The notes: generated by a model not told the origin, from the sequence alone. DNA of 64,000 bases from Alphaproteobacteria bacterium (GCA_014382345.1 JACNJX010000042.1:1-64000), one strand, 5' to 3'. Shown: positions 1 through 64,000, counted from the stretch's first letter. Program-made: numbers and translations.

Positions 1-390
1 GTCGTCGAAGGTTGAATAGAGGGTCGCCACGGGCTGTCCGAACTCGTTCTCGATGATGGCGTGCGCTTCAGATGCCGGGAACGGCGGCAGCTTGTCCTGT
101 AAATCCGACAGATCGGCGGACATTTCATCGCCCAGCAGATCCGATCGCGTGGCCAGCGCCTGGCCCAGCTTGATGAAGCTCGGCCCCGCTTCATGCAGCG
201 CGCGGGCCAGCCGTTGACCGGGACGCAGGCCCCGGCTTTCCTGGTCCACGGCACCCTTCGCCAGTAGCCGCGCGAGACCGACCACGGTGGGCGTGACCTC
301 CATTTCTTCGAGCGGGAACAACGCATCGTGGCGGGCCAGGGTGCGTGCGACCTTAAGAAGCCGAAGAAAATTTTGAACGGATCGGGCCAC
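1..390 (-). CDS. ubiB: UbiB family protein kinase-like, N-terminal part (cut by window edge)
   Basis: The gene reads from a GTG at 388-390 down to the window edge, exactly 130 codons in frame, so only the N-terminus is visible. The translation contains the KxGQ stretch (PSFIKLGQALATRSDLL, about residues 82-98), followed by a Leu-rich segment ending KLPPFP, which is the hallmark of the UbiB/ABC1/ADCK atypical kinase family. Family members are needed for ubiquinone biosynthesis and associate with membranes through C-terminal segments not visible here. It starts 15 bp after the ubiE stop on the same strand, with an AAGAG-like ribosome site about 10 nt upstream of the GTG. ubiE and ubiB therefore probably form one transcript. 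The GTG start is the only good one I see and is likely but not certain. Confidence 0.9.
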   Translation of the reverse strand, partial: MARSVQNFLRLLKVARTLARHDALFPLEEMEVTPTVVGLARLLAKGAVDQESRGLRPGQRLARALHEAGPSFIKLGQALATRSDLLGDEMSADLSDLQDKLPPFPASEAHAIIENEFGQPVATLYSTFDD

Positions 391-405
391 TGAATTACGC
401 TCTTT

Positions 406-1188
406 TTAAACGCGCCACGCGGAATGTATGGCGGCAATGCCGCCGGACAGGTTGCGCACCTTGACCTGTTCCAGCCCAGCGTCCCGGATCATCTTTGCAA
501 AGGTGTTCTGATCGGGGAAGCGGCGGATGCTTTCGGCCAGATACTGGTATGCCTCGCGGTCGCCGGCGACCTGCTCACCCAGCGCCGGCAGCACCCGGAA
601 GGAATAGGTGTCATAGAGCTTATCCAGCATCGGCAGCACGACATGGCTGAACTCCAGGCAGAGAAACCGGCCGCCGGGTTTCAGCACCCTTCGAGCCTCG
701 GACAGGGCCTTCTCAATGTGGGTGACGTTGCGGATGCAGAACGCCGTGGTGTAGACGTCATAGGAGGCGTCTTCGACGGGCAGGTCTTCGGCGTCGCCGT
801 CCAGCCAGCGGATATTTTCGAGAATGCCCCGGTCGATGGCCCTGCCGCGGCCGACTTTAAGCATTTCCTTATTGATGTCGATAACGGTGACATCGCCACC
901 GCCGCGTTCCAGGAAACGTAAAGCGATATCGCCGGTGCCGCCACCAACGTCCACCAGGGACATTTCCGGGCGGGGTCTAAGCCAGCCGATCAGGGTGCGT
1001 TTCCACAATCGGTGGATACCCAGGCTCATCAGGTCGTTCATCAGGTCGTAGCGGGGCGCCACGGAATCGAACACGCCGCGCACCAGCGACCTCTTTTCGT
1101 CTTCGGGGACGTTTCGATACCCGAAATGGGTTGTCTCCGGGCCGGGGCCCGGATGCGGGGTCTGGGTTTTGGACATGGGGCGAAACAT
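406..1188 (-). CDS. ubiE: Demethylmenaquinone/demethylubiquinone C-methyltransferase UbiE
   Basis: A SAM-dependent C-methyltransferase of about 260 residues, the usual family length. It methylates the quinone ring in ubiquinone (and, where made, menaquinone) synthesis. Visible motifs are the N-terminal block [16 protein letters not shown] (about 40-55) typical of UbiE, the SAM-binding glycine motif [14 protein letters not shown] (about 79-92), and the C-terminal segment [20 protein letters not shown]. Two starts are possible: ATG at 1188 (GGAGG about 12 nt upstream) or an in-frame ATG at 1176 giving MSKTQ. The longer form has the better ribosome site. The gene is divergent from mutM with a gap of only about 55-65 bp, so both promoters share a short region. 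It is followed by ubiB. Confidence 0.95.
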
Positions 1189-1241
1189 ACCCTAAGCTGC
1201 CCTCCGACGCCACTTCCGAAGTCATTCATTCTGTTAAAAAA

Positions 1242-2096
1242 ATGCCTGAACTCCCCGAAGTTGAAACCGTCCGCCTAGGGCTTTGCGATGTTTTCCAGGG
1301 CCGGCGGCTATTGCGGGTGCGGGTGCTCCGCCCGGATCTCCGGTTTCCTTTCCCGGATAGGTTCGCGGATCGCCTCACGGGGCGGCGGGTGGAACGCCTG
1401 AACAGGCGCGGCAAGTTCCTGTTGATGGACCTGGACAACGCGACAACCCTGATAGCGCACCTCGGCATGTCCGGCCGGTTCAGGATTTACAAAAGCGATG
1501 CCCCGGAACTGGAGCGCCCCCTGGAAAGGCACGACCATGTGGTGTTCGACGTCGAAGGCGGCGCCAGTGCCCGATTCAATGATCCGCGCCGGTTCGGCTT
1601 TATGGACCTGGTGGACACCGCCGGGCTTTCCGGGCACAAGATGCTGGCAACCATGGGCCCGGAACCTTTGGCCAACGATTTCAACGGCCCGGCGCTGGCC
1701 GCCCGGCTGAAAGGCCGCAAGACGCCGATCAAGGCGGCGTTGCTGGACCAGTCGGTGGTTGCCGGTCTCGGCAACATTTATGTTTCCGAAGCCCTGTTCC
1801 GGGCGGGCCTGTCGCCGAAACGGACGGCGGCCACCGTGCAGGGCGGGCGCGCCGAAAAACTGGTCCGCGCGATCCGCGACGTATTGACCGAGGCCATTGC
1901 CGCCGGCGGATCGTCTTTAAGGGATCACCGCCAGCCTTCGGGGGAACTGGGGTACTTCCAGCATTCCTTTGCCGTTTACGGGCGCGAGGACGAGGCGTGT
2001 CCGGGATGCGTCTGTGATGTGGGGAAGACCGGCGGCATCCGGCGCATCACTCAGTCGGGCCGCTCAACATTCTATTGTGCCCAAAAGCAGCGCTAA
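1242..2096 (+). CDS. mutM: Formamidopyrimidine-DNA glycosylase (Fpg/MutM)
   Basis: A base-excision repair glycosylase/AP lyase that removes 8-oxoguanine and formamidopyrimidines. The start at 1242 gives [10 protein letters not shown], placing the catalytic N-terminal Pro and the following Glu exactly where the family needs them; a longer in-frame reading from 1131 would destroy this and is rejected. Length is 284 residues. The helix-two-turn-helix segment [18 protein letters not shown] is present near residue 170. The C-terminal zinc finger is unusual: after CPGC there is an extra Cys (CVC), a long loop, then SGRSTFYC, but the protein ends AQKQR, so the usual last CxxC lacks its second Cys. 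A third upstream Cys may substitute as the zinc ligand. Divergent from ubiE. Confidence 0.95.
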
Positions 2097-2112
2097 TGGT
2101 ATAAGCGGAAGC

Positions 2113-2547
2113 ATGAGACGAAATTTCCTGTTTGCAGCCATTCTTTCCGCCGGACTGCTCTGTCTGTCTTGGATCGTGTCGGGGACCTTGCCGGTGACCG
2201 CCGCAATGGCGGGGGAGTCTCCCGTATTTATCTCCGTATTGGATGATCTGCCGCTGATGAAAGGGCTCGTGGAGGCCCCGGACTCGGCAACGGTTTTCGA
2301 TACCGCCCGTGGGCGGATTGTCGAGGCGGTTGCAGAAGGGGCTTTGCAAAAGGACCGGGTCCTCGCCTTTTATGAGCAGACTCTGCCGCAACTGGGCTGG
2401 AAGACAGAGGCTCCCGGCGTGTTCCGCCGCGAGGGGGAGGTGCTGCGCCTGGAATTTTCCAGCCAATCCACGCCATCGCCCGGAGGGACGCCTGCAACGC
2501 GGTCCGTTTTAACGGTCGTTTTCCGGCTGATGCCGTCCGGCGGGTAA
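2113..2547 (+). CDS. Small secreted or periplasmic protein of unknown function
   Basis: A 144-residue product. I chose the ATG at 2113, which gives MRRNFLFAAILSAGLL and a hydrophobic stretch to about residue 31 with an A-x-A-like end (AAMAG), i.e. a signal peptide or N-terminal anchor. A longer reading from 1969 would overlap mutM heavily and place non-hydrophobic residues first, so it is rejected. The mature part contains DDLPLMKGLVEAPDSATVFDT and FYEQTLPQLGWK, which resemble small alphaproteobacterial proteins encoded after mutM or related DNA repair genes, but I assign no function. It begins 16 bp after the mutM stop, so it is probably co-transcribed with mutM. Confidence 0.7.
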   Translation: MRRNFLFAAILSAGLLCLSWIVSGTLPVTAAMAGESPVFISVLDDLPLMKGLVEAPDSATVFDTARGRIVEAVAEGALQKDRVLAFYEQTLPQLGWKTEAPGVFRREGEVLRLEFSSQSTPSPGGTPATRSVLTVVFRLMPSGG

Positions 2548-2612
2548 GGTCTCCGCTTTAGATCGTGCGGTTGGAGTGTAAAAATGACTCGGGAGAAACC
2601 CGAAGCCGGCCC

Positions 2613-2641
2613 TTGACGGCCCGCCGAAGCCTCTATATAAG
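2613..2641 (+). promoter_or_regulatory. Probable sigma-70 promoter of rpsT
   Basis: TTGACG at 2613-2618, a 17-bp spacer and TATAAG at 2636-2641 closely fit the housekeeping -35/-10 consensus. It lies about 70 bp upstream of the rpsT start, leaving a short 5' leader, which is typical for a ribosomal protein gene. Identified by eye only. Confidence 0.6.
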
Positions 2642-2712
2642 CCTGCCTTCACCTGCAGGACGCTTCGGATTAATATTTCAGAGCGCTAAGTAAATAAAAG
2701 GTTTTTCTAGTT

Positions 2713-2979
2713 ATGGCACACAGCCTTTCTGCCAAGAAACGGGTCCGCCGGACCAGTCGTCAAACCGTCGTCAATTCGCGCCGGCTCAGCACCGTTCGCA
2801 CCTCCATCCGCAAGGTGGAAGACGCCATCACTTCCGGCAATAAACCGGAAGCCGAGGCCGCGCTACGCACCGCCGAACCACAAATGGTGCGTGGCGCACA
2901 GAAGGGCATTGCCCCCCGCAATGCCATGTCACGTAAAGTTTCCAGGCTTTCCAAGCAGATAAAAGGCATGGCCGGATAA
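2713..2979 (+). CDS. rpsT: 30S ribosomal protein S20
   Basis: An 88-residue, very basic protein that binds 16S rRNA in the small subunit. The N-terminus MAHSLSAKKRVRRTSR and the C-terminal segment IAPRNAMSRKVSRLSKQIKG (about 66-85) are clear S20 family blocks, and the length is normal. A strong promoter-like sequence lies at 2613-2641 and a hairpin with a T run follows at 3012-3041, so the gene is probably monocistronic. Its place just upstream of dnaA is common in Alphaproteobacteria. Confidence 0.97.
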   Translation: MAHSLSAKKRVRRTSRQTVVNSRRLSTVRTSIRKVEDAITSGNKPEAEAALRTAEPQMVRGAQKGIAPRNAMSRKVSRLSKQIKGMAG

Positions 2980-3894
2980 GGACGCTATCCAGCGACCCGG
3001 TCGAGCGATCGAACCGCGCCCCACGGGGTCGCGGTTTTTTTGCGCGTGGACGGCGGGTGGATTCCCATGGCCGATCATTGTCAAGAAAATTATTTCGCTT
3101 TTTTTGCCACGTTCCCTATTCGATCTCGTTGCCAGCGTGACCAAGTGGCCCTAATATTCGGACTCACAAGAGGGGGCCATACAGGGTCCAGGTAAAATAG
3201 TTAACGTGAATTCGTGGAGCGGATATTTCAAAAAAATTCGATTGCATTTTATCTATTCAAGTAATCATCAAGTAACTCTTTTCACTGTTGTGGGGCGGTT
3301 TAAGTAAAAGATTTTTAGGCAGAAAACTGGGCAGGACTTTACCCGGTCATTTTTTTGTCTCTTTGGTTAGATTTTTTTTTGCGAAACTAAAGCTGAATAC
3401 AAAAGACGAAATTTGTTCTCAAAGGGGGCTAAACAAAAGCTGCGATATCTTGAGGAGCCGGATTAAGAATTGAACGGTTTGAGCCAGGGTGCGCAAGACA
3501 GGGAAAAGATGATTTCTTAAAACCTGTCATCGTGCCGGGAAAGACCGCAAGGGGCCGGATGCCATTCGACGGACACGCGACCGACACACGAAAGTTTTGC
3601 GAACGGCATTCGATTTAAACAAGGGTCCGCTTATGACAGGCCCGGAACAGGAAGCTTCCGCATAGTTTGTGCGGGCAGGCAACACGTTCCGGAATATTGC
3701 GCAACAGCTTTGGCAACCACGAGTGGTTTGCTTAAATTGCCCCTGGAATGAACAATCAAAGTGTGATCAGGCGTGGCTAGATGTGGCTACGCTTAGTCAG
3801 GCGGGGCCGTTTTTTCCGCCACGCCGGTAATCGGTGGTTTCGTCGTAATGCACAACAAAGGTCCGCCGGGCCTTTCGGGGGCGAATTGGAAAAC
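2980..3894. other. Long gene-free, partly AT-rich region between rpsT and dnaA
   Basis: Apart from the rpsT terminator I find no gene in these 915 bp. From about 3180 to 3480 the base composition falls well below the surrounding GC level, with many A and T runs (for example at 3229-3236 and 3371-3379). I found no exact TTATCCACA DnaA box on either strand. CCTGTCAT at 3523-3530 and ATGACAGG at 3632-3639 are an 8-bp inverted pair about 100 bp apart. The region must hold the dnaA promoter and may hold origin or regulatory functions, but the sequence alone does not show which. A small open frame at 3288-3473 has no family features and is not called. Confidence 0.6.
3012..3041 (+). terminator. Rho-independent terminator after rpsT
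   Basis: AACCGCG at 3012-3018 pairs with CGCGGTT at 3030-3036; CCCC and GGGG inside the loop can extend the stem. A run of seven T follows (3035-3041). It sits about 35 bp after the rpsT stop. Confidence 0.8.
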
Positions 3895-5310
3895 ATGAAC
3901 AAAGACGACGCCGTTCCGGCCGAAACCGAACAAGCCCAAAAAGATCAAAGCGCGGTATGGGCCGCGCAATGGGAGACCGTGTCTGGTCTGCTGCGGGCCG
4001 AAATCGGCGAAGCCGCCTACCAAAGCTGGCTCAAACCGATGACGGTGCGTGCCATCGTCGATGGCGAGGTGAGAATTTCCGTGCCGACCCGGTTCATGCG
4101 GGACTGGATTGTCGCTCATTACACCGACCGCCTTGCGGATTTGTGGTCAGCGGAAAACGCCGACGTCAAAGGTGTCGACGTTTTCATTCAGTCCGAACGC
4201 GAAGCGTCGTCCGGCACCGTGGAAGACCGCGCGCCCGCGCCCGTCGACAAACCCCAGAACAACGGGGTGGGGCGCCCCTCCGGCGACATCAGCGGACCGC
4301 TGGACCGGCGTTTTGACTTTGAGCACTTCGTCGTCGGCAAGCCCAACGAATTTGCCTATGCCGCCGCCCGGCGCGTCGCCGAGGCCTCCTCGACACAATT
4401 CAATCCGCTGTTTCTGTATGGCGGCGTCGGCCTCGGCAAGACCCATTTGATGCACGCTATTGCCTGGCATATTCATAAAAGTACGCCGGAGCGCAACGTC
4501 ATCTATCTTTCGGCGGAAAAGTTCATGTACCGGTTCATCCGCGCGCTGCGTGAAAAGAATACGGTGGATTTCAAGGACCAGTTCCGCTCCGTTGATGTGC
4601 TGATGATCGATGACGTCCAGTTCATCAGCGGCAAGGATTCCACCCAGGAAGAATTTTTCCACACCTTCAACGCCCTGGTCGACCAGGGCCGCCAGATTGT
4701 GATTTCGTCGGACAAATCGCCGTCGGATCTGGAGGGCATGGAGGAACGGCTGATTTCCAGGCTCAATTGCGGGCTGGTTGCCGATATCCATGCCACCACC
4801 TACGAGCTCAGGCTCGGTATTCTACAATCCAAGGCCGAACAGCTGTCGGTCGTCGTGCCGCCCAAGGTCATGGAATTCCTCGCCCACAAGATCACCGCCA
4901 ACGTGCGCGAGTTGGAAGGGGCGCTCAACCGTGTCGTCGCCCATGCCCAACTGGTAGGCCGGGAAATCTCGCTCGAGGCGACGCAGGACGTGCTTCACGA
5001 CCTGCTCCGGGCCAACGACCGCCGCGTCACCATCGAGGAAATTCAAAAACGCGTCGCCTCGCATTTCAATATCCGTACCTCCGACATGCATTCCGCCCGG
5101 CGCGCGCGTTCCGTCGCCCGGCCGCGTCAGGTGGCGATGTATCTGGCGAAGCAGTTGACCGCCCGTTCGCTGCCGGAAATCGGCCGGAAATTCGGCGGCC
5201 GCGACCACACCACCGTGATGCACGCGGTAAAAAAGGTCGACGAACTGCGCGAACACGACCCCTCCTTCGCCGAAGACGTGGACCTGCTGCGCCGCATGCT
5301 GGAAGGCTGA
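3895..5310 (+). CDS. dnaA: Chromosomal replication initiator DnaA
   Basis: A 471-residue AAA+ initiator that binds DnaA boxes and opens the origin. The start at ATG 3895 (MNKDDAVP) is chosen because domain I follows directly (WETVSGLLRAEIGEAAYQSW) and a G-rich ribosome site precedes it; the frame is open back to 3781 but the extra residues are unlike DnaA. Domains seen: N-terminal domain I (about 20-100), variable linker, AAA+ domain with Walker A GGVGLGKTH and Walker B DVLMIDDVQF, and the C-terminal DNA-binding domain with the signature GGRDHTTVMHAVKKV near residue 440. dnaN follows after a 263-bp gap in the same direction. The upstream gap of nearly 1 kb suggests separate, complex control. 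Confidence 0.98.
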   Translation: MNKDDAVPAETEQAQKDQSAVWAAQWETVSGLLRAEIGEAAYQSWLKPMTVRAIVDGEVRISVPTRFMRDWIVAHYTDRLADLWSAENADVKGVDVFIQSEREASSGTVEDRAPAPVDKPQNNGVGRPSGDISGPLDRRFDFEHFVVGKPNEFAYAAARRVAEASSTQFNPLFLYGGVGLGKTHLMHAIAWHIHKSTPERNVIYLSAEKFMYRFIRALREKNTVDFKDQFRSVDVLMIDDVQFISGKDSTQEEFFHTFNALVDQGRQIVISSDKSPSDLEGMEERLISRLNCGLVADIHATTYELRLGILQSKAEQLSVVVPPKVMEFLAHKITANVRELEGALNRVVAHAQLVGREISLEATQDVLHDLLRANDRRVTIEEIQKRVASHFNIRTSDMHSARRARSVARPRQVAMYLAKQLTARSLPEIGRKFGGRDHTTVMHAVKKVDELREHDPSFAEDVDLLRRMLEG

Positions 5311-5573
5311 CCATCCGCTTTTTCCCGTCTTTTCGCTCCGCTGGTATCCTTGATTTATTTTGCCGCCGGTTTCCTGGCTTGTTCCGGGCCCTGGGCATTG
5401 TCGTGGGGAGGGTCGGAATAAGGCCCGATTTATGGTGGAAAGTGGTTCCGGTTCAGGGGGCTTCTGGTATACTGGAGCGACCAACCGGGGGGGCGATTTA
5501 CGGCGTTGGCCGACACTTTTCACAGGCCCTCCTGCAAACCGCTTGAATTATTCTAAGGGCTTGAAATCACATC

Positions 5574-6689
5574 ATGAAATTGACCATTGAGCGGGCCGCT
5601 TTGTTGAAGTCCCTAGGGCATGTGCAAAGCGTTGTCGAACGCCGCAACACGATCCCGATTCTCTCAAATCTTAAACTTGACGCCAAAGACGGAAAACTGG
5701 CGCTCAATGCCACCGATATGGACCTCGATATTGTCGAATCCGTGGCCGCCGAAATCACCACGCCGGGCGCCACAACGGCGCCGGCCCACACGCTTTACGA
5801 CATCGTGCGAAAGCTGCCCGAAGGGGCTCAAGTTGCGCTCGACGCCGATGGTGAAGGCCAGATGGTGCTGTCGTCCGGGCGTTCGCGGTTTACCCTGACC
5901 TGCCTGCCTACGGACGATTTTCCGGTCTTGTCGGGCGGTGACCTGGACCACCAGTTCACGCTTACGGTGTCTGAAATCCAGGCCCTGATCGACAAGACCC
6001 GGTTCGCCATTTCGACCGAGGAAACGCGCTATTACCTGAACGGCATTTATCTGCACGCCGCCGAGCGGGACGGCGCAGCCGTGCTTCGCGCCGTCGCCAC
6101 CGACGGCCACCGCCTGGCCAGTATCGAAGTGCCGCTGCCCCCCGGCGCCGATGGCATGCCCGGCGTGATCGTGCCGCGCAAAGCGGTAAGCGAGCTGCGC
6201 AAGCTGGTGGACGAAACCACCGCCGACATCGCCGTCTCCCTGTCGGAGGCGAAAGTCCGCTTTTCCTTCGACGATACGGTGCTGACGTCGAAGCTGATTG
6301 ATGGCACGTTCCCCGATTACCAACGGGTTATCCCCGAAGGAAACGACAAGCAGCTGGATGTGCCCACCAAGGGGTTTGCCGACGCGGTCGACCGGGTGTC
6401 GGCTATTTCCAGCGAAAAATCCCGCGCCGTGAAGATGAGTCTGGCCAGCGGCAGCCTGATCCTGTCCGCGTCCAGCCCCGAAGACGGCAGCGCCACGGAA
6501 GAGCTGGAAGCCACCTACCAGGGGGACGCCGTGGAAATCGGTTTCAACGCCGGGTATCTGCTGGACATCATCCGCCAGATCGAAGGCGACAGTACGCGGC
6601 TGATGCTGGCGGATGCGGCCTCGCCGACGATCCTCAGCGAGGTCGAGGACGCCGGCGCGCTGTACGTTTTGATGCCGATGCGAGTATAG
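5574..6689 (+). CDS. dnaN: DNA polymerase III beta subunit (sliding clamp)
   Basis: A 371-residue clamp protein with the normal family length. It forms a ring around DNA and tethers polymerase III. The three-domain pattern is visible: the N-terminal block MKLTIERAALLKSLGHVQSV and RRNTIPILSNLKL, the middle domain with RYYLNGIYLH and VATDGHRLA (about 175-185), and the C-terminal end ALYVLMPMRV, where MPMR is the conserved clamp terminus. Its TAG stop overlaps the ribosome site of recF, so dnaN and recF are probably translationally linked. Confidence 0.98.
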   Translation: MKLTIERAALLKSLGHVQSVVERRNTIPILSNLKLDAKDGKLALNATDMDLDIVESVAAEITTPGATTAPAHTLYDIVRKLPEGAQVALDADGEGQMVLSSGRSRFTLTCLPTDDFPVLSGGDLDHQFTLTVSEIQALIDKTRFAISTEETRYYLNGIYLHAAERDGAAVLRAVATDGHRLASIEVPLPPGADGMPGVIVPRKAVSELRKLVDETTADIAVSLSEAKVRFSFDDTVLTSKLIDGTFPDYQRVIPEGNDKQLDVPTKGFADAVDRVSAISSEKSRAVKMSLASGSLILSASSPEDGSATEELEATYQGDAVEIGFNAGYLLDIIRQIEGDSTRLMLADAASPTILSEVEDAGALYVLMPMRV

Positions 6690-6702
6690 GGAGACCGCTC
6701 TT

Positions 6703-7950
6703 TTGCGATCCCAAGGTCATGCGCAAGGTCTGGCGACAGTGGACATTCCGGCGGATATGGCCCCGCAGGAGATTGCTGCGTCCGCTGGCGGTGGCATTTC
6801 GGTCAAACGGCTGACGTTGACGGATTTTCGGTGTTACCACTATCAGCGCCTGGAACTGGATGCCGCACCGGTAGTGCTGACGGGCCCCAACGGCGCCGGC
6901 AAGACCAATCTGCTGGAAGGTCTGTCGTTCCTGGTTCCCGGACGCGGCCTGCGGCGTGCGCGGCTAAACGACATTGTGCGCCAGGAGGTGGCTCATCCAA
7001 AACGCGCCACTTCTTTTTCTCCGTGGGGCGTGGCGGCGGTCATGCGCACACCCGGGGGCGAGGTCGAAATCGGCACAGCCTTCGAGGCCGGGGCATCAGG
7101 CGGGCGCGACAAACGTATCGTCAAGCTGGACGGCGAAATCGCCAAAAGCCAGTCGGTGCTGGCCGACCACGTCAGCGCGTTGTGGCTGACGCCGCAGATG
7201 GACCGGCTGTTTCTCGAAGGGCCGGGGGCCAGGCGTCGATTTCTCGACCGGCTGGTGTTTGATTCCGACCCCGCCCACGCCGGGCGGGTCAACGCCTATG
7301 ACCACGCCATGCGCGAACGCACGGCTCTGTTGAAGGGCGGCCCAGGGAACGGTGGGGGAGACGCGGACTGGCTGGCGACGCTGGAAGACACCATGGCGAG
7401 ACGGGGCGTTGCCGTGGTGGCGGCCCGCCTCGATATGGTGCGCCGCCTCGCCCGGCATTTGGCGCATGACGACACGGGCGCTTTTCCCGGTGCGGAGATC
7501 GCGTCGGTGGGCGAGATCGAGCGTTGGCTCGGCGAAGGCCCGGCGTTGGCGGCGGAAGATAAATTCCGCGCCCGTCTGGCGGAAGAGCGCCGGCGTGATG
7601 GGGCCGACGGCCGGCCGCAAACGGGGCCGCACCGTAGCGATATGGCGGTCCGCCATCTTGGCAACGGCCAGGCGGCGGCGTTGTGCTCGACCGGCGAACA
7701 AAAGGCGCTGCTGGTGGCGCTGGTGCTGGCGACGGCCCGGATGCGCGCCTACGAGCAGGGAACGGCCCCGTTGTTGCTGTTGGACGAAATTGCAGCGCAT
7801 CTGGACGCCCTGCGGCTGGAGGCCCTGTTTGAGGAAATCACCGGCCTCGGCGCACAGGTCTGGATGACCGGTACCGATGCCGCCCTGTTCGGACCCCTGC
7901 GCGGCCGGGCGCAGTTTTTCGCCGTCGCCGACGCTACCGTAACGCATTGA
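6703..7950 (+). CDS. recF: DNA replication and repair protein RecF
   Basis: An SMC-like ATPase that helps load RecA at gapped DNA. Walker A is GPNGAGKTNLLEG (about 64-76), the ABC-type signature region is LCSTGEQKALL (about 325-335) and Walker B is APLLLLDEIAAHLD (about 355). The TTG at 6703 is used as start because a GGGAG ribosome site lies 9 nt upstream, inside the dnaN stop; this gives about 30 residues before the usual RecF start (VKRLTLTDFRCY). Internal GTG/ATG starts at 6739 and 6757 are alternatives. Total length is 415 residues, slightly long because of this extension. dnaN precedes it by 13 bp and gyrB follows by 33 bp. Confidence 0.93.
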   Translation: MRSQGHAQGLATVDIPADMAPQEIAASAGGGISVKRLTLTDFRCYHYQRLELDAAPVVLTGPNGAGKTNLLEGLSFLVPGRGLRRARLNDIVRQEVAHPKRATSFSPWGVAAVMRTPGGEVEIGTAFEAGASGGRDKRIVKLDGEIAKSQSVLADHVSALWLTPQMDRLFLEGPGARRRFLDRLVFDSDPAHAGRVNAYDHAMRERTALLKGGPGNGGGDADWLATLEDTMARRGVAVVAARLDMVRRLARHLAHDDTGAFPGAEIASVGEIERWLGEGPALAAEDKFRARLAEERRRDGADGRPQTGPHRSDMAVRHLGNGQAAALCSTGEQKALLVALVLATARMRAYEQGTAPLLLLDEIAAHLDALRLEALFEEITGLGAQVWMTGTDAALFGPLRGRAQFFAVADATVTH

Positions 7951-7974
7951 GAATATTGAACCCTTAAAGCTTAA

Positions 7975-10524
<2,550 letters not shown>

Positions 10525-10528
10525 GCGC

Positions 10529-10557
10529 GGCGTATCCGGGGTGCGCCGTTATACGCC
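10529..10557. repeat. Inverted repeat after gyrB
   Basis: GGCGTAT at 10529-10535 and ATACGCC at 10551-10557 form a 7-bp inverted repeat with a 15-nt loop, immediately after the gyrB stop. There is no T run behind it, so it is at best a weak terminator or RNA-stabilising hairpin. Confidence 0.35.
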
Positions 10558-10614
10558 TTGGACTTGGTATCTTGGGGCGACTATGCTGTTCGCCTAAGCA
10601 TGGCAGGGGGCATA

Positions 10615-11037
10615 ATGGCTGAGCGGACCATCGATAAAATCCTTGATGAACACTCCGACTGGACGGCGGAGTCCGGCGATGGCGGCCATCGCGCCGAACT
10701 CATGGGCATCGATCTCCGCGATTCCGAATTGCAGGGAGTGGATTTACGCAATGCCGATTTGCGCGCCGCCGACCTGACCGGGGCCGACCTTCAGGGCGCG
10801 GACCTGCGCGGCGCCAATCTGGAACGCGCCGTAATGTTGAACGCCAACTTGGAAAGCGCGTTGCTGGCCTATACGGACCTGACCGAAGCCGATCTTCGGG
10901 GCGCCAATCTCAGCGGTGCGGACCTCCAGGGCGCGGACCTGTGGCGGTGCAATCTGAAAGGCTGCATCATCGATGCGGACGTCCTGCACGAAGCCCTCGA
11001 TTGCCGTAAACCGAAAAAGCGCCGGTCGGCGAATTAA
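10615..11037 (+). CDS. Pentapeptide-repeat protein
   Basis: A 140-residue protein whose middle (about residues 35-120) is made of A(D/N)LxG-type five-residue repeats, for example ADLTGADLQGADLRGANLE. Such repeats fold as a right-handed quadrilateral beta helix. The start ATG 10615 (MAERT) has AGGGGG close upstream; an in-frame reading back to 10558 is less likely. No signal peptide is visible, so it is probably cytoplasmic. Some pentapeptide proteins (Qnr, MfpA) mimic DNA and act on gyrase; being next to gyrB makes this worth noting, but the family is broad and no function is assigned. Confidence 0.85.
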   Translation: MAERTIDKILDEHSDWTAESGDGGHRAELMGIDLRDSELQGVDLRNADLRAADLTGADLQGADLRGANLERAVMLNANLESALLAYTDLTEADLRGANLSGADLQGADLWRCNLKGCIIDADVLHEALDCRKPKKRRSAN

Positions 11038-11098
11038 TCTGCATCCGCCTGCCTCCTTCTGTTCCCCGTTAACCCGATGCTAACCGCCTCCGGCGATC

Positions 11099-13144
11099 AT
11101 GTCCGCCATGAGAAAGCCCAACAAAAACAAGGTGAAGAGCCAAAAACGTCTGGCCGGTCGAGCGACTATGGCTCAGCCTAGAAAGCCCCCTGCCGGACCC
11201 GGACTTTGGCGTGGCTTTTTGCATGGCCTTGGCTGGACGGCGCGGAAATCCCTGAAATGGGGCACGGTCTCAGCCATCTGGGGCGTCATCGCCTTTACCC
11301 TGGCGGCGGCCTGGTATGGCTCCGACCTTCCCGACGTGGACAAGGCCTTCAACGCAACCCGCAAGCCGACGATAACGCTGCTTGCCGCCGACGGTGCGGT
11401 GCTGGCGCGCCGCGGCGATGTTTATGGCCGCCTGACGCGGCTGGAGCAATTGCCCGAAAGCCTGCCCGCCGCCGTGCTGGCGACCGAGGACCGGCGTTTT
11501 TACAGTCATTTCGGTATCGATATAATCGGTCTGGGCCGTGCGATGGCGGCGAATGTGCAGGCGGGCCGCGTCGTCCAGGGCGGGTCCACCATCACGCAAC
11601 AGGTGGCAAAAAACCTGTTTCTCAACCCGGAGCGTACGATCAAGCGCAAGTTCCAGGAGCTGCTACTGGCGTTATGGCTGGAACATAAGTTTTCCAAGGC
11701 CCAGATCCTGACAATTTACCTCAACCGGGTGTACCTGGGTTCCGGGACCTTTGGTGTCGACGCGGCGGCGCGGAAATATTTCGACCGCCCGGTGGCGGAA
11801 ATTTCCACTTATCAGGCGGCGATGCTGGCCGGACTATTGAAAGCGCCGTCCCGCTATAACCCCATCTCCAGTCCGGCCCGCGCCCGGGCGCGCACGGCAC
11901 AGGTGTTGAAAAACATGGTTGCCGCGGGCGCGCTATCGGTTGAAGACGCGAAGCGGGCGGCGGCACAGCAAAACGTTTTGCGGGAGATGCACAAAACCGG
12001 TGGCGGGCGCTATTTTGTCGACTGGGTGCTGGAACAGGTGCCGGGTTACGTCAATCCGGGTGGCCGGGATCTTGTGGTGCAGACGACCCTGGATGCGGGC
12101 CTGCAAAATCTGGCCGAAGGGGAAACGGCGAAAATCCTGGGGGCGGTTGGGAAAAAGAAAGGCATCGGACAGGCCGCCCTGGTGATGATGACGCCCGGCG
12201 GCGCGGTACGTGCCCTCATCGGCGGGCGATCCTACGCCAAGAGCCAGTTCAACCGCGCAACCCAGGCCGGACGGCAACCGGGCTCGGCGTTCAAGCCGTT
12301 CGTCTATCTGGCCGGCCTGGAATCAGGGCTTGCGCCCGATAGCGTGCTGGTGGACGAACCGGTTTCCATCGGCACCTGGCATCCGGCCAATTTCAACCGA
12401 CGCTATCAGGGGCCGGTGCGCCTCAGCGATGCCCTGGCGCGTTCGATCAACACGGTCGCGGTTAAGGTCGGCGAACGGGCGGGGCGCAAAAATGTTATTA
12501 AAGCGGCCCGGCGTCTGGGCCTGACGGGAAATTTCAAGGCCCACCCCAGCCTGTCTCTCGGCGTCGCCGAGGTTCGCCTGTTGGATTTGACGGCGGCCTA
12601 CGCGCCTTTTGCCAACGGTGGCGCCGGGGTATGGGCCTATGGGATTACGGAAATCCGGGATGCCGAAGAAAATGTTCTCTACCGCCGGGACGGCTCGGGT
12701 CCGGGCCGGGTCGTCGCCGGCGTACACGTCCGGGCGATCAATGAAATGCTTTCCGGCGCTGTCTCCACAGGCACCGGGCGGGCGGCGGCCATCAACCGGC
12801 CGCAGGCGGGCAAGACCGGCACCAGCCAAAATTTCAGGGACGCCTGGTTTGTCGGCTACACCGCCGATCTGGTCACCGGTGTGTGGATGGGCAATGACGA
12901 CGGCAGGCCCATGAACAAGGTCACCGGCGGCGGCGCGCCGGCAAAACTGTGGCGAAATGTCATGGCCCCGGCCCACGTGGGTCTGCCCCTCAGGGCCCTG
13001 CCCTGGCAATTACCGGGGCAATCACCAGATTCGCCATCAACGATTGCCGGGAATAAAGGCTCCGGTTTTTGGACGAACCTGTTCGCCACCATCTCTGGCG
13101 GCGGGAAAACACAAGAGTTTAACTCCCACCCGGACGGGGGGTGA
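11099..13144 (+). CDS. Bifunctional penicillin-binding protein, 1A family (glycosyltransferase/transpeptidase)
   Basis: A 681-residue class A PBP that polymerises and cross-links peptidoglycan at the periplasmic face. The N-terminus is basic (residues 1-60), followed by one membrane anchor (about 62-82). The glycosyltransferase family 51 domain shows ATEDRRFYSHFGID and GGSTITQQVAKNLFL. The transpeptidase domain shows the SxxK motif in GSAFKPF, SxN in ARSINTVA and KTG in AGKTGTSQ, so all three active-site motifs are present. The start is uncertain: ATGs at 11099, 11108 and 11168 are in frame and none has a strong ribosome site. The 3' end overlaps the convergent NnrU-like gene by 26 bp. Confidence 0.95.
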   Translation: MSAMRKPNKNKVKSQKRLAGRATMAQPRKPPAGPGLWRGFLHGLGWTARKSLKWGTVSAIWGVIAFTLAAAWYGSDLPDVDKAFNATRKPTITLLAADGAVLARRGDVYGRLTRLEQLPESLPAAVLATEDRRFYSHFGIDIIGLGRAMAANVQAGRVVQGGSTITQQVAKNLFLNPERTIKRKFQELLLALWLEHKFSKAQILTIYLNRVYLGSGTFGVDAAARKYFDRPVAEISTYQAAMLAGLLKAPSRYNPISSPARARARTAQVLKNMVAAGALSVEDAKRAAAQQNVLREMHKTGGGRYFVDWVLEQVPGYVNPGGRDLVVQTTLDAGLQNLAEGETAKILGAVGKKKGIGQAALVMMTPGGAVRALIGGRSYAKSQFNRATQAGRQPGSAFKPFVYLAGLESGLAPDSVLVDEPVSIGTWHPANFNRRYQGPVRLSDALARSINTVAVKVGERAGRKNVIKAARRLGLTGNFKAHPSLSLGVAEVRLLDLTAAYAPFANGGAGVWAYGITEIRDAEENVLYRRDGSGPGRVVAGVHVRAINEMLSGAVSTGTGRAAAINRPQAGKTGTSQNFRDAWFVGYTADLVTGVWMGNDDGRPMNKVTGGGAPAKLWRNVMAPAHVGLPLRALPWQLPGQSPDSPSTIAGNKGSGFWTNLFATISGGGKTQEFNSHPDGG

Positions 13145-13733
13145 TCCCTGGTATCAGCGCGGGGACGCGTCGCCGGTACTCTTCGTAAGCCTCGCCATGC
13201 AGCGCCCGCAGCGAGCCTTCTTCGTGCCGCGCGCCAACAATCAAATATAGCGATCCCAAAATCGCCGTCGCCAGTCCGAACGGGTTAGCAGCGCCGCCCC
13301 ACAGGATCATGTGCGCGCCGAGATACAAGGGGTGGCGGACGAAGCGGTGCATGCCGTCGGTGATCAGCGGCTCGTCGCCCGGATCGGGCAGACCCTGGCG
13401 GTGGCTGCGGATTTGACTGAGGCCTGAGAACCGGCCCAGGTCGTATTCCCGGAGCGCTAGTAACAAAACCAGGATTCCCAGCCAGCGAACACCGGTCAGC
13501 GCCGATGCGACGGCGGGCTCAAGATCAAAGGGGCTGGCGTCCAGCGCCCATTGGCCGAAAACCCAGACGGCGGCGATGTGAATGCCCGCAAACAGGTTGT
13601 AGGAAAGCCGGTAATAGGCTCCGAACAGGGGGGCAAGACGCTGTTTTACGGCGGATGAGGAAAGCGCGGAATGAACGGCGCCAAAGCTGATCCAGCCCAG
13701 GGCATAGATAAGATTGGCGGCGAGGGGCTCCAT
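13119..13733 (-). CDS. NnrU / isoprenylcysteine methyltransferase-like membrane protein
   Basis: A 204-residue integral membrane protein with about five or six hydrophobic segments. The motif FVRHPLYLGAHMILWG (about 132-147) and the C-terminal HGEAYEEYRRRVPALIPG match the NnrU and isoprenylcysteine carboxyl methyltransferase-like superfamily. NnrU itself was linked to nitric-oxide metabolism in some denitrifiers, but most family members are uncharacterised, so substrate and role are unknown here. It starts 12 bp after the hldE stop, on the same strand, and is the last gene of the envelope run. Its end overlaps the convergent PBP gene. Confidence 0.8.
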   Translation of the reverse strand: MEPLAANLIYALGWISFGAVHSALSSSAVKQRLAPLFGAYYRLSYNLFAGIHIAAVWVFGQWALDASPFDLEPAVASALTGVRWLGILVLLLALREYDLGRFSGLSQIRSHRQGLPDPGDEPLITDGMHRFVRHPLYLGAHMILWGGAANPFGLATAILGSLYLIVGARHEEGSLRALHGEAYEEYRRRVPALIPGITPRPGGS

Positions 13734-13744
13734 GTCCTCAGGCT

Positions 13745-15223
13745 CTAGGATTTGGGTTTCTTTTTCCGGCCCATTTTTTCGATGGTTGCCGATGTGCTGT
13801 GGCCGGGTTCCAGCTTCGCCAGCTTGACCGTGCCGCCGTATTTCTTCACCACGTCGGCGCCGACAACGGAAGACATATCGTAATCCGCGCCCTTGATCAG
13901 GACATCGGGCTTCAACGCCTTGATCAGCTTCAACGGCGTGCGTTCATCAAAAATCACCACCGCGTCGACAGACGCCAGCGATGCCAGCACCGTGGCGCGG
14001 GCGGCTTCCGATTGCACCGGGCGGCCGTCGCCCTTGAGGCGACGGACGGAGGCATCGGAATTGAGCCCGACGATCAGCCGTCCGGCGGCCCGGCGTGCCT
14101 GTTTCAGCAACGACACATGGCCGGGGTGTAACAGATCGAAACACCCGTTGGTAAAGCCGATGGCGTGTCCGGCACGCCGCCATTGGCCGATGCGGTCCTT
14201 GACCTGGTCCACGCTCAGAACCTTGGCCTCGGCGCTGGTCAGGTCCTGGTGGTGCAGGGCGGCGATCAGGTCGGCGGCGTAGACGGCCGCCGTGCCGACC
14301 TTGCCGACGACGATACCGGCGGCGACATTGGCCAGCCGGGCGGCCTGGTCCAGGTCCGCGCCACCGGCCAAGGCCGCGGCGACGGTGGCGACAACGGTAT
14401 CGCCGGCGCCGGAGACGTCGAACACTTCCTGGGTTTCCGCCGGCAGATGGACGGTTTTGCCGCCAGCCTGGACAATCGTCATGCCGTCCGAACTGCGGGT
14501 CGCCAGCACCGCGCCGAGACGGTGGAGTTTCAGGAGTTTCCTGGCGGCGCGAACGACATCGGCCTCGGAGTTGATTTCCTGGCCCGTGGCCTCGGCCAGT
14601 TCGCGGCGGTTGGGCGTGATCAGGGCGGCGCCTCGATAGCGCGCGTAGTCGGCCCCCTTGGGATCGACGATCACGGCTTTTTTTGCCTTCGCGGCCTGAC
14701 GGATGATCTTTTGGATGACGCCGTCCGACAGCGTGCCCTTGCCGTAATCGGACAGCACCACGGTCTGGCAACTTCGCATGGCGGCGCTAACGGCCTTGAG
14801 CAGTTTACCCTCGGTTTTCAAATCCAGGGGCTCGGTGCTTTCCCGGTCCGCGCGCAACACCTGCTGGACGCCGGCGATATAGCGGGTCTTGGTCGAAGTC
14901 CGCCGGGCGCTATCGACAATCGGCGCATCCTTGACGGATTCCTTTTTGATCAGGCGGGCGATGTCGCGCCCAGCGGCGTCCTTGCCGGTGACGGTGACAA
15001 AACGCGCCTGGGCATCCAGCGAGTGCAGGTTGCGGACCACGTTTCCGGCGCCGCCCAGCATGGCGTCTTCGCGCTCGACGCGCAGCACCGGGATCGGGGC
15101 TTCCGGGGATATCCGCTCAACCTCGCCGTAGTGGAAATGGTCCAGCATGACGTCGCCGACGACCAGCACCCGCGCCTTGGCGAGGCGGGTTACCAGCGGG
15201 ATCAGGTCGGCGCGTTCCGTCAT
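13745..15223 (-). CDS. hldE: Bifunctional heptose-7-phosphate kinase / heptose-1-phosphate adenylyltransferase
   Basis: A 492-residue two-domain enzyme that makes ADP-D-glycero-D-manno-heptose for the LPS inner core. The N-terminal ribokinase-like kinase domain (about 1-325) has GDVMLDHFHYGEVERISPEAP and the catalytic DVSGAGDTVVATVAAAL. The C-terminal nucleotidyltransferase domain (about 350-480) has IGFTNGCFDLLHPGHVSLL, including the HxGH motif. The length is normal for HldE. It lies 10 bp after gmhA, which makes its substrate precursor, so both are almost surely co-transcribed. Confidence 0.97.
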   Translation of the reverse strand: MTERADLIPLVTRLAKARVLVVGDVMLDHFHYGEVERISPEAPIPVLRVEREDAMLGGAGNVVRNLHSLDAQARFVTVTGKDAAGRDIARLIKKESVKDAPIVDSARRTSTKTRYIAGVQQVLRADRESTEPLDLKTEGKLLKAVSAAMRSCQTVVLSDYGKGTLSDGVIQKIIRQAAKAKKAVIVDPKGADYARYRGAALITPNRRELAEATGQEINSEADVVRAARKLLKLHRLGAVLATRSSDGMTIVQAGGKTVHLPAETQEVFDVSGAGDTVVATVAAALAGGADLDQAARLANVAAGIVVGKVGTAAVYAADLIAALHHQDLTSAEAKVLSVDQVKDRIGQWRRAGHAIGFTNGCFDLLHPGHVSLLKQARRAAGRLIVGLNSDASVRRLKGDGRPVQSEAARATVLASLASVDAVVIFDERTPLKLIKALKPDVLIKGADYDMSSVVGADVVKKYGGTVKLAKLEPGHSTSATIEKMGRKKKPKS

Positions 15224-15233
15224 ATCCGTTTCC

Positions 15234-15812
15234 TTATACCAGACCCAGTTTCTGTTCCAGCGCGCCGCACAGCATATGGCCGAGCAGGATGTGCATTTCC
15301 TGGATGCGCGCCGTGATGTCGGACGGCACCAGAACCAACGGATCGCACAAGTCGACCATGCCGCCGCCGCCCTTGCCGCCGAACCCGGCGGCGATGATGT
15401 CTTTATCGCGCGCCATCTTCAGGCCACGCAGGATGTTTTCGCTTTTGCCCGAGGTGGAAATGGCGAGGACGACATCGCCGGGGCGGCCCAGGGCTTCGAC
15501 CTGACGCGCGAACAGATCATCGAAGGTCCAGTCGTTGGCGATCGCCGTCAGCATGGATGTATCCGTGGTCAGCGCGATGGCGGCGATGGGATCGCGGTCG
15601 GTGATGTAGCGCACCGCCAGTTCGGTGGCGATGTGCTGGCAATCCCCGGCGCTGCCGCCGTTGCCGAACAGCATCAGTTTGTTGCCGGCCCGGATCGCGT
15701 CCGTACAGACCTCGATGAGCCGGGAAAAGGGCTCGGCCAGGACGGCCCGGGTATCGTTCAGGACACCCTGATGTTCGTCGAATTCTGATGCGTAAAAAGC
15801 GTCTAGGTCCAT
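15234..15812 (-). CDS. gmhA: Sedoheptulose-7-phosphate isomerase (phosphoheptose isomerase)
   Basis: A 192-residue SIS-domain enzyme that converts sedoheptulose 7-phosphate to heptose 7-phosphate, the first step of ADP-heptose synthesis. Visible blocks are LFGNGGSAGDCQHIATELA (about 49-67) and AISTSGKSENILRGL (about 117-131), plus the C-terminal QEMHILLGHMLCGALE. The ATG at 15812 is preceded by GAGGGGG about 6-11 nt upstream; a TTG just before it is an unlikely start. hldE follows directly. Confidence 0.96.
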   Translation of the reverse strand: MDLDAFYASEFDEHQGVLNDTRAVLAEPFSRLIEVCTDAIRAGNKLMLFGNGGSAGDCQHIATELAVRYITDRDPIAAIALTTDTSMLTAIANDWTFDDLFARQVEALGRPGDVVLAISTSGKSENILRGLKMARDKDIIAAGFGGKGGGGMVDLCDPLVLVPSDITARIQEMHILLGHMLCGALEQKLGLV

Positions 15813-15889
15813 CAATAGCCCCCTCTGTCTGGCTTTTGTACTCTGTTTTCAGGCCCCAATGCAAAACAGCCGCAGGCCCGGCAGGCTCC

Positions 15890-16831
15890 CTAGATGGTGG
15901 TCTTGAAGTAGTCGATGGTTGTTTTCAGGCCATCTTCCAGCATCACGCCGGGGGTCCAGCCCAGCTGCGTCTTGGCGCGCGTGATGTCGGGGCAGCGCTG
16001 CGTCGGGTCGTCGCCGGGAAGCGGCTTTTCCACCAGTTTCGATTTCGACCCGGTCATGGCGATGACCTGTTCGGCCAGTTCGCGGATGGTCATTTCCCGG
16101 GGGTTGCCGAGGTTCACCGGCCCGGTGATCTCGTCGGGCGCATCCATCAGCGCCACCAGCCCGCCTACCAGATCGGAGACATAACAAAACGATCGTGTCT
16201 GGCTGCCGTTGCCATAAACCGTGATCGGCTGACCCTTGAGCGCCTGGACAATGAAGTTGGACACCACGCGCCCGTCGTCGGGATGCATGCGCGGTCCGTA
16301 GGTATTGAAAATCCGCGCCACCCGGATGTTGGTGCCGTACTGGCGGTAATAATCGAAAAACAGCGTCTCGGCGCACCGCTTGCCCTCGTCGTAACAGCCC
16401 CGTAGCCCGATCGGGTTAACGTTGCCGAGATAATCTTCCGTCTGCGGGTGGACTTCCGGGTCGCCGTAGACCTCGCTGGTCGAGGCCTGGAGGATTTTAG
16501 CCCCGGTCCGTTTCGCCAGCCCCAGCATGTTGATGGCACCGTGCACCGAGGTCCTGGTCGTCTGTACGGGGTCATGCTGGTAATGGATGGGCGATGCCGG
16601 GCAGGCCAGGTTGTAGATCTCGTCGACCTCCACATACAACGGGAAGGTGACGTCGTGGTGCATCATTTCGAAGTGCGCCTTATCCATCAGGCCGATCACG
16701 TTGTTGCGGGTGCCGGTATAGAAGTTGTCGACACACAGCACCTCGTGACCGTCGTTGACGAGCCGGTCGCACAGGTGTGATCCGACAAAACCGGCGCCAC
16801 CGGTAACAAGAATCTTTTTTCTGGCCGTCAT
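15890..16831 (-). CDS. UDP-glucuronate decarboxylase-like extended SDR (UDP-xylose synthase type)
   Basis: A 313-residue NAD-dependent extended short-chain dehydrogenase. Start ATG 16831 gives [20 protein letters not shown] with the Rossmann glycine motif GGAGFVGSH, and AGGG lies 8 nt upstream; the longer frame back to 16942 is rejected. [15 protein letters not shown] and [15 protein letters not shown] are strongly conserved in UDP-glucuronate decarboxylases (UXS), which make UDP-xylose. The YxxxK-like catalytic pair is in [13 protein letters not shown]-xylose would feed LPS or exopolysaccharide. It lies 77 bp upstream of gmhA on the same strand. Other extended SDRs such as dTDP-glucose dehydratase are less likely given these motifs. 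Confidence 0.88.
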
Positions 16832-16913
16832 GCGTAATCCCTGTTGGAAATTCCGCGCTGAAACTATCAGGGGACGGGGGTGCAACCAAGCGGAAAGGGA
16901 CGTTAAAAGCGGC

Positions 16914-17675
16914 TCACGTCTGCAAAAACCTGACCGCGTCACCTTCCAGCACCGCCGCCGTCAGGACACCCGACTGCCAGGCCCCGGTGTCGATGCCGAT
17001 GCGGTTGAATTTGACCTCGGGCTCCGGGCTGATGGAGTGCCCGTGCACGACGCGCGCACCGTGGTTGGCGTCGGAAAAAAGAAATTCGTTCCGAATCCAC
17101 ATCAGGTCGTGGGGGCTTTGTTCCTCAAGGGGTACCCCAGGCGCGATGCCGGCGTGCGCGAACAAATAGGCGCCTTCGGTGTGAGATATCTCCAGCGCCT
17201 GCAGAAATGCGCGGTGCCGGGCGGGCAGGGTATGGGCCAGATTCCGGCACAGGCGTTCGGGCTCCGGCAAGGATAGAAAAATGTCGGAGACCTCGATGCC
17301 GTAACTTTCAAAAGTGCCGCGGGCGCCGTTCATCAGCCAAGCATCAAGCCCGCCGCCGGTTTTCAGAAACCGGAGCATCATGTCCTCGTGGTTGCCCTTG
17401 AGATGGTGGCGTTCGAATCCGTCGAGGGGATGGTCGATCAAAAGGTCAAGAACGCCGGCGCTGTCGGGGCCGCGGTCGACAAAATCACCAAGGTAGACGA
17501 CGACCTTGCCGAAGCTGTCCGCATCGGCGGCGTCTTCGAGTATTTGCCGGTGCAGGCGTTCCAGCAAATCCCTCCGTCCGTGGATGTCACCGACGGCATA
17601 AACGCGGCGGCCCCGGGGTGTTTTGGCGTTTCCGGCGGCCGATACGGCGTTCGGGTTCTGGCGTGACTTGGTCAT
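16914..17675 (-). CDS. PPP-family metallophosphoesterase (Ser/Thr phosphatase or Ap4A-hydrolase-like)
   Basis: A 253-residue calcineurin-like phosphoesterase. All PPP motifs are visible: [20 protein letters not shown] and GNHEDMM, with later metal-ligand His in [10 protein letters not shown] and VVHGHS. Bacterial members dephosphorylate phosphoproteins or hydrolyse diadenosine tetraphosphate; sequence reading cannot separate these. The start ATG 17675 (MTKSRQN) is preferred over a TTG at 17714. It is divergent from the tandem EAL-like genes and 82 bp upstream of the UDP-glucuronate decarboxylase gene. Confidence 0.85.
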
Positions 17676-17745
17676 CTCTGGCAATATGATGGACGGGTGC
17701 GTTCCCTGCCGCAAGGCGGGCTCTCATGTGCCGGAATATCCCCTT

Positions 17746-17759
17746 GTCAACATATTGAC
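17746..17759. promoter_or_regulatory. Perfect inverted repeat in the divergent phosphatase/EAL-like intergenic region
   Basis: GTCAA at 17746-17750 and TTGAC at 17755-17759 flank CATA, giving a perfect 5-4-5 dyad. It lies between two divergent transcription units and could be an operator. The second arm also reads as TTGACG, a possible -35 element, but no good -10 follows at the right spacing. Confidence 0.3.
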
Positions 17760-17833
17760 GGTAATGGGATTTTAAGGGTTACGGCATAGAGTCCAGCGCG
17801 GGGCGATAGGATAATCAGCGAACGGGGCAGAGC

Positions 17834-19558
17834 ATGGCCGATCTCGGTTACGCGAGCGGCGAATACCGCGAGGCGGATACAAGCGAAGAAAGCTTGCTGC
17901 TGTCGCGCCTCAAGCGTGTTGAGGCGAATCCAGGCGGAGTGTACGCGGTGCATATCCACCTGTCGCAATTGCGCGCGTCGAATCGCCAGCCGCATTTCCT
18001 CAATATCGCGATCCGGTCCTTCGACGGGCTGATGGAAAATTACGAGGCCACGGCCTTTTCCCTGCATAACGGGGACGTGGTGCTGATCTGCCGCAACGTG
18101 CCCGTGGACGACGCGGACGCCGCCGTCGACAAGGTGCGCTCGCTGTTCGGCGGGGATCCTTTGCTGTTGGTCGAGGACGGCGCGTTCGAGGATTCCTTTT
18201 CGACCTGGTACGACCTCAGCCAGCCGGAGGACTTTTCCGCTTTTTCCGCCATTGCCAACGATCTCGCCGTCGAAGCCCAGCGCGTCCTGCAGTTGCAGGC
18301 GGAAGTCAAGGTCAGGGAAGACAAGGAACGCGGCGACCCGCTGTCGTCGCTCAACCTGGCCGCCATCAATCAGAATCTGCAGGCGACCCGCGTCGCCGAC
18401 CTGATCCGGCTGCAGACCTGCCTGGAAATGGGACCCGGCGGGCCGGGCCAACTGGTGTTCAAGGAACATTTCATTTCCGTGGGCGAGCTGAAGAAGCGTA
18501 TCGCACCGGAGGTCAACCTGTTTGCCTCGCCCTGGCTGTTCCAATACCTGACGGAAACCCTGGACCGGCGCATGCTGGCGGTGCTCGGCAACAAGGATTT
18601 CAGCCTGCTGCCGTTTACCATGAGTCTGAACCTCAACGTCAGCACGGTGTTGTCACGGGACTTCCAGAAATTTCACCAGACCGTCGGCAAATATACCTCC
18701 AAGGTGGTGGTGGAAATGCAGATCCTGGATATTTTCTCCGACATGAACACTTACGGATATGCCCGCGATACCCTGCAGGAACGGGGCTACCGGGTGGTCG
18801 TCGACGGCCTGAATCCGCTCGCCCTGCAATTCATGGAGCCGGGCCTGCTGAAATCCGACTTCGTGAAAATCAACTGGGATTCCGATTATGAGGGCGAGGT
18901 CGACCCGGCCCGGATCGAGGACATGCGCCACGTCATCGCGACCACCGGCAAGGAAGGCGTGATCCTGGCCCGCGTCGATACGGAAGAGGCCATCAAGTGG
19001 GGCCTGTCGCTAGGCATCAGCCGGTTCCAGGGGTTCTATGTCGATGACCTGATGGAGAAAATCGCCGACGTCAAAGCCCAGCAGGCCAGGAACGAAGCCG
19101 CCGCCAAGGCCAAAGCTGCGGCAGCCGCCGCCGCTGCCGCGGCAAAGGCGAAAGCGCCAGCCGCTGCCCCCGCCGCCGCCCCCGCCGCCGCGCCCGCGCA
19201 ACCGGTCTCCGGGCAACCGGCGCCTGCTCCGATTCCTGCCCAGCCAGCGCCCGCCCAACCGGCCCAGGTGCAGCCTGTGCCCGCTCAACCGGTCCCTACC
19301 GCTGCTCCCGCGCAACCCGTTGTTCCGCAACCGGCTCCCGCACAACCAAGGCCCCCAGCCCAACCGGCTCCCGCGCAACCGAGGCCTCCAGCCCAACCGG
19401 CTCCCATTGCAGCGCCCGCCCAGCCCGCCCCGGCGCAACCGGCCCCAGCGCAACCGGCACCGGCACAAGCGGCCCCAGCCCGACCGGCCCCGGCCCAAGC
19501 GGCCCCGGCACAACCGGTTCCGGCTCATCCCCAACCCAAACCCGCACCGAAGGCCTGA
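17834..19558 (+). CDS. Degenerate EAL-like protein with a long Pro/Ala/Gln-rich C-terminal tail
   Basis: A 574-residue protein without signal peptide or membrane segment. Residues about 15-150 form an N-terminal domain (VHIHLSQLRASNRQPHF) that I do not recognise but which is repeated in the next gene. Residues about 195-410 follow the layout of an EAL phosphodiesterase fold: MSLNLNVSTVLSRDF, VVVEMQILDIFSDM, GYRVVVDGL, FVKIN and GISRFQGFYVD. The catalytic EAL Glu, the DDFGTG loop and the AEGVE Glu are all replaced, so hydrolysis of c-di-GMP is not expected. From about residue 415 an Ala/Lys coiled stretch leads into a tail of PAPAQ-type repeats. The next gene, a paralogue, starts 3 bp after the stop. 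Confidence 0.8.
   Translation: MADLGYASGEYREADTSEESLLLSRLKRVEANPGGVYAVHIHLSQLRASNRQPHFLNIAIRSFDGLMENYEATAFSLHNGDVVLICRNVPVDDADAAVDKVRSLFGGDPLLLVEDGAFEDSFSTWYDLSQPEDFSAFSAIANDLAVEAQRVLQLQAEVKVREDKERGDPLSSLNLAAINQNLQATRVADLIRLQTCLEMGPGGPGQLVFKEHFISVGELKKRIAPEVNLFASPWLFQYLTETLDRRMLAVLGNKDFSLLPFTMSLNLNVSTVLSRDFQKFHQTVGKYTSKVVVEMQILDIFSDMNTYGYARDTLQERGYRVVVDGLNPLALQFMEPGLLKSDFVKINWDSDYEGEVDPARIEDMRHVIATTGKEGVILARVDTEEAIKWGLSLGISRFQGFYVDDLMEKIADVKAQQARNEAAAKAKAAAAAAAAAAKAKAPAAAPAAAPAAAPAQPVSGQPAPAPIPAQPAPAQPAQVQPVPAQPVPTAAPAQPVVPQPAPAQPRPPAQPAPAQPRPPAQPAPIAAPAQPAPAQPAPAQPAPAQAAPARPAPAQAAPAQPVPAHPQPKPAPKA
19340..19405 (+). repeat. Two tandem 33-bp units in the Pro/Ala/Gln tail
   Basis: Units at 19340-19372 and 19373-19405 differ at only a few positions and both encode AQPRPPAQPAP. 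Shorter PAPAQ-type units of 15 bp follow up to about 19500. The in-frame repeat length means copy-number change would alter tail length without breaking the frame. Confidence 0.8.
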
Positions 19559-19561
19559 TCC

Positions 19562-20857
19562 ATGGCAACGGCACCGGAAATTCAATCGCAAGCCCAGGAA
19601 AGCCTGCTGCTCGACTACATGCAGCGGCTGGAAAAGCAAAAAGAGGGACGCAAGGTGGTCCATCTGCACCTGTCCCAGCTCCGGCCAATGAACCGCCGTG
19701 AGCAGCATCTGCGCACCGCCGCCAGCAATTTCGATTCCCTGATCTCGTCTCTGGATGCCCAGGTGTTCTCGGTGAAAAACGCCGACATGTTCGTGATCTA
19801 CAAGGACACCGCCCATCCGCAGGTGGAAACCTCGGTGCAGCAGATCCGCTATTTGTTCGACGATGATCCGCTGGTCGCGGAAGAGGATCACTCGGATCAG
19901 AAGTTCGCCACCTGGTACGACGCCGAACAGGACTTCGATGCTGTCCTGCACACCGTACAAAACCTGGCCCAGGCCGAACGCAAGCGCCAAACCGAAGTGC
20001 GCGGACGCATGGATGCCCGCGCCGCGCTTAAGGCGAAACAGGATATGGGCGAACCGTTGACGCCAAAGGTGCTGGCGCGGGTCGAAACCGCTCTGTCCCG
20101 CGCCGACCTGTCGAACCTGGTGCGCCGCCAGTACATCTGTCAGATCGACGGGCAAATGGTTCCCGAGCAGTTATTTTCCGAACTGTTCATTTCCATCAAG
20201 GATTTGCGGGAAACCATGCTGCCGGACGTCAACCTGGTCGCCAACCGCTGGCTGTTCCAGCACCTGACAACGACCCTGGACCGGCGCATGCTGGCCATGC
20301 TGACGAAAACCGACAGCATTTCCTTTTCCGGCGACATCAGCTTCAACATCAACGTGGCGACCGTCCTGTCGCCTGAGTTCCAGGCCTTTGACGACAATAT
20401 TTCCGCCGGCCGGCGCGGCGCCATGATGATCGAATTGCAGAAAGAGGATATTTTTTCGGACCTCAGCTCCTATGTCTTCGCCCGCGAATTCGTGCAGGAA
20501 AAAGGCTACAAGGTCTGTCTCGACGGCCTGACCCTGGAAACCATTTCCATCATCGACCGCGAACGGCTGGGCGCCGATCTGGCGAAGCTGATCTGGCATC
20601 CGGACCTGGCCGACGGCGGCGAGGAAATGCACGAAAAAATCCGCACCCTCGTCAAGCGCGGCGGCGCCGACCGCATCATCATGTGCCGTTGTGACAACCG
20701 CGAGGCCATAGATTTCGGGCGTTCCGTGGGGATCGACCTTTTCCAGGGCCGCTATGTGGAAAGCCTCATCGCCGAAGACGGACGCCGCCTCGAACTGCTG
20801 AAACTGAAGCGCCGGATCGAGCGTGGCGAGGCGGAAGACTTCCTCGACGAGGGGTAA
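19562..20857 (+). CDS. Degenerate EAL-like protein, paralogue of the preceding gene
   Basis: A 431-residue protein clearly related along its length to the preceding product: VVHLHLSQLRPMNRR at the N-terminus, TLDRRMLAMLTKTDS, ISFNINVATVLSPEF, KEDIFSDLSSYVFA and GIDLFQGRYVESL. Again no EAL motif, no DDFGTG loop (CLDGLTLE instead) and no AEGVE motif (MCRCDNRE instead), so it is probably catalytically inactive. It lacks the Pro/Ala/Gln tail. No signal peptide or membrane segment is seen. With only 3 bp between the genes, the pair arose by tandem duplication and is probably co-translated. Possible roles are c-di-GMP binding or protein scaffolding; neither is shown. Confidence 0.8.
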   Translation: MATAPEIQSQAQESLLLDYMQRLEKQKEGRKVVHLHLSQLRPMNRREQHLRTAASNFDSLISSLDAQVFSVKNADMFVIYKDTAHPQVETSVQQIRYLFDDDPLVAEEDHSDQKFATWYDAEQDFDAVLHTVQNLAQAERKRQTEVRGRMDARAALKAKQDMGEPLTPKVLARVETALSRADLSNLVRRQYICQIDGQMVPEQLFSELFISIKDLRETMLPDVNLVANRWLFQHLTTTLDRRMLAMLTKTDSISFSGDISFNINVATVLSPEFQAFDDNISAGRRGAMMIELQKEDIFSDLSSYVFAREFVQEKGYKVCLDGLTLETISIIDRERLGADLAKLIWHPDLADGGEEMHEKIRTLVKRGGADRIIMCRCDNREAIDFGRSVGIDLFQGRYVESLIAEDGRRLELLKLKRRIERGEAEDFLDEG

Positions 20858-20859
20858 CC

Positions 20860-21912
20860 CTATTCCCCGGTTTTACCACTGACGGCGGCATCTTCAAACG
20901 TCGCCATGCCGCTGTGGCATGCCGTCGCCGCTTTCAGAACCGCGACCGCCAGCACCGCGCCCGAGGCCTCGCCGAGGCGCATGTCCAGATCAAGGATCGG
21001 AACCATGTCCAGTTTTTCCAATAGCCGCCGGTGCCCGGGTTCGGCCGAGACATGGCCTGCCCGACAGTGCTCCAGCGCGCCGGGGCGGGCGGCTTCAAGG
21101 GCGGCGGCTGCGGCGGTCGCCACGTAGCCGTCCAACAGCACCGGCACCCGGCGGAACCGCGCCGCCAGCACCGCGCCCGTGATGGCGGCAAGCTCCCGCC
21201 CGCCGAGACGGCAAAGACTCTGCAACGGGTCCGGGGCGTTGTTTCCGTGCAACGCGGCGGCCTTGGCGACGACGGCGGTCTTTTTCTCAAGCTGGGCACC
21301 CTGAACGCCGGTGCCCGATCCGGTCCAGTGCGCGGCGTCACCGCCGAAAAGCGCCATTGTGAGGGCGGCCGCGGACGTCGTGTTGCCGATGCCCATTTCG
21401 CCCAGGCACAACACGTCCATGCCGTCGCTGACCGTTCCCATGCCGAAGACGAAGGCGTCCACGCATTCGTCTTCCGTCATCGCCGGGCCCTCGGTGAAAT
21501 CCCCGGTCGGGCGGTCGAGCGACAGGGCGTCGATGGAAAAGCCGACGCCGAAGACCTGGCACAACTGATTGATGGCGGCGCCGCCGGCTTCGAAATTGGC
21601 CACCATTTGGGCTGTCACGTCTGCCGGAAAGGCGGACACTCCTTGCGCGACGACACCGTGATTGCCGGCAAACACTTGGGCTTTGGGCGCGCCCATGGAC
21701 GGCGGGTGACGGCCCTGCCAGCGGCAAAGCCACTGGCTCAATTCCTCCAGCCGGCCGAGCGACCCCGGCGGTTTGGTCAGGGTGGGTTCGCGTCCGGAAG
21801 CTTTGGCCGCGGCCGCGTCATCCCCTGCGGGCAGGGATTGCAGGGCGGCGCGAATATCGTCCAGGCTTTTGATGACGGGAGGGGACATTGGCGGGGATTG
21901 AAGGGAGGGCAT
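20860..21912 (-). CDS. cobT: Nicotinate-nucleotide--dimethylbenzimidazole phosphoribosyltransferase
   Basis: A 350-residue enzyme (CobT/CobU) that activates 5,6-dimethylbenzimidazole to alpha-ribazole phosphate for the lower ligand of cobalamin. Family blocks are TKPPGSLGRLEELSQWL (about 46-62), FAGNHGVVAQGVSAFP (about 80-95), LGEMGIGNTTSAAAL (about 170-184) and the C-terminal RLGEASGAVLA containing the catalytic Glu. The first ATG at 21912 has no strong ribosome site; an ATG at 21888 (MSPPVIKSL) is an alternative. It is convergent with the EAL-like pair, 2 bp apart, and divergent from cobS, which uses its product. Confidence 0.95.
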   Translation of the reverse strand: MPSLQSPPMSPPVIKSLDDIRAALQSLPAGDDAAAAKASGREPTLTKPPGSLGRLEELSQWLCRWQGRHPPSMGAPKAQVFAGNHGVVAQGVSAFPADVTAQMVANFEAGGAAINQLCQVFGVGFSIDALSLDRPTGDFTEGPAMTEDECVDAFVFGMGTVSDGMDVLCLGEMGIGNTTSAAALTMALFGGDAAHWTGSGTGVQGAQLEKKTAVVAKAAALHGNNAPDPLQSLCRLGGRELAAITGAVLAARFRRVPVLLDGYVATAAAAALEAARPGALEHCRAGHVSAEPGHRRLLEKLDMVPILDLDMRLGEASGAVLAVAVLKAATACHSGMATFEDAAVSGKTGE

Positions 21913-22027
21913 GGGAAGGTGTTTTTCCTAGGCTCGGGATGTTTTGTTTTCGTCCGCCTTAACCTATAACCGAAAACGCGCAGCCATGCGCCGGTAAAAC
22001 GTTTAAACCCCGAAACGGCTTTAGAGC

Positions 22028-22825
22028 ATGAACAAGTGGACGGATATCCGGGAATTCTTCGCCGCCGAAATCAACGGCTGGGGCCGCGATTGCGCGGTCG
22101 CCGGCATGTTCCTGACGCGCCTGCCGTTTCCGGACATCAAGGGCGCGGCGAACAAAGGCCGTCTGGGCGCGGCGGCGCGCGCCTTTCCCCTGATCGGGGT
22201 GCTGGTCGGGGTAATCGGCGGGGCGGCGCTGCTGGCGGCGGCCGAGCTTGATCTGCATCCGCTGGCCTGCGCCCTGATCGGACTGGCGGCGACGGTCCTG
22301 GCCACAGGCGCACTGCACGAAGACGGTCTGGCCGATGTCGCCGACGGGCTGGGCGGCGGCGATACGGTGGAAAAAAAGCTGAAAATCATGCGCGATTCCC
22401 GGATTGGCGCTTTCGGCGTGCTGGCGGTGGTGTTTTCCGTCTCCATCCGCGCCGCCATTTTGGGAGGGCTGCCGGGGCCGGGGCTGGCGGCGGCGGCCCT
22501 GGTGGCGGCGGCGGCGCTCAGCCGGGGGCTATTGCCGATCACCATGCACCGGTTGGAACCGGCCCGGAAATCCGGGCTGGCGGTGCGGGCCGGAGACCCC
22601 GACCGTGAGGGCTGGATCAAGGCCGGGCTTTTGGGTGTGCTGGCCGGATTTTTGTTTCTCGGCCCCTGGGGCGGATTGCTGGCGGCGGCCATGGCGGCGG
22701 CGGCGGCGTGGTTCGTCGCCTGGTTGTGCCAGCGCCAGATGGGCGGCTATCCGGGGGATGTTCTGGGCGCGCAGCAGCAGGCGGCGGAAGCCGCCGTGCT
22801 GATGGCCGTGGCGGCGGCGTTATGA
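22028..22825 (+). CDS. cobS: Adenosylcobinamide-GDP ribazoletransferase (cobalamin synthase)
   Basis: A 265-residue inner-membrane enzyme that joins adenosylcobinamide-GDP and alpha-ribazole. The signature HEDGLADVADGLGGGD (about 97-112) and RDSRIGAFGVLAV are present, with several hydrophobic Ala/Leu/Gly segments across the protein. Family length is normal. It is divergent from cobT and starts a tightly packed run; its stop overlaps the next start (ATGA). In alphaproteobacterial naming this is also called CobV; the CobS chelatase subunit is a different protein. Confidence 0.94.
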   Translation: MNKWTDIREFFAAEINGWGRDCAVAGMFLTRLPFPDIKGAANKGRLGAAARAFPLIGVLVGVIGGAALLAAAELDLHPLACALIGLAATVLATGALHEDGLADVADGLGGGDTVEKKLKIMRDSRIGAFGVLAVVFSVSIRAAILGGLPGPGLAAAALVAAAALSRGLLPITMHRLEPARKSGLAVRAGDPDREGWIKAGLLGVLAGFLFLGPWGGLLAAAMAAAAAWFVAWLCQRQMGGYPGDVLGAQQQAAEAAVLMAVAAAL

Positions 22826-23475
22826 GCAATTGTACGCGCTGGTGGTGGGTCCGTCATGCCCCGGTCCTCACCGAGAAGGGCGTCATTTACGGCGCCAGCG
22901 ATGTCGATTGCGACGTCTCGGAAACGGCGCATTTCGAAGCCTTGGCCGGCGCCCTTCCCGAAGACGCGGTATGGGTCACCAGCCATCTCACGCGCGCCAC
23001 CAAAACCGCGCAAGCGATCTTCGAGGCCGGGCTTAATTTCCCCGACCCGGTGATCGAGGAACACCTGGCGGAGCAGGACTTCGGCGACTGGCAGGGTCTG
23101 TCCTGGACCGCCATGTCCGAGACCGATCCGAAAAGCTACGAAACCTTCTGGGACGATCCGACCCGTAACCGGCCGCCCGGCGGTGAAAGTTTTGCCGATG
23201 TCATCGCACGCACCGCCGCCGTCATCAAGCGCCTGAACGCCGAACACCAGGGCCGCGATATCGTCGCCGTGGTGCACGGCGGCACCATTCGCGCGGCGCT
23301 TTCGGTGGCGCTGGGCCTTAACCCGGTGCAGGGCATGTCGATCCGCGTCGATACGCTGTCTGTCAGTATTACGGAATACCTGTGCGAAGGCCTGTTGCAG
23401 GGCCGGGGCGGCGAATGGCGGGTGGTCGGAGTCAACCGGCTGCCAGAGGGATTAACCGAACGGGCCGGTTCATGA
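22822..23475 (+). CDS. cobC: Histidine phosphatase, probable alpha-ribazole phosphatase
   Basis: A 217-residue histidine phosphatase. The ATG at 22822 overlaps the cobS stop as ATGA; the longer frame back to 22708 is a shadow of cobS. The catalytic motif is WVRHAPV (about residues 8-14), with further pocket residues in DFGDWQGLSW and the second His in VVHGGTIRA. Between cobS and cobP it probably dephosphorylates alpha-ribazole 5'-phosphate, though histidine phosphatases are hard to assign by sequence alone. Confidence 0.85.
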   Translation: MSNCTRWWWVRHAPVLTEKGVIYGASDVDCDVSETAHFEALAGALPEDAVWVTSHLTRATKTAQAIFEAGLNFPDPVIEEHLAEQDFGDWQGLSWTAMSETDPKSYETFWDDPTRNRPPGGESFADVIARTAAVIKRLNAEHQGRDIVAVVHGGTIRAALSVALGLNPVQGMSIRVDTLSVSITEYLCEGLLQGRGGEWRVVGVNRLPEGLTERAGS

Positions 23476-24017
23476 GTGCCGCCGCCGGTCAGCCATCCGT
23501 CACGCTGGTCCTGGGCGGCGCGCGCTCGGGCAAAAGCGCCTACGCCGAAGGCCTGATCGGCGGAACCGGAAACCCCGTTTATCTGGCCACCGCGGAAGCC
23601 CGGCACGGCGACGATGATGGCGGCGAAATGGCCCGGCGCATTCAAGACCATCAAAACCGCCGTGGCCCCCAGTGGCAGACGGTGGAAGAACCGCTCGACC
23701 TGGCGGGCGTCCTAAAAGCCCATGATGGCCGCCCGGTTCTGGTCGATTGCCTGACGTTGTGGCTGGCCAATATCCTGGCGGCGGACATGGACGTGGACAA
23801 AGCGGTGGCCGGCCTTGGCGTGTGTCTGGAAGGCCTTGCCGGGCCGGTGGTTTTGGTGTCAAACGAAGTCGGTGAGGGAATAATCCCTGACAACGCCCTG
23901 GCGCGTGCCTATATGGACCATGCCGGGCGCATGAATCAGCGCATCGCCGCCGCCGCCCGCCGGGTGGTGTTCGTGCGCGCCGGATTGCCGCAAATACTGA
24001 AAGATGAAAACCAATGA
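23472..24017 (+). CDS. cobP: Bifunctional adenosylcobinamide kinase / phosphate guanylyltransferase
   Basis: A 181-residue P-loop enzyme (CobP/CobU) that phosphorylates adenosylcobinamide and then transfers GMP to it. Walker A is LVLGGARSGKSAYAE (about 12-26); VDCLTLWLAN and VSNEVGEGIIPDNALAR are typical family blocks. The start ATG 23472 overlaps the preceding stop (ATGA), and its own stop overlaps the start of the CobW gene in the same way, which shows a translationally coupled run. Confidence 0.95.
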   Translation: MSAAAGQPSVTLVLGGARSGKSAYAEGLIGGTGNPVYLATAEARHGDDDGGEMARRIQDHQNRRGPQWQTVEEPLDLAGVLKAHDGRPVLVDCLTLWLANILAADMDVDKAVAGLGVCLEGLAGPVVLVSNEVGEGIIPDNALARAYMDHAGRMNQRIAAAARRVVFVRAGLPQILKDENQ

Positions 24018-25036
24018 AAATCCCCGCAACCGTGATCACCGGCTTTTTGGGGGCCGGAAAGACGACCCTGATCCGGCATCTGCTGGGCAACGCCAACGGC
24101 ACCCGCATGGCGCTGATCATCAACGAATTCGGCGATCTCGGCATTGACCGGGAGATGATCACCGGCTGCGGCATCGAAGGTTGCGACGACGCAAACGTGG
24201 TCGAACTGGCCAACGGCTGTATCTGCTGCACCGTCGCGGATGATTTCCTGCCGACCATGGAGGCGCTTCTCGACCGGCCCGATCCGCCCGATCACATCGT
24301 GATCGAGGCCTCCGGCCTGGCTTTGCCGAAACCGTTGGTTAAGGCCTTCAACTGGCCCGAGGTGCGCTCGCGCGTCACGGTCGACGGCGTCGTCGCGGTG
24401 ATCGATGCGCCCGCCGTTCTGGCCGGACTGTTCGCCGACGATGCCCAGGCGGTAGAAAGCGAACGCGAGGCCGACCCCATGCTGGATCACGACAAGCCCC
24501 TGGCCGAAGTTTTCGAGGACCAGTTACTGTGCGCCGACATGGTGCTGTTGAACAAAAGTGATTTGCTGGACGGCGATGAACTGGATTCTGTGCGCGCCGA
24601 CCTGAACGGAGCCGTTCAGCCCGGCGTCCGGGTCGTGGCGACGAAATTCGGCGCCATCGACCCCCGTGTGGTGCTCGGCATCGGCGCCCGGGTGGAGGAC
24701 CATATCGACGCCCGTCCGTCCCATCACGACGGAGACGATGACCATGACCACGACGATTTTGAAAGCTTCATCGTCGAGCTTTCCGCCGTGAGCGACCCGG
24801 AAACCCTGGGCGATCGCATCGTCCAGGCGGCGGAAGCCTTCGACGTCCTGCGCATCAAGGGCTTCGTCGAAGTCGCGGGCAAGGACATGCGCCATGTGGT
24901 GCAGGCCGTGGGGCCGCGCGTCGAGCGCTATTACGACCGCCCCTGGGGCTTGGACGAGGCCCGCCGTTCGGCCCTGGTGGTGATCGGCGAAACCGGACTC
25001 GACCGGGCCGCTATCAAGCGCACACTTCTGGGATAG
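24014..25036 (+). CDS. cobW: CobW-type G3E GTPase, metal chaperone
   Basis: A 340-residue G3E GTPase. Walker A GFLGAGKTT (about 10-18), the metal-binding CxCC motif in ANGCICCTV, the NKSD guanine-binding motif (about 179) and a His/Asp-rich loop (residues about 235-250, HHDGDDDHDHDD) are visible. CobW sits between CobP and CobN in many aerobic-type cobalamin operons and is thought to deliver cobalt to the chelatase; this is family-level knowledge. It overlaps cobP by 4 bp and cobN begins 2 bp after its stop. Confidence 0.93.
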   Translation: MKIPATVITGFLGAGKTTLIRHLLGNANGTRMALIINEFGDLGIDREMITGCGIEGCDDANVVELANGCICCTVADDFLPTMEALLDRPDPPDHIVIEASGLALPKPLVKAFNWPEVRSRVTVDGVVAVIDAPAVLAGLFADDAQAVESEREADPMLDHDKPLAEVFEDQLLCADMVLLNKSDLLDGDELDSVRADLNGAVQPGVRVVATKFGAIDPRVVLGIGARVEDHIDARPSHHDGDDDHDHDDFESFIVELSAVSDPETLGDRIVQAAEAFDVLRIKGFVEVAGKDMRHVVQAVGPRVERYYDRPWGLDEARRSALVVIGETGLDRAAIKRTLLG

Positions 25037-25038
25037 AC

Positions 25039-28000
25039 ATGCATCTTCTCGCCGCCCAGCCCGGAGTCATTGCCGACGGTGAGGAAGCCGTCGATCTGGG
25101 CCAGACGCCGGGCGATATCGTCGTCCTGTCGGCGGCGGACACCGAACTGTCCCTGTTCGCCCGCGCCCGTGGGAAGATAACGGGACAGATGACGGAGGAC
25201 GGGTTTCCGTCGCTGCGCCTGGCGTCGCTGCTGCATCTCGGCCACAACATGTCCGTCGACCTTTATGTCGATAGCGTGATCCGCCATGCCAAACTGGTGG
25301 TGGTGCGCCTGCTGGGCGGGCGCGGTTACTGGCCCTACGGGGTCGATGAAATCCTCCGCGTCTGCCGCGACGGGGATATCCCGGTCGCCTTCCTGCCCGG
25401 CGACGACCAGCCCGACGCGGAACTGGCCACCCTGTCGAGCATACCGTCGGATGCCCAGCACCGTTTGTGGCAGTACGCCGTGCATGGCGGGCCGGACAAC
25501 GCGCTCGATTTTCTGCGCTATGCCGCGTCTTTGGCAGGTCATGAAACGGAATGGCTGGAACCCCGGCCTTTGGTTCGCGCCGGGCTTTACTGGCCGGGGC
25601 TTGAAGCCCCGGACCTGGATGCGGTCATGGAAGAATGGCACGACGGCAGGCCCGTGGCGGCGGTGGTCTTCTACCGCGCCCTGGTCCAGGCCGGGAATCT
25701 CCGCATCATCGACGCCCTGGTGGAAGGTTTCCGTGAACAGGGCCTGAACCCGCTTCCGGTCTTCGTTTCCAGTCTCAAGGACCCGGTGGCGGCGGCCACG
25801 GCGAGCGAGATTTTCTCCGCCGCCCCGCCCGATGTCATCCTCAACGCGACCGGCTTCGCCGTTTCCGTTCCGGGTGCACAACGCTCCCTGTCTCCCTTTG
25901 ATTTAAGGGCGGGAGAGGAACCGGGGCCGGTGGTCCTGCAGGCGGTGTTTTCCGGCGGCAACGAAGCCGGCTGGCGGGACGGCACCCGTGGCCTCGGCGC
26001 GCGCGATATCGCCATGAACGTGGCCCTGCCGGAGGTCGACGGGCGCGTGTTCAGCCGCGCCGTGTCGTTCAAGGGCTTGAACCGCCGCGATGCGCTGTCG
26101 CAAACCGATATCGTCGAATACGAACCCGTCCAGGATCGCGTTCGTTTTGTTTCGGAAATGGTTTCAGGCTGGGCCGGGCTGCGTCGCAAACCGGCCGAAG
26201 ACCGCCGTATTGCGCTGATCCTGGCCAACTATCCAAACCGCGACGGGCGCATCGGCAACGGCGTCGGACTGGATACGCCGGCGGGCGCCGTCAATGTGCT
26301 GAACGCGCTGAAAGACAATGGTTACCGGATAGGCGATATCCCAGCAGACGGCGATTCCCTGATTGCCCGCATGATGGCCGGGCCGACCAACGATTATAGT
26401 GACCTGAGCAATCGTAACGTTACCGAAACATTTTCCATGGCCGATTATCAGCAATTCCTGGCCGCCATGCCGGAAACGTTGCAAAAGGCGATGAGTGCGC
26501 GCTGGGGCGCGCCCGAACAGGATCCCTTTTTCAGGCCCGGCGAGGTCGATTGCGGCCATTTCGCCGTGTCCGCGTTCCGGCTCGGCAACGTCGCCGTCTG
26601 CCTGCAACCGGCACGCGGTTACAATATCGACCCCAAGGCAACCTATCACGACCCGGATCTGGTGCCGCCGCACAATTACCTGGCCTTTTACGCCTGGGTG
26701 CGGCGCGAATTCGCCGCCGATGCGGTCTGTCACCTGGGAAAACACGGCAATCTGGAATGGCTGCCCGGCAAGGCGCTGGCGCTGTCCGCCGAGTGCTGGC
26801 CGGAAGTCGCCCTTGGGCCGCTGCCCAATCTTTACCCGTTTATCGTTAACGACCCCGGCGAGGGCACGCAGGCCAAGCGCCGCGCCGGCGCGGTGATCAT
26901 CGATCACCTGACGCCGCCGCTGACGCGGGCGGAAAGCTACGGACCCCTGAAGGACCTGGAACAACTGGTCGATGAATATTACGAGGCCTCGGGCGTCGAT
27001 CCCCGGCGGCTGAAGGTGCTGTCCCGCGATATCCTGGAGCTTTGCCGCACGTCGGGACTGGATAAGGACTGCGGCATTTCCGACGGCGAAACCGAAACCG
27101 ACGCCCTGGCCAAGCTCGACAATTATCTGTGCGAACTGAAGGAAATGCAGATCCGCGACGGCCTGCATGTGTTCGGTGCGGCTCCGGAAGGCCGCCTGCT
27201 GAACGATTTGCTGGTCGCCCTGGTGCGCGTGCCCCGTGGTACGGGTGAGGGTGGGCAATCCCTGCATCGGGCGCTGGCCGATGATTTAGCCCTTGGCTTC
27301 GATCCGCTGGATTGCGTTTTGGGCGACCCCTGGACCGGCCCCAGACCGGACGTGCTGACCGGCGACGATCCCTGGCGCACGGCGGGGGACACGGTGGAAC
27401 GCCTGGAGGCTCTGGCCGTTCGTCTGGTTTCCGGCGAAACCATTATCGATCCCGCTTGGGACGCATCCAAAGCGGTGCTGGAAAACCTCGAAACCACGAT
27501 CCGCCCGGCAGTGGAAGCCTCTGGTCCGGCCGAGATCGAAGGCCTGCTGACAGGCTTTGGCGGCGGGTTTGTCGAGCCCGGTCCGTCCGGCGCGCCGACG
27601 CGGGGGCGGCCCGACGTGCTGCCGACGGGCCGCAACTTCTATTCCATTGATACCCGCACGGTGCCGACGCCGGCGGCCTGGACGCTGGGCTGGAAATCGG
27701 CGTCGTTGCTGGTCGAACGCCACATGCAGGATCACGGCGCCTGGCCTCGCACCATGGCCTTGAGCGCCTGGGGCACGTCCAACATGCGCACCGGCGGCGA
27801 CGACATCGCGCAAGCCCTGGCGCTGATGGGGGTGCAGCCCGAATGGGACCCGGCGTCCCGGCGCGTCACCGGGTTCGAGGTCTTGCCCGTATCCGCCCTG
27901 GGCCGGCCCCGGGTCGATGTGACGCTCCGGGTGTCTGGCTTTTTCCGCGATGCCTTTCCGGCCCTTATCGACCTGTACGATTCCGCCGCTCGCGCCGTCG

Positions 28001-28806
28001 CCGCGCTTGATGAATCCGAGGCCGACAATCCGCTGGCCGCAAGAGTGCGGGAAGACCGGGCCGGGTTGATGGCTTCGGGGCTGTCGGAAGACGAGGCTGC
28101 GCACCGCGCGGGTTTTCGGGTGTTCGGCTCGAAACCGGGGGCTTATGGCGCCGGCCTGCAGGCGTTGATTGATGAAAAAGGCTGGCAGACCGACGCCGAT
28201 TTGTCGCGCGCCTACGTCGCCTGGGGCGGCTACGCCTATGGCGCGGGAACGGAGGGCCAGGCCCAGCACGCCCTGTTCGAGCAGCGCCTGCAAACCGTCG
28301 AGGCCGTCATCCACAACCAGGACAACCGCGAGCACGACCTGCTGGATTCCGACGATTACTACCAGTTCGAAGGCGGCATCACGGCGGCCGTGCGCACCCT
28401 GTCGGGCCAACAGCCGGCGACCTATCACAACGACCATTCGCGGCCCGAGCGTCCGCAAATCCGCACCCTGGAAGACGAGGTCGCCCGCGTCGTGCGCGCC
28501 CGCGTGGTCAACCCGAAATGGATTTCGGGCGTCATGCGCCACGGCTACAAGGGCGCCTTCGAGATGGCCGCGACGGTGGATTACCTGTTCGCCTTCGCGG
28601 CGACGGCCAAGTGCGTCAAGGACCATCATTTCGATGCCGTCTACGAAGCCTTCCTTGGTGACGACAATGTGCGGGCCTTTCTCGAAGACCACAACCCGGC
28701 GGCGTTAAAGGAAATGAGCGAGCGCCTGCTGGAAGCCCAGTCCCGCGGCCTGTGGCGGCCGAAGCTCAATTCCACCCATGAAGCACTGGCCGCGCTGGTG
28801 GCGTGA
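25039..28806 (+). CDS. cobN: Cobaltochelatase large subunit CobN
   Basis: A 1255-residue protein, the normal length for CobN and related to the Mg-chelatase H subunit. In the aerobic-type route it inserts cobalt into hydrogenobyrinic acid a,c-diamide with ATPase partners. Typical segments include VRLLGGRGYWPYGVDE (about 92-107), HLGKHGNLEWLPGKALALS (about 565-583), and NPKWISGVMRHGYKGAFE near residue 1160. The partner subunits CobS and CobT (chelatase) are not in the window, and CbiX is encoded 4 kb downstream, so the cobalt-insertion timing in this organism is not obvious. cobO follows after 47 bp. Confidence 0.96.
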   Translation: MHLLAAQPGVIADGEEAVDLGQTPGDIVVLSAADTELSLFARARGKITGQMTEDGFPSLRLASLLHLGHNMSVDLYVDSVIRHAKLVVVRLLGGRGYWPYGVDEILRVCRDGDIPVAFLPGDDQPDAELATLSSIPSDAQHRLWQYAVHGGPDNALDFLRYAASLAGHETEWLEPRPLVRAGLYWPGLEAPDLDAVMEEWHDGRPVAAVVFYRALVQAGNLRIIDALVEGFREQGLNPLPVFVSSLKDPVAAATASEIFSAAPPDVILNATGFAVSVPGAQRSLSPFDLRAGEEPGPVVLQAVFSGGNEAGWRDGTRGLGARDIAMNVALPEVDGRVFSRAVSFKGLNRRDALSQTDIVEYEPVQDRVRFVSEMVSGWAGLRRKPAEDRRIALILANYPNRDGRIGNGVGLDTPAGAVNVLNALKDNGYRIGDIPADGDSLIARMMAGPTNDYSDLSNRNVTETFSMADYQQFLAAMPETLQKAMSARWGAPEQDPFFRPGEVDCGHFAVSAFRLGNVAVCLQPARGYNIDPKATYHDPDLVPPHNYLAFYAWVRREFAADAVCHLGKHGNLEWLPGKALALSAECWPEVALGPLPNLYPFIVNDPGEGTQAKRRAGAVIIDHLTPPLTRAESYGPLKDLEQLVDEYYEASGVDPRRLKVLSRDILELCRTSGLDKDCGISDGETETDALAKLDNYLCELKEMQIRDGLHVFGAAPEGRLLNDLLVALVRVPRGTGEGGQSLHRALADDLALGFDPLDCVLGDPWTGPRPDVLTGDDPWRTAGDTVERLEALAVRLVSGETIIDPAWDASKAVLENLETTIRPAVEASGPAEIEGLLTGFGGGFVEPGPSGAPTRGRPDVLPTGRNFYSIDTRTVPTPAAWTLGWKSASLLVERHMQDHGAWPRTMALSAWGTSNMRTGGDDIAQALALMGVQPEWDPASRRVTGFEVLPVSALGRPRVDVTLRVSGFFRDAFPALIDLYDSAARAVAALDESEADNPLAARVREDRAGLMASGLSEDEAAHRAGFRVFGSKPGAYGAGLQALIDEKGWQTDADLSRAYVAWGGYAYGAGTEGQAQHALFEQRLQTVEAVIHNQDNREHDLLDSDDYYQFEGGITAAVRTLSGQQPATYHNDHSRPERPQIRTLEDEVARVVRARVVNPKWISGVMRHGYKGAFEMAATVDYLFAFAATAKCVKDHHFDAVYEAFLGDDNVRAFLEDHNPAALKEMSERLLEAQSRGLWRPKLNSTHEALAALVA

Positions 28807-28853
28807 AGGGGCGAAACGCGCTAAAAGAAATACAAATGAAACAGGGATGACGA

Positions 28854-29489
28854 ATGACCGACGGGAAATCCAAAAGCGAAATGTCCGAGGACGAGCTCAA
28901 CGAGCGCCACGCCAGCAAGATGGCCAAGAAAAAGGCGGCGCGTGACAAGATCCTCGCCACCAAGACCATCGAAAAGGGCCTGGTCATGGTCCATACCGGC
29001 AAAGGCAAGGGCAAGTCCACGGCGGCCATGGGGCTGGCCATCCGCGCCATCGGCCACGGCATGAAGGTCGGCATCGTGCAGTTCGTCAAGGGCGTGTGGG
29101 CGACCGGCGAGCGCGACGTGCTGGACAAGTTTCCCGATCATGTCACCATCAAGGCCATGGGCGACGGGTTCACCTGGGAAACCCAGGACCGCGCCCGCGA
29201 CATCAAGGCCGCCGAGACGGCGTGGGCCGAGGCCAAGGTGATGATCGCCGATCCGGCCTATAAAATGGTGATCCTGGACGAGCTCAATATCGTGCTGCGC
29301 TACGACTACATCCCCATCGCCGACGTCATCGAAACGCTTAAAAGCAAGCCCCATGACCTGCACGTTGTTATCACCGGGCGCAACGCCAAGGACGCGTTGA
29401 TCGACGCCGCCGATCTGGTTACCGAAATGACCCTGGTCAAACATCCCTTCCGGTCCGGCGTCAAAGCGCAGGCCGGGATCGAGTTTTAA
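28854..29489 (+). CDS. cobO: Corrinoid adenosyltransferase (CobO/BtuR)
   Basis: A 211-residue ATP:cob(I)alamin/corrinoid adenosyltransferase that attaches the upper 5'-deoxyadenosyl ligand. The P-loop is VHTGKGKGKSTAAMGLA (about 43-59), followed by VGIVQFVKGVW; further family blocks are VILDELNIVLRYDYI and VITGRNA. The N-terminal 40 residues are Lys/Glu rich. AGGGATGACGA precedes the ATG. It is in the cobN operon and is followed after 11 bp by the SYLF-domain lipoprotein. Confidence 0.95.
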   Translation: MTDGKSKSEMSEDELNERHASKMAKKKAARDKILATKTIEKGLVMVHTGKGKGKSTAAMGLAIRAIGHGMKVGIVQFVKGVWATGERDVLDKFPDHVTIKAMGDGFTWETQDRARDIKAAETAWAEAKVMIADPAYKMVILDELNIVLRYDYIPIADVIETLKSKPHDLHVVITGRNAKDALIDAADLVTEMTLVKHPFRSGVKAQAGIEF

Positions 29490-29500
29490 GAGGTTCCGAT

Positions 29501-30178
29501 ATGAAACGATTGGTGAGTCTGGTGTTGGCCGTGTTCCTGGTGTCGTCGTGTCAGCAGATGACCGAAACGCCCGGCGAAGGCGTCGACCGCCTGCTGCAAT
29601 GGTCCGCCGACACGGTGGAGAATTTCTCCCGCAAGCCCGAACTCAAGAATTTTTCCAGCTATATTTCCAAGGCCCGCGCGGTGCTGGTTCTGCCGGCCAT
29701 CGTCAAGGCCGGGTTCTTCATCGGCGCGGAAGGCGGCACCGGTGTCCTGCTGGCCAGGGATGCCTCCGGGGCCTGGGGGTATCCGGCGTTTTACACCTTG
29801 GGCGCGGCCAGTTTCGGGTTGCAGTTCGGCGTCCAGGACACGGAAACGGTTCTCGTCATCCGAAACGACGGCGCACTGCAGGCGATCATAAAGGATCAGG
29901 GCAAGTTCGGCGCCGATCTCGGCATCACGGCGGGCATTTACGGCACCGGCATGGAAGCCTCGACGACGAGCAACCTCCGGCTCGACGTGCTGGCCTTCAC
30001 CAACGCCAAGGTCGGGGCCTTCGCCGGCGCTTCGCTGGAAGGCGCCGTGCTGGCGCGCCGCAACGACCTCAACGAAGCGCTCTATGGCCAGGGCGTGACG
30101 CCCGGCGCCATCATCAACGAAGGCCGCCACAAGACCCCTCGCGCCGACCGGCTGAGAACCCTCCTTGCCCGGTTCTGA
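29501..30178 (+). CDS. SYLF-domain (Ysc84-like) lipoprotein within the cobalamin operon
   Basis: A 225-residue exported protein. [19 protein letters not shown] has a lipobox-like LVSSC, so the Cys at about residue 17 is a probable lipidation site. The rest matches the SYLF/Ysc84 (lipid-binding) layout: [30 protein letters not shown] (residues about 55-84, written in two joined parts in the family), [13 protein letters not shown] and [18 protein letters not shown]. Eukaryotic SYLF domains bind phosphoinositides; bacterial members are not understood. It lies 11 bp after cobO and its end overlaps the proposed cobQ start by 14 bp, so it belongs to the operon although it is not a known cobalamin enzyme. 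Confidence 0.82.
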
Positions 30179-31667
30179 TACAGGTAAGACCACACGCGCC
30201 CTGATGGTCCAGGGCACCGGCTCGGACGTCGGCAAATCCCTGCTGGTGGCGGGCCTGTGCCGGGCCTATCGAAATCGCGGGCTGGCGGTGCGCCCGTTCA
30301 AGCCGCAGAACATGTCCAACAATGCCGCCGTCACCATCGATGGCGGAGAAATCGGCCGCGCCCAGGCGTTGCAGGCGCGGGCCGCCGGTGTGGAATTGAG
30401 CGTGCATCTGAACCCGGTTCTGCTGAAACCGCAGTCCGATACCGGAAGCCAGGTCGTCGTGCAGGGTTGCGTCGAAGGCACGGCCCAGGCCAGGGATTAT
30501 CACGCCCTGAAACCGAAACTCCTGGCCCGCGTGTTGGACAGCTTCGCCATCACGGCCCGTGACGCGGACTTGGTGCTGGTCGAAGGCGCCGGCAGCCCGG
30601 CGGAGGTTAATCTTCGTGCTGGCGACATCGCCAATATGGGCTTCGCAGACGCCGCCGGAATCCCTGTGGTGCTGGCCGCCGATATCGAGCGCGGCGGCGT
30701 GCTGGCCAGCCTCGTCGGCACGCATGCGCTTTTATCGGAAAGCGAACGGGAATTGGTTAAGGGCTATATCGTCAACAAGTTCCGGGGCGATGCCTCGTTG
30801 TTCGACGACGCCCATGGCGTCATCCACGAACACACCGGGCTGAACAGTTTCGGCGTCGTGCCGTTCTTCGACGACGCCCGCCTGCTGCCGCAGGAAGACA
30901 GCCAGTCGCTGGGCTATAAAAGTGACGGATCGGAAGCGATAAAAATCGCCGCGCTCCGGCTGTCGCGCATCGCCAATTTCGACGACCTCGACCCGCTGGC
31001 CGCCGAGCCGGACGTGGCGGTCCGCATCATCGAGCCTGGCGAGGCCGTGCCGGGGGATGCGGACGTGGTCGTGATCCCCGGCTCGAAATCGACGCTGGCC
31101 GACCTGGGCCAAATCCGCGCCCAGGGCTGGGACGTGGACATTGCCGCCCACCACCGGCGCGGCGGTCTGGTCGTCGGCTTGTGCGGCGGCTTTCAGATTT
31201 TGGGCCACCGGGTCAGTGACCCCGACGGCGTCGAAGGCGCGCCGGGAGACGCCGAGGGGTTGGGTCTTCTGGACATCGAAACGGTGATCCGGGGCGACAA
31301 GACGTTGAAGGAAACCTTGGGCACGGAAATAAAATCCGGCGAGCCCGTCCGCGGTTATGAAATGCATATCGGCGAGACCACCGGCCCCGGCCTGGAGAAC
31401 CCGTTTCTCGAAATCGACGGCCGCGGCGAAGGGGCGGTTTCGGTGGACGGGTTAATTATGGGAAGCTACGTCCACGGCCTGTTTGCCGCCGACGGTTTCC
31501 GCCATGCCTTCCTTGAGCGCCTCGGCTCAAAGTCCGGGGGTATCGAATACGATGCACAAATAGAAAAAACTTTGGACGCCCTTGCGGCGCATCTGGAAGA
31601 CCACCTGGATCTCGACGGATTATTGGCCGCAGCAACCCCGGTCGAGGGCTTGCGCGCTACAGGCTGA
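30165..31667 (+). CDS. cobQ: Cobyric acid synthase
   Basis: A 500-residue glutamine-dependent amidotransferase that amidates adenosylcobyrinic acid a,c-diamide at four side chains. N-terminal dethiobiotin-synthetase-like domain: [19 protein letters not shown]; then [21 protein letters not shown]. The C-terminal class I glutaminase domain has the nucleophile Cys in [10 protein letters not shown] and a later His region YVHGLFA. The TTG at 30165 overlaps the SYLF gene; an ATG at 30204 (MVQGTGSD) is an alternative and gives a shorter N-terminus. The 3' end overlaps the convergent cobD by 11 bp. Confidence 0.93.
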
Positions 31668-32655
31668 AGCGCAGCATGGCGATGGCCGCAACCCAGACCC
31701 CGTTGATCAGACACGCTACGAAATAAAGGTAGAGCGCGCGGCTGATGTCCTTGGTTCGAGCCTTCGGGTTGCCGTCGCCGATCCAGGGGTCGTTGATCGT
31801 CATCTTCGCGTAATGGCGCGGCCCGGCTAGCGCCAGTCCCAGCGCCCCGGCCATCGCCCCTTCCGGCCAGCCGGCGTTGAACGAGCGGTGAAATTTCGAA
31901 TCCCGTAACATCACCTTCAACGCCTGCATCGGTTTTGCCGTCGGCATGAAGGCGCTGGCGAATACGATGAACAATCCCGCCAGCCGCGCCGGGATAAAAT
32001 TCAACACGTCGTCGAGCCGCGCCGCCGTCATGCCGAAGGCGCGGTAGCGCGGCGAGCGGTGGCCGATCATGCTGTCCATGGTGTTGACCGCCTTGTAGAC
32101 CAGCAACCCCGGAAACCCGAACAGCACGTACCAGAACACCGGCGCGATGACGCCGTCGCCGAAATTCTCGGCCAGCGATTCGATTGCCGCACGGGAAACG
32201 CCGTGCTCGTCCAGGCTGTCCGGGTCGCGCCCGACGATGTGGGCGACGGCGCGACGCCCGTCCTCCAGGCTTTGGCGCAGGCCCTTCGAGACGGCGCTGA
32301 CGTGATCGTACAAGCCGCGCGCCGCCAGCAGGGACACCAGGCCCACGAATTCGATGATCCAGCCGAGCGGATGATTCAGGCTCAGCCACGCTATGGCCAA
32401 CCCCAAGGCGAAGGCGAGGCCGACGACGATGATCACCACCAACGCGCCACGAAAGGCCCGGTCCACTTGGCTGCGGTCCTCGCGGTTGAGCTTGCGGTCG
32501 AAAAACCCGATCAGGTCGCCGATAACGCGGACCGGATGGCGCACGGCCTTGAACAAAAAACGCGCCTCGCCGATATAGGCCTCGACGATGAGCGCCAGCA
32601 ACAAAAGCACCAGCGGGTCGAAGCCGCTCTTGGCCGTCATATCGAAAATCAACAT
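31657..32655 (-). CDS. cobD: Adenosylcobinamide-phosphate synthase (CobD/CbiB)
   Basis: A 332-residue inner-membrane protein that attaches the aminopropanol (phosphate) arm to cobyric acid. Conserved blocks include [18 protein letters not shown] (about 40-57), [20 protein letters not shown] (about 160-179), [19 protein letters not shown] (about 190-208) and [11 protein letters not shown]. Several hydrophobic segments are seen. The ATG at 32655 is used; one at 32640 is also possible. It is the only gene on the reverse strand between cobQ and cbiX. Confidence 0.94.
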
Positions 32656-32774
32656 GGATATGACAATCGCCGTTTGCGCCGGACTCCGTCAATGAAAATG
32701 ACCAAATGCCGGAACAGGGTGCTTTTACAGAAACTGTAATCCTGTATGATCGCTGCTCTTGAAGACGCGCCGCC

Positions 32775-32842
32775 CGAAGGCAAGGACCAGGCGGTTTCGG
32801 ACTGACACTGTGAAGATAACGCTCGAAGGCAAGGACCAGGCG
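32775..32842 (+). repeat. 19-bp direct repeat upstream of cbiX
   Basis: CGAAGGCAAGGACCAGGCG occurs at 32775-32793 and again, identically, at 32824-32842, 49 bp apart. The second copy contains the AAGGA ribosome site and ends 2 bp before the cbiX ATG. It may reflect a small local duplication of the ribosome-binding region. Confidence 0.85.
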
Positions 32843-32844
32843 TA

Positions 32845-33810
32845 ATGACAGAGACAACCGCCGTCATGATCTGCGGCCACGGCAGCCGCGACGATGGGGC
32901 TATCGAAGAATTCAACAAACTGGCGGGGCACTTTTCCGAGCGCCTGCCCGAATTCAACGTGGAAAGCGGGTTCCTCGAATTCGCCACCCCGGTGATCCGA
33001 ACCGGCCTCGAAAAATTGAAGGAACGCGGCGCCAAACGTATCGTTTGCGTGCCGGGCATGCTGTTCGCCGCCGGGCACGTGAAAAACGACCTGCCGTCGG
33101 AGGTCAACAATTACGGGGCGGAAAACCCGGATATCGAAATGATCTTCGCCCGCGAGCTGGGAATCGACAAACGCCTGCTGGAAGCCGCCAAACAGCGTAT
33201 CGAGGCGGCGGAACGCGATGCTCCCGGAGATATCCCACGCGAAGAGACCCTGCTGATGGTGGTCGGGCGCGGCACCAACGACCCGGACGCCAATTCCAAC
33301 GTGTCCAAGGTTGCGCGCATGCTGTGGGAAGGCATGGGCTTCGGCTGGGCCGAGGTCAGCTATTCCGGTGTCGCCTTCCCGCTCGTCGATGCCGGGCTGG
33401 AACGCACGGTCAAGCTGGGCTACCGGCGCATCATCGTGTTTCCCTATTTCCTGTTCACCGGCATCCTGGTGCGGCGCATTTACGACTGGGCCGATGCCGC
33501 CGCCACCGCCAACCCGGATATCCAGTTCCTCAAGGCGTCCTATCTCAACGACCATGACCTTTTGATCGACACCTTCGTCGACCGGGTGCGCGAAGCGCTG
33601 GACGGCGATAACGCCATGAACTGCGCGCTTTGCAAATACCGCGAGCAGATCATCGGTTTCGAAGGCGACGTCGGCGCCCCCCAGGCCGGACACCACCATC
33701 ATGTCCAGGGTGTCGGCACCGATGGTCACGGCGCCGACGATCATGGCGTGGTGCACGGGCATGGGCATAGTCATAGTCATGGGCACCATCACCACGACGA
33801 CGAGTCCTGA
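32845..33810 (+). CDS. cbiX: Sirohydrochlorin cobaltochelatase CbiX (long form)
   Basis: A 321-residue type II chelatase that inserts cobalt into sirohydrochlorin. The N-terminal half has AVMICGHGSRDDGAIEEF (His about 11) and the second half repeats the fold with MVVGRGTNDPDANSNV, as in two-domain CbiX_L proteins. NCALCKYR near residue 257 is the CxxC of the MxCxxC site that binds an Fe-S cluster in Bacillus megaterium CbiX. The C-terminal 45 residues are very rich in His and Asp, a probable metal-binding tail. The ATG at 32845 follows AAGGA. It starts the block cbiX-cobH-cobL-cobI-cobJ-cobM. Confidence 0.93.
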   Translation: MTETTAVMICGHGSRDDGAIEEFNKLAGHFSERLPEFNVESGFLEFATPVIRTGLEKLKERGAKRIVCVPGMLFAAGHVKNDLPSEVNNYGAENPDIEMIFARELGIDKRLLEAAKQRIEAAERDAPGDIPREETLLMVVGRGTNDPDANSNVSKVARMLWEGMGFGWAEVSYSGVAFPLVDAGLERTVKLGYRRIIVFPYFLFTGILVRRIYDWADAAATANPDIQFLKASYLNDHDLLIDTFVDRVREALDGDNAMNCALCKYREQIIGFEGDVGAPQAGHHHHVQGVGTDGHGADDHGVVHGHGHSHSHGHHHHDDES

Positions 33811-33824
33811 AGCTGGTGGGTTCG

Positions 33825-34469
33825 ATGTTTGATTACATTCACGATCCGTCGGAAATCTATCAACAATCCTTCGCCACCGTCAGGGCGGAAGCCGACCTGT
33901 CCGGCTTGAGCGAGGCCGAGGCAACCGTAGCCGTGCGCCTGATCCATTCTTGCGGCGAGCCCGCCATCACCTCGAACCTGGTCTTTTCGGAAGGCGCGGT
34001 GGAAGCCGGGCGGGATGCCTTGGCCGGTGAGGCATCCGTGCTGGTGGATGCGGAAATGGTCGCCCACGGCATTATCCGCGCCCGCCTGCCTGCCGGGAAT
34101 GCTGTTATCTGCACCCTCAACGAAGACGGCGTCCGCGAAGCGGCGATAGATAAAAAAACAACCCGCTCGGCGGCTGCTGTGGACCTGTGGCCGGACCGCC
34201 TGGGCGACGGCCTTGTTGCCATCGGCAACGCGCCGACGGCCCTGTTCCGCCTTTTGGAGTTGCTGAAAGAGGGTGCGCCTCCCCCGGCATTGATCTGCGG
34301 CTTCCCCGTCGGCTTCGTCGGCGCGGCGGAATCCAAGGATGCTCTGATCGAATGTGCGGCCCGGTGGGATATCCCGTTCATCACGCTGAAAGGCCGTCTG
34401 GGTGGCAGCGCCATGGCGGCGGCCTGCGTTAATGCGCTCTCGGGTCTTGCAGGGGCGGGGGACGCATGA
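33825..34469 (+). CDS. cobH: Precorrin-8X methylmutase (CobH/CbiC)
   Basis: A 214-residue enzyme that moves a methyl group from C11 to C12 to form (cobalt-)hydrogenobyrinate. Blocks seen: RLIHSCGEP with the catalytic His (about residue 40), NAVICTLNEDGV, IGNAPTALFRLLELL, and ICGFPVGFVGAAESK. ATG 33825 has GGTGG close upstream; an in-frame GTG at 33816 is an alternative. It is 14 bp after cbiX and overlaps cobL by 4 bp (ATGA). Confidence 0.94.
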   Translation: MFDYIHDPSEIYQQSFATVRAEADLSGLSEAEATVAVRLIHSCGEPAITSNLVFSEGAVEAGRDALAGEASVLVDAEMVAHGIIRARLPAGNAVICTLNEDGVREAAIDKKTTRSAAAVDLWPDRLGDGLVAIGNAPTALFRLLELLKEGAPPPALICGFPVGFVGAAESKDALIECAARWDIPFITLKGRLGGSAMAAACVNALSGLAGAGDA

Positions 34470-35701
34470 GCAAAAAATGGATCACCGTCGTCGGCCTCGG
34501 CGAAGACGGCCTCGATGGCCTGGCTCCGGCGTCGCGCGCAGCCATTGACGTGGCCGACGTCCTGGTCGGCGGCGCGCGGCACCTGTCGAAAGTGCCGGCC
34601 AAAGCACCAGGGGGCAATGAAATCCGCATCGACTGGACGGACGGCTTCGATGCGGCGTTCGATGCCGTTGAACAGCATTCGGGAAAGCAGGTGGTGGTGC
34701 TGGCGTCGGGCGACCCGCTCAATTACGGCGTCGGCGCCAACGTGGTGCGCCGTTTCGGCATGGAGCCGGTGACCATTCTTCCGGCGCCCGGCGCATTCAG
34801 CCTGGCCGCGGCCCGCATGGGCTGGCCGCTGGCCGATGCAAAATGCCTGACCGTGCATGGCCGGCCTTTGTCGGCGGTCAACCTGCATCTGGTGGCGGGC
34901 CAGCGGCTGTTGATCCTGAGCCGGGATAAGGACACGCCGAAGGAACTGGCGGAAGTGTTGACGGCCCGGGGTTTCGGGCCGAGCGCAATGTCCGTGCTCG
35001 CTAATATGGGCGGAGACGAAATCCGCCGGGACGGCACGGCGGCGGATTGGAACCATGCGCCGGCCAGCGACCTCAACACCATCGCCGTCGACTGCCGGGC
35101 CGTGGACGACGCGGACGCAAGCGCCTGGTCCCGTGTGCCGGGGCTGCCCGATGATGCGTTCGAGCACGACGGCCAGATCACCAAGCGCGAAGTCCGCGCC
35201 GCCACCCTGTCGCGCCTTGCGCCCTTGCCGGGCCGCGTGCTGTGGGATGTCGGCGCCGGCGCGGGAAGTGTTGCGATCGAATGGCTGCGCGCCGAGCCGT
35301 CGGCGAAGGCCTTCGCCATCGAGCGCGACCCGGTGCGTGCGGCCCGCATCAAGCGCAATGCGGACACTCTCGGCGTGCCCTCCCTGAAAATCGTCGAAGG
35401 CGAAGCGCCCCGGGTGTTGTCCGATATCGATCTTTCCCCCGATGTGGTGTTTTTGGGCGGCGGCGTCTCGGCTCCCGGCCTTCTGGAAGACTGTTGGCAG
35501 GCCCTCGGGAGTGATGGGCGGCTGGTGGCCAATGCGGTAACTGTCGAGGCGGAACAAGCTTTGTTGCAGTTTCATAACGAATTTGGCGGCGACCTTACCC
35601 GCCTTTCCATCAGCCGCACCGGCCCGGTTGGCCCGAAGGGCGGCCTGCAGGCCTTCAAGCCGATGATGAACGTCACCCAACTTGTCGTGGAAAAGAAATA
35701 A
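34466..35701 (+). CDS. cobL: Precorrin-6Y C5,15-methyltransferase, decarboxylating (CbiE-CbiT fusion)
   Basis: A 411-residue fused enzyme. The N-terminal half (about 1-205) is a class III corrin methyltransferase (CbiE) with VVGLGEDGLDGLA and LASGDPLNYGVGAN; the C-terminal half (about 220-410) is a CbiT-type class I methyltransferase with LWDVGAGAGSVAIEWLRA and DVVFLGGGVS. It methylates C5 and C15 and removes the C12 acetate carboxyl. The start overlaps the cobH stop as ATGA. The fused form is the standard CobL arrangement in Alphaproteobacteria. Confidence 0.95.
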   Translation: MSKKWITVVGLGEDGLDGLAPASRAAIDVADVLVGGARHLSKVPAKAPGGNEIRIDWTDGFDAAFDAVEQHSGKQVVVLASGDPLNYGVGANVVRRFGMEPVTILPAPGAFSLAAARMGWPLADAKCLTVHGRPLSAVNLHLVAGQRLLILSRDKDTPKELAEVLTARGFGPSAMSVLANMGGDEIRRDGTAADWNHAPASDLNTIAVDCRAVDDADASAWSRVPGLPDDAFEHDGQITKREVRAATLSRLAPLPGRVLWDVGAGAGSVAIEWLRAEPSAKAFAIERDPVRAARIKRNADTLGVPSLKIVEGEAPRVLSDIDLSPDVVFLGGGVSAPGLLEDCWQALGSDGRLVANAVTVEAEQALLQFHNEFGGDLTRLSISRTGPVGPKGGLQAFKPMMNVTQLVVEKK

Positions 35702-35702
35702 T

Positions 35703-36428
35703 ATGACGGATCAAAAAGGCACGCTTTACGGCCTCGGCATCGGTCCCGGCGACCCGGAACTGATGACTTTGAAGGCGCTCCGGATTCTGCAATCGGTCTC
35801 CGTCGTCGCCTATCCCGCGCCGGACACCGGCGACAGCCTGGCCAGATCCATCGCTGCCCCGCATATGGTTGAAGGCCAGGCCGAAATCGTTATCCGCACG
35901 CCGATGACGCCGGGCAATTTTCCCGCCGACGATGTCTATGACCGTTACGCCGCCGAAATCGCCGGTCACCTGGACGGTGGGCGCGACGTTGCCGTGTTGT
36001 GCGAGGGCGACCCCTTTCTCTATGGCTCGTTCATGTATCTGTACGAGCGGCTGTCGGGTGAATACCGGGCGGAGGTGGTGCCCGGCGTGTCGTCGCTGGG
36101 CGCGGTGGCCGCCGCAAGCGGGCGGCCTCTGGTATCGCGCAATCAGGTTTTGAGCATCCTGCCCGCGCCGCTGGACGAAGCCGAACTGGAGCGCCGGCTC
36201 GGTGATCTCGACGCCTGCGCGATCATGAAAGTCGGCCGTCATCTGGACAAGGTGAAGCGCGTGCTGGCGCGAATGGGACTGGCGGACGGCGCGACCTATG
36301 TCGAGCGTGCCTCCATGCCGGACCAGAAAATTCTTCCCTTAAACGAAGTGGATGGTGCGCGCGCGCCCTATTTCTCCATGGTGCTGGTGCGCCGCCAGGA
36401 AGGGAACGCCGAAGGGGCGGAAAAATGA
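35703..36428 (+). CDS. cobI: Precorrin-2 C20-methyltransferase (CobI/CbiL)
   Basis: A 241-residue SAM-dependent corrin methyltransferase. YGLGIGPGDPELMTLKALR (about 9-27) carries the GxGPGD motif, and VLCEGDPFLYGSFMYLYERL (about 99-118) is typical of CobI/CbiL. PGVSSLGAVAAA is also present. The start ATG 35703 is 1 bp after the cobL stop; the longer frame from 35682 lies in cobL. Its stop overlaps the next ATG (ATGA). Confidence 0.94.
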   Translation: MTDQKGTLYGLGIGPGDPELMTLKALRILQSVSVVAYPAPDTGDSLARSIAAPHMVEGQAEIVIRTPMTPGNFPADDVYDRYAAEIAGHLDGGRDVAVLCEGDPFLYGSFMYLYERLSGEYRAEVVPGVSSLGAVAAASGRPLVSRNQVLSILPAPLDEAELERRLGDLDACAIMKVGRHLDKVKRVLARMGLADGATYVERASMPDQKILPLNEVDGARAPYFSMVLVRRQEGNAEGAEK

Positions 36429-38269
36429 CGGGGAAAATTCCACAAGACGCGGCGCTGATTGTGCTGGGGCCGGGTGGACTGGCGTTGGCCAAACGCCTGA
36501 AGCCCCAACTGCCGGGTTCGGACATTCATGGGCTCAGGGGCCGCGCCGACGAGGTGGATGGGGCGGATGAAACGTTCACCGATACCATGGCCCATGTCGC
36601 GGGACTGTTCCGGGCGGGCCGCCCCATCATCGGCGTGTGTGCTGCGGGAATCCTGATCCGCGCCGTGGCCGGGCTGCTGTCGGACAAGCGAAGCGAGCCC
36701 GCCGTCGTCGCCCTCGCCGAGGATGGGTCTTGCGCCGTGCCGCTGCTGGGCGGCCACCATGGGGCCAACCGGCTGGCGATAAAAATTGCCGATATCACCG
36801 GCGGGCAGGCCGCCGTGACCACGGCGGGCGATGTGGGATTGGGCCTGGCGCTGGACGATCCGCCGCCCGGCTGGTGCGCCGCCAACCCGATGGCTGCCAA
36901 GAAAATCACGCAGACGCTGCTGGCCGGTGGGCCGGTGGCGCTGGTCGTTGAGGCCGGGGACGCCGGGTGGATTGCGGAGTCCGGTGCGGCATTCACCGAT
37001 GACGCGCCGGTGGCGGTCCGCGTGACCGACCGCGCGGTCGACAATCCGGCGGACGATCTGATTTTACACCCGCCGGTGCTGGCGCTGGGGGTGGGCTGCG
37101 AGCGCGGCGCGGACGCATCGGAGGTCATCGACTTGGCCGAGGCGACATTAAAAGCCGCCGGTCTCGCGGCGGGGGCCGTGGCCTCGGTCGTGTCGCTCGA
37201 CCTCAAGGCCGACGAAGGGGCCGTGCATGCGCTGGCCGATCATCTGGGCGTTCCGGCGCGGTTCTTCGACGCCGAAACGCTAGAGGTCGAAACCCCCCGC
37301 CTCGCCAATCCGTCGGACGTGGTTTTTACCGAGGTCGGCTGCCACGGCGTCAGCGAAGGGGCTGCGCTGGCCTGTGTCGGCGCGGATGGCCAGTTGGTGG
37401 TGGAAAAGAAAAAATCCGCCCGCGCGACCTGCGCCATCGCCCGCGCGCCGGGGAATATCCACCCCGAACAGGTGGGCCGGGCGCAGGGCGTGTTGACGAT
37501 TGTTGGCATCGGCCCCGGCGCCTCCGGCTGGCGCACGCCCGAGGCGACGGCGGCGCTTAACCGTGCCGAAGACGTCGTCGGCTATGCGTTGTACCTCGAT
37601 CTCGTCGCCGATCTGATCGAAGGGACGCCGCGTCATTCGTCGGAGCTGGGCCGCGAAGAAGACCGCGCGCGCCGGGCGCTGGATCTCGCCGCCACGGGCC
37701 GCCGCGTGGCACTGGTGTGTTCCGGCGATGCCGGAATCTATGCCCTGGCGACGCTGGTCTATGAGCTTCTCGACCGCAACGGCCGCAATGACCAGGGAGG
37801 AGGCTGGAACCGCGTCCGGGTGTCCGTGGCGCCGGGGATATCGGCGCTGCAGGCCGCGGCTGCCCGCATCGGCGCGCCGCTGGGCCATGATTTCTGCGCC
37901 ATTTCGCTATCCGATCTGCTGACCCTGCCGGAAGATATCGAGCGCCGTCTCAGGGCGGCGGCGGACGGCGATTTCGTTGTCGCGCTTTATAACCCGGTGT
38001 CGAAACGCCGCCGGACGCAACTGGTGTCCGCCCGCGATATTCTGTTGGAGAAACGCCCGCCGGAAACGCCGGTGATCCTGGCGCGCAACCTCGGGCGCGC
38101 CGACGAGACGGTGCGGGTTATCAGCCTGGGTGACCTGGACGTGGACATGGTCGATATGCTGACTCTGGTGATGATCGGCTCAAGCCAGTCGCGCACCTTT
38201 GAAACATCCGCCGGGATGCGCGTCTACACGCCGCGCGGCTACGAGAAAAAAATGGATGCCGCATCATGA
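36425..38269 (+). CDS. cobJ: CbiG-CobJ (CbiH) fusion: cobalt-precorrin-5A hydrolase plus C17-methyltransferase
   Basis: A 614-residue fusion. Residues about 1-225 are CbiG N-terminal and central parts (VCAAGILIRAVAGLL, VPLLGGHHGANRLA); about 225-345 is the CbiG C-terminal/CobE-like domain (LALGVGCERGADASEV, FTEVGCHGVSEGAAL). Residues about 355-614 are a class III methyltransferase of the CobJ/CbiH type (VGIGPGASGWRTPEA, LVCSGDAGIYALATLVYE, FVVALYNPVSKRR). CbiG opens the delta-lactone made by ring contraction in the cobalt-early route, while CobJ/CbiH makes the contraction, so the fusion joins consecutive steps. Overlaps both neighbours by 4 bp (ATGA). Confidence 0.92.
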   Translation: MTGKIPQDAALIVLGPGGLALAKRLKPQLPGSDIHGLRGRADEVDGADETFTDTMAHVAGLFRAGRPIIGVCAAGILIRAVAGLLSDKRSEPAVVALAEDGSCAVPLLGGHHGANRLAIKIADITGGQAAVTTAGDVGLGLALDDPPPGWCAANPMAAKKITQTLLAGGPVALVVEAGDAGWIAESGAAFTDDAPVAVRVTDRAVDNPADDLILHPPVLALGVGCERGADASEVIDLAEATLKAAGLAAGAVASVVSLDLKADEGAVHALADHLGVPARFFDAETLEVETPRLANPSDVVFTEVGCHGVSEGAALACVGADGQLVVEKKKSARATCAIARAPGNIHPEQVGRAQGVLTIVGIGPGASGWRTPEATAALNRAEDVVGYALYLDLVADLIEGTPRHSSELGREEDRARRALDLAATGRRVALVCSGDAGIYALATLVYELLDRNGRNDQGGGWNRVRVSVAPGISALQAAAARIGAPLGHDFCAISLSDLLTLPEDIERRLRAAADGDFVVALYNPVSKRRRTQLVSARDILLEKRPPETPVILARNLGRADETVRVISLGDLDVDMVDMLTLVMIGSSQSRTFETSAGMRVYTPRGYEKKMDAAS

Positions 38270-39036
38270 CGGTTCATTTCATCGGCGCCGGGCCGGGGGC
38301 GGCGGATTTGATTACGGTGCGCGGCCTGAACATGATCCGCGAATGTCCGGTGGTGCTCTATGCGGGTTCACTGGTGCCTGCGGAGATCGTCGCCGAAGCG
38401 CCCGTTGACGCCCGCGTCCTCGATACCGCGCCGATGCATCTGGACGAAATCATCGCCGAGATGAAAGCCGCGGATGACGCCGGGTTTGATGTGGCCCGGG
38501 TGCATTCGGGCGACCCGTCGCTTTATGGCGCCATCGCCGAACAAATGCGCCGCCTCGACGATCTTGGCATCGCTTACGACGTGACGCCGGGCGTGTCGGC
38601 CTATGCGGCCGCCGCCGCCGCCATGGGCAAGGAGCTGACCCTGCCCGATGTCAGCCAGACGGTGATCCTGACCCGCACCTCGGTGCGCAGCTCCGATATG
38701 CCCGATGGCGAAGACCTTAAGTCGTTGGGGCAAAGCGGCGCTACGCTGGCGGTGCACCTGTCGGTCAACAATCTGGCCGGTGTGGTCCGCGACCTCGTGC
38801 CGCACTACGGTGAAGACTGCCCCGTTGTCGTCGCTTACCGGGTCAGTTGGCCGGACGAGCAATTCCTGCACGGCACGCTGGCCGACATCCGGGACAAGGT
38901 CAAAGCCGCCGGGATTACCCGCACGGCGTTGATTCTGGTCGGGCGTGTGCTGGGCGGGGCCGACTTCGACGACAGCCGTCTCTATGCCGCCGATCACCAC
39001 CATGTGCTCAGGCCCAAGGATAAAAGGAAGGTCTAA
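38266..39036 (+). CDS. cobM: Precorrin-4 C11-methyltransferase (CobM/CbiF)
   Basis: A 256-residue class III methyltransferase. IGAGPGAADLITVRGL (about 5-20), VVLYAGSLVPAEIV and RVHSGDPSLYGAIAEQMRR are CobM/CbiF blocks; ILTRTSVRSSDMPDGE is also typical. The start overlaps the cobJ stop (ATGA). Its end overlaps the convergent cobK stop by 4 bp. It closes the forward methyltransferase block. Confidence 0.94.
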   Translation: MTVHFIGAGPGAADLITVRGLNMIRECPVVLYAGSLVPAEIVAEAPVDARVLDTAPMHLDEIIAEMKAADDAGFDVARVHSGDPSLYGAIAEQMRRLDDLGIAYDVTPGVSAYAAAAAAMGKELTLPDVSQTVILTRTSVRSSDMPDGEDLKSLGQSGATLAVHLSVNNLAGVVRDLVPHYGEDCPVVVAYRVSWPDEQFLHGTLADIRDKVKAAGITRTALILVGRVLGGADFDDSRLYAADHHHVLRPKDKRKV

Positions 39037-39809
39037 ATTTGCGCTTCGACCCAGGCGAAGGCCTCGTCCACGGTTTCGGCGGTGGGGCCGGGCTCCGGCG
39101 GCGGGCGGCGGATGAGGACGATCTTCACGCCGGCTTCGCCGGCGGCGAAGATTTTGGCTTCCGTGGCGCCGCCGCCTGCGTTCTTGGCGACCATGGTGTC
39201 GATAGTGTGGTCTGCCAGGATCGCGCGTTCGTCTTCCAGCCCATAAGGCGGCCGCCCGGTGATGACCTGATGGTTCTTCAACGGCGGCGGAGTGTCCGGC
39301 TCGTCCAGCAGGCGGACCAGGAACCACATGTCATCGAGGCCGGAAAACGCCTCCAGCCCCCGCATCCCGGTGGTCAGGAAGACCCGTCTGGCGAACCCTT
39401 TCAGGATCTCGGCGGCGGCGGGGAAGTCGCCGACTTCCAGCCATTGCGCCGACGGTGGAAACCGCCACGGCGGGCGCACCAGTTGCAGCCGGGGCGTGCC
39501 GCCGTCCATGGCATTCCCGCAGGCGATGGCGGCGTGGTCGGAAATCGTCGGGCTGAAGGGGTGGGTGGCATCGACGACCAGATCGACGGCGTTTTCGGCG
39601 ATATATGTCATCATTCCCTGAACGCCGCCGAAGCCGCCGGTGCGCACCTCTCCGGCCAGTTCCGGTGGGGCGTCCCGGCGTCCGGCCAGGGATGTCGTCA
39701 CCCGCACCCGCTTGCCGATCATCAACTGCACCCGGCGCGCCAGTTCGCGGGCCTCGCCGGTGCCGCCGAGAATAAGCAGGTGCTTTTTATCCTGCCCGTT
39801 ATCCGGCAT
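39033..39809 (-). CDS. cobK: Precorrin-6A reductase (CobK/CbiJ)
   Basis: A 258-residue NADPH-dependent reductase acting on the precorrin-6A macrocycle. LLILGGTGEARELARRV (about 10-26) is the N-terminal nucleotide-binding-like motif; VVDATHPFSPTISDHAA (about 79-95) and the C-terminal VAKNAGGGATEAKI are conserved in the family. It overlaps the end of cbiD by 11 bp in the same direction, so both are co-transcribed, and is convergent with cobM. Confidence 0.93.
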   Translation of the reverse strand: MPDNGQDKKHLLILGGTGEARELARRVQLMIGKRVRVTTSLAGRRDAPPELAGEVRTGGFGGVQGMMTYIAENAVDLVVDATHPFSPTISDHAAIACGNAMDGGTPRLQLVRPPWRFPPSAQWLEVGDFPAAAEILKGFARRVFLTTGMRGLEAFSGLDDMWFLVRLLDEPDTPPPLKNHQVITGRPPYGLEDERAILADHTIDTMVAKNAGGGATEAKIFAAGEAGVKIVLIRRPPPEPGPTAETVDEAFAWVEAQI

Positions 39810-40896
39810 GACCGACCTGCTTTCCGTTGCGGTCGAACAGCATGACCTCGACTTCGGTGCCGCCGGACAGGGCCGCCAGCGTCACCTCGCGCGCCTGTTT
39901 CGCGATCAGGCCGCCCAGTGCCAGACCTTGCGCTTCTGTCATTTCGAGAACCTCTGCCGCCGTGTTGGCGGCTTCTGCGTTGGCGACGGTGTCGCCGTCT
40001 GCGCCGAGATCGGCGAGCCAGCCCGCGAGCCTGCCCATATCGACGCGCGAGCGCGACGAATGCAGGTCCATCTCGCCCTGCGCCAGTTTGGTCAGCTTGC
40101 CGATACCACCGGCGATGGTGAGTTTTTCCACCGGATGGGTGCGCAGATACTTCAACAGGCCGCCGGCGAAATCCCCCATGTCGATCAGCGCCGCCTCGGA
40201 CAGGCCGAGGGCTTTCTGGACGGCGGCTTCCGACGTTGACCCCGTAGCCGCCGCGATGTGGGTGAGGCCAGAGGCCCGCGCCACGTCGACGCCACGGTGG
40301 ATGGAATGAATCCAGGCCGAGCACGAATAGGGAATGACCACGCCCGTGGTGCCCAGCACCGACAGGCCGCCCTCGATGCCGAGCCGCCCGTTCAGGGTCT
40401 TTTCCGCCAGCGCCGCACCGCCGGGAATAGACACGGTGATGGCGACGGCGGCCGCACCCCCGCTGGCGTATTTTTTCGTCAGGTCTTCGATCACGCCCTG
40501 CATCATGGCGCGCGGGCCTGGGTTGATGGCGGGCTCGCCGACGCCGAGCGCCAGGCCGGGCCGGGTCACGGTGCCGACACCGGGACCGGCATGAAAGGTG
40601 ATGCCGCCCGAATGGTTATCCAGCGCCACGGTAACGACAATTTCCGCGCCGTGGGTGATGTCCGGGTCGTCACCGGCGTCCTTGATGATGCCAACGGTCG
40701 CCTGCCCGTCGGTCAATTCCCTGCGCGTGAGCGCGAAGGCGGGCTCCTCTCCACGTGGCAGGGTGATCGTCACCGGGTCGGGAAAATCGCCGGTCAGCAA
40801 CGCCTGATAGGCCGCCGTCGTGGCCGCCGTAGCGCAGGCGCCGGTCGTCCATCCCTTGCGCAGGGGGCCGTTTGGTTTTTGTCTGGAGGTCGCCAT
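39799..40896 (-). CDS. cbiD: Cobalt-precorrin-5B C1-methyltransferase CbiD
   Basis: A 365-residue enzyme. RKGWTTGACATAATTAAYQA (about 13-32) is a clear CbiD signature; NPGPRAMMQGVIED, GILGGLSVLGTTGVV-like (here GLSVLGTTGVVIPYS) and HPVEKLTIAGGIGKLTKLA follow. CbiD methylates C1 in the cobalt-early pathway and replaces CobF. ATG 40896 has AAGGAG 5 nt upstream; the longer frame to 40929 is rejected. It is upstream of cobK and divergent from cobB. Confidence 0.95.
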   Translation of the reverse strand: MATSRQKPNGPLRKGWTTGACATAATTAAYQALLTGDFPDPVTITLPRGEEPAFALTRRELTDGQATVGIIKDAGDDPDITHGAEIVVTVALDNHSGGITFHAGPGVGTVTRPGLALGVGEPAINPGPRAMMQGVIEDLTKKYASGGAAAVAITVSIPGGAALAEKTLNGRLGIEGGLSVLGTTGVVIPYSCSAWIHSIHRGVDVARASGLTHIAAATGSTSEAAVQKALGLSEAALIDMGDFAGGLLKYLRTHPVEKLTIAGGIGKLTKLAQGEMDLHSSRSRVDMGRLAGWLADLGADGDTVANAEAANTAAEVLEMTEAQGLALGGLIAKQAREVTLAALSGGTEVEVMLFDRNGKQVGHAG

Positions 40897-41009
40897 GATA
40901 CTCCTTGTGAACCCACGATATATTATCATATCCGTCCGGGGGGCCTCATTCTATCATGGGGCTTGCCATGCGCCCGGAACGGATTGAATTTTTAAGGACC
41001 GATACGTAG

Positions 41010-42332
41010 ATGCACAACCGGGGTTTAATCATCGCCGCGCCATCCTCGGGCAGCGGCAAGACCGTGGTGACGCTGGGCCTGCTCAGGCATCTGGCGGCCC
41101 TTGGCCGGGACGTCGCCTCGGCCAAGGCGGGGCCGGATTATATCGACCCGGCGTTTCACGCTGCGGCCAGCGTGCGTGCGTGCGTGAACCTGGACCCCTG
41201 GGCGATGCGCGGAGACACCCTGAACGCCCTGGCCTCTGGCCTGGATACGGACACGGTGATCTGCGAAGGAGTCATGGGCCTGTTCGACGGCGCCTTCGTG
41301 AAAGCGGAGGGACTCGAACGCGATGGCTCCACGGCGGACCTGTCCAGCCGCACCGGCTGGCCGGTGGTGCTGGTCATCGACGCCCGTGCCCAGGCCGCGT
41401 CCGCCGCCGCCGTGCTCAAGGGCTTTGCCGAATACCGCGCCGACGTGTCCGTCGCCGGCGTCGTCTTCAACCGGGTTGGCGGCGGGCGGCACGAAGATAT
41501 TTTAAGGCAGGCCTGTGCCCAGTCGATGCCGGAAATTCCGGTGCTGGGCTGTCTGCCGAGGGCGGATGGACTGGCCCTGCCGGAACGCCATCTCGGGCTG
41601 GTGCAGGCGGTCGAGCATCCCGATCTTGAGACGTTCCTTGAAACCGCGGCCGGGCTGGTGGCGGCGCATGTGGACGTGGACGGACTTCTGGGCCTTGCCG
41701 GCCCGCTCAAATTTGACGGCGGCGACAGGGTTTCCCCTCTGCTCCCAATAGGCCAGCGCATCGCGGTGGCGTCCGATGAAGCCTTCGCCTTTTCCTATGC
41801 CTCCGTGATCGGGGGCTGGCGCGACGCCGGGGCTGACATCGTGTTCTTTTCGCCGCTGGCCGACGAGGCGCCGGATGAAAATGCGGATGCGGTGTATCTG
41901 CCGGGCGGCTATCCGGAACTGCATGGCGGACGGCTGTCGGCGGCTTTGGCTTTTCAGGACGGGCTGCGCAGCCGGGCCGGGGCCGGGGCGGCGGTGTTCG
42001 GCGAATGCGGCGGCTACATGGTGCTGGGCCGGGGACTGGTGGATGCCGAAGGCACGCGCCACGCCATGGCGGGGCTGCTCGGTCTGGAGACGTCTTTCGC
42101 CGAACGCAAATTACATCTGGGCTACCGGCGGATGAAAGCGCTGTGCGGCAATCCTTTGGGCGAGGCCGGGGCGGTGTTCCGCGGCCACGAATTTCATTAT
42201 TCGGCGACGCTGTCCGAAGACGGTGCGCCTTTGTTCGAGGCCACGGATGCCGCGGGCAACGATCTCGGCTCTTTTGGCCTGGCCGATGGCCGGGTGGCGG
42301 GGTCGTTTTTCCACCTGATCGACCGGGAATAG
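41010..42332 (+). CDS. cobB: Cobyrinate a,c-diamide synthase (CobB/CbiA)
   Basis: A 440-residue glutamine-dependent amidotransferase that amidates the a and c side chains. N-terminal P-loop IIAAPSSGSGKTVVTLGLL (about 7-25), AGPDYIDPAFHAAAS, and C-terminal glutaminase domain with the nucleophile Cys in GECGGYMVLGRGL and a His in RGHEFHYS. AAGGA is about 11 nt upstream of the ATG. It is divergent from cbiD with a 113-bp gap and is the last cobalamin gene here. Confidence 0.95.
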   Translation: MHNRGLIIAAPSSGSGKTVVTLGLLRHLAALGRDVASAKAGPDYIDPAFHAAASVRACVNLDPWAMRGDTLNALASGLDTDTVICEGVMGLFDGAFVKAEGLERDGSTADLSSRTGWPVVLVIDARAQAASAAAVLKGFAEYRADVSVAGVVFNRVGGGRHEDILRQACAQSMPEIPVLGCLPRADGLALPERHLGLVQAVEHPDLETFLETAAGLVAAHVDVDGLLGLAGPLKFDGGDRVSPLLPIGQRIAVASDEAFAFSYASVIGGWRDAGADIVFFSPLADEAPDENADAVYLPGGYPELHGGRLSAALAFQDGLRSRAGAGAAVFGECGGYMVLGRGLVDAEGTRHAMAGLLGLETSFAERKLHLGYRRMKALCGNPLGEAGAVFRGHEFHYSATLSEDGAPLFEATDAAGNDLGSFGLADGRVAGSFFHLIDRE

Positions 42333-42401
42333 GGTGGCGGTTTCTTTGACAACCTTTATCGGACGGGGTACCTCTTTGACGCAATCAGGAGCAACCGTTT
42401 G

Positions 42402-42863
42402 ATGCCCGGAAAACCGAACGCGGCCCCCTTGGAAAAGCCGTTCTGGCAGACCAAGACGCTGGATCAGATGTCCAGGGCGGAGTGGGAATCGCTGTGCGAC
42501 GGCTGCGCCAAATGCTGTCTGAATAAGCTGGAAAACGAATCCACCGGTGAAATCCAGTACACCGATGTCGCCTGCCGCCTACTGGATACCGAACAGTGCC
42601 GCTGCGTCAGCTACGACGACCGCAAGCGCTTCGTGCCCGACTGCCGCATCCTGACGCCGCGCGCGGTTCGCGAACTGGAATGGTTGCCCAGTACCTGCGC
42701 CTACCGGCTGGTCAATGAGGGCAAGGATTTGTACTGGTGGCATCCGTTGATGTCCGGCGATCCGGAAACGGTGCATCAGGCCGTCGTGTCGGTGCGGGGC
42801 CGCGTGGTTTCGGAACGTGACACCGACGATCTGGAAGGCCGCGTTGTCGGTTGGCCGAAGTGA
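42402..42863 (+). CDS. YcgN/UPF0260-family cysteine-cluster protein
   Basis: A 153-residue cytoplasmic protein with clustered cysteines: [15 protein letters not shown] (about 30-44), [15 protein letters not shown] and PDCRILTP, then STCAYRL. This is the layout of the YcgN/YkgJ zinc- or iron-binding protein family, whose role is unknown. ATG 42402 is preferred, with TTG at 42399 possible; AGGAG lies about 9-12 nt upstream. It follows cobB by 69 bp and precedes a DapA-family gene by 33 bp. Confidence 0.85.
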
Positions 42864-42896
42864 GTAAACATCCATTCAACAAGGAGTGATGAAACC

Positions 42897-43820
42897 GTGT
42901 CTCAACAGGAATTTGCCTTTTCCGGCGTTTACGCCGCAGCCCTGACCCCACAAACGGACAACGGCACGCCGGACGTCGGCCTGATGGCGTCTCATTGCCG
43001 CTGGCTGCTCGATAACGGCTGCGACGGCCTGGCTATTCTGGGCACCACGGGCGAAGCCAATTCGTTCAGTGTCGATGAAAAGATCGCCCTTCTGGACGGG
43101 CTGGCCGAGGCCGGCATCCCCGGCGATACCCTGATGCCGGGGACAGGCGCGTGCGCCATCCCCGACGCCGTGGCGTTGACCAGAGCGGCTTTGAAAAACG
43201 GCGCGCCGGGGGTCCTGATGCTGCCGCCGTTCTATTACAAGAACCCCAGCGACGACGGCCTGTTCGCGGCGTACTCGGAAATTATCCAGCAGGTCGGCGA
43301 TGCGGATCTCAAGATCTGCCTCTATCACTTCCCGCAGATGTCGACCGTGCCGATTTCCTATGCGCTGATCGAACGCCTGTTGAAGGAATACCCGGACACG
43401 GTGGCCGGCATGAAGGACAGCTCCGGCGATGCCGACAACATGATCGGGGCGGCGAAAGCGTTTCCCGGTTTCGCCGTGTTTGCCGGTTCCGATGAATTGA
43501 TGCTGCCGTTGATCGAGGCCGGTGGTGCGGGTTGTATCACGGCGTGCGCCAATGTCGGCTCGAAACTGGCCGGTGAGGTTTATCAGGGTTGGAAGAACGG
43601 CGACGACGTTCAGGCGACTCACGAAACCCTGACCGCCGTGCGCAATGCGATCGTGAAATTCCCACTGTCGACGGCATTGAAGACGCTGATGGCGCGTCAT
43701 TCCGGAACCGACGGATGGCTCAACATCCGTCCGCCTTTGATGCGTATGAACGATGCCGACCGCGACGCCCTTTTCGACGCCTTCGACGCCATCGGCTTTT
43801 CCATTCCGCCGGTATCCTAG
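42897..43820 (+). CDS. DapA-family (dihydrodipicolinate synthase/N-acetylneuraminate lyase) aldolase
   Basis: A 307-residue class I aldolase of the DHDPS/NAL superfamily. GTTGEANSFSVDEKIALL (about 44-61) is the pyruvate-binding motif, FYYKNPSDDGLFAAY carries the Tyr, and the Schiff-base Lys is Lys173 in GMKDSSG. The start is GTG 42897 with AAGGAG 10 nt upstream; the ATG at 42889 is out of frame. The family includes DapA and several sugar-acid or hydroxyproline lyases. The context gives no lysine genes, so the specific substrate is left open. Confidence 0.85.
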   Translation: MSQQEFAFSGVYAAALTPQTDNGTPDVGLMASHCRWLLDNGCDGLAILGTTGEANSFSVDEKIALLDGLAEAGIPGDTLMPGTGACAIPDAVALTRAALKNGAPGVLMLPPFYYKNPSDDGLFAAYSEIIQQVGDADLKICLYHFPQMSTVPISYALIERLLKEYPDTVAGMKDSSGDADNMIGAAKAFPGFAVFAGSDELMLPLIEAGGAGCITACANVGSKLAGEVYQGWKNGDDVQATHETLTAVRNAIVKFPLSTALKTLMARHSGTDGWLNIRPPLMRMNDADRDALFDAFDAIGFSIPPVS

Positions 43821-43830
43821 AGGCATATAC

Positions 43831-44562
43831 ATGACCAAGGCGCTGTCACGGGAAGCCTCAGTCGACCTCGCCGGCAGGCGGGTGGCGGTGCGGTTTCTCC
43901 GTAATCGCCGTGCGCGCCGCATCATCCTGCGCCTGGACACGAACAACGACGGGAACCAGGACGGGGCAGAGGATGGCGTCGTCGTCACCCTGCCGGGACG
44001 CACAGGCGTTGAGGAAGGCCTTGCCCTGGTCCGCGACAAGGCGGATTGGGTGCTGGCCCGGCTCGAAGGCCGCCCACCCAGAATCCCGTTCGTGGACGGC
44101 GCGGTGGTGCCGTTGGGCGGCGTCGATCATGTCATTCGCCACACCGGCGCTGGGCGCGGCCTGGTCAGGCTGGAAGGTGCGAACATCCTCGTCGCCGGGG
44201 GTCTTGAACATACGGCCCGGCGGGTGCGCGACTGGTTCCGGGGCGAAGCGAAGGCGCGTATCCGGGGGAAAGTCCGGGACAAGGCGGCGGTTCTCGATCG
44301 CACGCCGGGGCGCATCACCGTCCGTGATACCAAAAGCCGTTGGGGGTCGTGTTCCCATGATGGCAACCTGTCGTTTTGCTGGCGGCTGGTGATGGCGCCC
44401 GAAAGCGTTCTCGATTACGTCGTCGCCCACGAAGTGGCGCACCTGGCCGAACACAATCATGGACCGGAGTTCTGGCGGCTGGTCGGCACGTTGACCGATG
44501 ATATGGACTGGGGCCGCGACTGGCTGAGGCGGAACGGCGAACGCCTGCACCGGATTGGTTAG
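43831..44562 (+). CDS. YgjP-like metallopeptidase (M48/DUF45 family)
   Basis: A 243-residue predicted zinc peptidase. VVAHEVAHLAEHNH (about 204-217) holds the HExxH motif and the third ligand region HGPEFWRLV follows. RDTKSRWGSCSHDGNLSF is a typical YgjP/DUF45 block. The start ATG 43831 lies 10 bp after the aldolase stop; the longer frame to 43753 is rejected. No signal peptide is seen, so it is probably cytoplasmic. Substrates of this family are unknown. Confidence 0.87.
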   Translation: MTKALSREASVDLAGRRVAVRFLRNRRARRIILRLDTNNDGNQDGAEDGVVVTLPGRTGVEEGLALVRDKADWVLARLEGRPPRIPFVDGAVVPLGGVDHVIRHTGAGRGLVRLEGANILVAGGLEHTARRVRDWFRGEAKARIRGKVRDKAAVLDRTPGRITVRDTKSRWGSCSHDGNLSFCWRLVMAPESVLDYVVAHEVAHLAEHNHGPEFWRLVGTLTDDMDWGRDWLRRNGERLHRIG

Positions 44563-44579
44563 GGCGGGGCTTGGAAGGC

Positions 44580-45035
44580 ATGAAACAGGCGCAGGGTACG
44601 CTCACCGTCGAGACACCGGGGCAGGGGTTGCTCGAAGTCACCGGAGAGGTAACCCAATGGCTGCGCCAACAGAGCGTGTCCACCGGATTGCTCACTATTT
44701 ATATCCGCCATACATCAGCGTCGCTGGTGATCCAGGAAAACGCCGACCCGTCGGTGATGCGGGACATGCAGGGGTTTTTCAAAAAACTGGTTCCGGAAGA
44801 CCTTTCGCTGTATTCCCATACGACGGAAGGCTCCGACGATATGCCGGCCCACATCAAAGGGGCGCTGACGGAGACGTCGCTGGGCATTCCCGTTTCCGGG
44901 GGCGAAATGGTTTTAGGTACCTGGCAGGGGATTTTCCTGTTCGAACACCGCACCCGCCCGCACCGGCGGGAGCTTGTCCTGCACCTGATCGGCGATAACC
45001 CGAAACATAACGTAGATGAGTGGGGAGGAGAGTAG
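44580..45035 (+). CDS. YjbQ / UPF0047 family protein
   Basis: A 151-residue protein. TIYIRHTSASLVIQENADPS (about 38-57) and HIKGALTETSLGIPVSGGEM (about 91-110), then GTWQGIFLFEHR, are the conserved YjbQ blocks. Members have weak thiamine-phosphate synthase activity in complementation tests, but the natural role is unclear. ATG 44580 (MKQAQG) is chosen; GGAAGG lies just upstream; the TTG at 44571 is less likely. The next gene begins 5 bp after its stop. Confidence 0.9.
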   Translation: MKQAQGTLTVETPGQGLLEVTGEVTQWLRQQSVSTGLLTIYIRHTSASLVIQENADPSVMRDMQGFFKKLVPEDLSLYSHTTEGSDDMPAHIKGALTETSLGIPVSGGEMVLGTWQGIFLFEHRTRPHRRELVLHLIGDNPKHNVDEWGGE

Positions 45036-45040
45036 GGAAT

Positions 45041-45415
45041 ATGGCGTCCTGGTTTGTGCCCGCCCTGATTGGCGCCCTGTTTGTGGCGATCTTCGTCGTC
45101 CGGCGAAAGATGAAGGATTCCGAAAGTCCCTTCGGGCTCTGGTGCGTGAAGCACCTGAAGCCGCTGATGGCAAAGGCGACGACGGCGTTTTTTATCCTCA
45201 CCCTGGCGGCGTGGATTTTAATTTTTCTGGTTACGCCGAAGGAGGAACGCGGCGGTTTTCAGGATGTTGTCCGCGATTTTCAGAAGGCCATCGGCCTGAA
45301 GACCGAAGAGGCTGGGGACCAAACGCCTTCGGGCAAGCCGTCTTTCCCGCCGCCGTTCCGAATCCCGGGGCCCGGGGAAACTGCGAAACCGATACCGGCC
45401 CCAAAGACACCATGA
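45041..45415 (+). CDS. Small membrane protein of unknown function
   Basis: A 124-residue protein with two probable membrane segments: ASWFVPALIGALFVAIFVV (about 2-20) and TTAFFILTLAAWILIFLV (about 47-64). The loop carries LWCVKHLKPLM, and the C-terminal 55 residues are Pro-rich and soluble. The ATG at 45041 has a GGAGGAG-AGGG ribosome site. It sits 5 bp after yjbQ and 10 bp before the TPR gene, so the three are probably one transcript. I do not recognise a family. Confidence 0.75.
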   Translation: MASWFVPALIGALFVAIFVVRRKMKDSESPFGLWCVKHLKPLMAKATTAFFILTLAAWILIFLVTPKEERGGFQDVVRDFQKAIGLKTEEAGDQTPSGKPSFPPPFRIPGPGETAKPIPAPKTP

Positions 45416-45425
45416 GGCGGCGGGC

Positions 45426-47192
45426 GTGAAAAAGCAGAAAAAAGGCGGACGCAAGAAACCGGCGGCGAAAAAGTTCCGTAAAAAAACCGTAGCCCCGACC
45501 CCACCCCAATTCACGCCCCCATTTACGTCCCCATCCACGCCTGTTTCCCCGACCGCCTCTCCATCCATCTCTCCATCCGCAGGGGACGCCTTAGGGCAGG
45601 CGGCTGCGGCGCTGCGTTCGGGCCGCCCGTCCGACGCGCTCGGGCTTATCGGGCAGATCCTGTCGCGCGATCCGGGCGATACGGAGGCGTTGAATCTGGC
45701 CGGGGTGGCGGCCTTTCAGGCCGGTGATGCGGCGGAAGCCATTTCCCTGCTGGAAACCGCTATCGCCTTTCGCCCCGGCTTTGCCGATGCCCACAACAAC
45801 CTGGGTAATGTTCTCAAGGCCACAGGCGACCTGGCCGCTGCCGAAGCCGCTTACCGCCGGGCCGTCGATGCCAGTCCGGATAACCGGGACGCAGAATTCA
45901 ATCTCGGCATCGCCCTTGAGGCGCAAGGCCGTTTTACCGAGGCCGAAGCGTGTTACCGGCGCTGCATCGCCCTGGAACCGGCCTCGGCGTCCGGGCCTTT
46001 TCATCTCGGCAATGTGTTGAAGGCGCTGGGCCGGCTGGATGAGGCGGCGGCGGCCTACGCGGGTGCGCTGGACATCGATCCTAATCATGCAGACGCGCTC
46101 AACAACGCCGGCGCCGTGCATATGGAGCTGGGCCGCCCGGTCGACGCCATCCACGCCTATCGCAAGGCCGTGGGCCTAAACCCGGATTTCGCCGAGGCGC
46201 ATTACAATCTGGGCGTCGCCTGTCAGGAAACGGGCGCGCTGGACGACGCCATGGCCAGTTACCGCAAGACGCTGGAGTGCGCTCCGGACCACGCCGGGGC
46301 CGAGGTCAACATCGGCTATGGGTTTAAGGAGATGGGGCGGCTGGAAGAGGCCGAGGCGGCGTATCTCCGGGCTATCGGCATGGCTCCGGACTACGACAAG
46401 GTACGGGTCAACCTGGGCGATCTGTATTTGCAGCAGGGCAGACCCGAAGCGGCGCTCGATGTGTGTGACGTGTATCTCAAGGACCATCCCGGAAACATTT
46501 CCATGCTGGCGTTCAAGGCCATCGCCCTGGAAGACGCCGGCGACAGGGACGGCGTCCGGGACCTTTATGATTTCGACCGCCTGTTGCGCTCCATTCGCCA
46601 TACCGCGCCGGAGGGCTTTGCCGATATGGCGGACTTCAACCGGGCGCTGGCTGAGCATGTGCTCGGCCATCCGTCGCTGGTGCGCCAGCCGGCATCCCAT
46701 GCGACCCGGTCCGGCCGTCATTCGGGGGAGTTGCTGGTCGAACCGAAAGGTCCGGTGGCGGCGCTGGAAAGCCTGATCACGGCGGCGGTGGATGATTATC
46801 GCCGGGAACTGCCGCCGGACGACCCGGATGACGGAGCTCACCCCTGGCTGGCGATGCGGCCCGACCGTATGGGCCTTAGTGTGTGGGGCGTGGCCATGGA
46901 CCGTCAGGGTCATCAACTGGCGCATATCCATCCATCGGCGTGGTTGTCGGGCGTGTATTACCCGAAAATCCCCGCCGTGGTCCGTGCCGACGACCCCGGC
47001 CACGCCGGCTGGATCGAATTCGGCCGCGCGCCCGACGACTTTCACGGTACCCAGGCGCCCGAAGTGCGTCTGATCCGGCCCGAGGAAGGCCTGATGGTGC
47101 TTTTCCCGTCTTATTTTTATCACCGCACGGTACCCTTCGAATCCGACGAGGTGCGGATTTCCATTGCCTTCGACGTTCTTGATCTGGATTGA
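45426..47192 (+). CDS. TPR protein with C-terminal 2OG-Fe(II) oxygenase-like domain
   Basis: A 588-residue protein. The N-terminus is Lys-rich (first 30 residues), followed by a Thr/Pro/Ser stretch (about 28-50). Residues about 55-370 are tandem TPRs with repeated A-N-NAG and G-x-A-x-x-LG-type helices (LNNAGAVHMELGRP, HYNLGVACQETGAL). The C-terminal part (about 490-588) reads LAHIHPSAWLSGVYY, FPSYFYHRTVPF and VRISIAFDVL, the layout of the putative 2OG-Fe(II) oxygenase family (PF13759) with candidate iron ligands in HIH and YHRTV. Substrate is unknown; the TPR part could present a protein or glycan substrate. The start is GTG 45426. Confidence 0.82.
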   Translation: MKKQKKGGRKKPAAKKFRKKTVAPTPPQFTPPFTSPSTPVSPTASPSISPSAGDALGQAAAALRSGRPSDALGLIGQILSRDPGDTEALNLAGVAAFQAGDAAEAISLLETAIAFRPGFADAHNNLGNVLKATGDLAAAEAAYRRAVDASPDNRDAEFNLGIALEAQGRFTEAEACYRRCIALEPASASGPFHLGNVLKALGRLDEAAAAYAGALDIDPNHADALNNAGAVHMELGRPVDAIHAYRKAVGLNPDFAEAHYNLGVACQETGALDDAMASYRKTLECAPDHAGAEVNIGYGFKEMGRLEEAEAAYLRAIGMAPDYDKVRVNLGDLYLQQGRPEAALDVCDVYLKDHPGNISMLAFKAIALEDAGDRDGVRDLYDFDRLLRSIRHTAPEGFADMADFNRALAEHVLGHPSLVRQPASHATRSGRHSGELLVEPKGPVAALESLITAAVDDYRRELPPDDPDDGAHPWLAMRPDRMGLSVWGVAMDRQGHQLAHIHPSAWLSGVYYPKIPAVVRADDPGHAGWIEFGRAPDDFHGTQAPEVRLIRPEEGLMVLFPSYFYHRTVPFESDEVRISIAFDVLDLD

Positions 47193-47384
47193 AGGGCCCG
47201 GCTGCAAGGCCCGGCCTCTCCCCGTTCGGTCTTGAGCGGGGCATCGCTATAACCATTGCGTGGAAATTGTTTTAAAAACATTGGGTTATTGTAAATTCCC
47301 TGAAAACCGCACTATTGTTGTCGGCAATTAGGGAAGAAGCCGTATCCAAGCGGTTCAAAAAGCCTTGAGTTTGAGGGCACTGGA

Positions 47385-49790
47385 ATGCCCGTCTTCGTTC
47401 CGGTGAGGCGACGGATGTTCAGCAAACAGTTAACGCCGGCCGTTTCGATGGCCGCCGCAGGCGGTCTGGCGGTGGTGCTTTTCATCGGCGATCTGCTGTT
47501 GCCGCTGGGCGTGGCGTGGGGTGTTCCCTATATCGCCGTGGTCGCGATGGCCTGGTGGCTGCCCCGGCGACGGCATATTTTTGTCCTGGCGTTTGTGTCC
47601 TCTGTCCTGATCCTGGCCGGGTATTGGCTTTCTTCCCCGGGGGGAGTGTACTGGGTCGTCGTTATCAACCGTATTCTGGCCCTGTTCGCGGTCTGGGTGA
47701 CAGCGGCGCTGCTGTATGTGATCCGCAGGGAGGAATGGGCCCGCCAACGCTTCCAGAAGTTGGCCCGGGAGACCGAAGCCCGCCTGATCGATGCTCTGGA
47801 AAGCATCGAGGACGGGGTTGCCCTCTATGACGCGGACGACCGCTTCGTGTTCTGCAATTCCAAATACCGGGTGAAAAATTCCGTTATCGACCACATGTTC
47901 GTGCCGGGAATGCGGTTCGAGGACGTGATCAGGGCGGTGACAGAAGTCAACTACGTCACCGGCGCGGCGGATGACCCGGAAACCTATATTAAGGAACGAT
48001 TGTTACGGCATCAAAACCTTGAGCCGTCGTTGCTGCATATCGCCGAAACCGGGCAGTGGGTGATGCTCCGCGAATACCGCACGTCAGACGGCGGCACACT
48101 GATCATCCGCAACGACATCACGGAATCCAAAAAATCCGAGGAAGCTCTGCGGGAAAACGAGGAACGGCTCAGCCTTATTCTCGAAGAGGCGGTGGGCGGA
48201 ATTATCACCATTGATGAAAAGGGCCTCGTTCAAACCCTGAACCCGGCGGCGGAAAAGATATTCGGCTATGCCCCGGACGAGGTTATCGGCAGGAATGTCT
48301 CCATGCTGATGCCGGAACCGGACCGCTCCAAGCACGATGGGTATCTGGAAAACTACCATGCCACCGGGGACGATAAGATTATCGGCATTGGCCGCGAGGT
48401 CGTGGGTCTGCGCAAGAACGGCGTCGAATTTCCCATGGAACTGGGCATCAGTGAACTGGTGCTGGGCGGAAAAAAGATGTTCACCGGTTTCGTCGAGGAT
48501 ATTTCCGAACGCAAGAAGGCCCAGGACGCCTTGCTGGAAAGCGAGAGCCGCTTTCGGGATCTGGCGGAAACGGCGTCCGACTGGTTCTGGGAAATGGATC
48601 GGGACTTACGGTTTACCTACGTTTCGGAGCGCTATTACGAGGTGACGGGCCGCACCCCGAGCGAAATTATCGACAAGACCCGTAGCGAAACCGCCGATAA
48701 GACGGCGCTGGAGGCGTCATGCGAGGATTGGGATCAACACCGCCAGGACCTGGAGGCGCGCCGCGCGTTTAGCAGTTTCGTCATGTCCAATCCCGGCGCC
48801 CGGGGCGGGCAATACGAAGGCCGCCGGTATTATATCCGGCTCTCCGGCCGGCCCCGTTTCAACGGCGACGGGGAATTCCTGGGCTATCGTGGCACCGCCA
48901 CCGACATCACCGCCCAGGTCGAGGCAGAAACCGCGCTCCGCCAGGCGCGCGACGAACTGGAAGTGCGGGTTCTGGAACGGACCCGTGAATTGTCCGAAGA
49001 GGTGGAGGAACGCAAGCGCGTGGAGGCGGACCTGCGCCAGGCCAAGGAAGAGGCCGAATATTCCAACCGGGCGAAAGGCGAATTTCTCGCCAATATGAGC
49101 CACGAACTGCGGACCCCGCTGAACTCCATCATCGGGTTCTCCGATATGCTGAAAAGCGAGATTTTCGGCGCCATCGGCAATCAGCGATACCTGGAATACC
49201 TTAGCGATATCAACGCGTCCGGCCGCCATCTCCTCGACCTGATCAAGGATATCCTGGACGTATCCAAGATCGAGGCCGGCGCCATGGACCTGTCTGACGA
49301 GGGTGTGGAAATTGCCGCCGTCGCCGGTTCGTGCCTGAGCATGGTTCGCGAGCGCGCCAGTAATGCCGGGGTGCGGCTGGAGAGCGATTTCCCCGCCGAC
49401 CTGCCCGAGGTGCGGGGCGATACACTGCGCATCAAGCAGGTTTTGTTGAACCTTATCGGCAATGCGGTCAAGTTCACGCCGCGAGATGGTTCCGTATCAA
49501 TATCCGCTGAATACAACGATCGTTGCGTTAGTGTAATAGTTTCCGACACCGGCGTCGGCATCGCGGCGGAGGATCTGGAGCACATCACCGAACCCTTTGC
49601 CCAGGCCGCCCATTCCCAGACCCGCAGCCACGAAGGAACCGGGCTCGGCCTGTCGTTGGTGAAAACGTTGATGGAACTGCATGAAGGCTCACTGGAGATC
49701 GAAAGCGAGTTGGGCCAGGGAACGGTCGCGGCCATCCGTTTCCCCGAACACAGGACGATCACCGTGGACTCCATGAAGGCCCCCGCTTGA
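47385..49790 (+). CDS. Membrane-anchored multi-PAS sensor histidine kinase with a FixL-like PAS domain
   Basis: An 801-residue hybrid-less histidine kinase. Residues about 18-110 hold four hydrophobic segments, then three PAS-like domains (about 130-245, 258-380, 388-520), a coiled linker, a HisKA domain with the phospho-acceptor His573 in MSHELRTPLNS, and an HATPase with NLIGNAVKFTP, DTGVGIAAED and GTGLGLSLVK. The second PAS resembles FixL: MPEPDRSKHDGY with His317 and IIGIGRE with Arg337, the same 20-residue spacing as the FixL haem His and distal Arg. No receiver domain and no response regulator gene are adjacent. ATG 47385 is used; one at 47415 is possible. Confidence 0.92.
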   Translation: MPVFVPVRRRMFSKQLTPAVSMAAAGGLAVVLFIGDLLLPLGVAWGVPYIAVVAMAWWLPRRRHIFVLAFVSSVLILAGYWLSSPGGVYWVVVINRILALFAVWVTAALLYVIRREEWARQRFQKLARETEARLIDALESIEDGVALYDADDRFVFCNSKYRVKNSVIDHMFVPGMRFEDVIRAVTEVNYVTGAADDPETYIKERLLRHQNLEPSLLHIAETGQWVMLREYRTSDGGTLIIRNDITESKKSEEALRENEERLSLILEEAVGGIITIDEKGLVQTLNPAAEKIFGYAPDEVIGRNVSMLMPEPDRSKHDGYLENYHATGDDKIIGIGREVVGLRKNGVEFPMELGISELVLGGKKMFTGFVEDISERKKAQDALLESESRFRDLAETASDWFWEMDRDLRFTYVSERYYEVTGRTPSEIIDKTRSETADKTALEASCEDWDQHRQDLEARRAFSSFVMSNPGARGGQYEGRRYYIRLSGRPRFNGDGEFLGYRGTATDITAQVEAETALRQARDELEVRVLERTRELSEEVEERKRVEADLRQAKEEAEYSNRAKGEFLANMSHELRTPLNSIIGFSDMLKSEIFGAIGNQRYLEYLSDINASGRHLLDLIKDILDVSKIEAGAMDLSDEGVEIAAVAGSCLSMVRERASNAGVRLESDFPADLPEVRGDTLRIKQVLLNLIGNAVKFTPRDGSVSISAEYNDRCVSVIVSDTGVGIAAEDLEHITEPFAQAAHSQTRSHEGTGLGLSLVKTLMELHEGSLEIESELGQGTVAAIRFPEHRTITVDSMKAPA

Positions 49791-49864
49791 CATTATATCT
49801 GAAGCGGCCACGACGGAAAATGGAAAGTATTCCGGGGGTCGTTCCGGGTAAAAAATGAAAAGAT

Positions 49865-49941
<77 letters not shown>

Positions 49942-50325
49942 TCCGATGCCCTTGGGCTAAGGGCGAAACGGCCGACGTAAACAGGGCGGACCGTCAACGG
50001 AGCTGAACTTACGCTTCTCCGCGCGCCTTCGCAAGGGGCCCCGCATTCGGGGAATAAATTGCACCAAAAGATTCAATAACCCTAAATTATTAGGAATTAT
50101 AAGTTGCGCGTACGATAGTGGGTAACCTAGTCTATCTTGTTAATAAAAAGGAAAATCATCCGGGTCACGCGAATTTGTGGCCGTGTACGCCTCTCCGTTA
50201 CCGGCGGCGCTTAGTACATAGACTGGGTATATCAACCAGGCGGTGTTTCCAAAAAATTTAGAAAAGACGGCCATAGAATATGGTCTTGAGGATAAAAAAC
50301 GAAATAAAAGAAGATCGGAGCCAGA
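49942..50325. other. Gene-free AT-rich upstream region of the FecR/RTX gene
   Basis: I see no gene in these 384 bp. From about 50050 the sequence is AT-rich, unlike the flanks. CCTAA (50081-50085) and TTAGG (50090-50094) form a perfect dyad around ATTA, a possible operator. The region should contain the promoter of the large downstream gene; a GGAG ribosome site lies just before its ATG at 50326. No promoter fits the sigma-70 consensus well by eye. Confidence 0.55.
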
Positions 50326-54336
<4,011 letters not shown>

Positions 54337-54362
54337 GCAGGGCTTAAGCTGAATTTGGGATA

Positions 54363-55283
54363 TTAAACGAACCCGACGGCACCCTTGCTGCTTTTCTTGA
54401 TCTTGTACATGGCCTTGTCGGCGGCTTTCAGCAGTTCGTCTTCTTGTTTTCCGTCGCGCGGGAAGAAGGCGATGCCGATGGACGCGCCGATGTTGGCAGT
54501 GCCATCGGGAGTCTCGATCGGCCGGCTCAGGCTTTTGACGATGCGCTCGCCGACGATGGTGGCGTTTTCGGTATTCTGGTGTTCGATAATGACGATGAAC
54601 TCGTCGCCGCCAAGCCGGGCCACCGTGTCGGGTTTGCGGATGCAATCGCGAAGCCTGAGCGCGACTTCCTTCAGTACGGAATCGCCCGCTTCATGGCCCA
54701 GGGTATCGTTGACCGCCTTGAACCCGTCCAGATCAATGAACAAAACGGCCATTTCCGTTTCCGCGCGTTCGGCCCGGTTCATGGCCTTTTTCAGGCGGTC
54801 GGAAAACAGTCGGCGGCTCGGCAGTTCCGTCAGGGTGTCGTAATTGGCCAGCATCTGAATTTTGGCTTCCGCCTCTTTCAGCTGCGTTACGTCGATAAAG
54901 GCGAACAGCAAAAGATCTTCGTCCTCGATGGGAATGCTGGACATGGACGCCAGCCCCCATATGACACCGCCGTCCTTGCGTTGCAGGCGCAGCTCGAAAT
55001 TGCGGACTTCATCTTTTTCGACGAATTCGACCATCAGGTTCTGGCGTTCATCGGCATCAACGAAGAACTTGTCCCAGGATTCGCCCAACACCTGTCCGCC
55101 GTCGGCACCAAGGGTTTCATGGAAAAACCGGTTGGAAAAGATGACCTTGCCGTCATCGACGCGCAGGACAAGGATGCCCGCCGGGACCGTGTCGTTGAAG
55201 ACTTTCAACTTCTCGTCATGGCGAACCATCAACTCGAAGGTGGAGGCCTTGTCTTCGGCGAGTGGGGTGCCCCCATTGGCCAT
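54363..55283 (-). CDS. PAS-GGDEF diguanylate cyclase
   Basis: A 306-residue soluble protein. An N-terminal PAS domain (about 30-145; LKVFNDTVPAGILVLRVDDG, FRNF-like segments) is followed by a GGDEF domain (about 150-305) with NYDTLTELPSRRLFSDRL, FIDLDGFKAVNDTLGHEAGD and the intact RLGGDEF active site, so it should make c-di-GMP. No membrane segment is visible. ATG 55283 (MANGG) has GGAGGGG upstream; the longer frame to 55334 is rejected. It is convergent with the large FecR/RTX gene and divergent from a small Cys-containing protein. Confidence 0.93.
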   Translation of the reverse strand: MANGGTPLAEDKASTFELMVRHDEKLKVFNDTVPAGILVLRVDDGKVIFSNRFFHETLGADGGQVLGESWDKFFVDADERQNLMVEFVEKDEVRNFELRLQRKDGGVIWGLASMSSIPIEDEDLLLFAFIDVTQLKEAEAKIQMLANYDTLTELPSRRLFSDRLKKAMNRAERAETEMAVLFIDLDGFKAVNDTLGHEAGDSVLKEVALRLRDCIRKPDTVARLGGDEFIVIIEHQNTENATIVGERIVKSLSRPIETPDGTANIGASIGIAFFPRDGKQEDELLKAADKAMYKIKKSSKGAVGFV

Positions 55284-55506
55284 ATTTATTCCCCTCCTTT
55301 GCGGATTTCCGCAAAGCCTAAACCGGCTGAACACGGCGAAATATTATTATCTCCCCTAGGGACGAGACCGTATTTTGCTGCTACGGGTAACAGGATACAA
55401 TGAAATTAGGTTTAATTTTTTCCAACCCCGGACCATATGGAGAAGTCATGGCCTGACAAAAGCCCTGATCCGCCCTCGATAAGGCCCGGTAAAAAAGGAG
55501 AAAAGC

Positions 55507-55965
55507 GTGCGATCCTGTGATGATTGTCCCTCCGCCAAGAGCTGCGCCGGAAACAATCTGCACCCCGTGTTGAAGCAGGTTTATGATCTGTACGCGCAGG
55601 GGCTGACCAACAAGTTCGAGATTCTGGACGCGCTCGACGACGGCAGCGAAGAGCTTCTGGAAAGGTTCAACGACCGTTTGTCGCCGGACTGCTGGTCGAA
55701 GGCGGCTTTGCTGGCCATTGCCGAGGTGATCGAGGACATGGCCGCCGATAGCGCCGGGGACGGAGCCCTGGAAGAAGACGTGCGGGCCGCCGTCGGCCGG
55801 GCCAAAGAGGCCTTCGAGCGGTTCCCCTGGCAATTATCGGAACTGGTCGAACAGGCGCCCGATCTCTATCAGGCGGTGCTCGAGGCCAGTCCTGATACGG
55901 GTTTCGCGGAGCGGGTTTCAAAACGCCAGATGGTCAAAATCTGCAAGGACGTGGTTTACGGTTAG
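55507..55965 (+). CDS. Small protein of unknown function with an N-terminal Cys cluster
   Basis: A 152-residue soluble protein starting at GTG 55507 with AAGGAG about 8 nt upstream. Residues 4, 7 and 13 are Cys (MRSCDDCPSAKSC), a possible metal site. The rest is predicted mostly helical and acidic (ALDDGSEELLERFND, AVGRAKEAFERFPWQL). I recognise no family. It is 223 bp divergent from the PAS-GGDEF gene and convergent with the hydrolase gene by 16 bp. Confidence 0.6.
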   Translation: MRSCDDCPSAKSCAGNNLHPVLKQVYDLYAQGLTNKFEILDALDDGSEELLERFNDRLSPDCWSKAALLAIAEVIEDMAADSAGDGALEEDVRAAVGRAKEAFERFPWQLSELVEQAPDLYQAVLEASPDTGFAERVSKRQMVKICKDVVYG

Positions 55966-55981
55966 GGCCTATGGGTAAGCC

Positions 55982-57082
55982 CTACGGGGTCTTTTTTGCC
56001 CGCTCGGTCATATCATTCAGGCGGGTCCGGGAATCGATGTCGGCGCCCGATGCCAGGGGTTTGTTTGGGTCTTCGATCCAGCCGGCGATGTCGCGCCACG
56101 GGATCTCTGCCTTCAGGTCGCGCAGCAACATGTGGTAGGCGTCCTTGTAAAGGGCGATTCGCTGGCGTCCGCGCGCCGCTTCGGGAAGGCGTTCCAGCAT
56201 GATGCGGGTCGGCCTATGCGGGATGATTTCATCTTTTGCGCCGTACAGGATCAGCGCCGGTTGCCGGAAGCTTGCGGCTTTTTCGAGCGCGCTGTCCATC
56301 AGGTTGACCAGGCCGTAAATGGCGTCGATGCGCGTCGCCTTGATGACCAGCGGATCGCGGCCCAGCGCCAGCAGCATTTCCCTGTTGTCGGACGGTTTTA
56401 TGTTCAAGCCCTGTCCCGTCAGGGTGACGCCGGGCATGGTGTGAACCCCGATCCAGAGCGCCAGGCGCTGGTACCACGGCATGGTGATACGGCCCCACAC
56501 GGCGGGCGCCGACAGGATCACGCCGTTGACGGGAAGGGAATTGTCCTTTGGTCCGGTTTGGGCGGCGACCATGATGACCGCCCCGCCCATGCTTTCGCCC
56601 AGAAGATAGAGCGGCAGTCCCGGATGGCGTTCGCGGACGACACCGACAAACGCCTTCAGGTCATCGCTCAGGGCCATCACGCCCGGCCACAGACCGGGAT
56701 GGGCGGATGCCCCGAAACCCCGCTGGTCATAGGCGTAGGTGCGGATGCCGTGATCCGCCAGAAACGCCCCCGGCTCAGTGAAAAAATTGGAATAATCATT
56801 AAACCCGTGCAGCGCGATCAGCACGGCTTTGGTTTTGTTGCCCCCGTTTTTATTGCCCCAGCTTTTCACCGCAAGAACTTCGCCGTCGGCGGCGCGGAAG
56901 CTGTCTGCATCCAGCCGTGGCGCATGAATAGGCTCCCCGGGGGCGCGGATGGTCGGGGCGCAGGCACCCATCAGGACGGCGATCCCGGTCGCCAATGCTA
57001 ACGCCAGCCCCCGCCCCGGACGCGCCGAGGATTTACATGCGGGCCCGGTGCTTTTTCGTGTGAAAAAGGTCGTTCCGGTCAT
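55982..57082 (-). CDS. Alpha/beta hydrolase lipoprotein (lysophospholipase / monoacylglycerol lipase-like)
   Basis: A 366-residue exported hydrolase. The N-terminus is basic, then LALALATGIAVLMGACAP with a lipobox-like MGAC (Cys about 41), so it is probably a lipoprotein. The hydrolase core shows LHGFNDYSN, the nucleophile elbow LLGESMGGAV, an Asp region LILYGAKDEIIPH, and the catalytic His in YKDAYHMLLRD. The layout is of the lysophospholipase (PldB-like) family. It overlaps the ABC ATPase gene upstream by 4 bp, so it is translationally coupled to it. Substrate is not known. Confidence 0.88.
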   Translation of the reverse strand: MTGTTFFTRKSTGPACKSSARPGRGLALALATGIAVLMGACAPTIRAPGEPIHAPRLDADSFRAADGEVLAVKSWGNKNGGNKTKAVLIALHGFNDYSNFFTEPGAFLADHGIRTYAYDQRGFGASAHPGLWPGVMALSDDLKAFVGVVRERHPGLPLYLLGESMGGAVIMVAAQTGPKDNSLPVNGVILSAPAVWGRITMPWYQRLALWIGVHTMPGVTLTGQGLNIKPSDNREMLLALGRDPLVIKATRIDAIYGLVNLMDSALEKAASFRQPALILYGAKDEIIPHRPTRIMLERLPEAARGRQRIALYKDAYHMLLRDLKAEIPWRDIAGWIEDPNKPLASGADIDSRTRLNDMTERAKKTP

Positions 57083-58050
57083 GCGGCCCCTGGGTCTGGC
57101 TGGCCGGTGAGCTTGAGGAAAATGTCCTCCAGTTCGGCTTCCCGCGTCGCGATGTCGATAATGCCGTAGCCGGCAGCCTGGACGGCGGCAAGAATCTCGC
57201 CGGAATTGGTGCGCGAAGGGGTGAAGGCGAACCGCAGCCGCCGGCCTTTCAGCACGTCTGCCTGAAAGCCGCCGAGCGCTCCGGACGTATCTTCAATGTC
57301 CCGGTCCACGGTGATCGTCATTTCCTTGGTATCCAGCCGGCCGACCATGTCTCCGGTCGGCTCGCAGGCGATCAGCCGCCCGTGGTTGATGATGGCGATG
57401 GTGTCGCACAGCGCCTGGGCTTCCTCCAGGTAATGGGTGGTCAACAGCACGGTGGTGCCCTGGTGGTTCATCTCCTGGACCCGGTCCCACAATTGGCGGC
57501 GCAGGTCGACGTCGACGCCGGCGGACGGCTCGTCCAGCACCAGTATTGGCGGCGAATGCACCATCGCCTTGGCGACCAGCAGCCGACGCCGCATACCGCC
57601 GGACAGCGACCGGGCGTAAGCGTCGGCCTTGTCGGCCAGTCCTACGGCGTCGAGAACCTCCGTGGTGTGGCGGTCCTGTTTGCGCACACCGTAAAGTCCG
57701 GCTTGTACTTCCAGCAGTTCGCGTGGCGTGAAATAGGGATCGATATTCAATTCCTGCGGCACCACGCCGATCGACAGCCGCGCGCCGCGCATGTCGCGTT
57801 CGATGTCGTGGTCCCAAATTCTGGCTTCGCCCGAGGTCTTGACGACCAACCCGGCCAGGATATTGATGAACGTGGACTTTCCGGCGCCGTTGGGCCCTAG
57901 CAGTCCGAAAAAAGAACCCCTGGGAATTTTCAGAGAGACGTCCTTCAGGGCATCCACCGGCGCCCCGCCGCCTGACGCAGCATAGGTCTTGCAAAGGTCC
58001 GAGGTTTCGATCGCCAGTTCGGGGATATTTCGCGTCGTTTCAGGGGGCAT
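57079..58050 (-). CDS. ABC transporter ATP-binding protein (ABC-2 type)
   Basis: A 323-residue ATPase. Walker A is LLGPNGAGKSTFINIL (about 51-66), the signature is YARSLSGGMRRRLLVAKAM and Walker B is ILVLDEPSAGVD. The 60 C-terminal residues after the ATPase fold resemble the regulatory tail of drug/polysaccharide ABC-2 ATPases. ATG 58050 (MPPETTRN) is chosen over 58083. No permease gene is in the window, so the membrane partner is either upstream elsewhere or in another locus. It is directly coupled to the lipoprotein hydrolase gene. Confidence 0.93.
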   Translation of the reverse strand: MPPETTRNIPELAIETSDLCKTYAASGGGAPVDALKDVSLKIPRGSFFGLLGPNGAGKSTFINILAGLVVKTSGEARIWDHDIERDMRGARLSIGVVPQELNIDPYFTPRELLEVQAGLYGVRKQDRHTTEVLDAVGLADKADAYARSLSGGMRRRLLVAKAMVHSPPILVLDEPSAGVDVDLRRQLWDRVQEMNHQGTTVLLTTHYLEEAQALCDTIAIINHGRLIACEPTGDMVGRLDTKEMTITVDRDIEDTSGALGGFQADVLKGRRLRFAFTPSRTNSGEILAAVQAAGYGIIDIATREAELEDIFLKLTGQPDPGAA

Positions 58051-58189
58051 TCGATGTCTCTGTTTGCGGCCGCGGTGGATCAAAGGCGCAGGCCTGATGG
58101 CCGGACAGGATCAGGCGGCGATTGATTGTCCGGTGGCAATCGGTATCATCCGGTGATCGCCTGGGTCAACGGCCAAGAAGCAGGAAACG

Positions 58190-58420
58190 ATGACACAAAC
58201 GGAACGCATAGAGGTAGAAACGGACACCGTCGGCTGCGACGGCGGCGGCGGCGCGCTGGGACACCCCATGGTGTCCCTGAAAATTGTGCCGAAAGGGGAT
58301 GCGGGGGAGGGCGGTGAAAAGAGCCCAGAAACGGACGGGGACAGCGGAAGCGTCGTTTGTCCCTATTGTTCCCGTCATTTCGTCCTGAAATCCGGGATTT
58401 CCGCTTCCGCGGGCCATTAA
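58190..58420 (+). CDS. Small CHCC zinc-finger protein
   Basis: A 76-residue protein. VGCDGGGGALGHPMVSL (Cys about 16, His about 26) is followed by VVCPYCSRHFVL (Cys about 58 and 61), the C-x9-H...CxxC pattern of the zf-CHCC domain found in mitochondrial NDUFS6 and in short bacterial proteins. The middle of the protein is Gly/Glu/Asp-rich and longer than in many homologues. The role in bacteria is not known. The ATG at 58190 is preceded by AGGAAACG. Confidence 0.82.
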   Translation: MTQTERIEVETDTVGCDGGGGALGHPMVSLKIVPKGDAGEGGEKSPETDGDSGSVVCPYCSRHFVLKSGISASAGH

Positions 58421-58679
58421 ATTCGGGGAAAAAGCGGATTTCTGCCGCACAGGCGCCCTCGCCGGATTCGCCGCGGGGGCGACCGTAGCAGGCGGGGTTT
58501 GGATACAAAACGACACATTCCGAAACAAAATTAGATGCCGGTTTCGGCTAAAGTCCCCCTTAAGAAAAAGGGTTTTACCCGGAGACGGGGGCAGGGTGGC
58601 TTTAGCTGCCAGTGGATACTTTGGGTTCTGTCAGGGGAGACGGGTATGTCAGGGGGGACGGACCGGATGATTGGTCACG

Positions 58680-61316
58680 ATGTTTAAGAACGCGAAATTC
58701 GGCCACAGGATCACGTTGAGCGTCAGCCTTTTGCTACTGGTTATGCTGTTTGCCGGCGTCGGCGCGTTCGTCTACGCCCAGTACCAGGAATTCACTCGCG
58801 ACGTCAAGGAGCAGGCGGGCCATGTCCTCGGCGTTGTGGAATCCGTCCACACCCAGGCCATGCTGAACCGGGGCGACAAGGATGACAACAATCCCGTCCT
58901 CGACGCGCTCAACGGCACGCTCGAGCAATACAACCGTTCCGCCAAGGACTACGGGCATGACTTGAAACTGTGGCTGGTGATGGGGCCGAAGGTCGAGGCC
59001 TTTCAGAAAAAAACCGGGCGTAAGGAAATCGAGCCGCCGCGCGATGCCGTCGATCGCGATGTCCTGAAAACCGGCGCTTCGGTCGGGCGCATGGTGGCGG
59101 GCGGAATTTACCGCTACACCCGCCCGGTGATTCTGGGCCGGGGCGTGGCCAGGGATGAAAAATGTCTCCAGTGCCACGGCGTGGATATGGGGATGGCCGA
59201 AGGCGATGTCATCGGCGCTTATTCCGTCGGTCTGTCGGTCAAAGAGCAGCGAGACGAATTCCTCCGCATTTCCACATATGCTTTTTTTGCCGCCCTTCTG
59301 GTCACCTTTGCGGTTCTCCTGACCAACGCCTTTCTCCTCAGCCGCATGGCCGGCGAACCCATCACTCGTTTGACGCAGGCCATGGGCCGGCTGGTGGACG
59401 GCGAATGGGTGGACAAAATTCCCGGCCGCGAGCGCGATGACGAAATCGGCGCCATGGCCCGTGCGCTGGAGATTTTCCGGGAAAACGACGTCAAGCGCCG
59501 CCGCGCCGAAATTGACCTTCTGCGGACCCGCGACGAAATGGAGCAGCGCGTCGATAACCGAACCCGGGAACTGAAGGAAGCCGGCCAACTCGCAAACGCC
59601 GTTTTCGTAAACGCCGCCGAAGGGATCATCACGTCGGATGAAAAAGGCCGGATCGAGACCTTCAATCCGATGGCGGAAAATTTGTTCGGCTACACCGCGG
59701 ACGAGGTTATCGGCCAAAACCTCAAGGTCCTGATGGCCTCGGGCCATGCCAGGAAACACGACGGCTACATCGACAATTACCTGGATACCGGTAAGGGCAA
59801 GATCCTGGGCGTACGGGAACGCGAACTGATGGCCCGGCGCAAGGACGGGACCCTGTTTCCGTTCGAACTGAACGTGGCGGAATTCTTCCTCGGCGGCGAA
59901 CGCAAGTTCATCGGCACCATGCGCGACATCACCAACCGAAAGAAGGCGGAGGAAAAGATCCGCAGCGCCGCCGAAAAGCAGTCCCTGTTACAGGCGGTAG
60001 CCCAGGCGGCAAACGAATCGCGCATCGTCGAAGTCGCCATGGAAGCGGCCCTGAACGCGGTCTGCGAACACACCGGATGGCCTGTCGGGCATGTCTATGT
60101 GCCGTCTGAAGACGATCCGGACGTGCTGGTGTCATCGGGGCTGTGGCATCTGGCCTCGCCCGAGCGTTTGGGGGGGTTTCGACGGGTATCGGAATCGCTT
60201 GCGTTCGCCGCGGGCGAAGGCCTGCCGGGCCGGGTGCTGGAAAACGGAAAGCCGGCCTGGATCACCGATCTGCCCGTGGACAAGAATTTCCCGCGGGCCG
60301 AACTGGCGCGCGAAATCAAGCTTGCCTCCGGTATTGCGTTCCCCATCCTGGTGCGGGGCGAGGTGGCGGCTGTGATGGAATTCTTTTCCGACATACGCCA
60401 TGAAGAAGACCAGGAAATGCTTGTTATCATGGGACAGATCGGCGCCCAGATCGGACAGGTCATCGAACGCAACCGGGCGCTGGAGCAATTGGCGACCGCC
60501 ATGGAAAGAACCGAACTGGCCAACCGCGCCAAAACGGAATTCCTGGCCAACATGTCCCACGAACTGCGCACGCCGCTGAATTCCATCATCGGGTTTTCCG
60601 AGGTCGTGATGAACGAGATTTTCGGTTCGATCGAAAACGAGCGTTACGCTGGCTACGTGTCCGATATCCATTCTTCGGGCAGGCATCTTCTGGAGCTGAT
60701 CAACGATATTCTTGACGTCTCCAAGATCGAGGCCGGCGCCATGGACCTGGTGGAAGAAGATCTTGACGTGGAAGAGGTCATTTGGGAATCCGTGCGCGTG
60801 GTCAAGGGCCGCGCCGAAAGCGGGGAGATCCGCCTAAGCGTTTCCATCGACAGCACGTTTCCCCGCCTCAGGGCCGATGCCGTGCGGTTTAAGCAGATTC
60901 TGCTCAACCTTTTGTCCAACGCCATCAAGTTCACACCCAAGGGCGGCTCCGTGCGCATCGAGGCCGAATTGGAACCGGGCGGCGGCTTGGCCCTCTCCAT
61001 CACCGACACCGGCATCGGTGTTTCCGAAGACGAACTGGAAAAGGTTTTGCAGCCGTTCACCCAGGCCTCCAGCGGCCTCGACCGCCGTCACGAAGGCACC
61101 GGGCTTGGGCTTTATCTGGTCAAGGCGCTGGCCGAAGAACACGACGGCAGCCTGGATATCGCCAGCCGCCTCAATCACGGCACCACGGTCACCGTCCGCT
61201 TCCCGGCGAAAAGAGTCCTTCCGGCCGCCGACCAGGACAGCCCGGAAAGCGCCGATAGGGCCTCCCCCGAAGATCCCCCGGAAGAGAAGAAACTGGCGGG
61301 AAACGACGCCGGTTAG
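58680..61316 (+). CDS. Sensor histidine kinase with periplasmic c-type haem-like sensor (Tll0287/DUF3365-like) and PAS-GAF
   Basis: An 878-residue kinase. A first membrane helix (about 10-32) is followed by a periplasmic domain (about 35-200) with VTRPVILGRGV-like and the CxxCH motif at Cys162-Cys165-His166 (EKCLQCHGVDMG), as in Tll0287/DUF3365 haem domains. A second membrane helix is at about 202-225, then HAMP (about 225-275), coiled coil, PAS (about 300-420; HDGY with His360), a GAF domain (about 440-600), HisKA with the phospho-acceptor His627 in MSHELRTPLNS, and HATPase (NLLSNAIKFTP, DTGIGVSEDE, GTGLGLYLVK). The start at ATG 58680 is preferred over TTG 58671. No receiver domain is present. 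Convergent with the radical SAM gene. Confidence 0.92.
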   Translation: MFKNAKFGHRITLSVSLLLLVMLFAGVGAFVYAQYQEFTRDVKEQAGHVLGVVESVHTQAMLNRGDKDDNNPVLDALNGTLEQYNRSAKDYGHDLKLWLVMGPKVEAFQKKTGRKEIEPPRDAVDRDVLKTGASVGRMVAGGIYRYTRPVILGRGVARDEKCLQCHGVDMGMAEGDVIGAYSVGLSVKEQRDEFLRISTYAFFAALLVTFAVLLTNAFLLSRMAGEPITRLTQAMGRLVDGEWVDKIPGRERDDEIGAMARALEIFRENDVKRRRAEIDLLRTRDEMEQRVDNRTRELKEAGQLANAVFVNAAEGIITSDEKGRIETFNPMAENLFGYTADEVIGQNLKVLMASGHARKHDGYIDNYLDTGKGKILGVRERELMARRKDGTLFPFELNVAEFFLGGERKFIGTMRDITNRKKAEEKIRSAAEKQSLLQAVAQAANESRIVEVAMEAALNAVCEHTGWPVGHVYVPSEDDPDVLVSSGLWHLASPERLGGFRRVSESLAFAAGEGLPGRVLENGKPAWITDLPVDKNFPRAELAREIKLASGIAFPILVRGEVAAVMEFFSDIRHEEDQEMLVIMGQIGAQIGQVIERNRALEQLATAMERTELANRAKTEFLANMSHELRTPLNSIIGFSEVVMNEIFGSIENERYAGYVSDIHSSGRHLLELINDILDVSKIEAGAMDLVEEDLDVEEVIWESVRVVKGRAESGEIRLSVSIDSTFPRLRADAVRFKQILLNLLSNAIKFTPKGGSVRIEAELEPGGGLALSITDTGIGVSEDELEKVLQPFTQASSGLDRRHEGTGLGLYLVKALAEEHDGSLDIASRLNHGTTVTVRFPAKRVLPAADQDSPESADRASPEDPPEEKKLAGNDAG

Positions 61317-61339
61317 AGGCGCGCCAAAGTTAGCCACCC

Positions 61340-61354
61340 GGCTGCCTGGCAGCC
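61340..61354. terminator. Possible short bidirectional hairpin between convergent genes
   Basis: GGCTG (61340-61344) pairs with CAGCC (61350-61354) around a 5-nt loop, between the convergent histidine kinase and radical SAM genes. There is no T run on either side, so it is a weak candidate. Confidence 0.25.
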
Positions 61355-61357
61355 AAA

Positions 61358-62308
61358 TTATCCGTAAGACACGCAGGCCGAACAGACCGTTTCGCGCACG
61401 TCACCGCTTAGATGGGCGGTGCGCAGGTCCTGGAACTTCTGCGCGTGCCAGGCCTCCATGAACGGCTGGGTCTTCAGGTCGCCCATGCGAAAGCGCCCGT
61501 CGTGGTCGAAGCAGCACGCCGACAGGAAGCCGTCGTAGGTGACCCGCGCCTCGGTGAACAGCGACCAGCACGGAACCGGATCGCGCATGTTGTCGGCGCG
61601 TCCCGGATTGCCGCCGCTAATGGTCCAGCCCTGTTCGTTTTCGGCGACGCCGACCAGGTCGGCCTGAGAATACAGCGGCAGGGAATAGACCTGGTCCAGC
61701 AGCGGTTCGACCTCATCGACCACGGCCTGCATGCGCTCACCCTGGTCTCCGTCATACTTGATGTAAGACGCGTAGACGCCGCAGTCGAAATTGCCTTCGT
61801 CGCGGATGCGGGCGGCGTCCTTGAGGTTCCGGGTAACATCGTCCCAGATCGATTCCTTGACCCGCGCGATATCGGAAAACTGTTCCCCGTCGGCGTAATT
61901 GAGCGAGAATTTCATGCTGTCGAGGCCGGCCTCCATGCAGGCGCGAACCTTGTCCGGGGTGGCCAGCGAGCCGTTGGTGGTGATGAAGACATAGGGAAAG
62001 CCTTCCTCCTTGGCCGCACGGATGGCGTCGGGCAGCCAGTCGAGGATGAAACTTTCGCCGAGATAAAACATGCCGACTTCCTCGACCCCGGAGCGGCGCA
62101 ATTCCTTCAGGAGTTTCAGGTAGAAGTCCCAGTCCATGTCGCCCTTGTCGCGCAGCTTTTCGGCGGTGGCGCAAAACGAACATTTGAAATTACAGCGTGC
62201 CGTCAATTCGATCTTGCAGCTTTTCGGGCATGGCGGCGCCGCCACCCGGCGGTCATCCGCAATGCCGGTGATGGCGTCGACCCGGTCTGTAATCTTTCCC
62301 CTGCCCAT
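61358..62308 (-). CDS. Radical SAM protein with SPASM-like C-terminal Cys cluster
   Basis: A 316-residue protein. ELTARCNFKCSFCATAEK (Cys39, Cys43, Cys46) is the CxxxCxxC motif that binds the SAM [4Fe-4S] cluster. The C-terminus shows VPCWSLF, LSACCFDHDGRFRMGD and VCSACVSYG, the layout of SPASM auxiliary-cluster domains seen in peptide-modifying and other radical SAM enzymes. A pair of Cys near residues 27 and 31 (CPKSC) precedes the core motif. ATG 62308 has GGGAG 7 nt upstream; the longer frame to 62494 lacks coding character and is rejected. No peptide substrate gene is visible beside it. Confidence 0.9.
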   Translation of the reverse strand: MGRGKITDRVDAITGIADDRRVAAPPCPKSCKIELTARCNFKCSFCATAEKLRDKGDMDWDFYLKLLKELRRSGVEEVGMFYLGESFILDWLPDAIRAAKEEGFPYVFITTNGSLATPDKVRACMEAGLDSMKFSLNYADGEQFSDIARVKESIWDDVTRNLKDAARIRDEGNFDCGVYASYIKYDGDQGERMQAVVDEVEPLLDQVYSLPLYSQADLVGVAENEQGWTISGGNPGRADNMRDPVPCWSLFTEARVTYDGFLSACCFDHDGRFRMGDLKTQPFMEAWHAQKFQDLRTAHLSGDVRETVCSACVSYG

Positions 62309-62579
62309 AGCATGGCTCCCTGTGCTTCGATGGTCCTCAATGATATGGCGGCCATTGTCACCGGATGCGCACCCCACTGCCTTGATAACGGTTAAGCTTT
62401 GGCTCTCGTAAAAATTAGGTATTTTAAACGAAAAAAAGAAAGAAATGACGGCATCAGGACGACATCTCGCCCGCCAAACACGCGGGTTGTCCACAGGTCT
62501 GTGCGTTGTGAGCCGTCACCGGGAGCGATAAAGTGACCGCGAAGCCAAAGACCAAAAAACCGGCGGGAGGCCGACACCA

Positions 62580-64000
62580 GTGGATAAGGTCCTAAACGGA
62601 AAACCGCACCACGTTTACCTGATCGACGGGTCGGGCTTCATCTTCCGCGCCTACTACGGCATCAAGGCCGATATGCGGCGACCCGACGGCACCCAGGTCA
62701 ACGCGGTCTATGGCTTCACCCGGATGCTGATGAAGATGGTCGCAGACACCGACGCCGACCACATTGCCGTCGTCTTTGACCGCGCGCGCAAGACCTTCCG
62801 CAGCGACATCTACCCGGAATACAAAGCCAACCGCGACGCGCCGCCCGACGACCTGATCCCGCAGTTCGAGTTGGTACGCGAAGCCACCCGTGCGCTCAAC
62901 GTCGCCGCCATCGATATGGACGGCTTCGAAGCCGACGACCTGATCGCCACCTATACCAAGCACGCCCTGGAACAGGGGGCCGACGTCACCATCGTGTCAT
63001 CGGACAAGGATTTGATGCAATTGGTAGGGCCCCGCGTGACCATGCTGGACGCCATGAAAAACAAGGTCATCGGCCCGGACGAGGTGGTGGAAAAATTCGG
63101 CGTCGGCCCCGACCGGGTGATCGACGTTCAGGCCCTGGCCGGTGATTCGTCGGACAACGTACCGGGCGTGCAAGGCATCGGCATCAAGACGGCGGCGCTG
63201 CTGATCAACGAATACGGCGACCTGGACGCGGTGCTGGAACGCGCCCACGAGGTCAAACAAACCAAGCGCCGCGAAAAACTGATGGAAGAGGCCGACTCGG
63301 CCCGCATTTCGCGCCAACTGGTGACGCTCAGGGATGACGTTCCGGTGGAACACGACCTGTCCACGTTCGCCGTCCGGGAAACGCAAGGCGAAACCCTGAT
63401 GGCGTTTTTGGCAGAACAGGGCTTCAAGTCGATGATAAAATCGGCGGAGGCGAAGTTCGGCGTGACCGCATCAGATATGCTTGCATCGAATACCGCTGCC
63501 TCGGACCCCCAGACTCCCGACGCTCGCGGCGTCGGGCAAGCGGTGTACGAACTGGTCCAGAGCGTGGACGCGCTCGAGGCCTGGATCGAAGAGGCGGTAA
63601 AGGCCGGGGCCGTCGCGGTGGATACGGAAACCACATCGCTGGATGCGTTGCAGGCCGAACTGGTCGGCGTGTCGCTGTCGGTGACGCCGGGCCGGGCCTG
63701 CTACGTCCCGCTCGGCCACAAGCAACCGGCGGCGCAGGGCTCCCTCGATCTGGGTGGCGGTGATGATAGCGCAAGCGGCGACGTGCCGCAGCAGATCCCG
63801 CTGAATAAGGCGCTGGCGCTGTTGAAGCCGCTGCTGGAAAACCCGTCGGTCCTGAAGATCGGCCAGAACATCAAATACGACATGCTTGTGCTGTCGCGCC
63901 ACGGCGTTTCCGTGACCCCGGTCGACGACACCATGCTGATCAGCTACGTGCTGGCGGGCGGGCTGCATGGCCACGGCATGGACGACCTGGCGAGGAAATA
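62580..64000 (+). CDS. polA: DNA polymerase I, N-terminal part (cut by window edge)
   Basis: The gene starts at GTG 62580 (MDKVLNGKPHHVYLIDGSG) with GGGAGG about 10 nt upstream and runs off the window after 473 codons. Seen are the 5'-3' exonuclease domain (about 10-300; DGFEADDLIATYTKHA, VSSDKDLMQLV, GDSSDNVPGVQGIGIKTA) and the start of the 3'-5' exonuclease domain (about 340 on; VAVDTETTSLDALQAELVG, IGQNIKYDMLVL). The DxE of the proofreading site is present, so proofreading is likely active. The polymerase domain lies beyond the edge. It is divergent from the radical SAM gene; the 271-bp gap between them has no gene that I can see. Confidence 0.96.
   Translation, partial: MDKVLNGKPHHVYLIDGSGFIFRAYYGIKADMRRPDGTQVNAVYGFTRMLMKMVADTDADHIAVVFDRARKTFRSDIYPEYKANRDAPPDDLIPQFELVREATRALNVAAIDMDGFEADDLIATYTKHALEQGADVTIVSSDKDLMQLVGPRVTMLDAMKNKVIGPDEVVEKFGVGPDRVIDVQALAGDSSDNVPGVQGIGIKTAALLINEYGDLDAVLERAHEVKQTKRREKLMEEADSARISRQLVTLRDDVPVEHDLSTFAVRETQGETLMAFLAEQGFKSMIKSAEAKFGVTASDMLASNTAASDPQTPDARGVGQAVYELVQSVDALEAWIEEAVKAGAVAVDTETTSLDALQAELVGVSLSVTPGRACYVPLGHKQPAAQGSLDLGGGDDSASGDVPQQIPLNKALALLKPLLENPSVLKIGQNIKYDMLVLSRHGVSVTPVDDTMLISYVLAGGLHGHGMDDLARK

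Follow-up and report, generated by a model that had tools for sequence, protein, structure and literature searches.

Our analyses have identified two adjoining genes, A and B, in the 64,000-nucleotide stretch of alphaproteobacterial DNA studied here (the window), whose products are paralogous soluble proteins that combine a degenerate GGDEF domain with a degenerate EAL domain. Degenerate GGDEF-EAL effectors are already known; what is new is an ancient, conserved pair of such pseudo-GGDEF-EAL proteins in which metal site 1 is the only metal site of the EAL domain to be retained. The usual assumption about catalytically dead GGDEF-EAL proteins is that they are c-di-GMP receptors. The family to which A and B belong loses what inactive receptors keep (viz. 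the Arg of the ExLxR motif) and keeps what receptors can spare (viz. the ligands of metal site 1), and this inverse pattern makes the family well suited to testing cleanly which functions are open to a degenerate EAL domain. No paper on the A/B family was found in the open-licence literature.

Genes A (positions 17834–19558, plus strand) and B (19562–20857, plus strand) are ORFs with ATG starts that encode proteins of 574 and 431 amino acids (aa), respectively. They are co-oriented and separated by 3 bp, A being the 5′ member, and their products are 38% identical across ~400 aa (E = 4e-79), in agreement with a preliminary description of this DNA, which had recognised them as closely spaced paralogues. 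In A, the degenerate GGDEF domain (17936–18340, plus strand; approximately aa 35–165, including the last long helix) is followed by the degenerate EAL domain (18344–19060, plus strand; approximately aa 171–409) and by a low-complexity C-terminal tail rich in Ala, Pro, and Gln (19079–19555, plus strand), which begins at about residue 415. This tail, recognised from the sequence and from the lengths of A in 38 pairs, is present in the genus and in one near relative, where A is 491–574 aa long, as against 413–446 aa elsewhere in the order. B consists of a degenerate GGDEF domain (19649–20011, plus strand; approximately aa 30–150) and a degenerate EAL domain (20048–20770, plus strand; approximately aa 163–403). 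The GGDEF domains are supported by model elements, structural matches (for A, those to full-length GGDEF-EAL modules), and the motif table, and the EAL domains by the fold match and the residue alignment, with a profile match in addition for B. No transmembrane segment was found in either protein (longest hydrophobic window KD ≤ 1.1), and in the models both chains begin just ahead of the GGDEF helix. A scan for promoters and terminators gave nothing above chance.

The Pfam EAL model (PF00563) scores 20.2 bits in A (E = 4e-4) and 21.0 bits in B (E = 2e-4), both under the gathering score of 31.3, and the same model matches 49 of the 55 B-type relatives at E < 0.01 (best 1.3e-10). Neither protein is matched by the Pfam GGDEF model (PF00990) or by any NCBIfam model, and surveys relying on these cut-offs would thus miss the window proteins. 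Pfam matches to DUF1192, DUF4342, CREPT, Amanitin, and CHASE3 were also obtained and were judged to be due to chance. A phmmer search of PDB sequences with B returned nothing, and the family profile was needed for a match to solved EAL domains (8pps, E = 3.7e-6).

Structures of both proteins were predicted with AlphaFold (AF2) from family alignments of 55 B-type and 36 A-type sequences, giving models with a mean pLDDT of 90 for B and 86 for A. The best structural match for both is LapD of V. cholerae (6pwk; Z 19.4 for A and 19.1 for B), and both models also match other whole GGDEF-EAL modules, viz. RbdA (5xgb; Z 18.1 for A in the structure search), MorA (4rnf), and PA0575 (5m3c). Many isolated EAL domains among solved structures match the two models at Z 15–18 (Foldseek and VIA); the EAL domain of A matches that of LapD (3pju) at Z 17.7 with an rmsd of 3.9 over 223 residues, and that of B matches the EAL domain of V. 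cholerae LapD (6pwj) at Z 18.2 with an rmsd of 2.9 over 219 residues. The rmsd is mostly 3–4 Å for the EAL domain alone vs. 11–21 Å for the full-length matches, probably because the two domains are placed differently relative to each other. The sub-threshold Pfam scores, the profile match to 8pps, and the predicted folds all agree on the EAL-type fold that the preliminary description had proposed, and profile HMM comparison and structure prediction both uphold the EAL relationship.

The N-terminal domain is shared by both paralogues, as had been noted, and it can now be recognised, where it had earlier been described as unfamiliar. In the A model it comprises strands (E) and helices (H) at E36–41, H53–69, E71–76, E82–87, H91–104, E123–127, and H131–166, and in the B model at E30–35, H47–62, E66–70, E76–81, H82–98, E116–120, and H125–150. 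The element order in the models, beta-alpha-alpha-beta-beta-alpha-beta-alpha, is that of GGDEF domains, and this order together with the matches of the full-length models to GGDEF-EAL modules, with whose GGDEF half the domain aligns, identifies the predicted structure as a degenerate GGDEF domain. The GGDEF position reads N79-G-D81-V-V in A and N73-A-D75-M-F in B; 125 of the 131 relatives retain the acidic residue at the third position, and none has the catalytic Glu (0/131). The RxxD inhibitory site is absent from A and B.

The state of the EAL domain was determined from a residue alignment of 131 members, which comprised A and B proteins, the single-copy homologues, and a group of more remote paralogues, and residues are given in the numbering of RocR, for which the roles of Q161, R179, E175, N233, E265, D295, D296, and E352 have been summarised (PMC7911125). 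The four ligands of metal site 1 are kept, viz. E175 (129/131), N233 (130/131), E265 (131/131), and D295 (130/131), as are K316, Q161, and Q372 (131/131 each). An acidic residue is found in none of the 131 members at any of the metal site 2 positions D296, D318, and E352, and the ExLxR Arg (R179) is present in 3 members, with Ser or another residue in the remaining 128. In the structure of PA3825, the ligands of metal site 2 are D161 and D183, joined in the presence of calcium by E217 (PMC5301497); by transferring the numbering, we infer these three to be the equivalents of D296, D318, and E352. The retained residues are Q194, E211, N266, E294, D324, K345, and Q399 in A and Q190, E207, N262, E291, D321, K342, and Q395 in B. 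At the changed positions, A has G325 at the second Asp, N347 at D318, A379 at E352, and S215 at the ExLxR Arg, and B has G322, I344, C375, and S211, respectively. All 27 intact EAL domains from relatives that served as controls carry both ExLxR and DDFG, the latter being the criterion by which they were selected.

The preliminary description had considered the EAL Glu to be missing from both proteins, but it is present in each, as E207 within E-L-F in B and as E211 within E-H-F in A. An hhalign comparison with the 27 canonical EAL domains was good over the C-terminal two thirds and slipped around the EAL motif, and the Glu was for this reason placed by the multiple alignment, its place inside the second strand of the EAL domain (E201–210 in the B model), the paired invariant Gln, and spacing, rather than by residue-by-residue superposition. 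The distance from the EAL Glu to the Asp at the start of the following helix motif is 33 residues, vs. 32 for a canonical neighbour (visual count), and the distance to the first Asp is 113–114 residues, vs. 119–123 in the controls. The loss of the DDFGTG loop that had also been reported is partial, in that it spares the first Asp (D324 in A, D321 in B) and affects the second Asp and the remaining loop residues, whereas the AEGVE Glu is indeed missing, its place being taken by Ala in A and Cys in B.

Further features are specific to the family. A near-invariant Trp follows the Lys, so that K-x-x-W stands in place of K-x-D, and the Gly of AEGVE is replaced by Arg. In B, residues 375–378 (window positions 20684–20695) at the AEGVE position read Cys-Arg-Cys-Asp, as they do in many single-copy homologues; C375 is found in 35 and C377 in 32 of 43 B proteins, and the first Cys is absent from A. 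This motif is a possible candidate for a metal or redox site.

The alignment thus shows metal site 1 to be intact and metal site 2 to be lost in essentially every member, a combination that makes canonical two-metal hydrolysis unlikely, and no homologue with the full set of catalytic residues was found among the 131 members. A and B are accordingly predicted to be incapable of making or hydrolysing c-di-GMP by the canonical two-metal mechanism.

Relatives of A and B were matched in 55 of 61 related genomes, and in 47 of these (counted by hand) the two genes adjoin; where the remaining genomes show a single copy, or copies on separate contigs, at least several of these lie at contig ends. The 38 pairs whose spacing was measured exactly all have both genes on one strand with A as the 5′ member, and −8 to 48 bp separate the two; this fixed order and tight spacing suggest a single transcript and translational coupling. 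The pair is retained across about 25 families. Most of the A and B proteins of the order form separate deep clades, with the single-copy homologues nearest to B, in what is a quick tree with many open forks in which a small number of divergent A-like sequences group in a separate clade. On the basis of these deep clades the duplication looks old, and the gene comparisons indicate that the tandem pair is ancient and that its two genes have stayed adjacent throughout a bacterial order. A has evolved faster and B more slowly; both are under purifying selection, with dN/dS of the two window genes against their nearest relatives at 0.07–0.21 (simple pairwise estimates, with synonymous sites near saturation in some pairs).

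The family is also widespread in Alphaproteobacteria as a class, with matches in 44 of 144 sampled genomes, usually as one copy that is mostly B-like and in a few cases as a tandem pair. A phylum survey gave matches in 5 of 199 genomes, the sole match beyond the class being at E = 1e-3, and at the sensitivity used there is no sign of spread beyond Alphaproteobacteria; viral contigs held no relative. The named relatives are marine Rhodospirillales metagenome bins, with distant homologues on Azospirillum replicons. A third, distant paralogue of 398 aa is located elsewhere in the genome (contig C54; L003:1468–2664, minus strand); it has the same metal-1-only EAL pattern as A and B, but with Arg at the ExLxR position. 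Proteins similar to it are present in many relatives, and three occur in a row in one of them (G015, L164).

The pair is flanked upstream by a divergent gene for a PPP-type metallophosphoesterase resembling Ser/Thr phosphatases (16914–17714, minus strand; Metallophos, PF00149, E = 2.8e-11) and downstream by a convergent cobT-like phosphoribosyltransferase gene (20860–21912, minus strand; PF02277, E = 2.3e-110). The phosphatase cluster is found at 29 of 42 loci in the order, always on the opposite strand and directly upstream of A, and by its position only the phosphatase is a candidate functional partner. The cluster of cobT antisense frames is found at 34 of 42 loci, and at two loci (L141 and L145) a cobT homologue is likewise situated no more than about 5 kb away. 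Single-copy homologues of other orders often lie near hldE, cobT, or a RegBA-like kinase/regulator, and polysaccharide export genes recur; this neighbourhood supports positional orthology and looks like general synteny that gives no functional clue. The genome encodes 8 GGDEF matches, 4 intact EAL proteins, and 6 PilZ proteins, so that c-di-GMP signalling is probably present. An intact GGDEF domain is also located within the window (54384–54848, minus strand; E = 3.5e-49), in a frame of 326 aa.

A non-catalytic role for A and B, which the preliminary description had proposed, is well supported by their sequences, viz. by the complete loss of metal site 2 and of GGDEF catalysis, the low dN/dS, and the conserved order and spacing; the c-di-GMP sensing named there as one such role is disfavoured, as the ExLxR Arg and E352 are both lost. 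Scaffolding, the other role named there, would be compatible with these data. EAL domains form dimers in many structures, and this general tendency, together with the conserved gene pair, makes an A–B heteromer the natural and probable reading. Our overall interpretation, which we hold with about even confidence, is that of a co-translated pseudo-GGDEF-EAL pair, probably heteromeric, which acts non-catalytically via protein contacts and has a liganded metal-1 pocket. A single mRNA would yield both proteins, which would work jointly and probably associate through EAL–EAL contact; like YdiV or CsrD, they would provide a platform for protein interactions or act as an adaptor, and a divalent metal or phosphorylated ligand in the retained pocket would have a structural or switching function. 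The EAL Glu being kept and the ExLxR Arg being lost favours such a role over c-di-GMP sensing. Three points temper this interpretation: pure scaffolding has no need of the near-invariant metal site 1, Lys, and Gln residues, which suggest that a ligand is still bound; by analogy with FimX, nucleotide binding may survive the loss of the Arg and E352; and relatives beyond the order manage with one copy, so that pairing is not intrinsic to the function of the family. A more specific proposal, which we advance only tentatively and regard as somewhat doubtful, is that c-di-GMP has given way in the metal-site-1-only family to a different ligand or to protein readout, and that one order has evolved an obligate A–B heterodimer with a division of labour between its two subunits.

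Loss of catalysis need not abolish c-di-GMP binding by an EAL domain, the decisive motif being ExLxR (PMC10333796, a review), and A and B could be receptors of the LapD/FimX type, with c-di-GMP bound by the inactive EAL domain and the signal passed on through the GGDEF domain. The best fold match is to c-di-GMP-bound LapD (Z 19), the equivalents of Q161, E175, K316, and Q372 are near-invariant, and c-di-GMP is probably present in the cell; nevertheless, such a receptor is unlikely in view of the loss of the ExLxR Arg in 128 and of E352 in all of the 131 members, the absence of a GGDEF RxxD site and of the HAMP or transmembrane part of LapD, and the different loss in LapD itself (PMC3032553). 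It is likewise improbable that the proteins are simply sensors of another phosphorylated ligand or of a divalent metal at metal site 1 (e.g., pGpG, GTP, another cyclic dinucleotide, Mn2+, or Mg2+). The retention of the four site 1 ligands, K316, and both Gln in 129–131 of 131 members despite divergence to 25–30% identity would fit such a sensor, and the K-x-x-W Trp and the Arg at the AEGVE Gly suggest a rebuilt pocket, but the site 1 residues could serve fold stability instead. An active enzyme with single-metal or altered chemistry on another phosphodiester substrate would accord with the kept site 1 ligands and Lys and with the one metal of early proposals for EAL catalysis (PMC5301497), but appears very improbable when E352, the AEGVE Glu and a conserved catalytic metal ligand, and D296 are missing in every member. 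That A and B are redundant duplicates in neutral decay, as the faster evolution of A and the low-complexity tail it gained in the genus could suggest, is not viable in the face of the deep A and B clades, the persistence of the pair across so many families, and the low dN/dS of both genes.

Among known systems, A and B resemble the canonical EAL phosphodiesterases (viz. RocR, PA3825, and RbdA) in fold, in the metal site 1 ligands, and in the equivalents of K316, Q161, and Q372, and differ from them in missing all three metal site 2 ligands and the ExLxR Arg. With LapD they share the same degenerate GGDEF-EAL two-domain module; however, LapD is a transmembrane protein with HAMP that reads KVL for EAL (Lys replacing Glu) and binds c-di-GMP (PMC3032553), whereas A and B lack a transmembrane segment, keep the EAL Glu, have lost the ExLxR Arg and E352, and are encoded in tandem. 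FimX, another strong fold match, has a degenerate EAL domain that keeps the EAL Glu as a metal ligand (Glu475) together with the Lys, and binds pGpG with four of ten catalytic residues (PMC3527489); it differs in keeping the ExLxR Arg (Arg479) and in its other domains, and the A/B family keeps the whole of metal site 1. In CsrD, an RNase E specificity factor, both domains are degenerate as in A and B, and among NCBIfam models the one for CsrD (NF008281) alone matches family members, weakly and in 7 of 55 cases (best E = 5e-6, 25.1 bits), far from its curated score of 663 bits and with no match to B itself. CsrD has in addition a membrane GAPES4-HAMP part for which A and B have no counterpart, and the E. 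coli protein does not bind c-di-GMP (PMC10333796). YdiV and STM1697 are gammaproteobacterial proteins that consist of an EAL domain without a GGDEF domain, and A and B are likened to them by description rather than by sequence, as catalytically dead proteins that neither hydrolyse nor bind c-di-GMP and act through protein contacts (PMC10333796).
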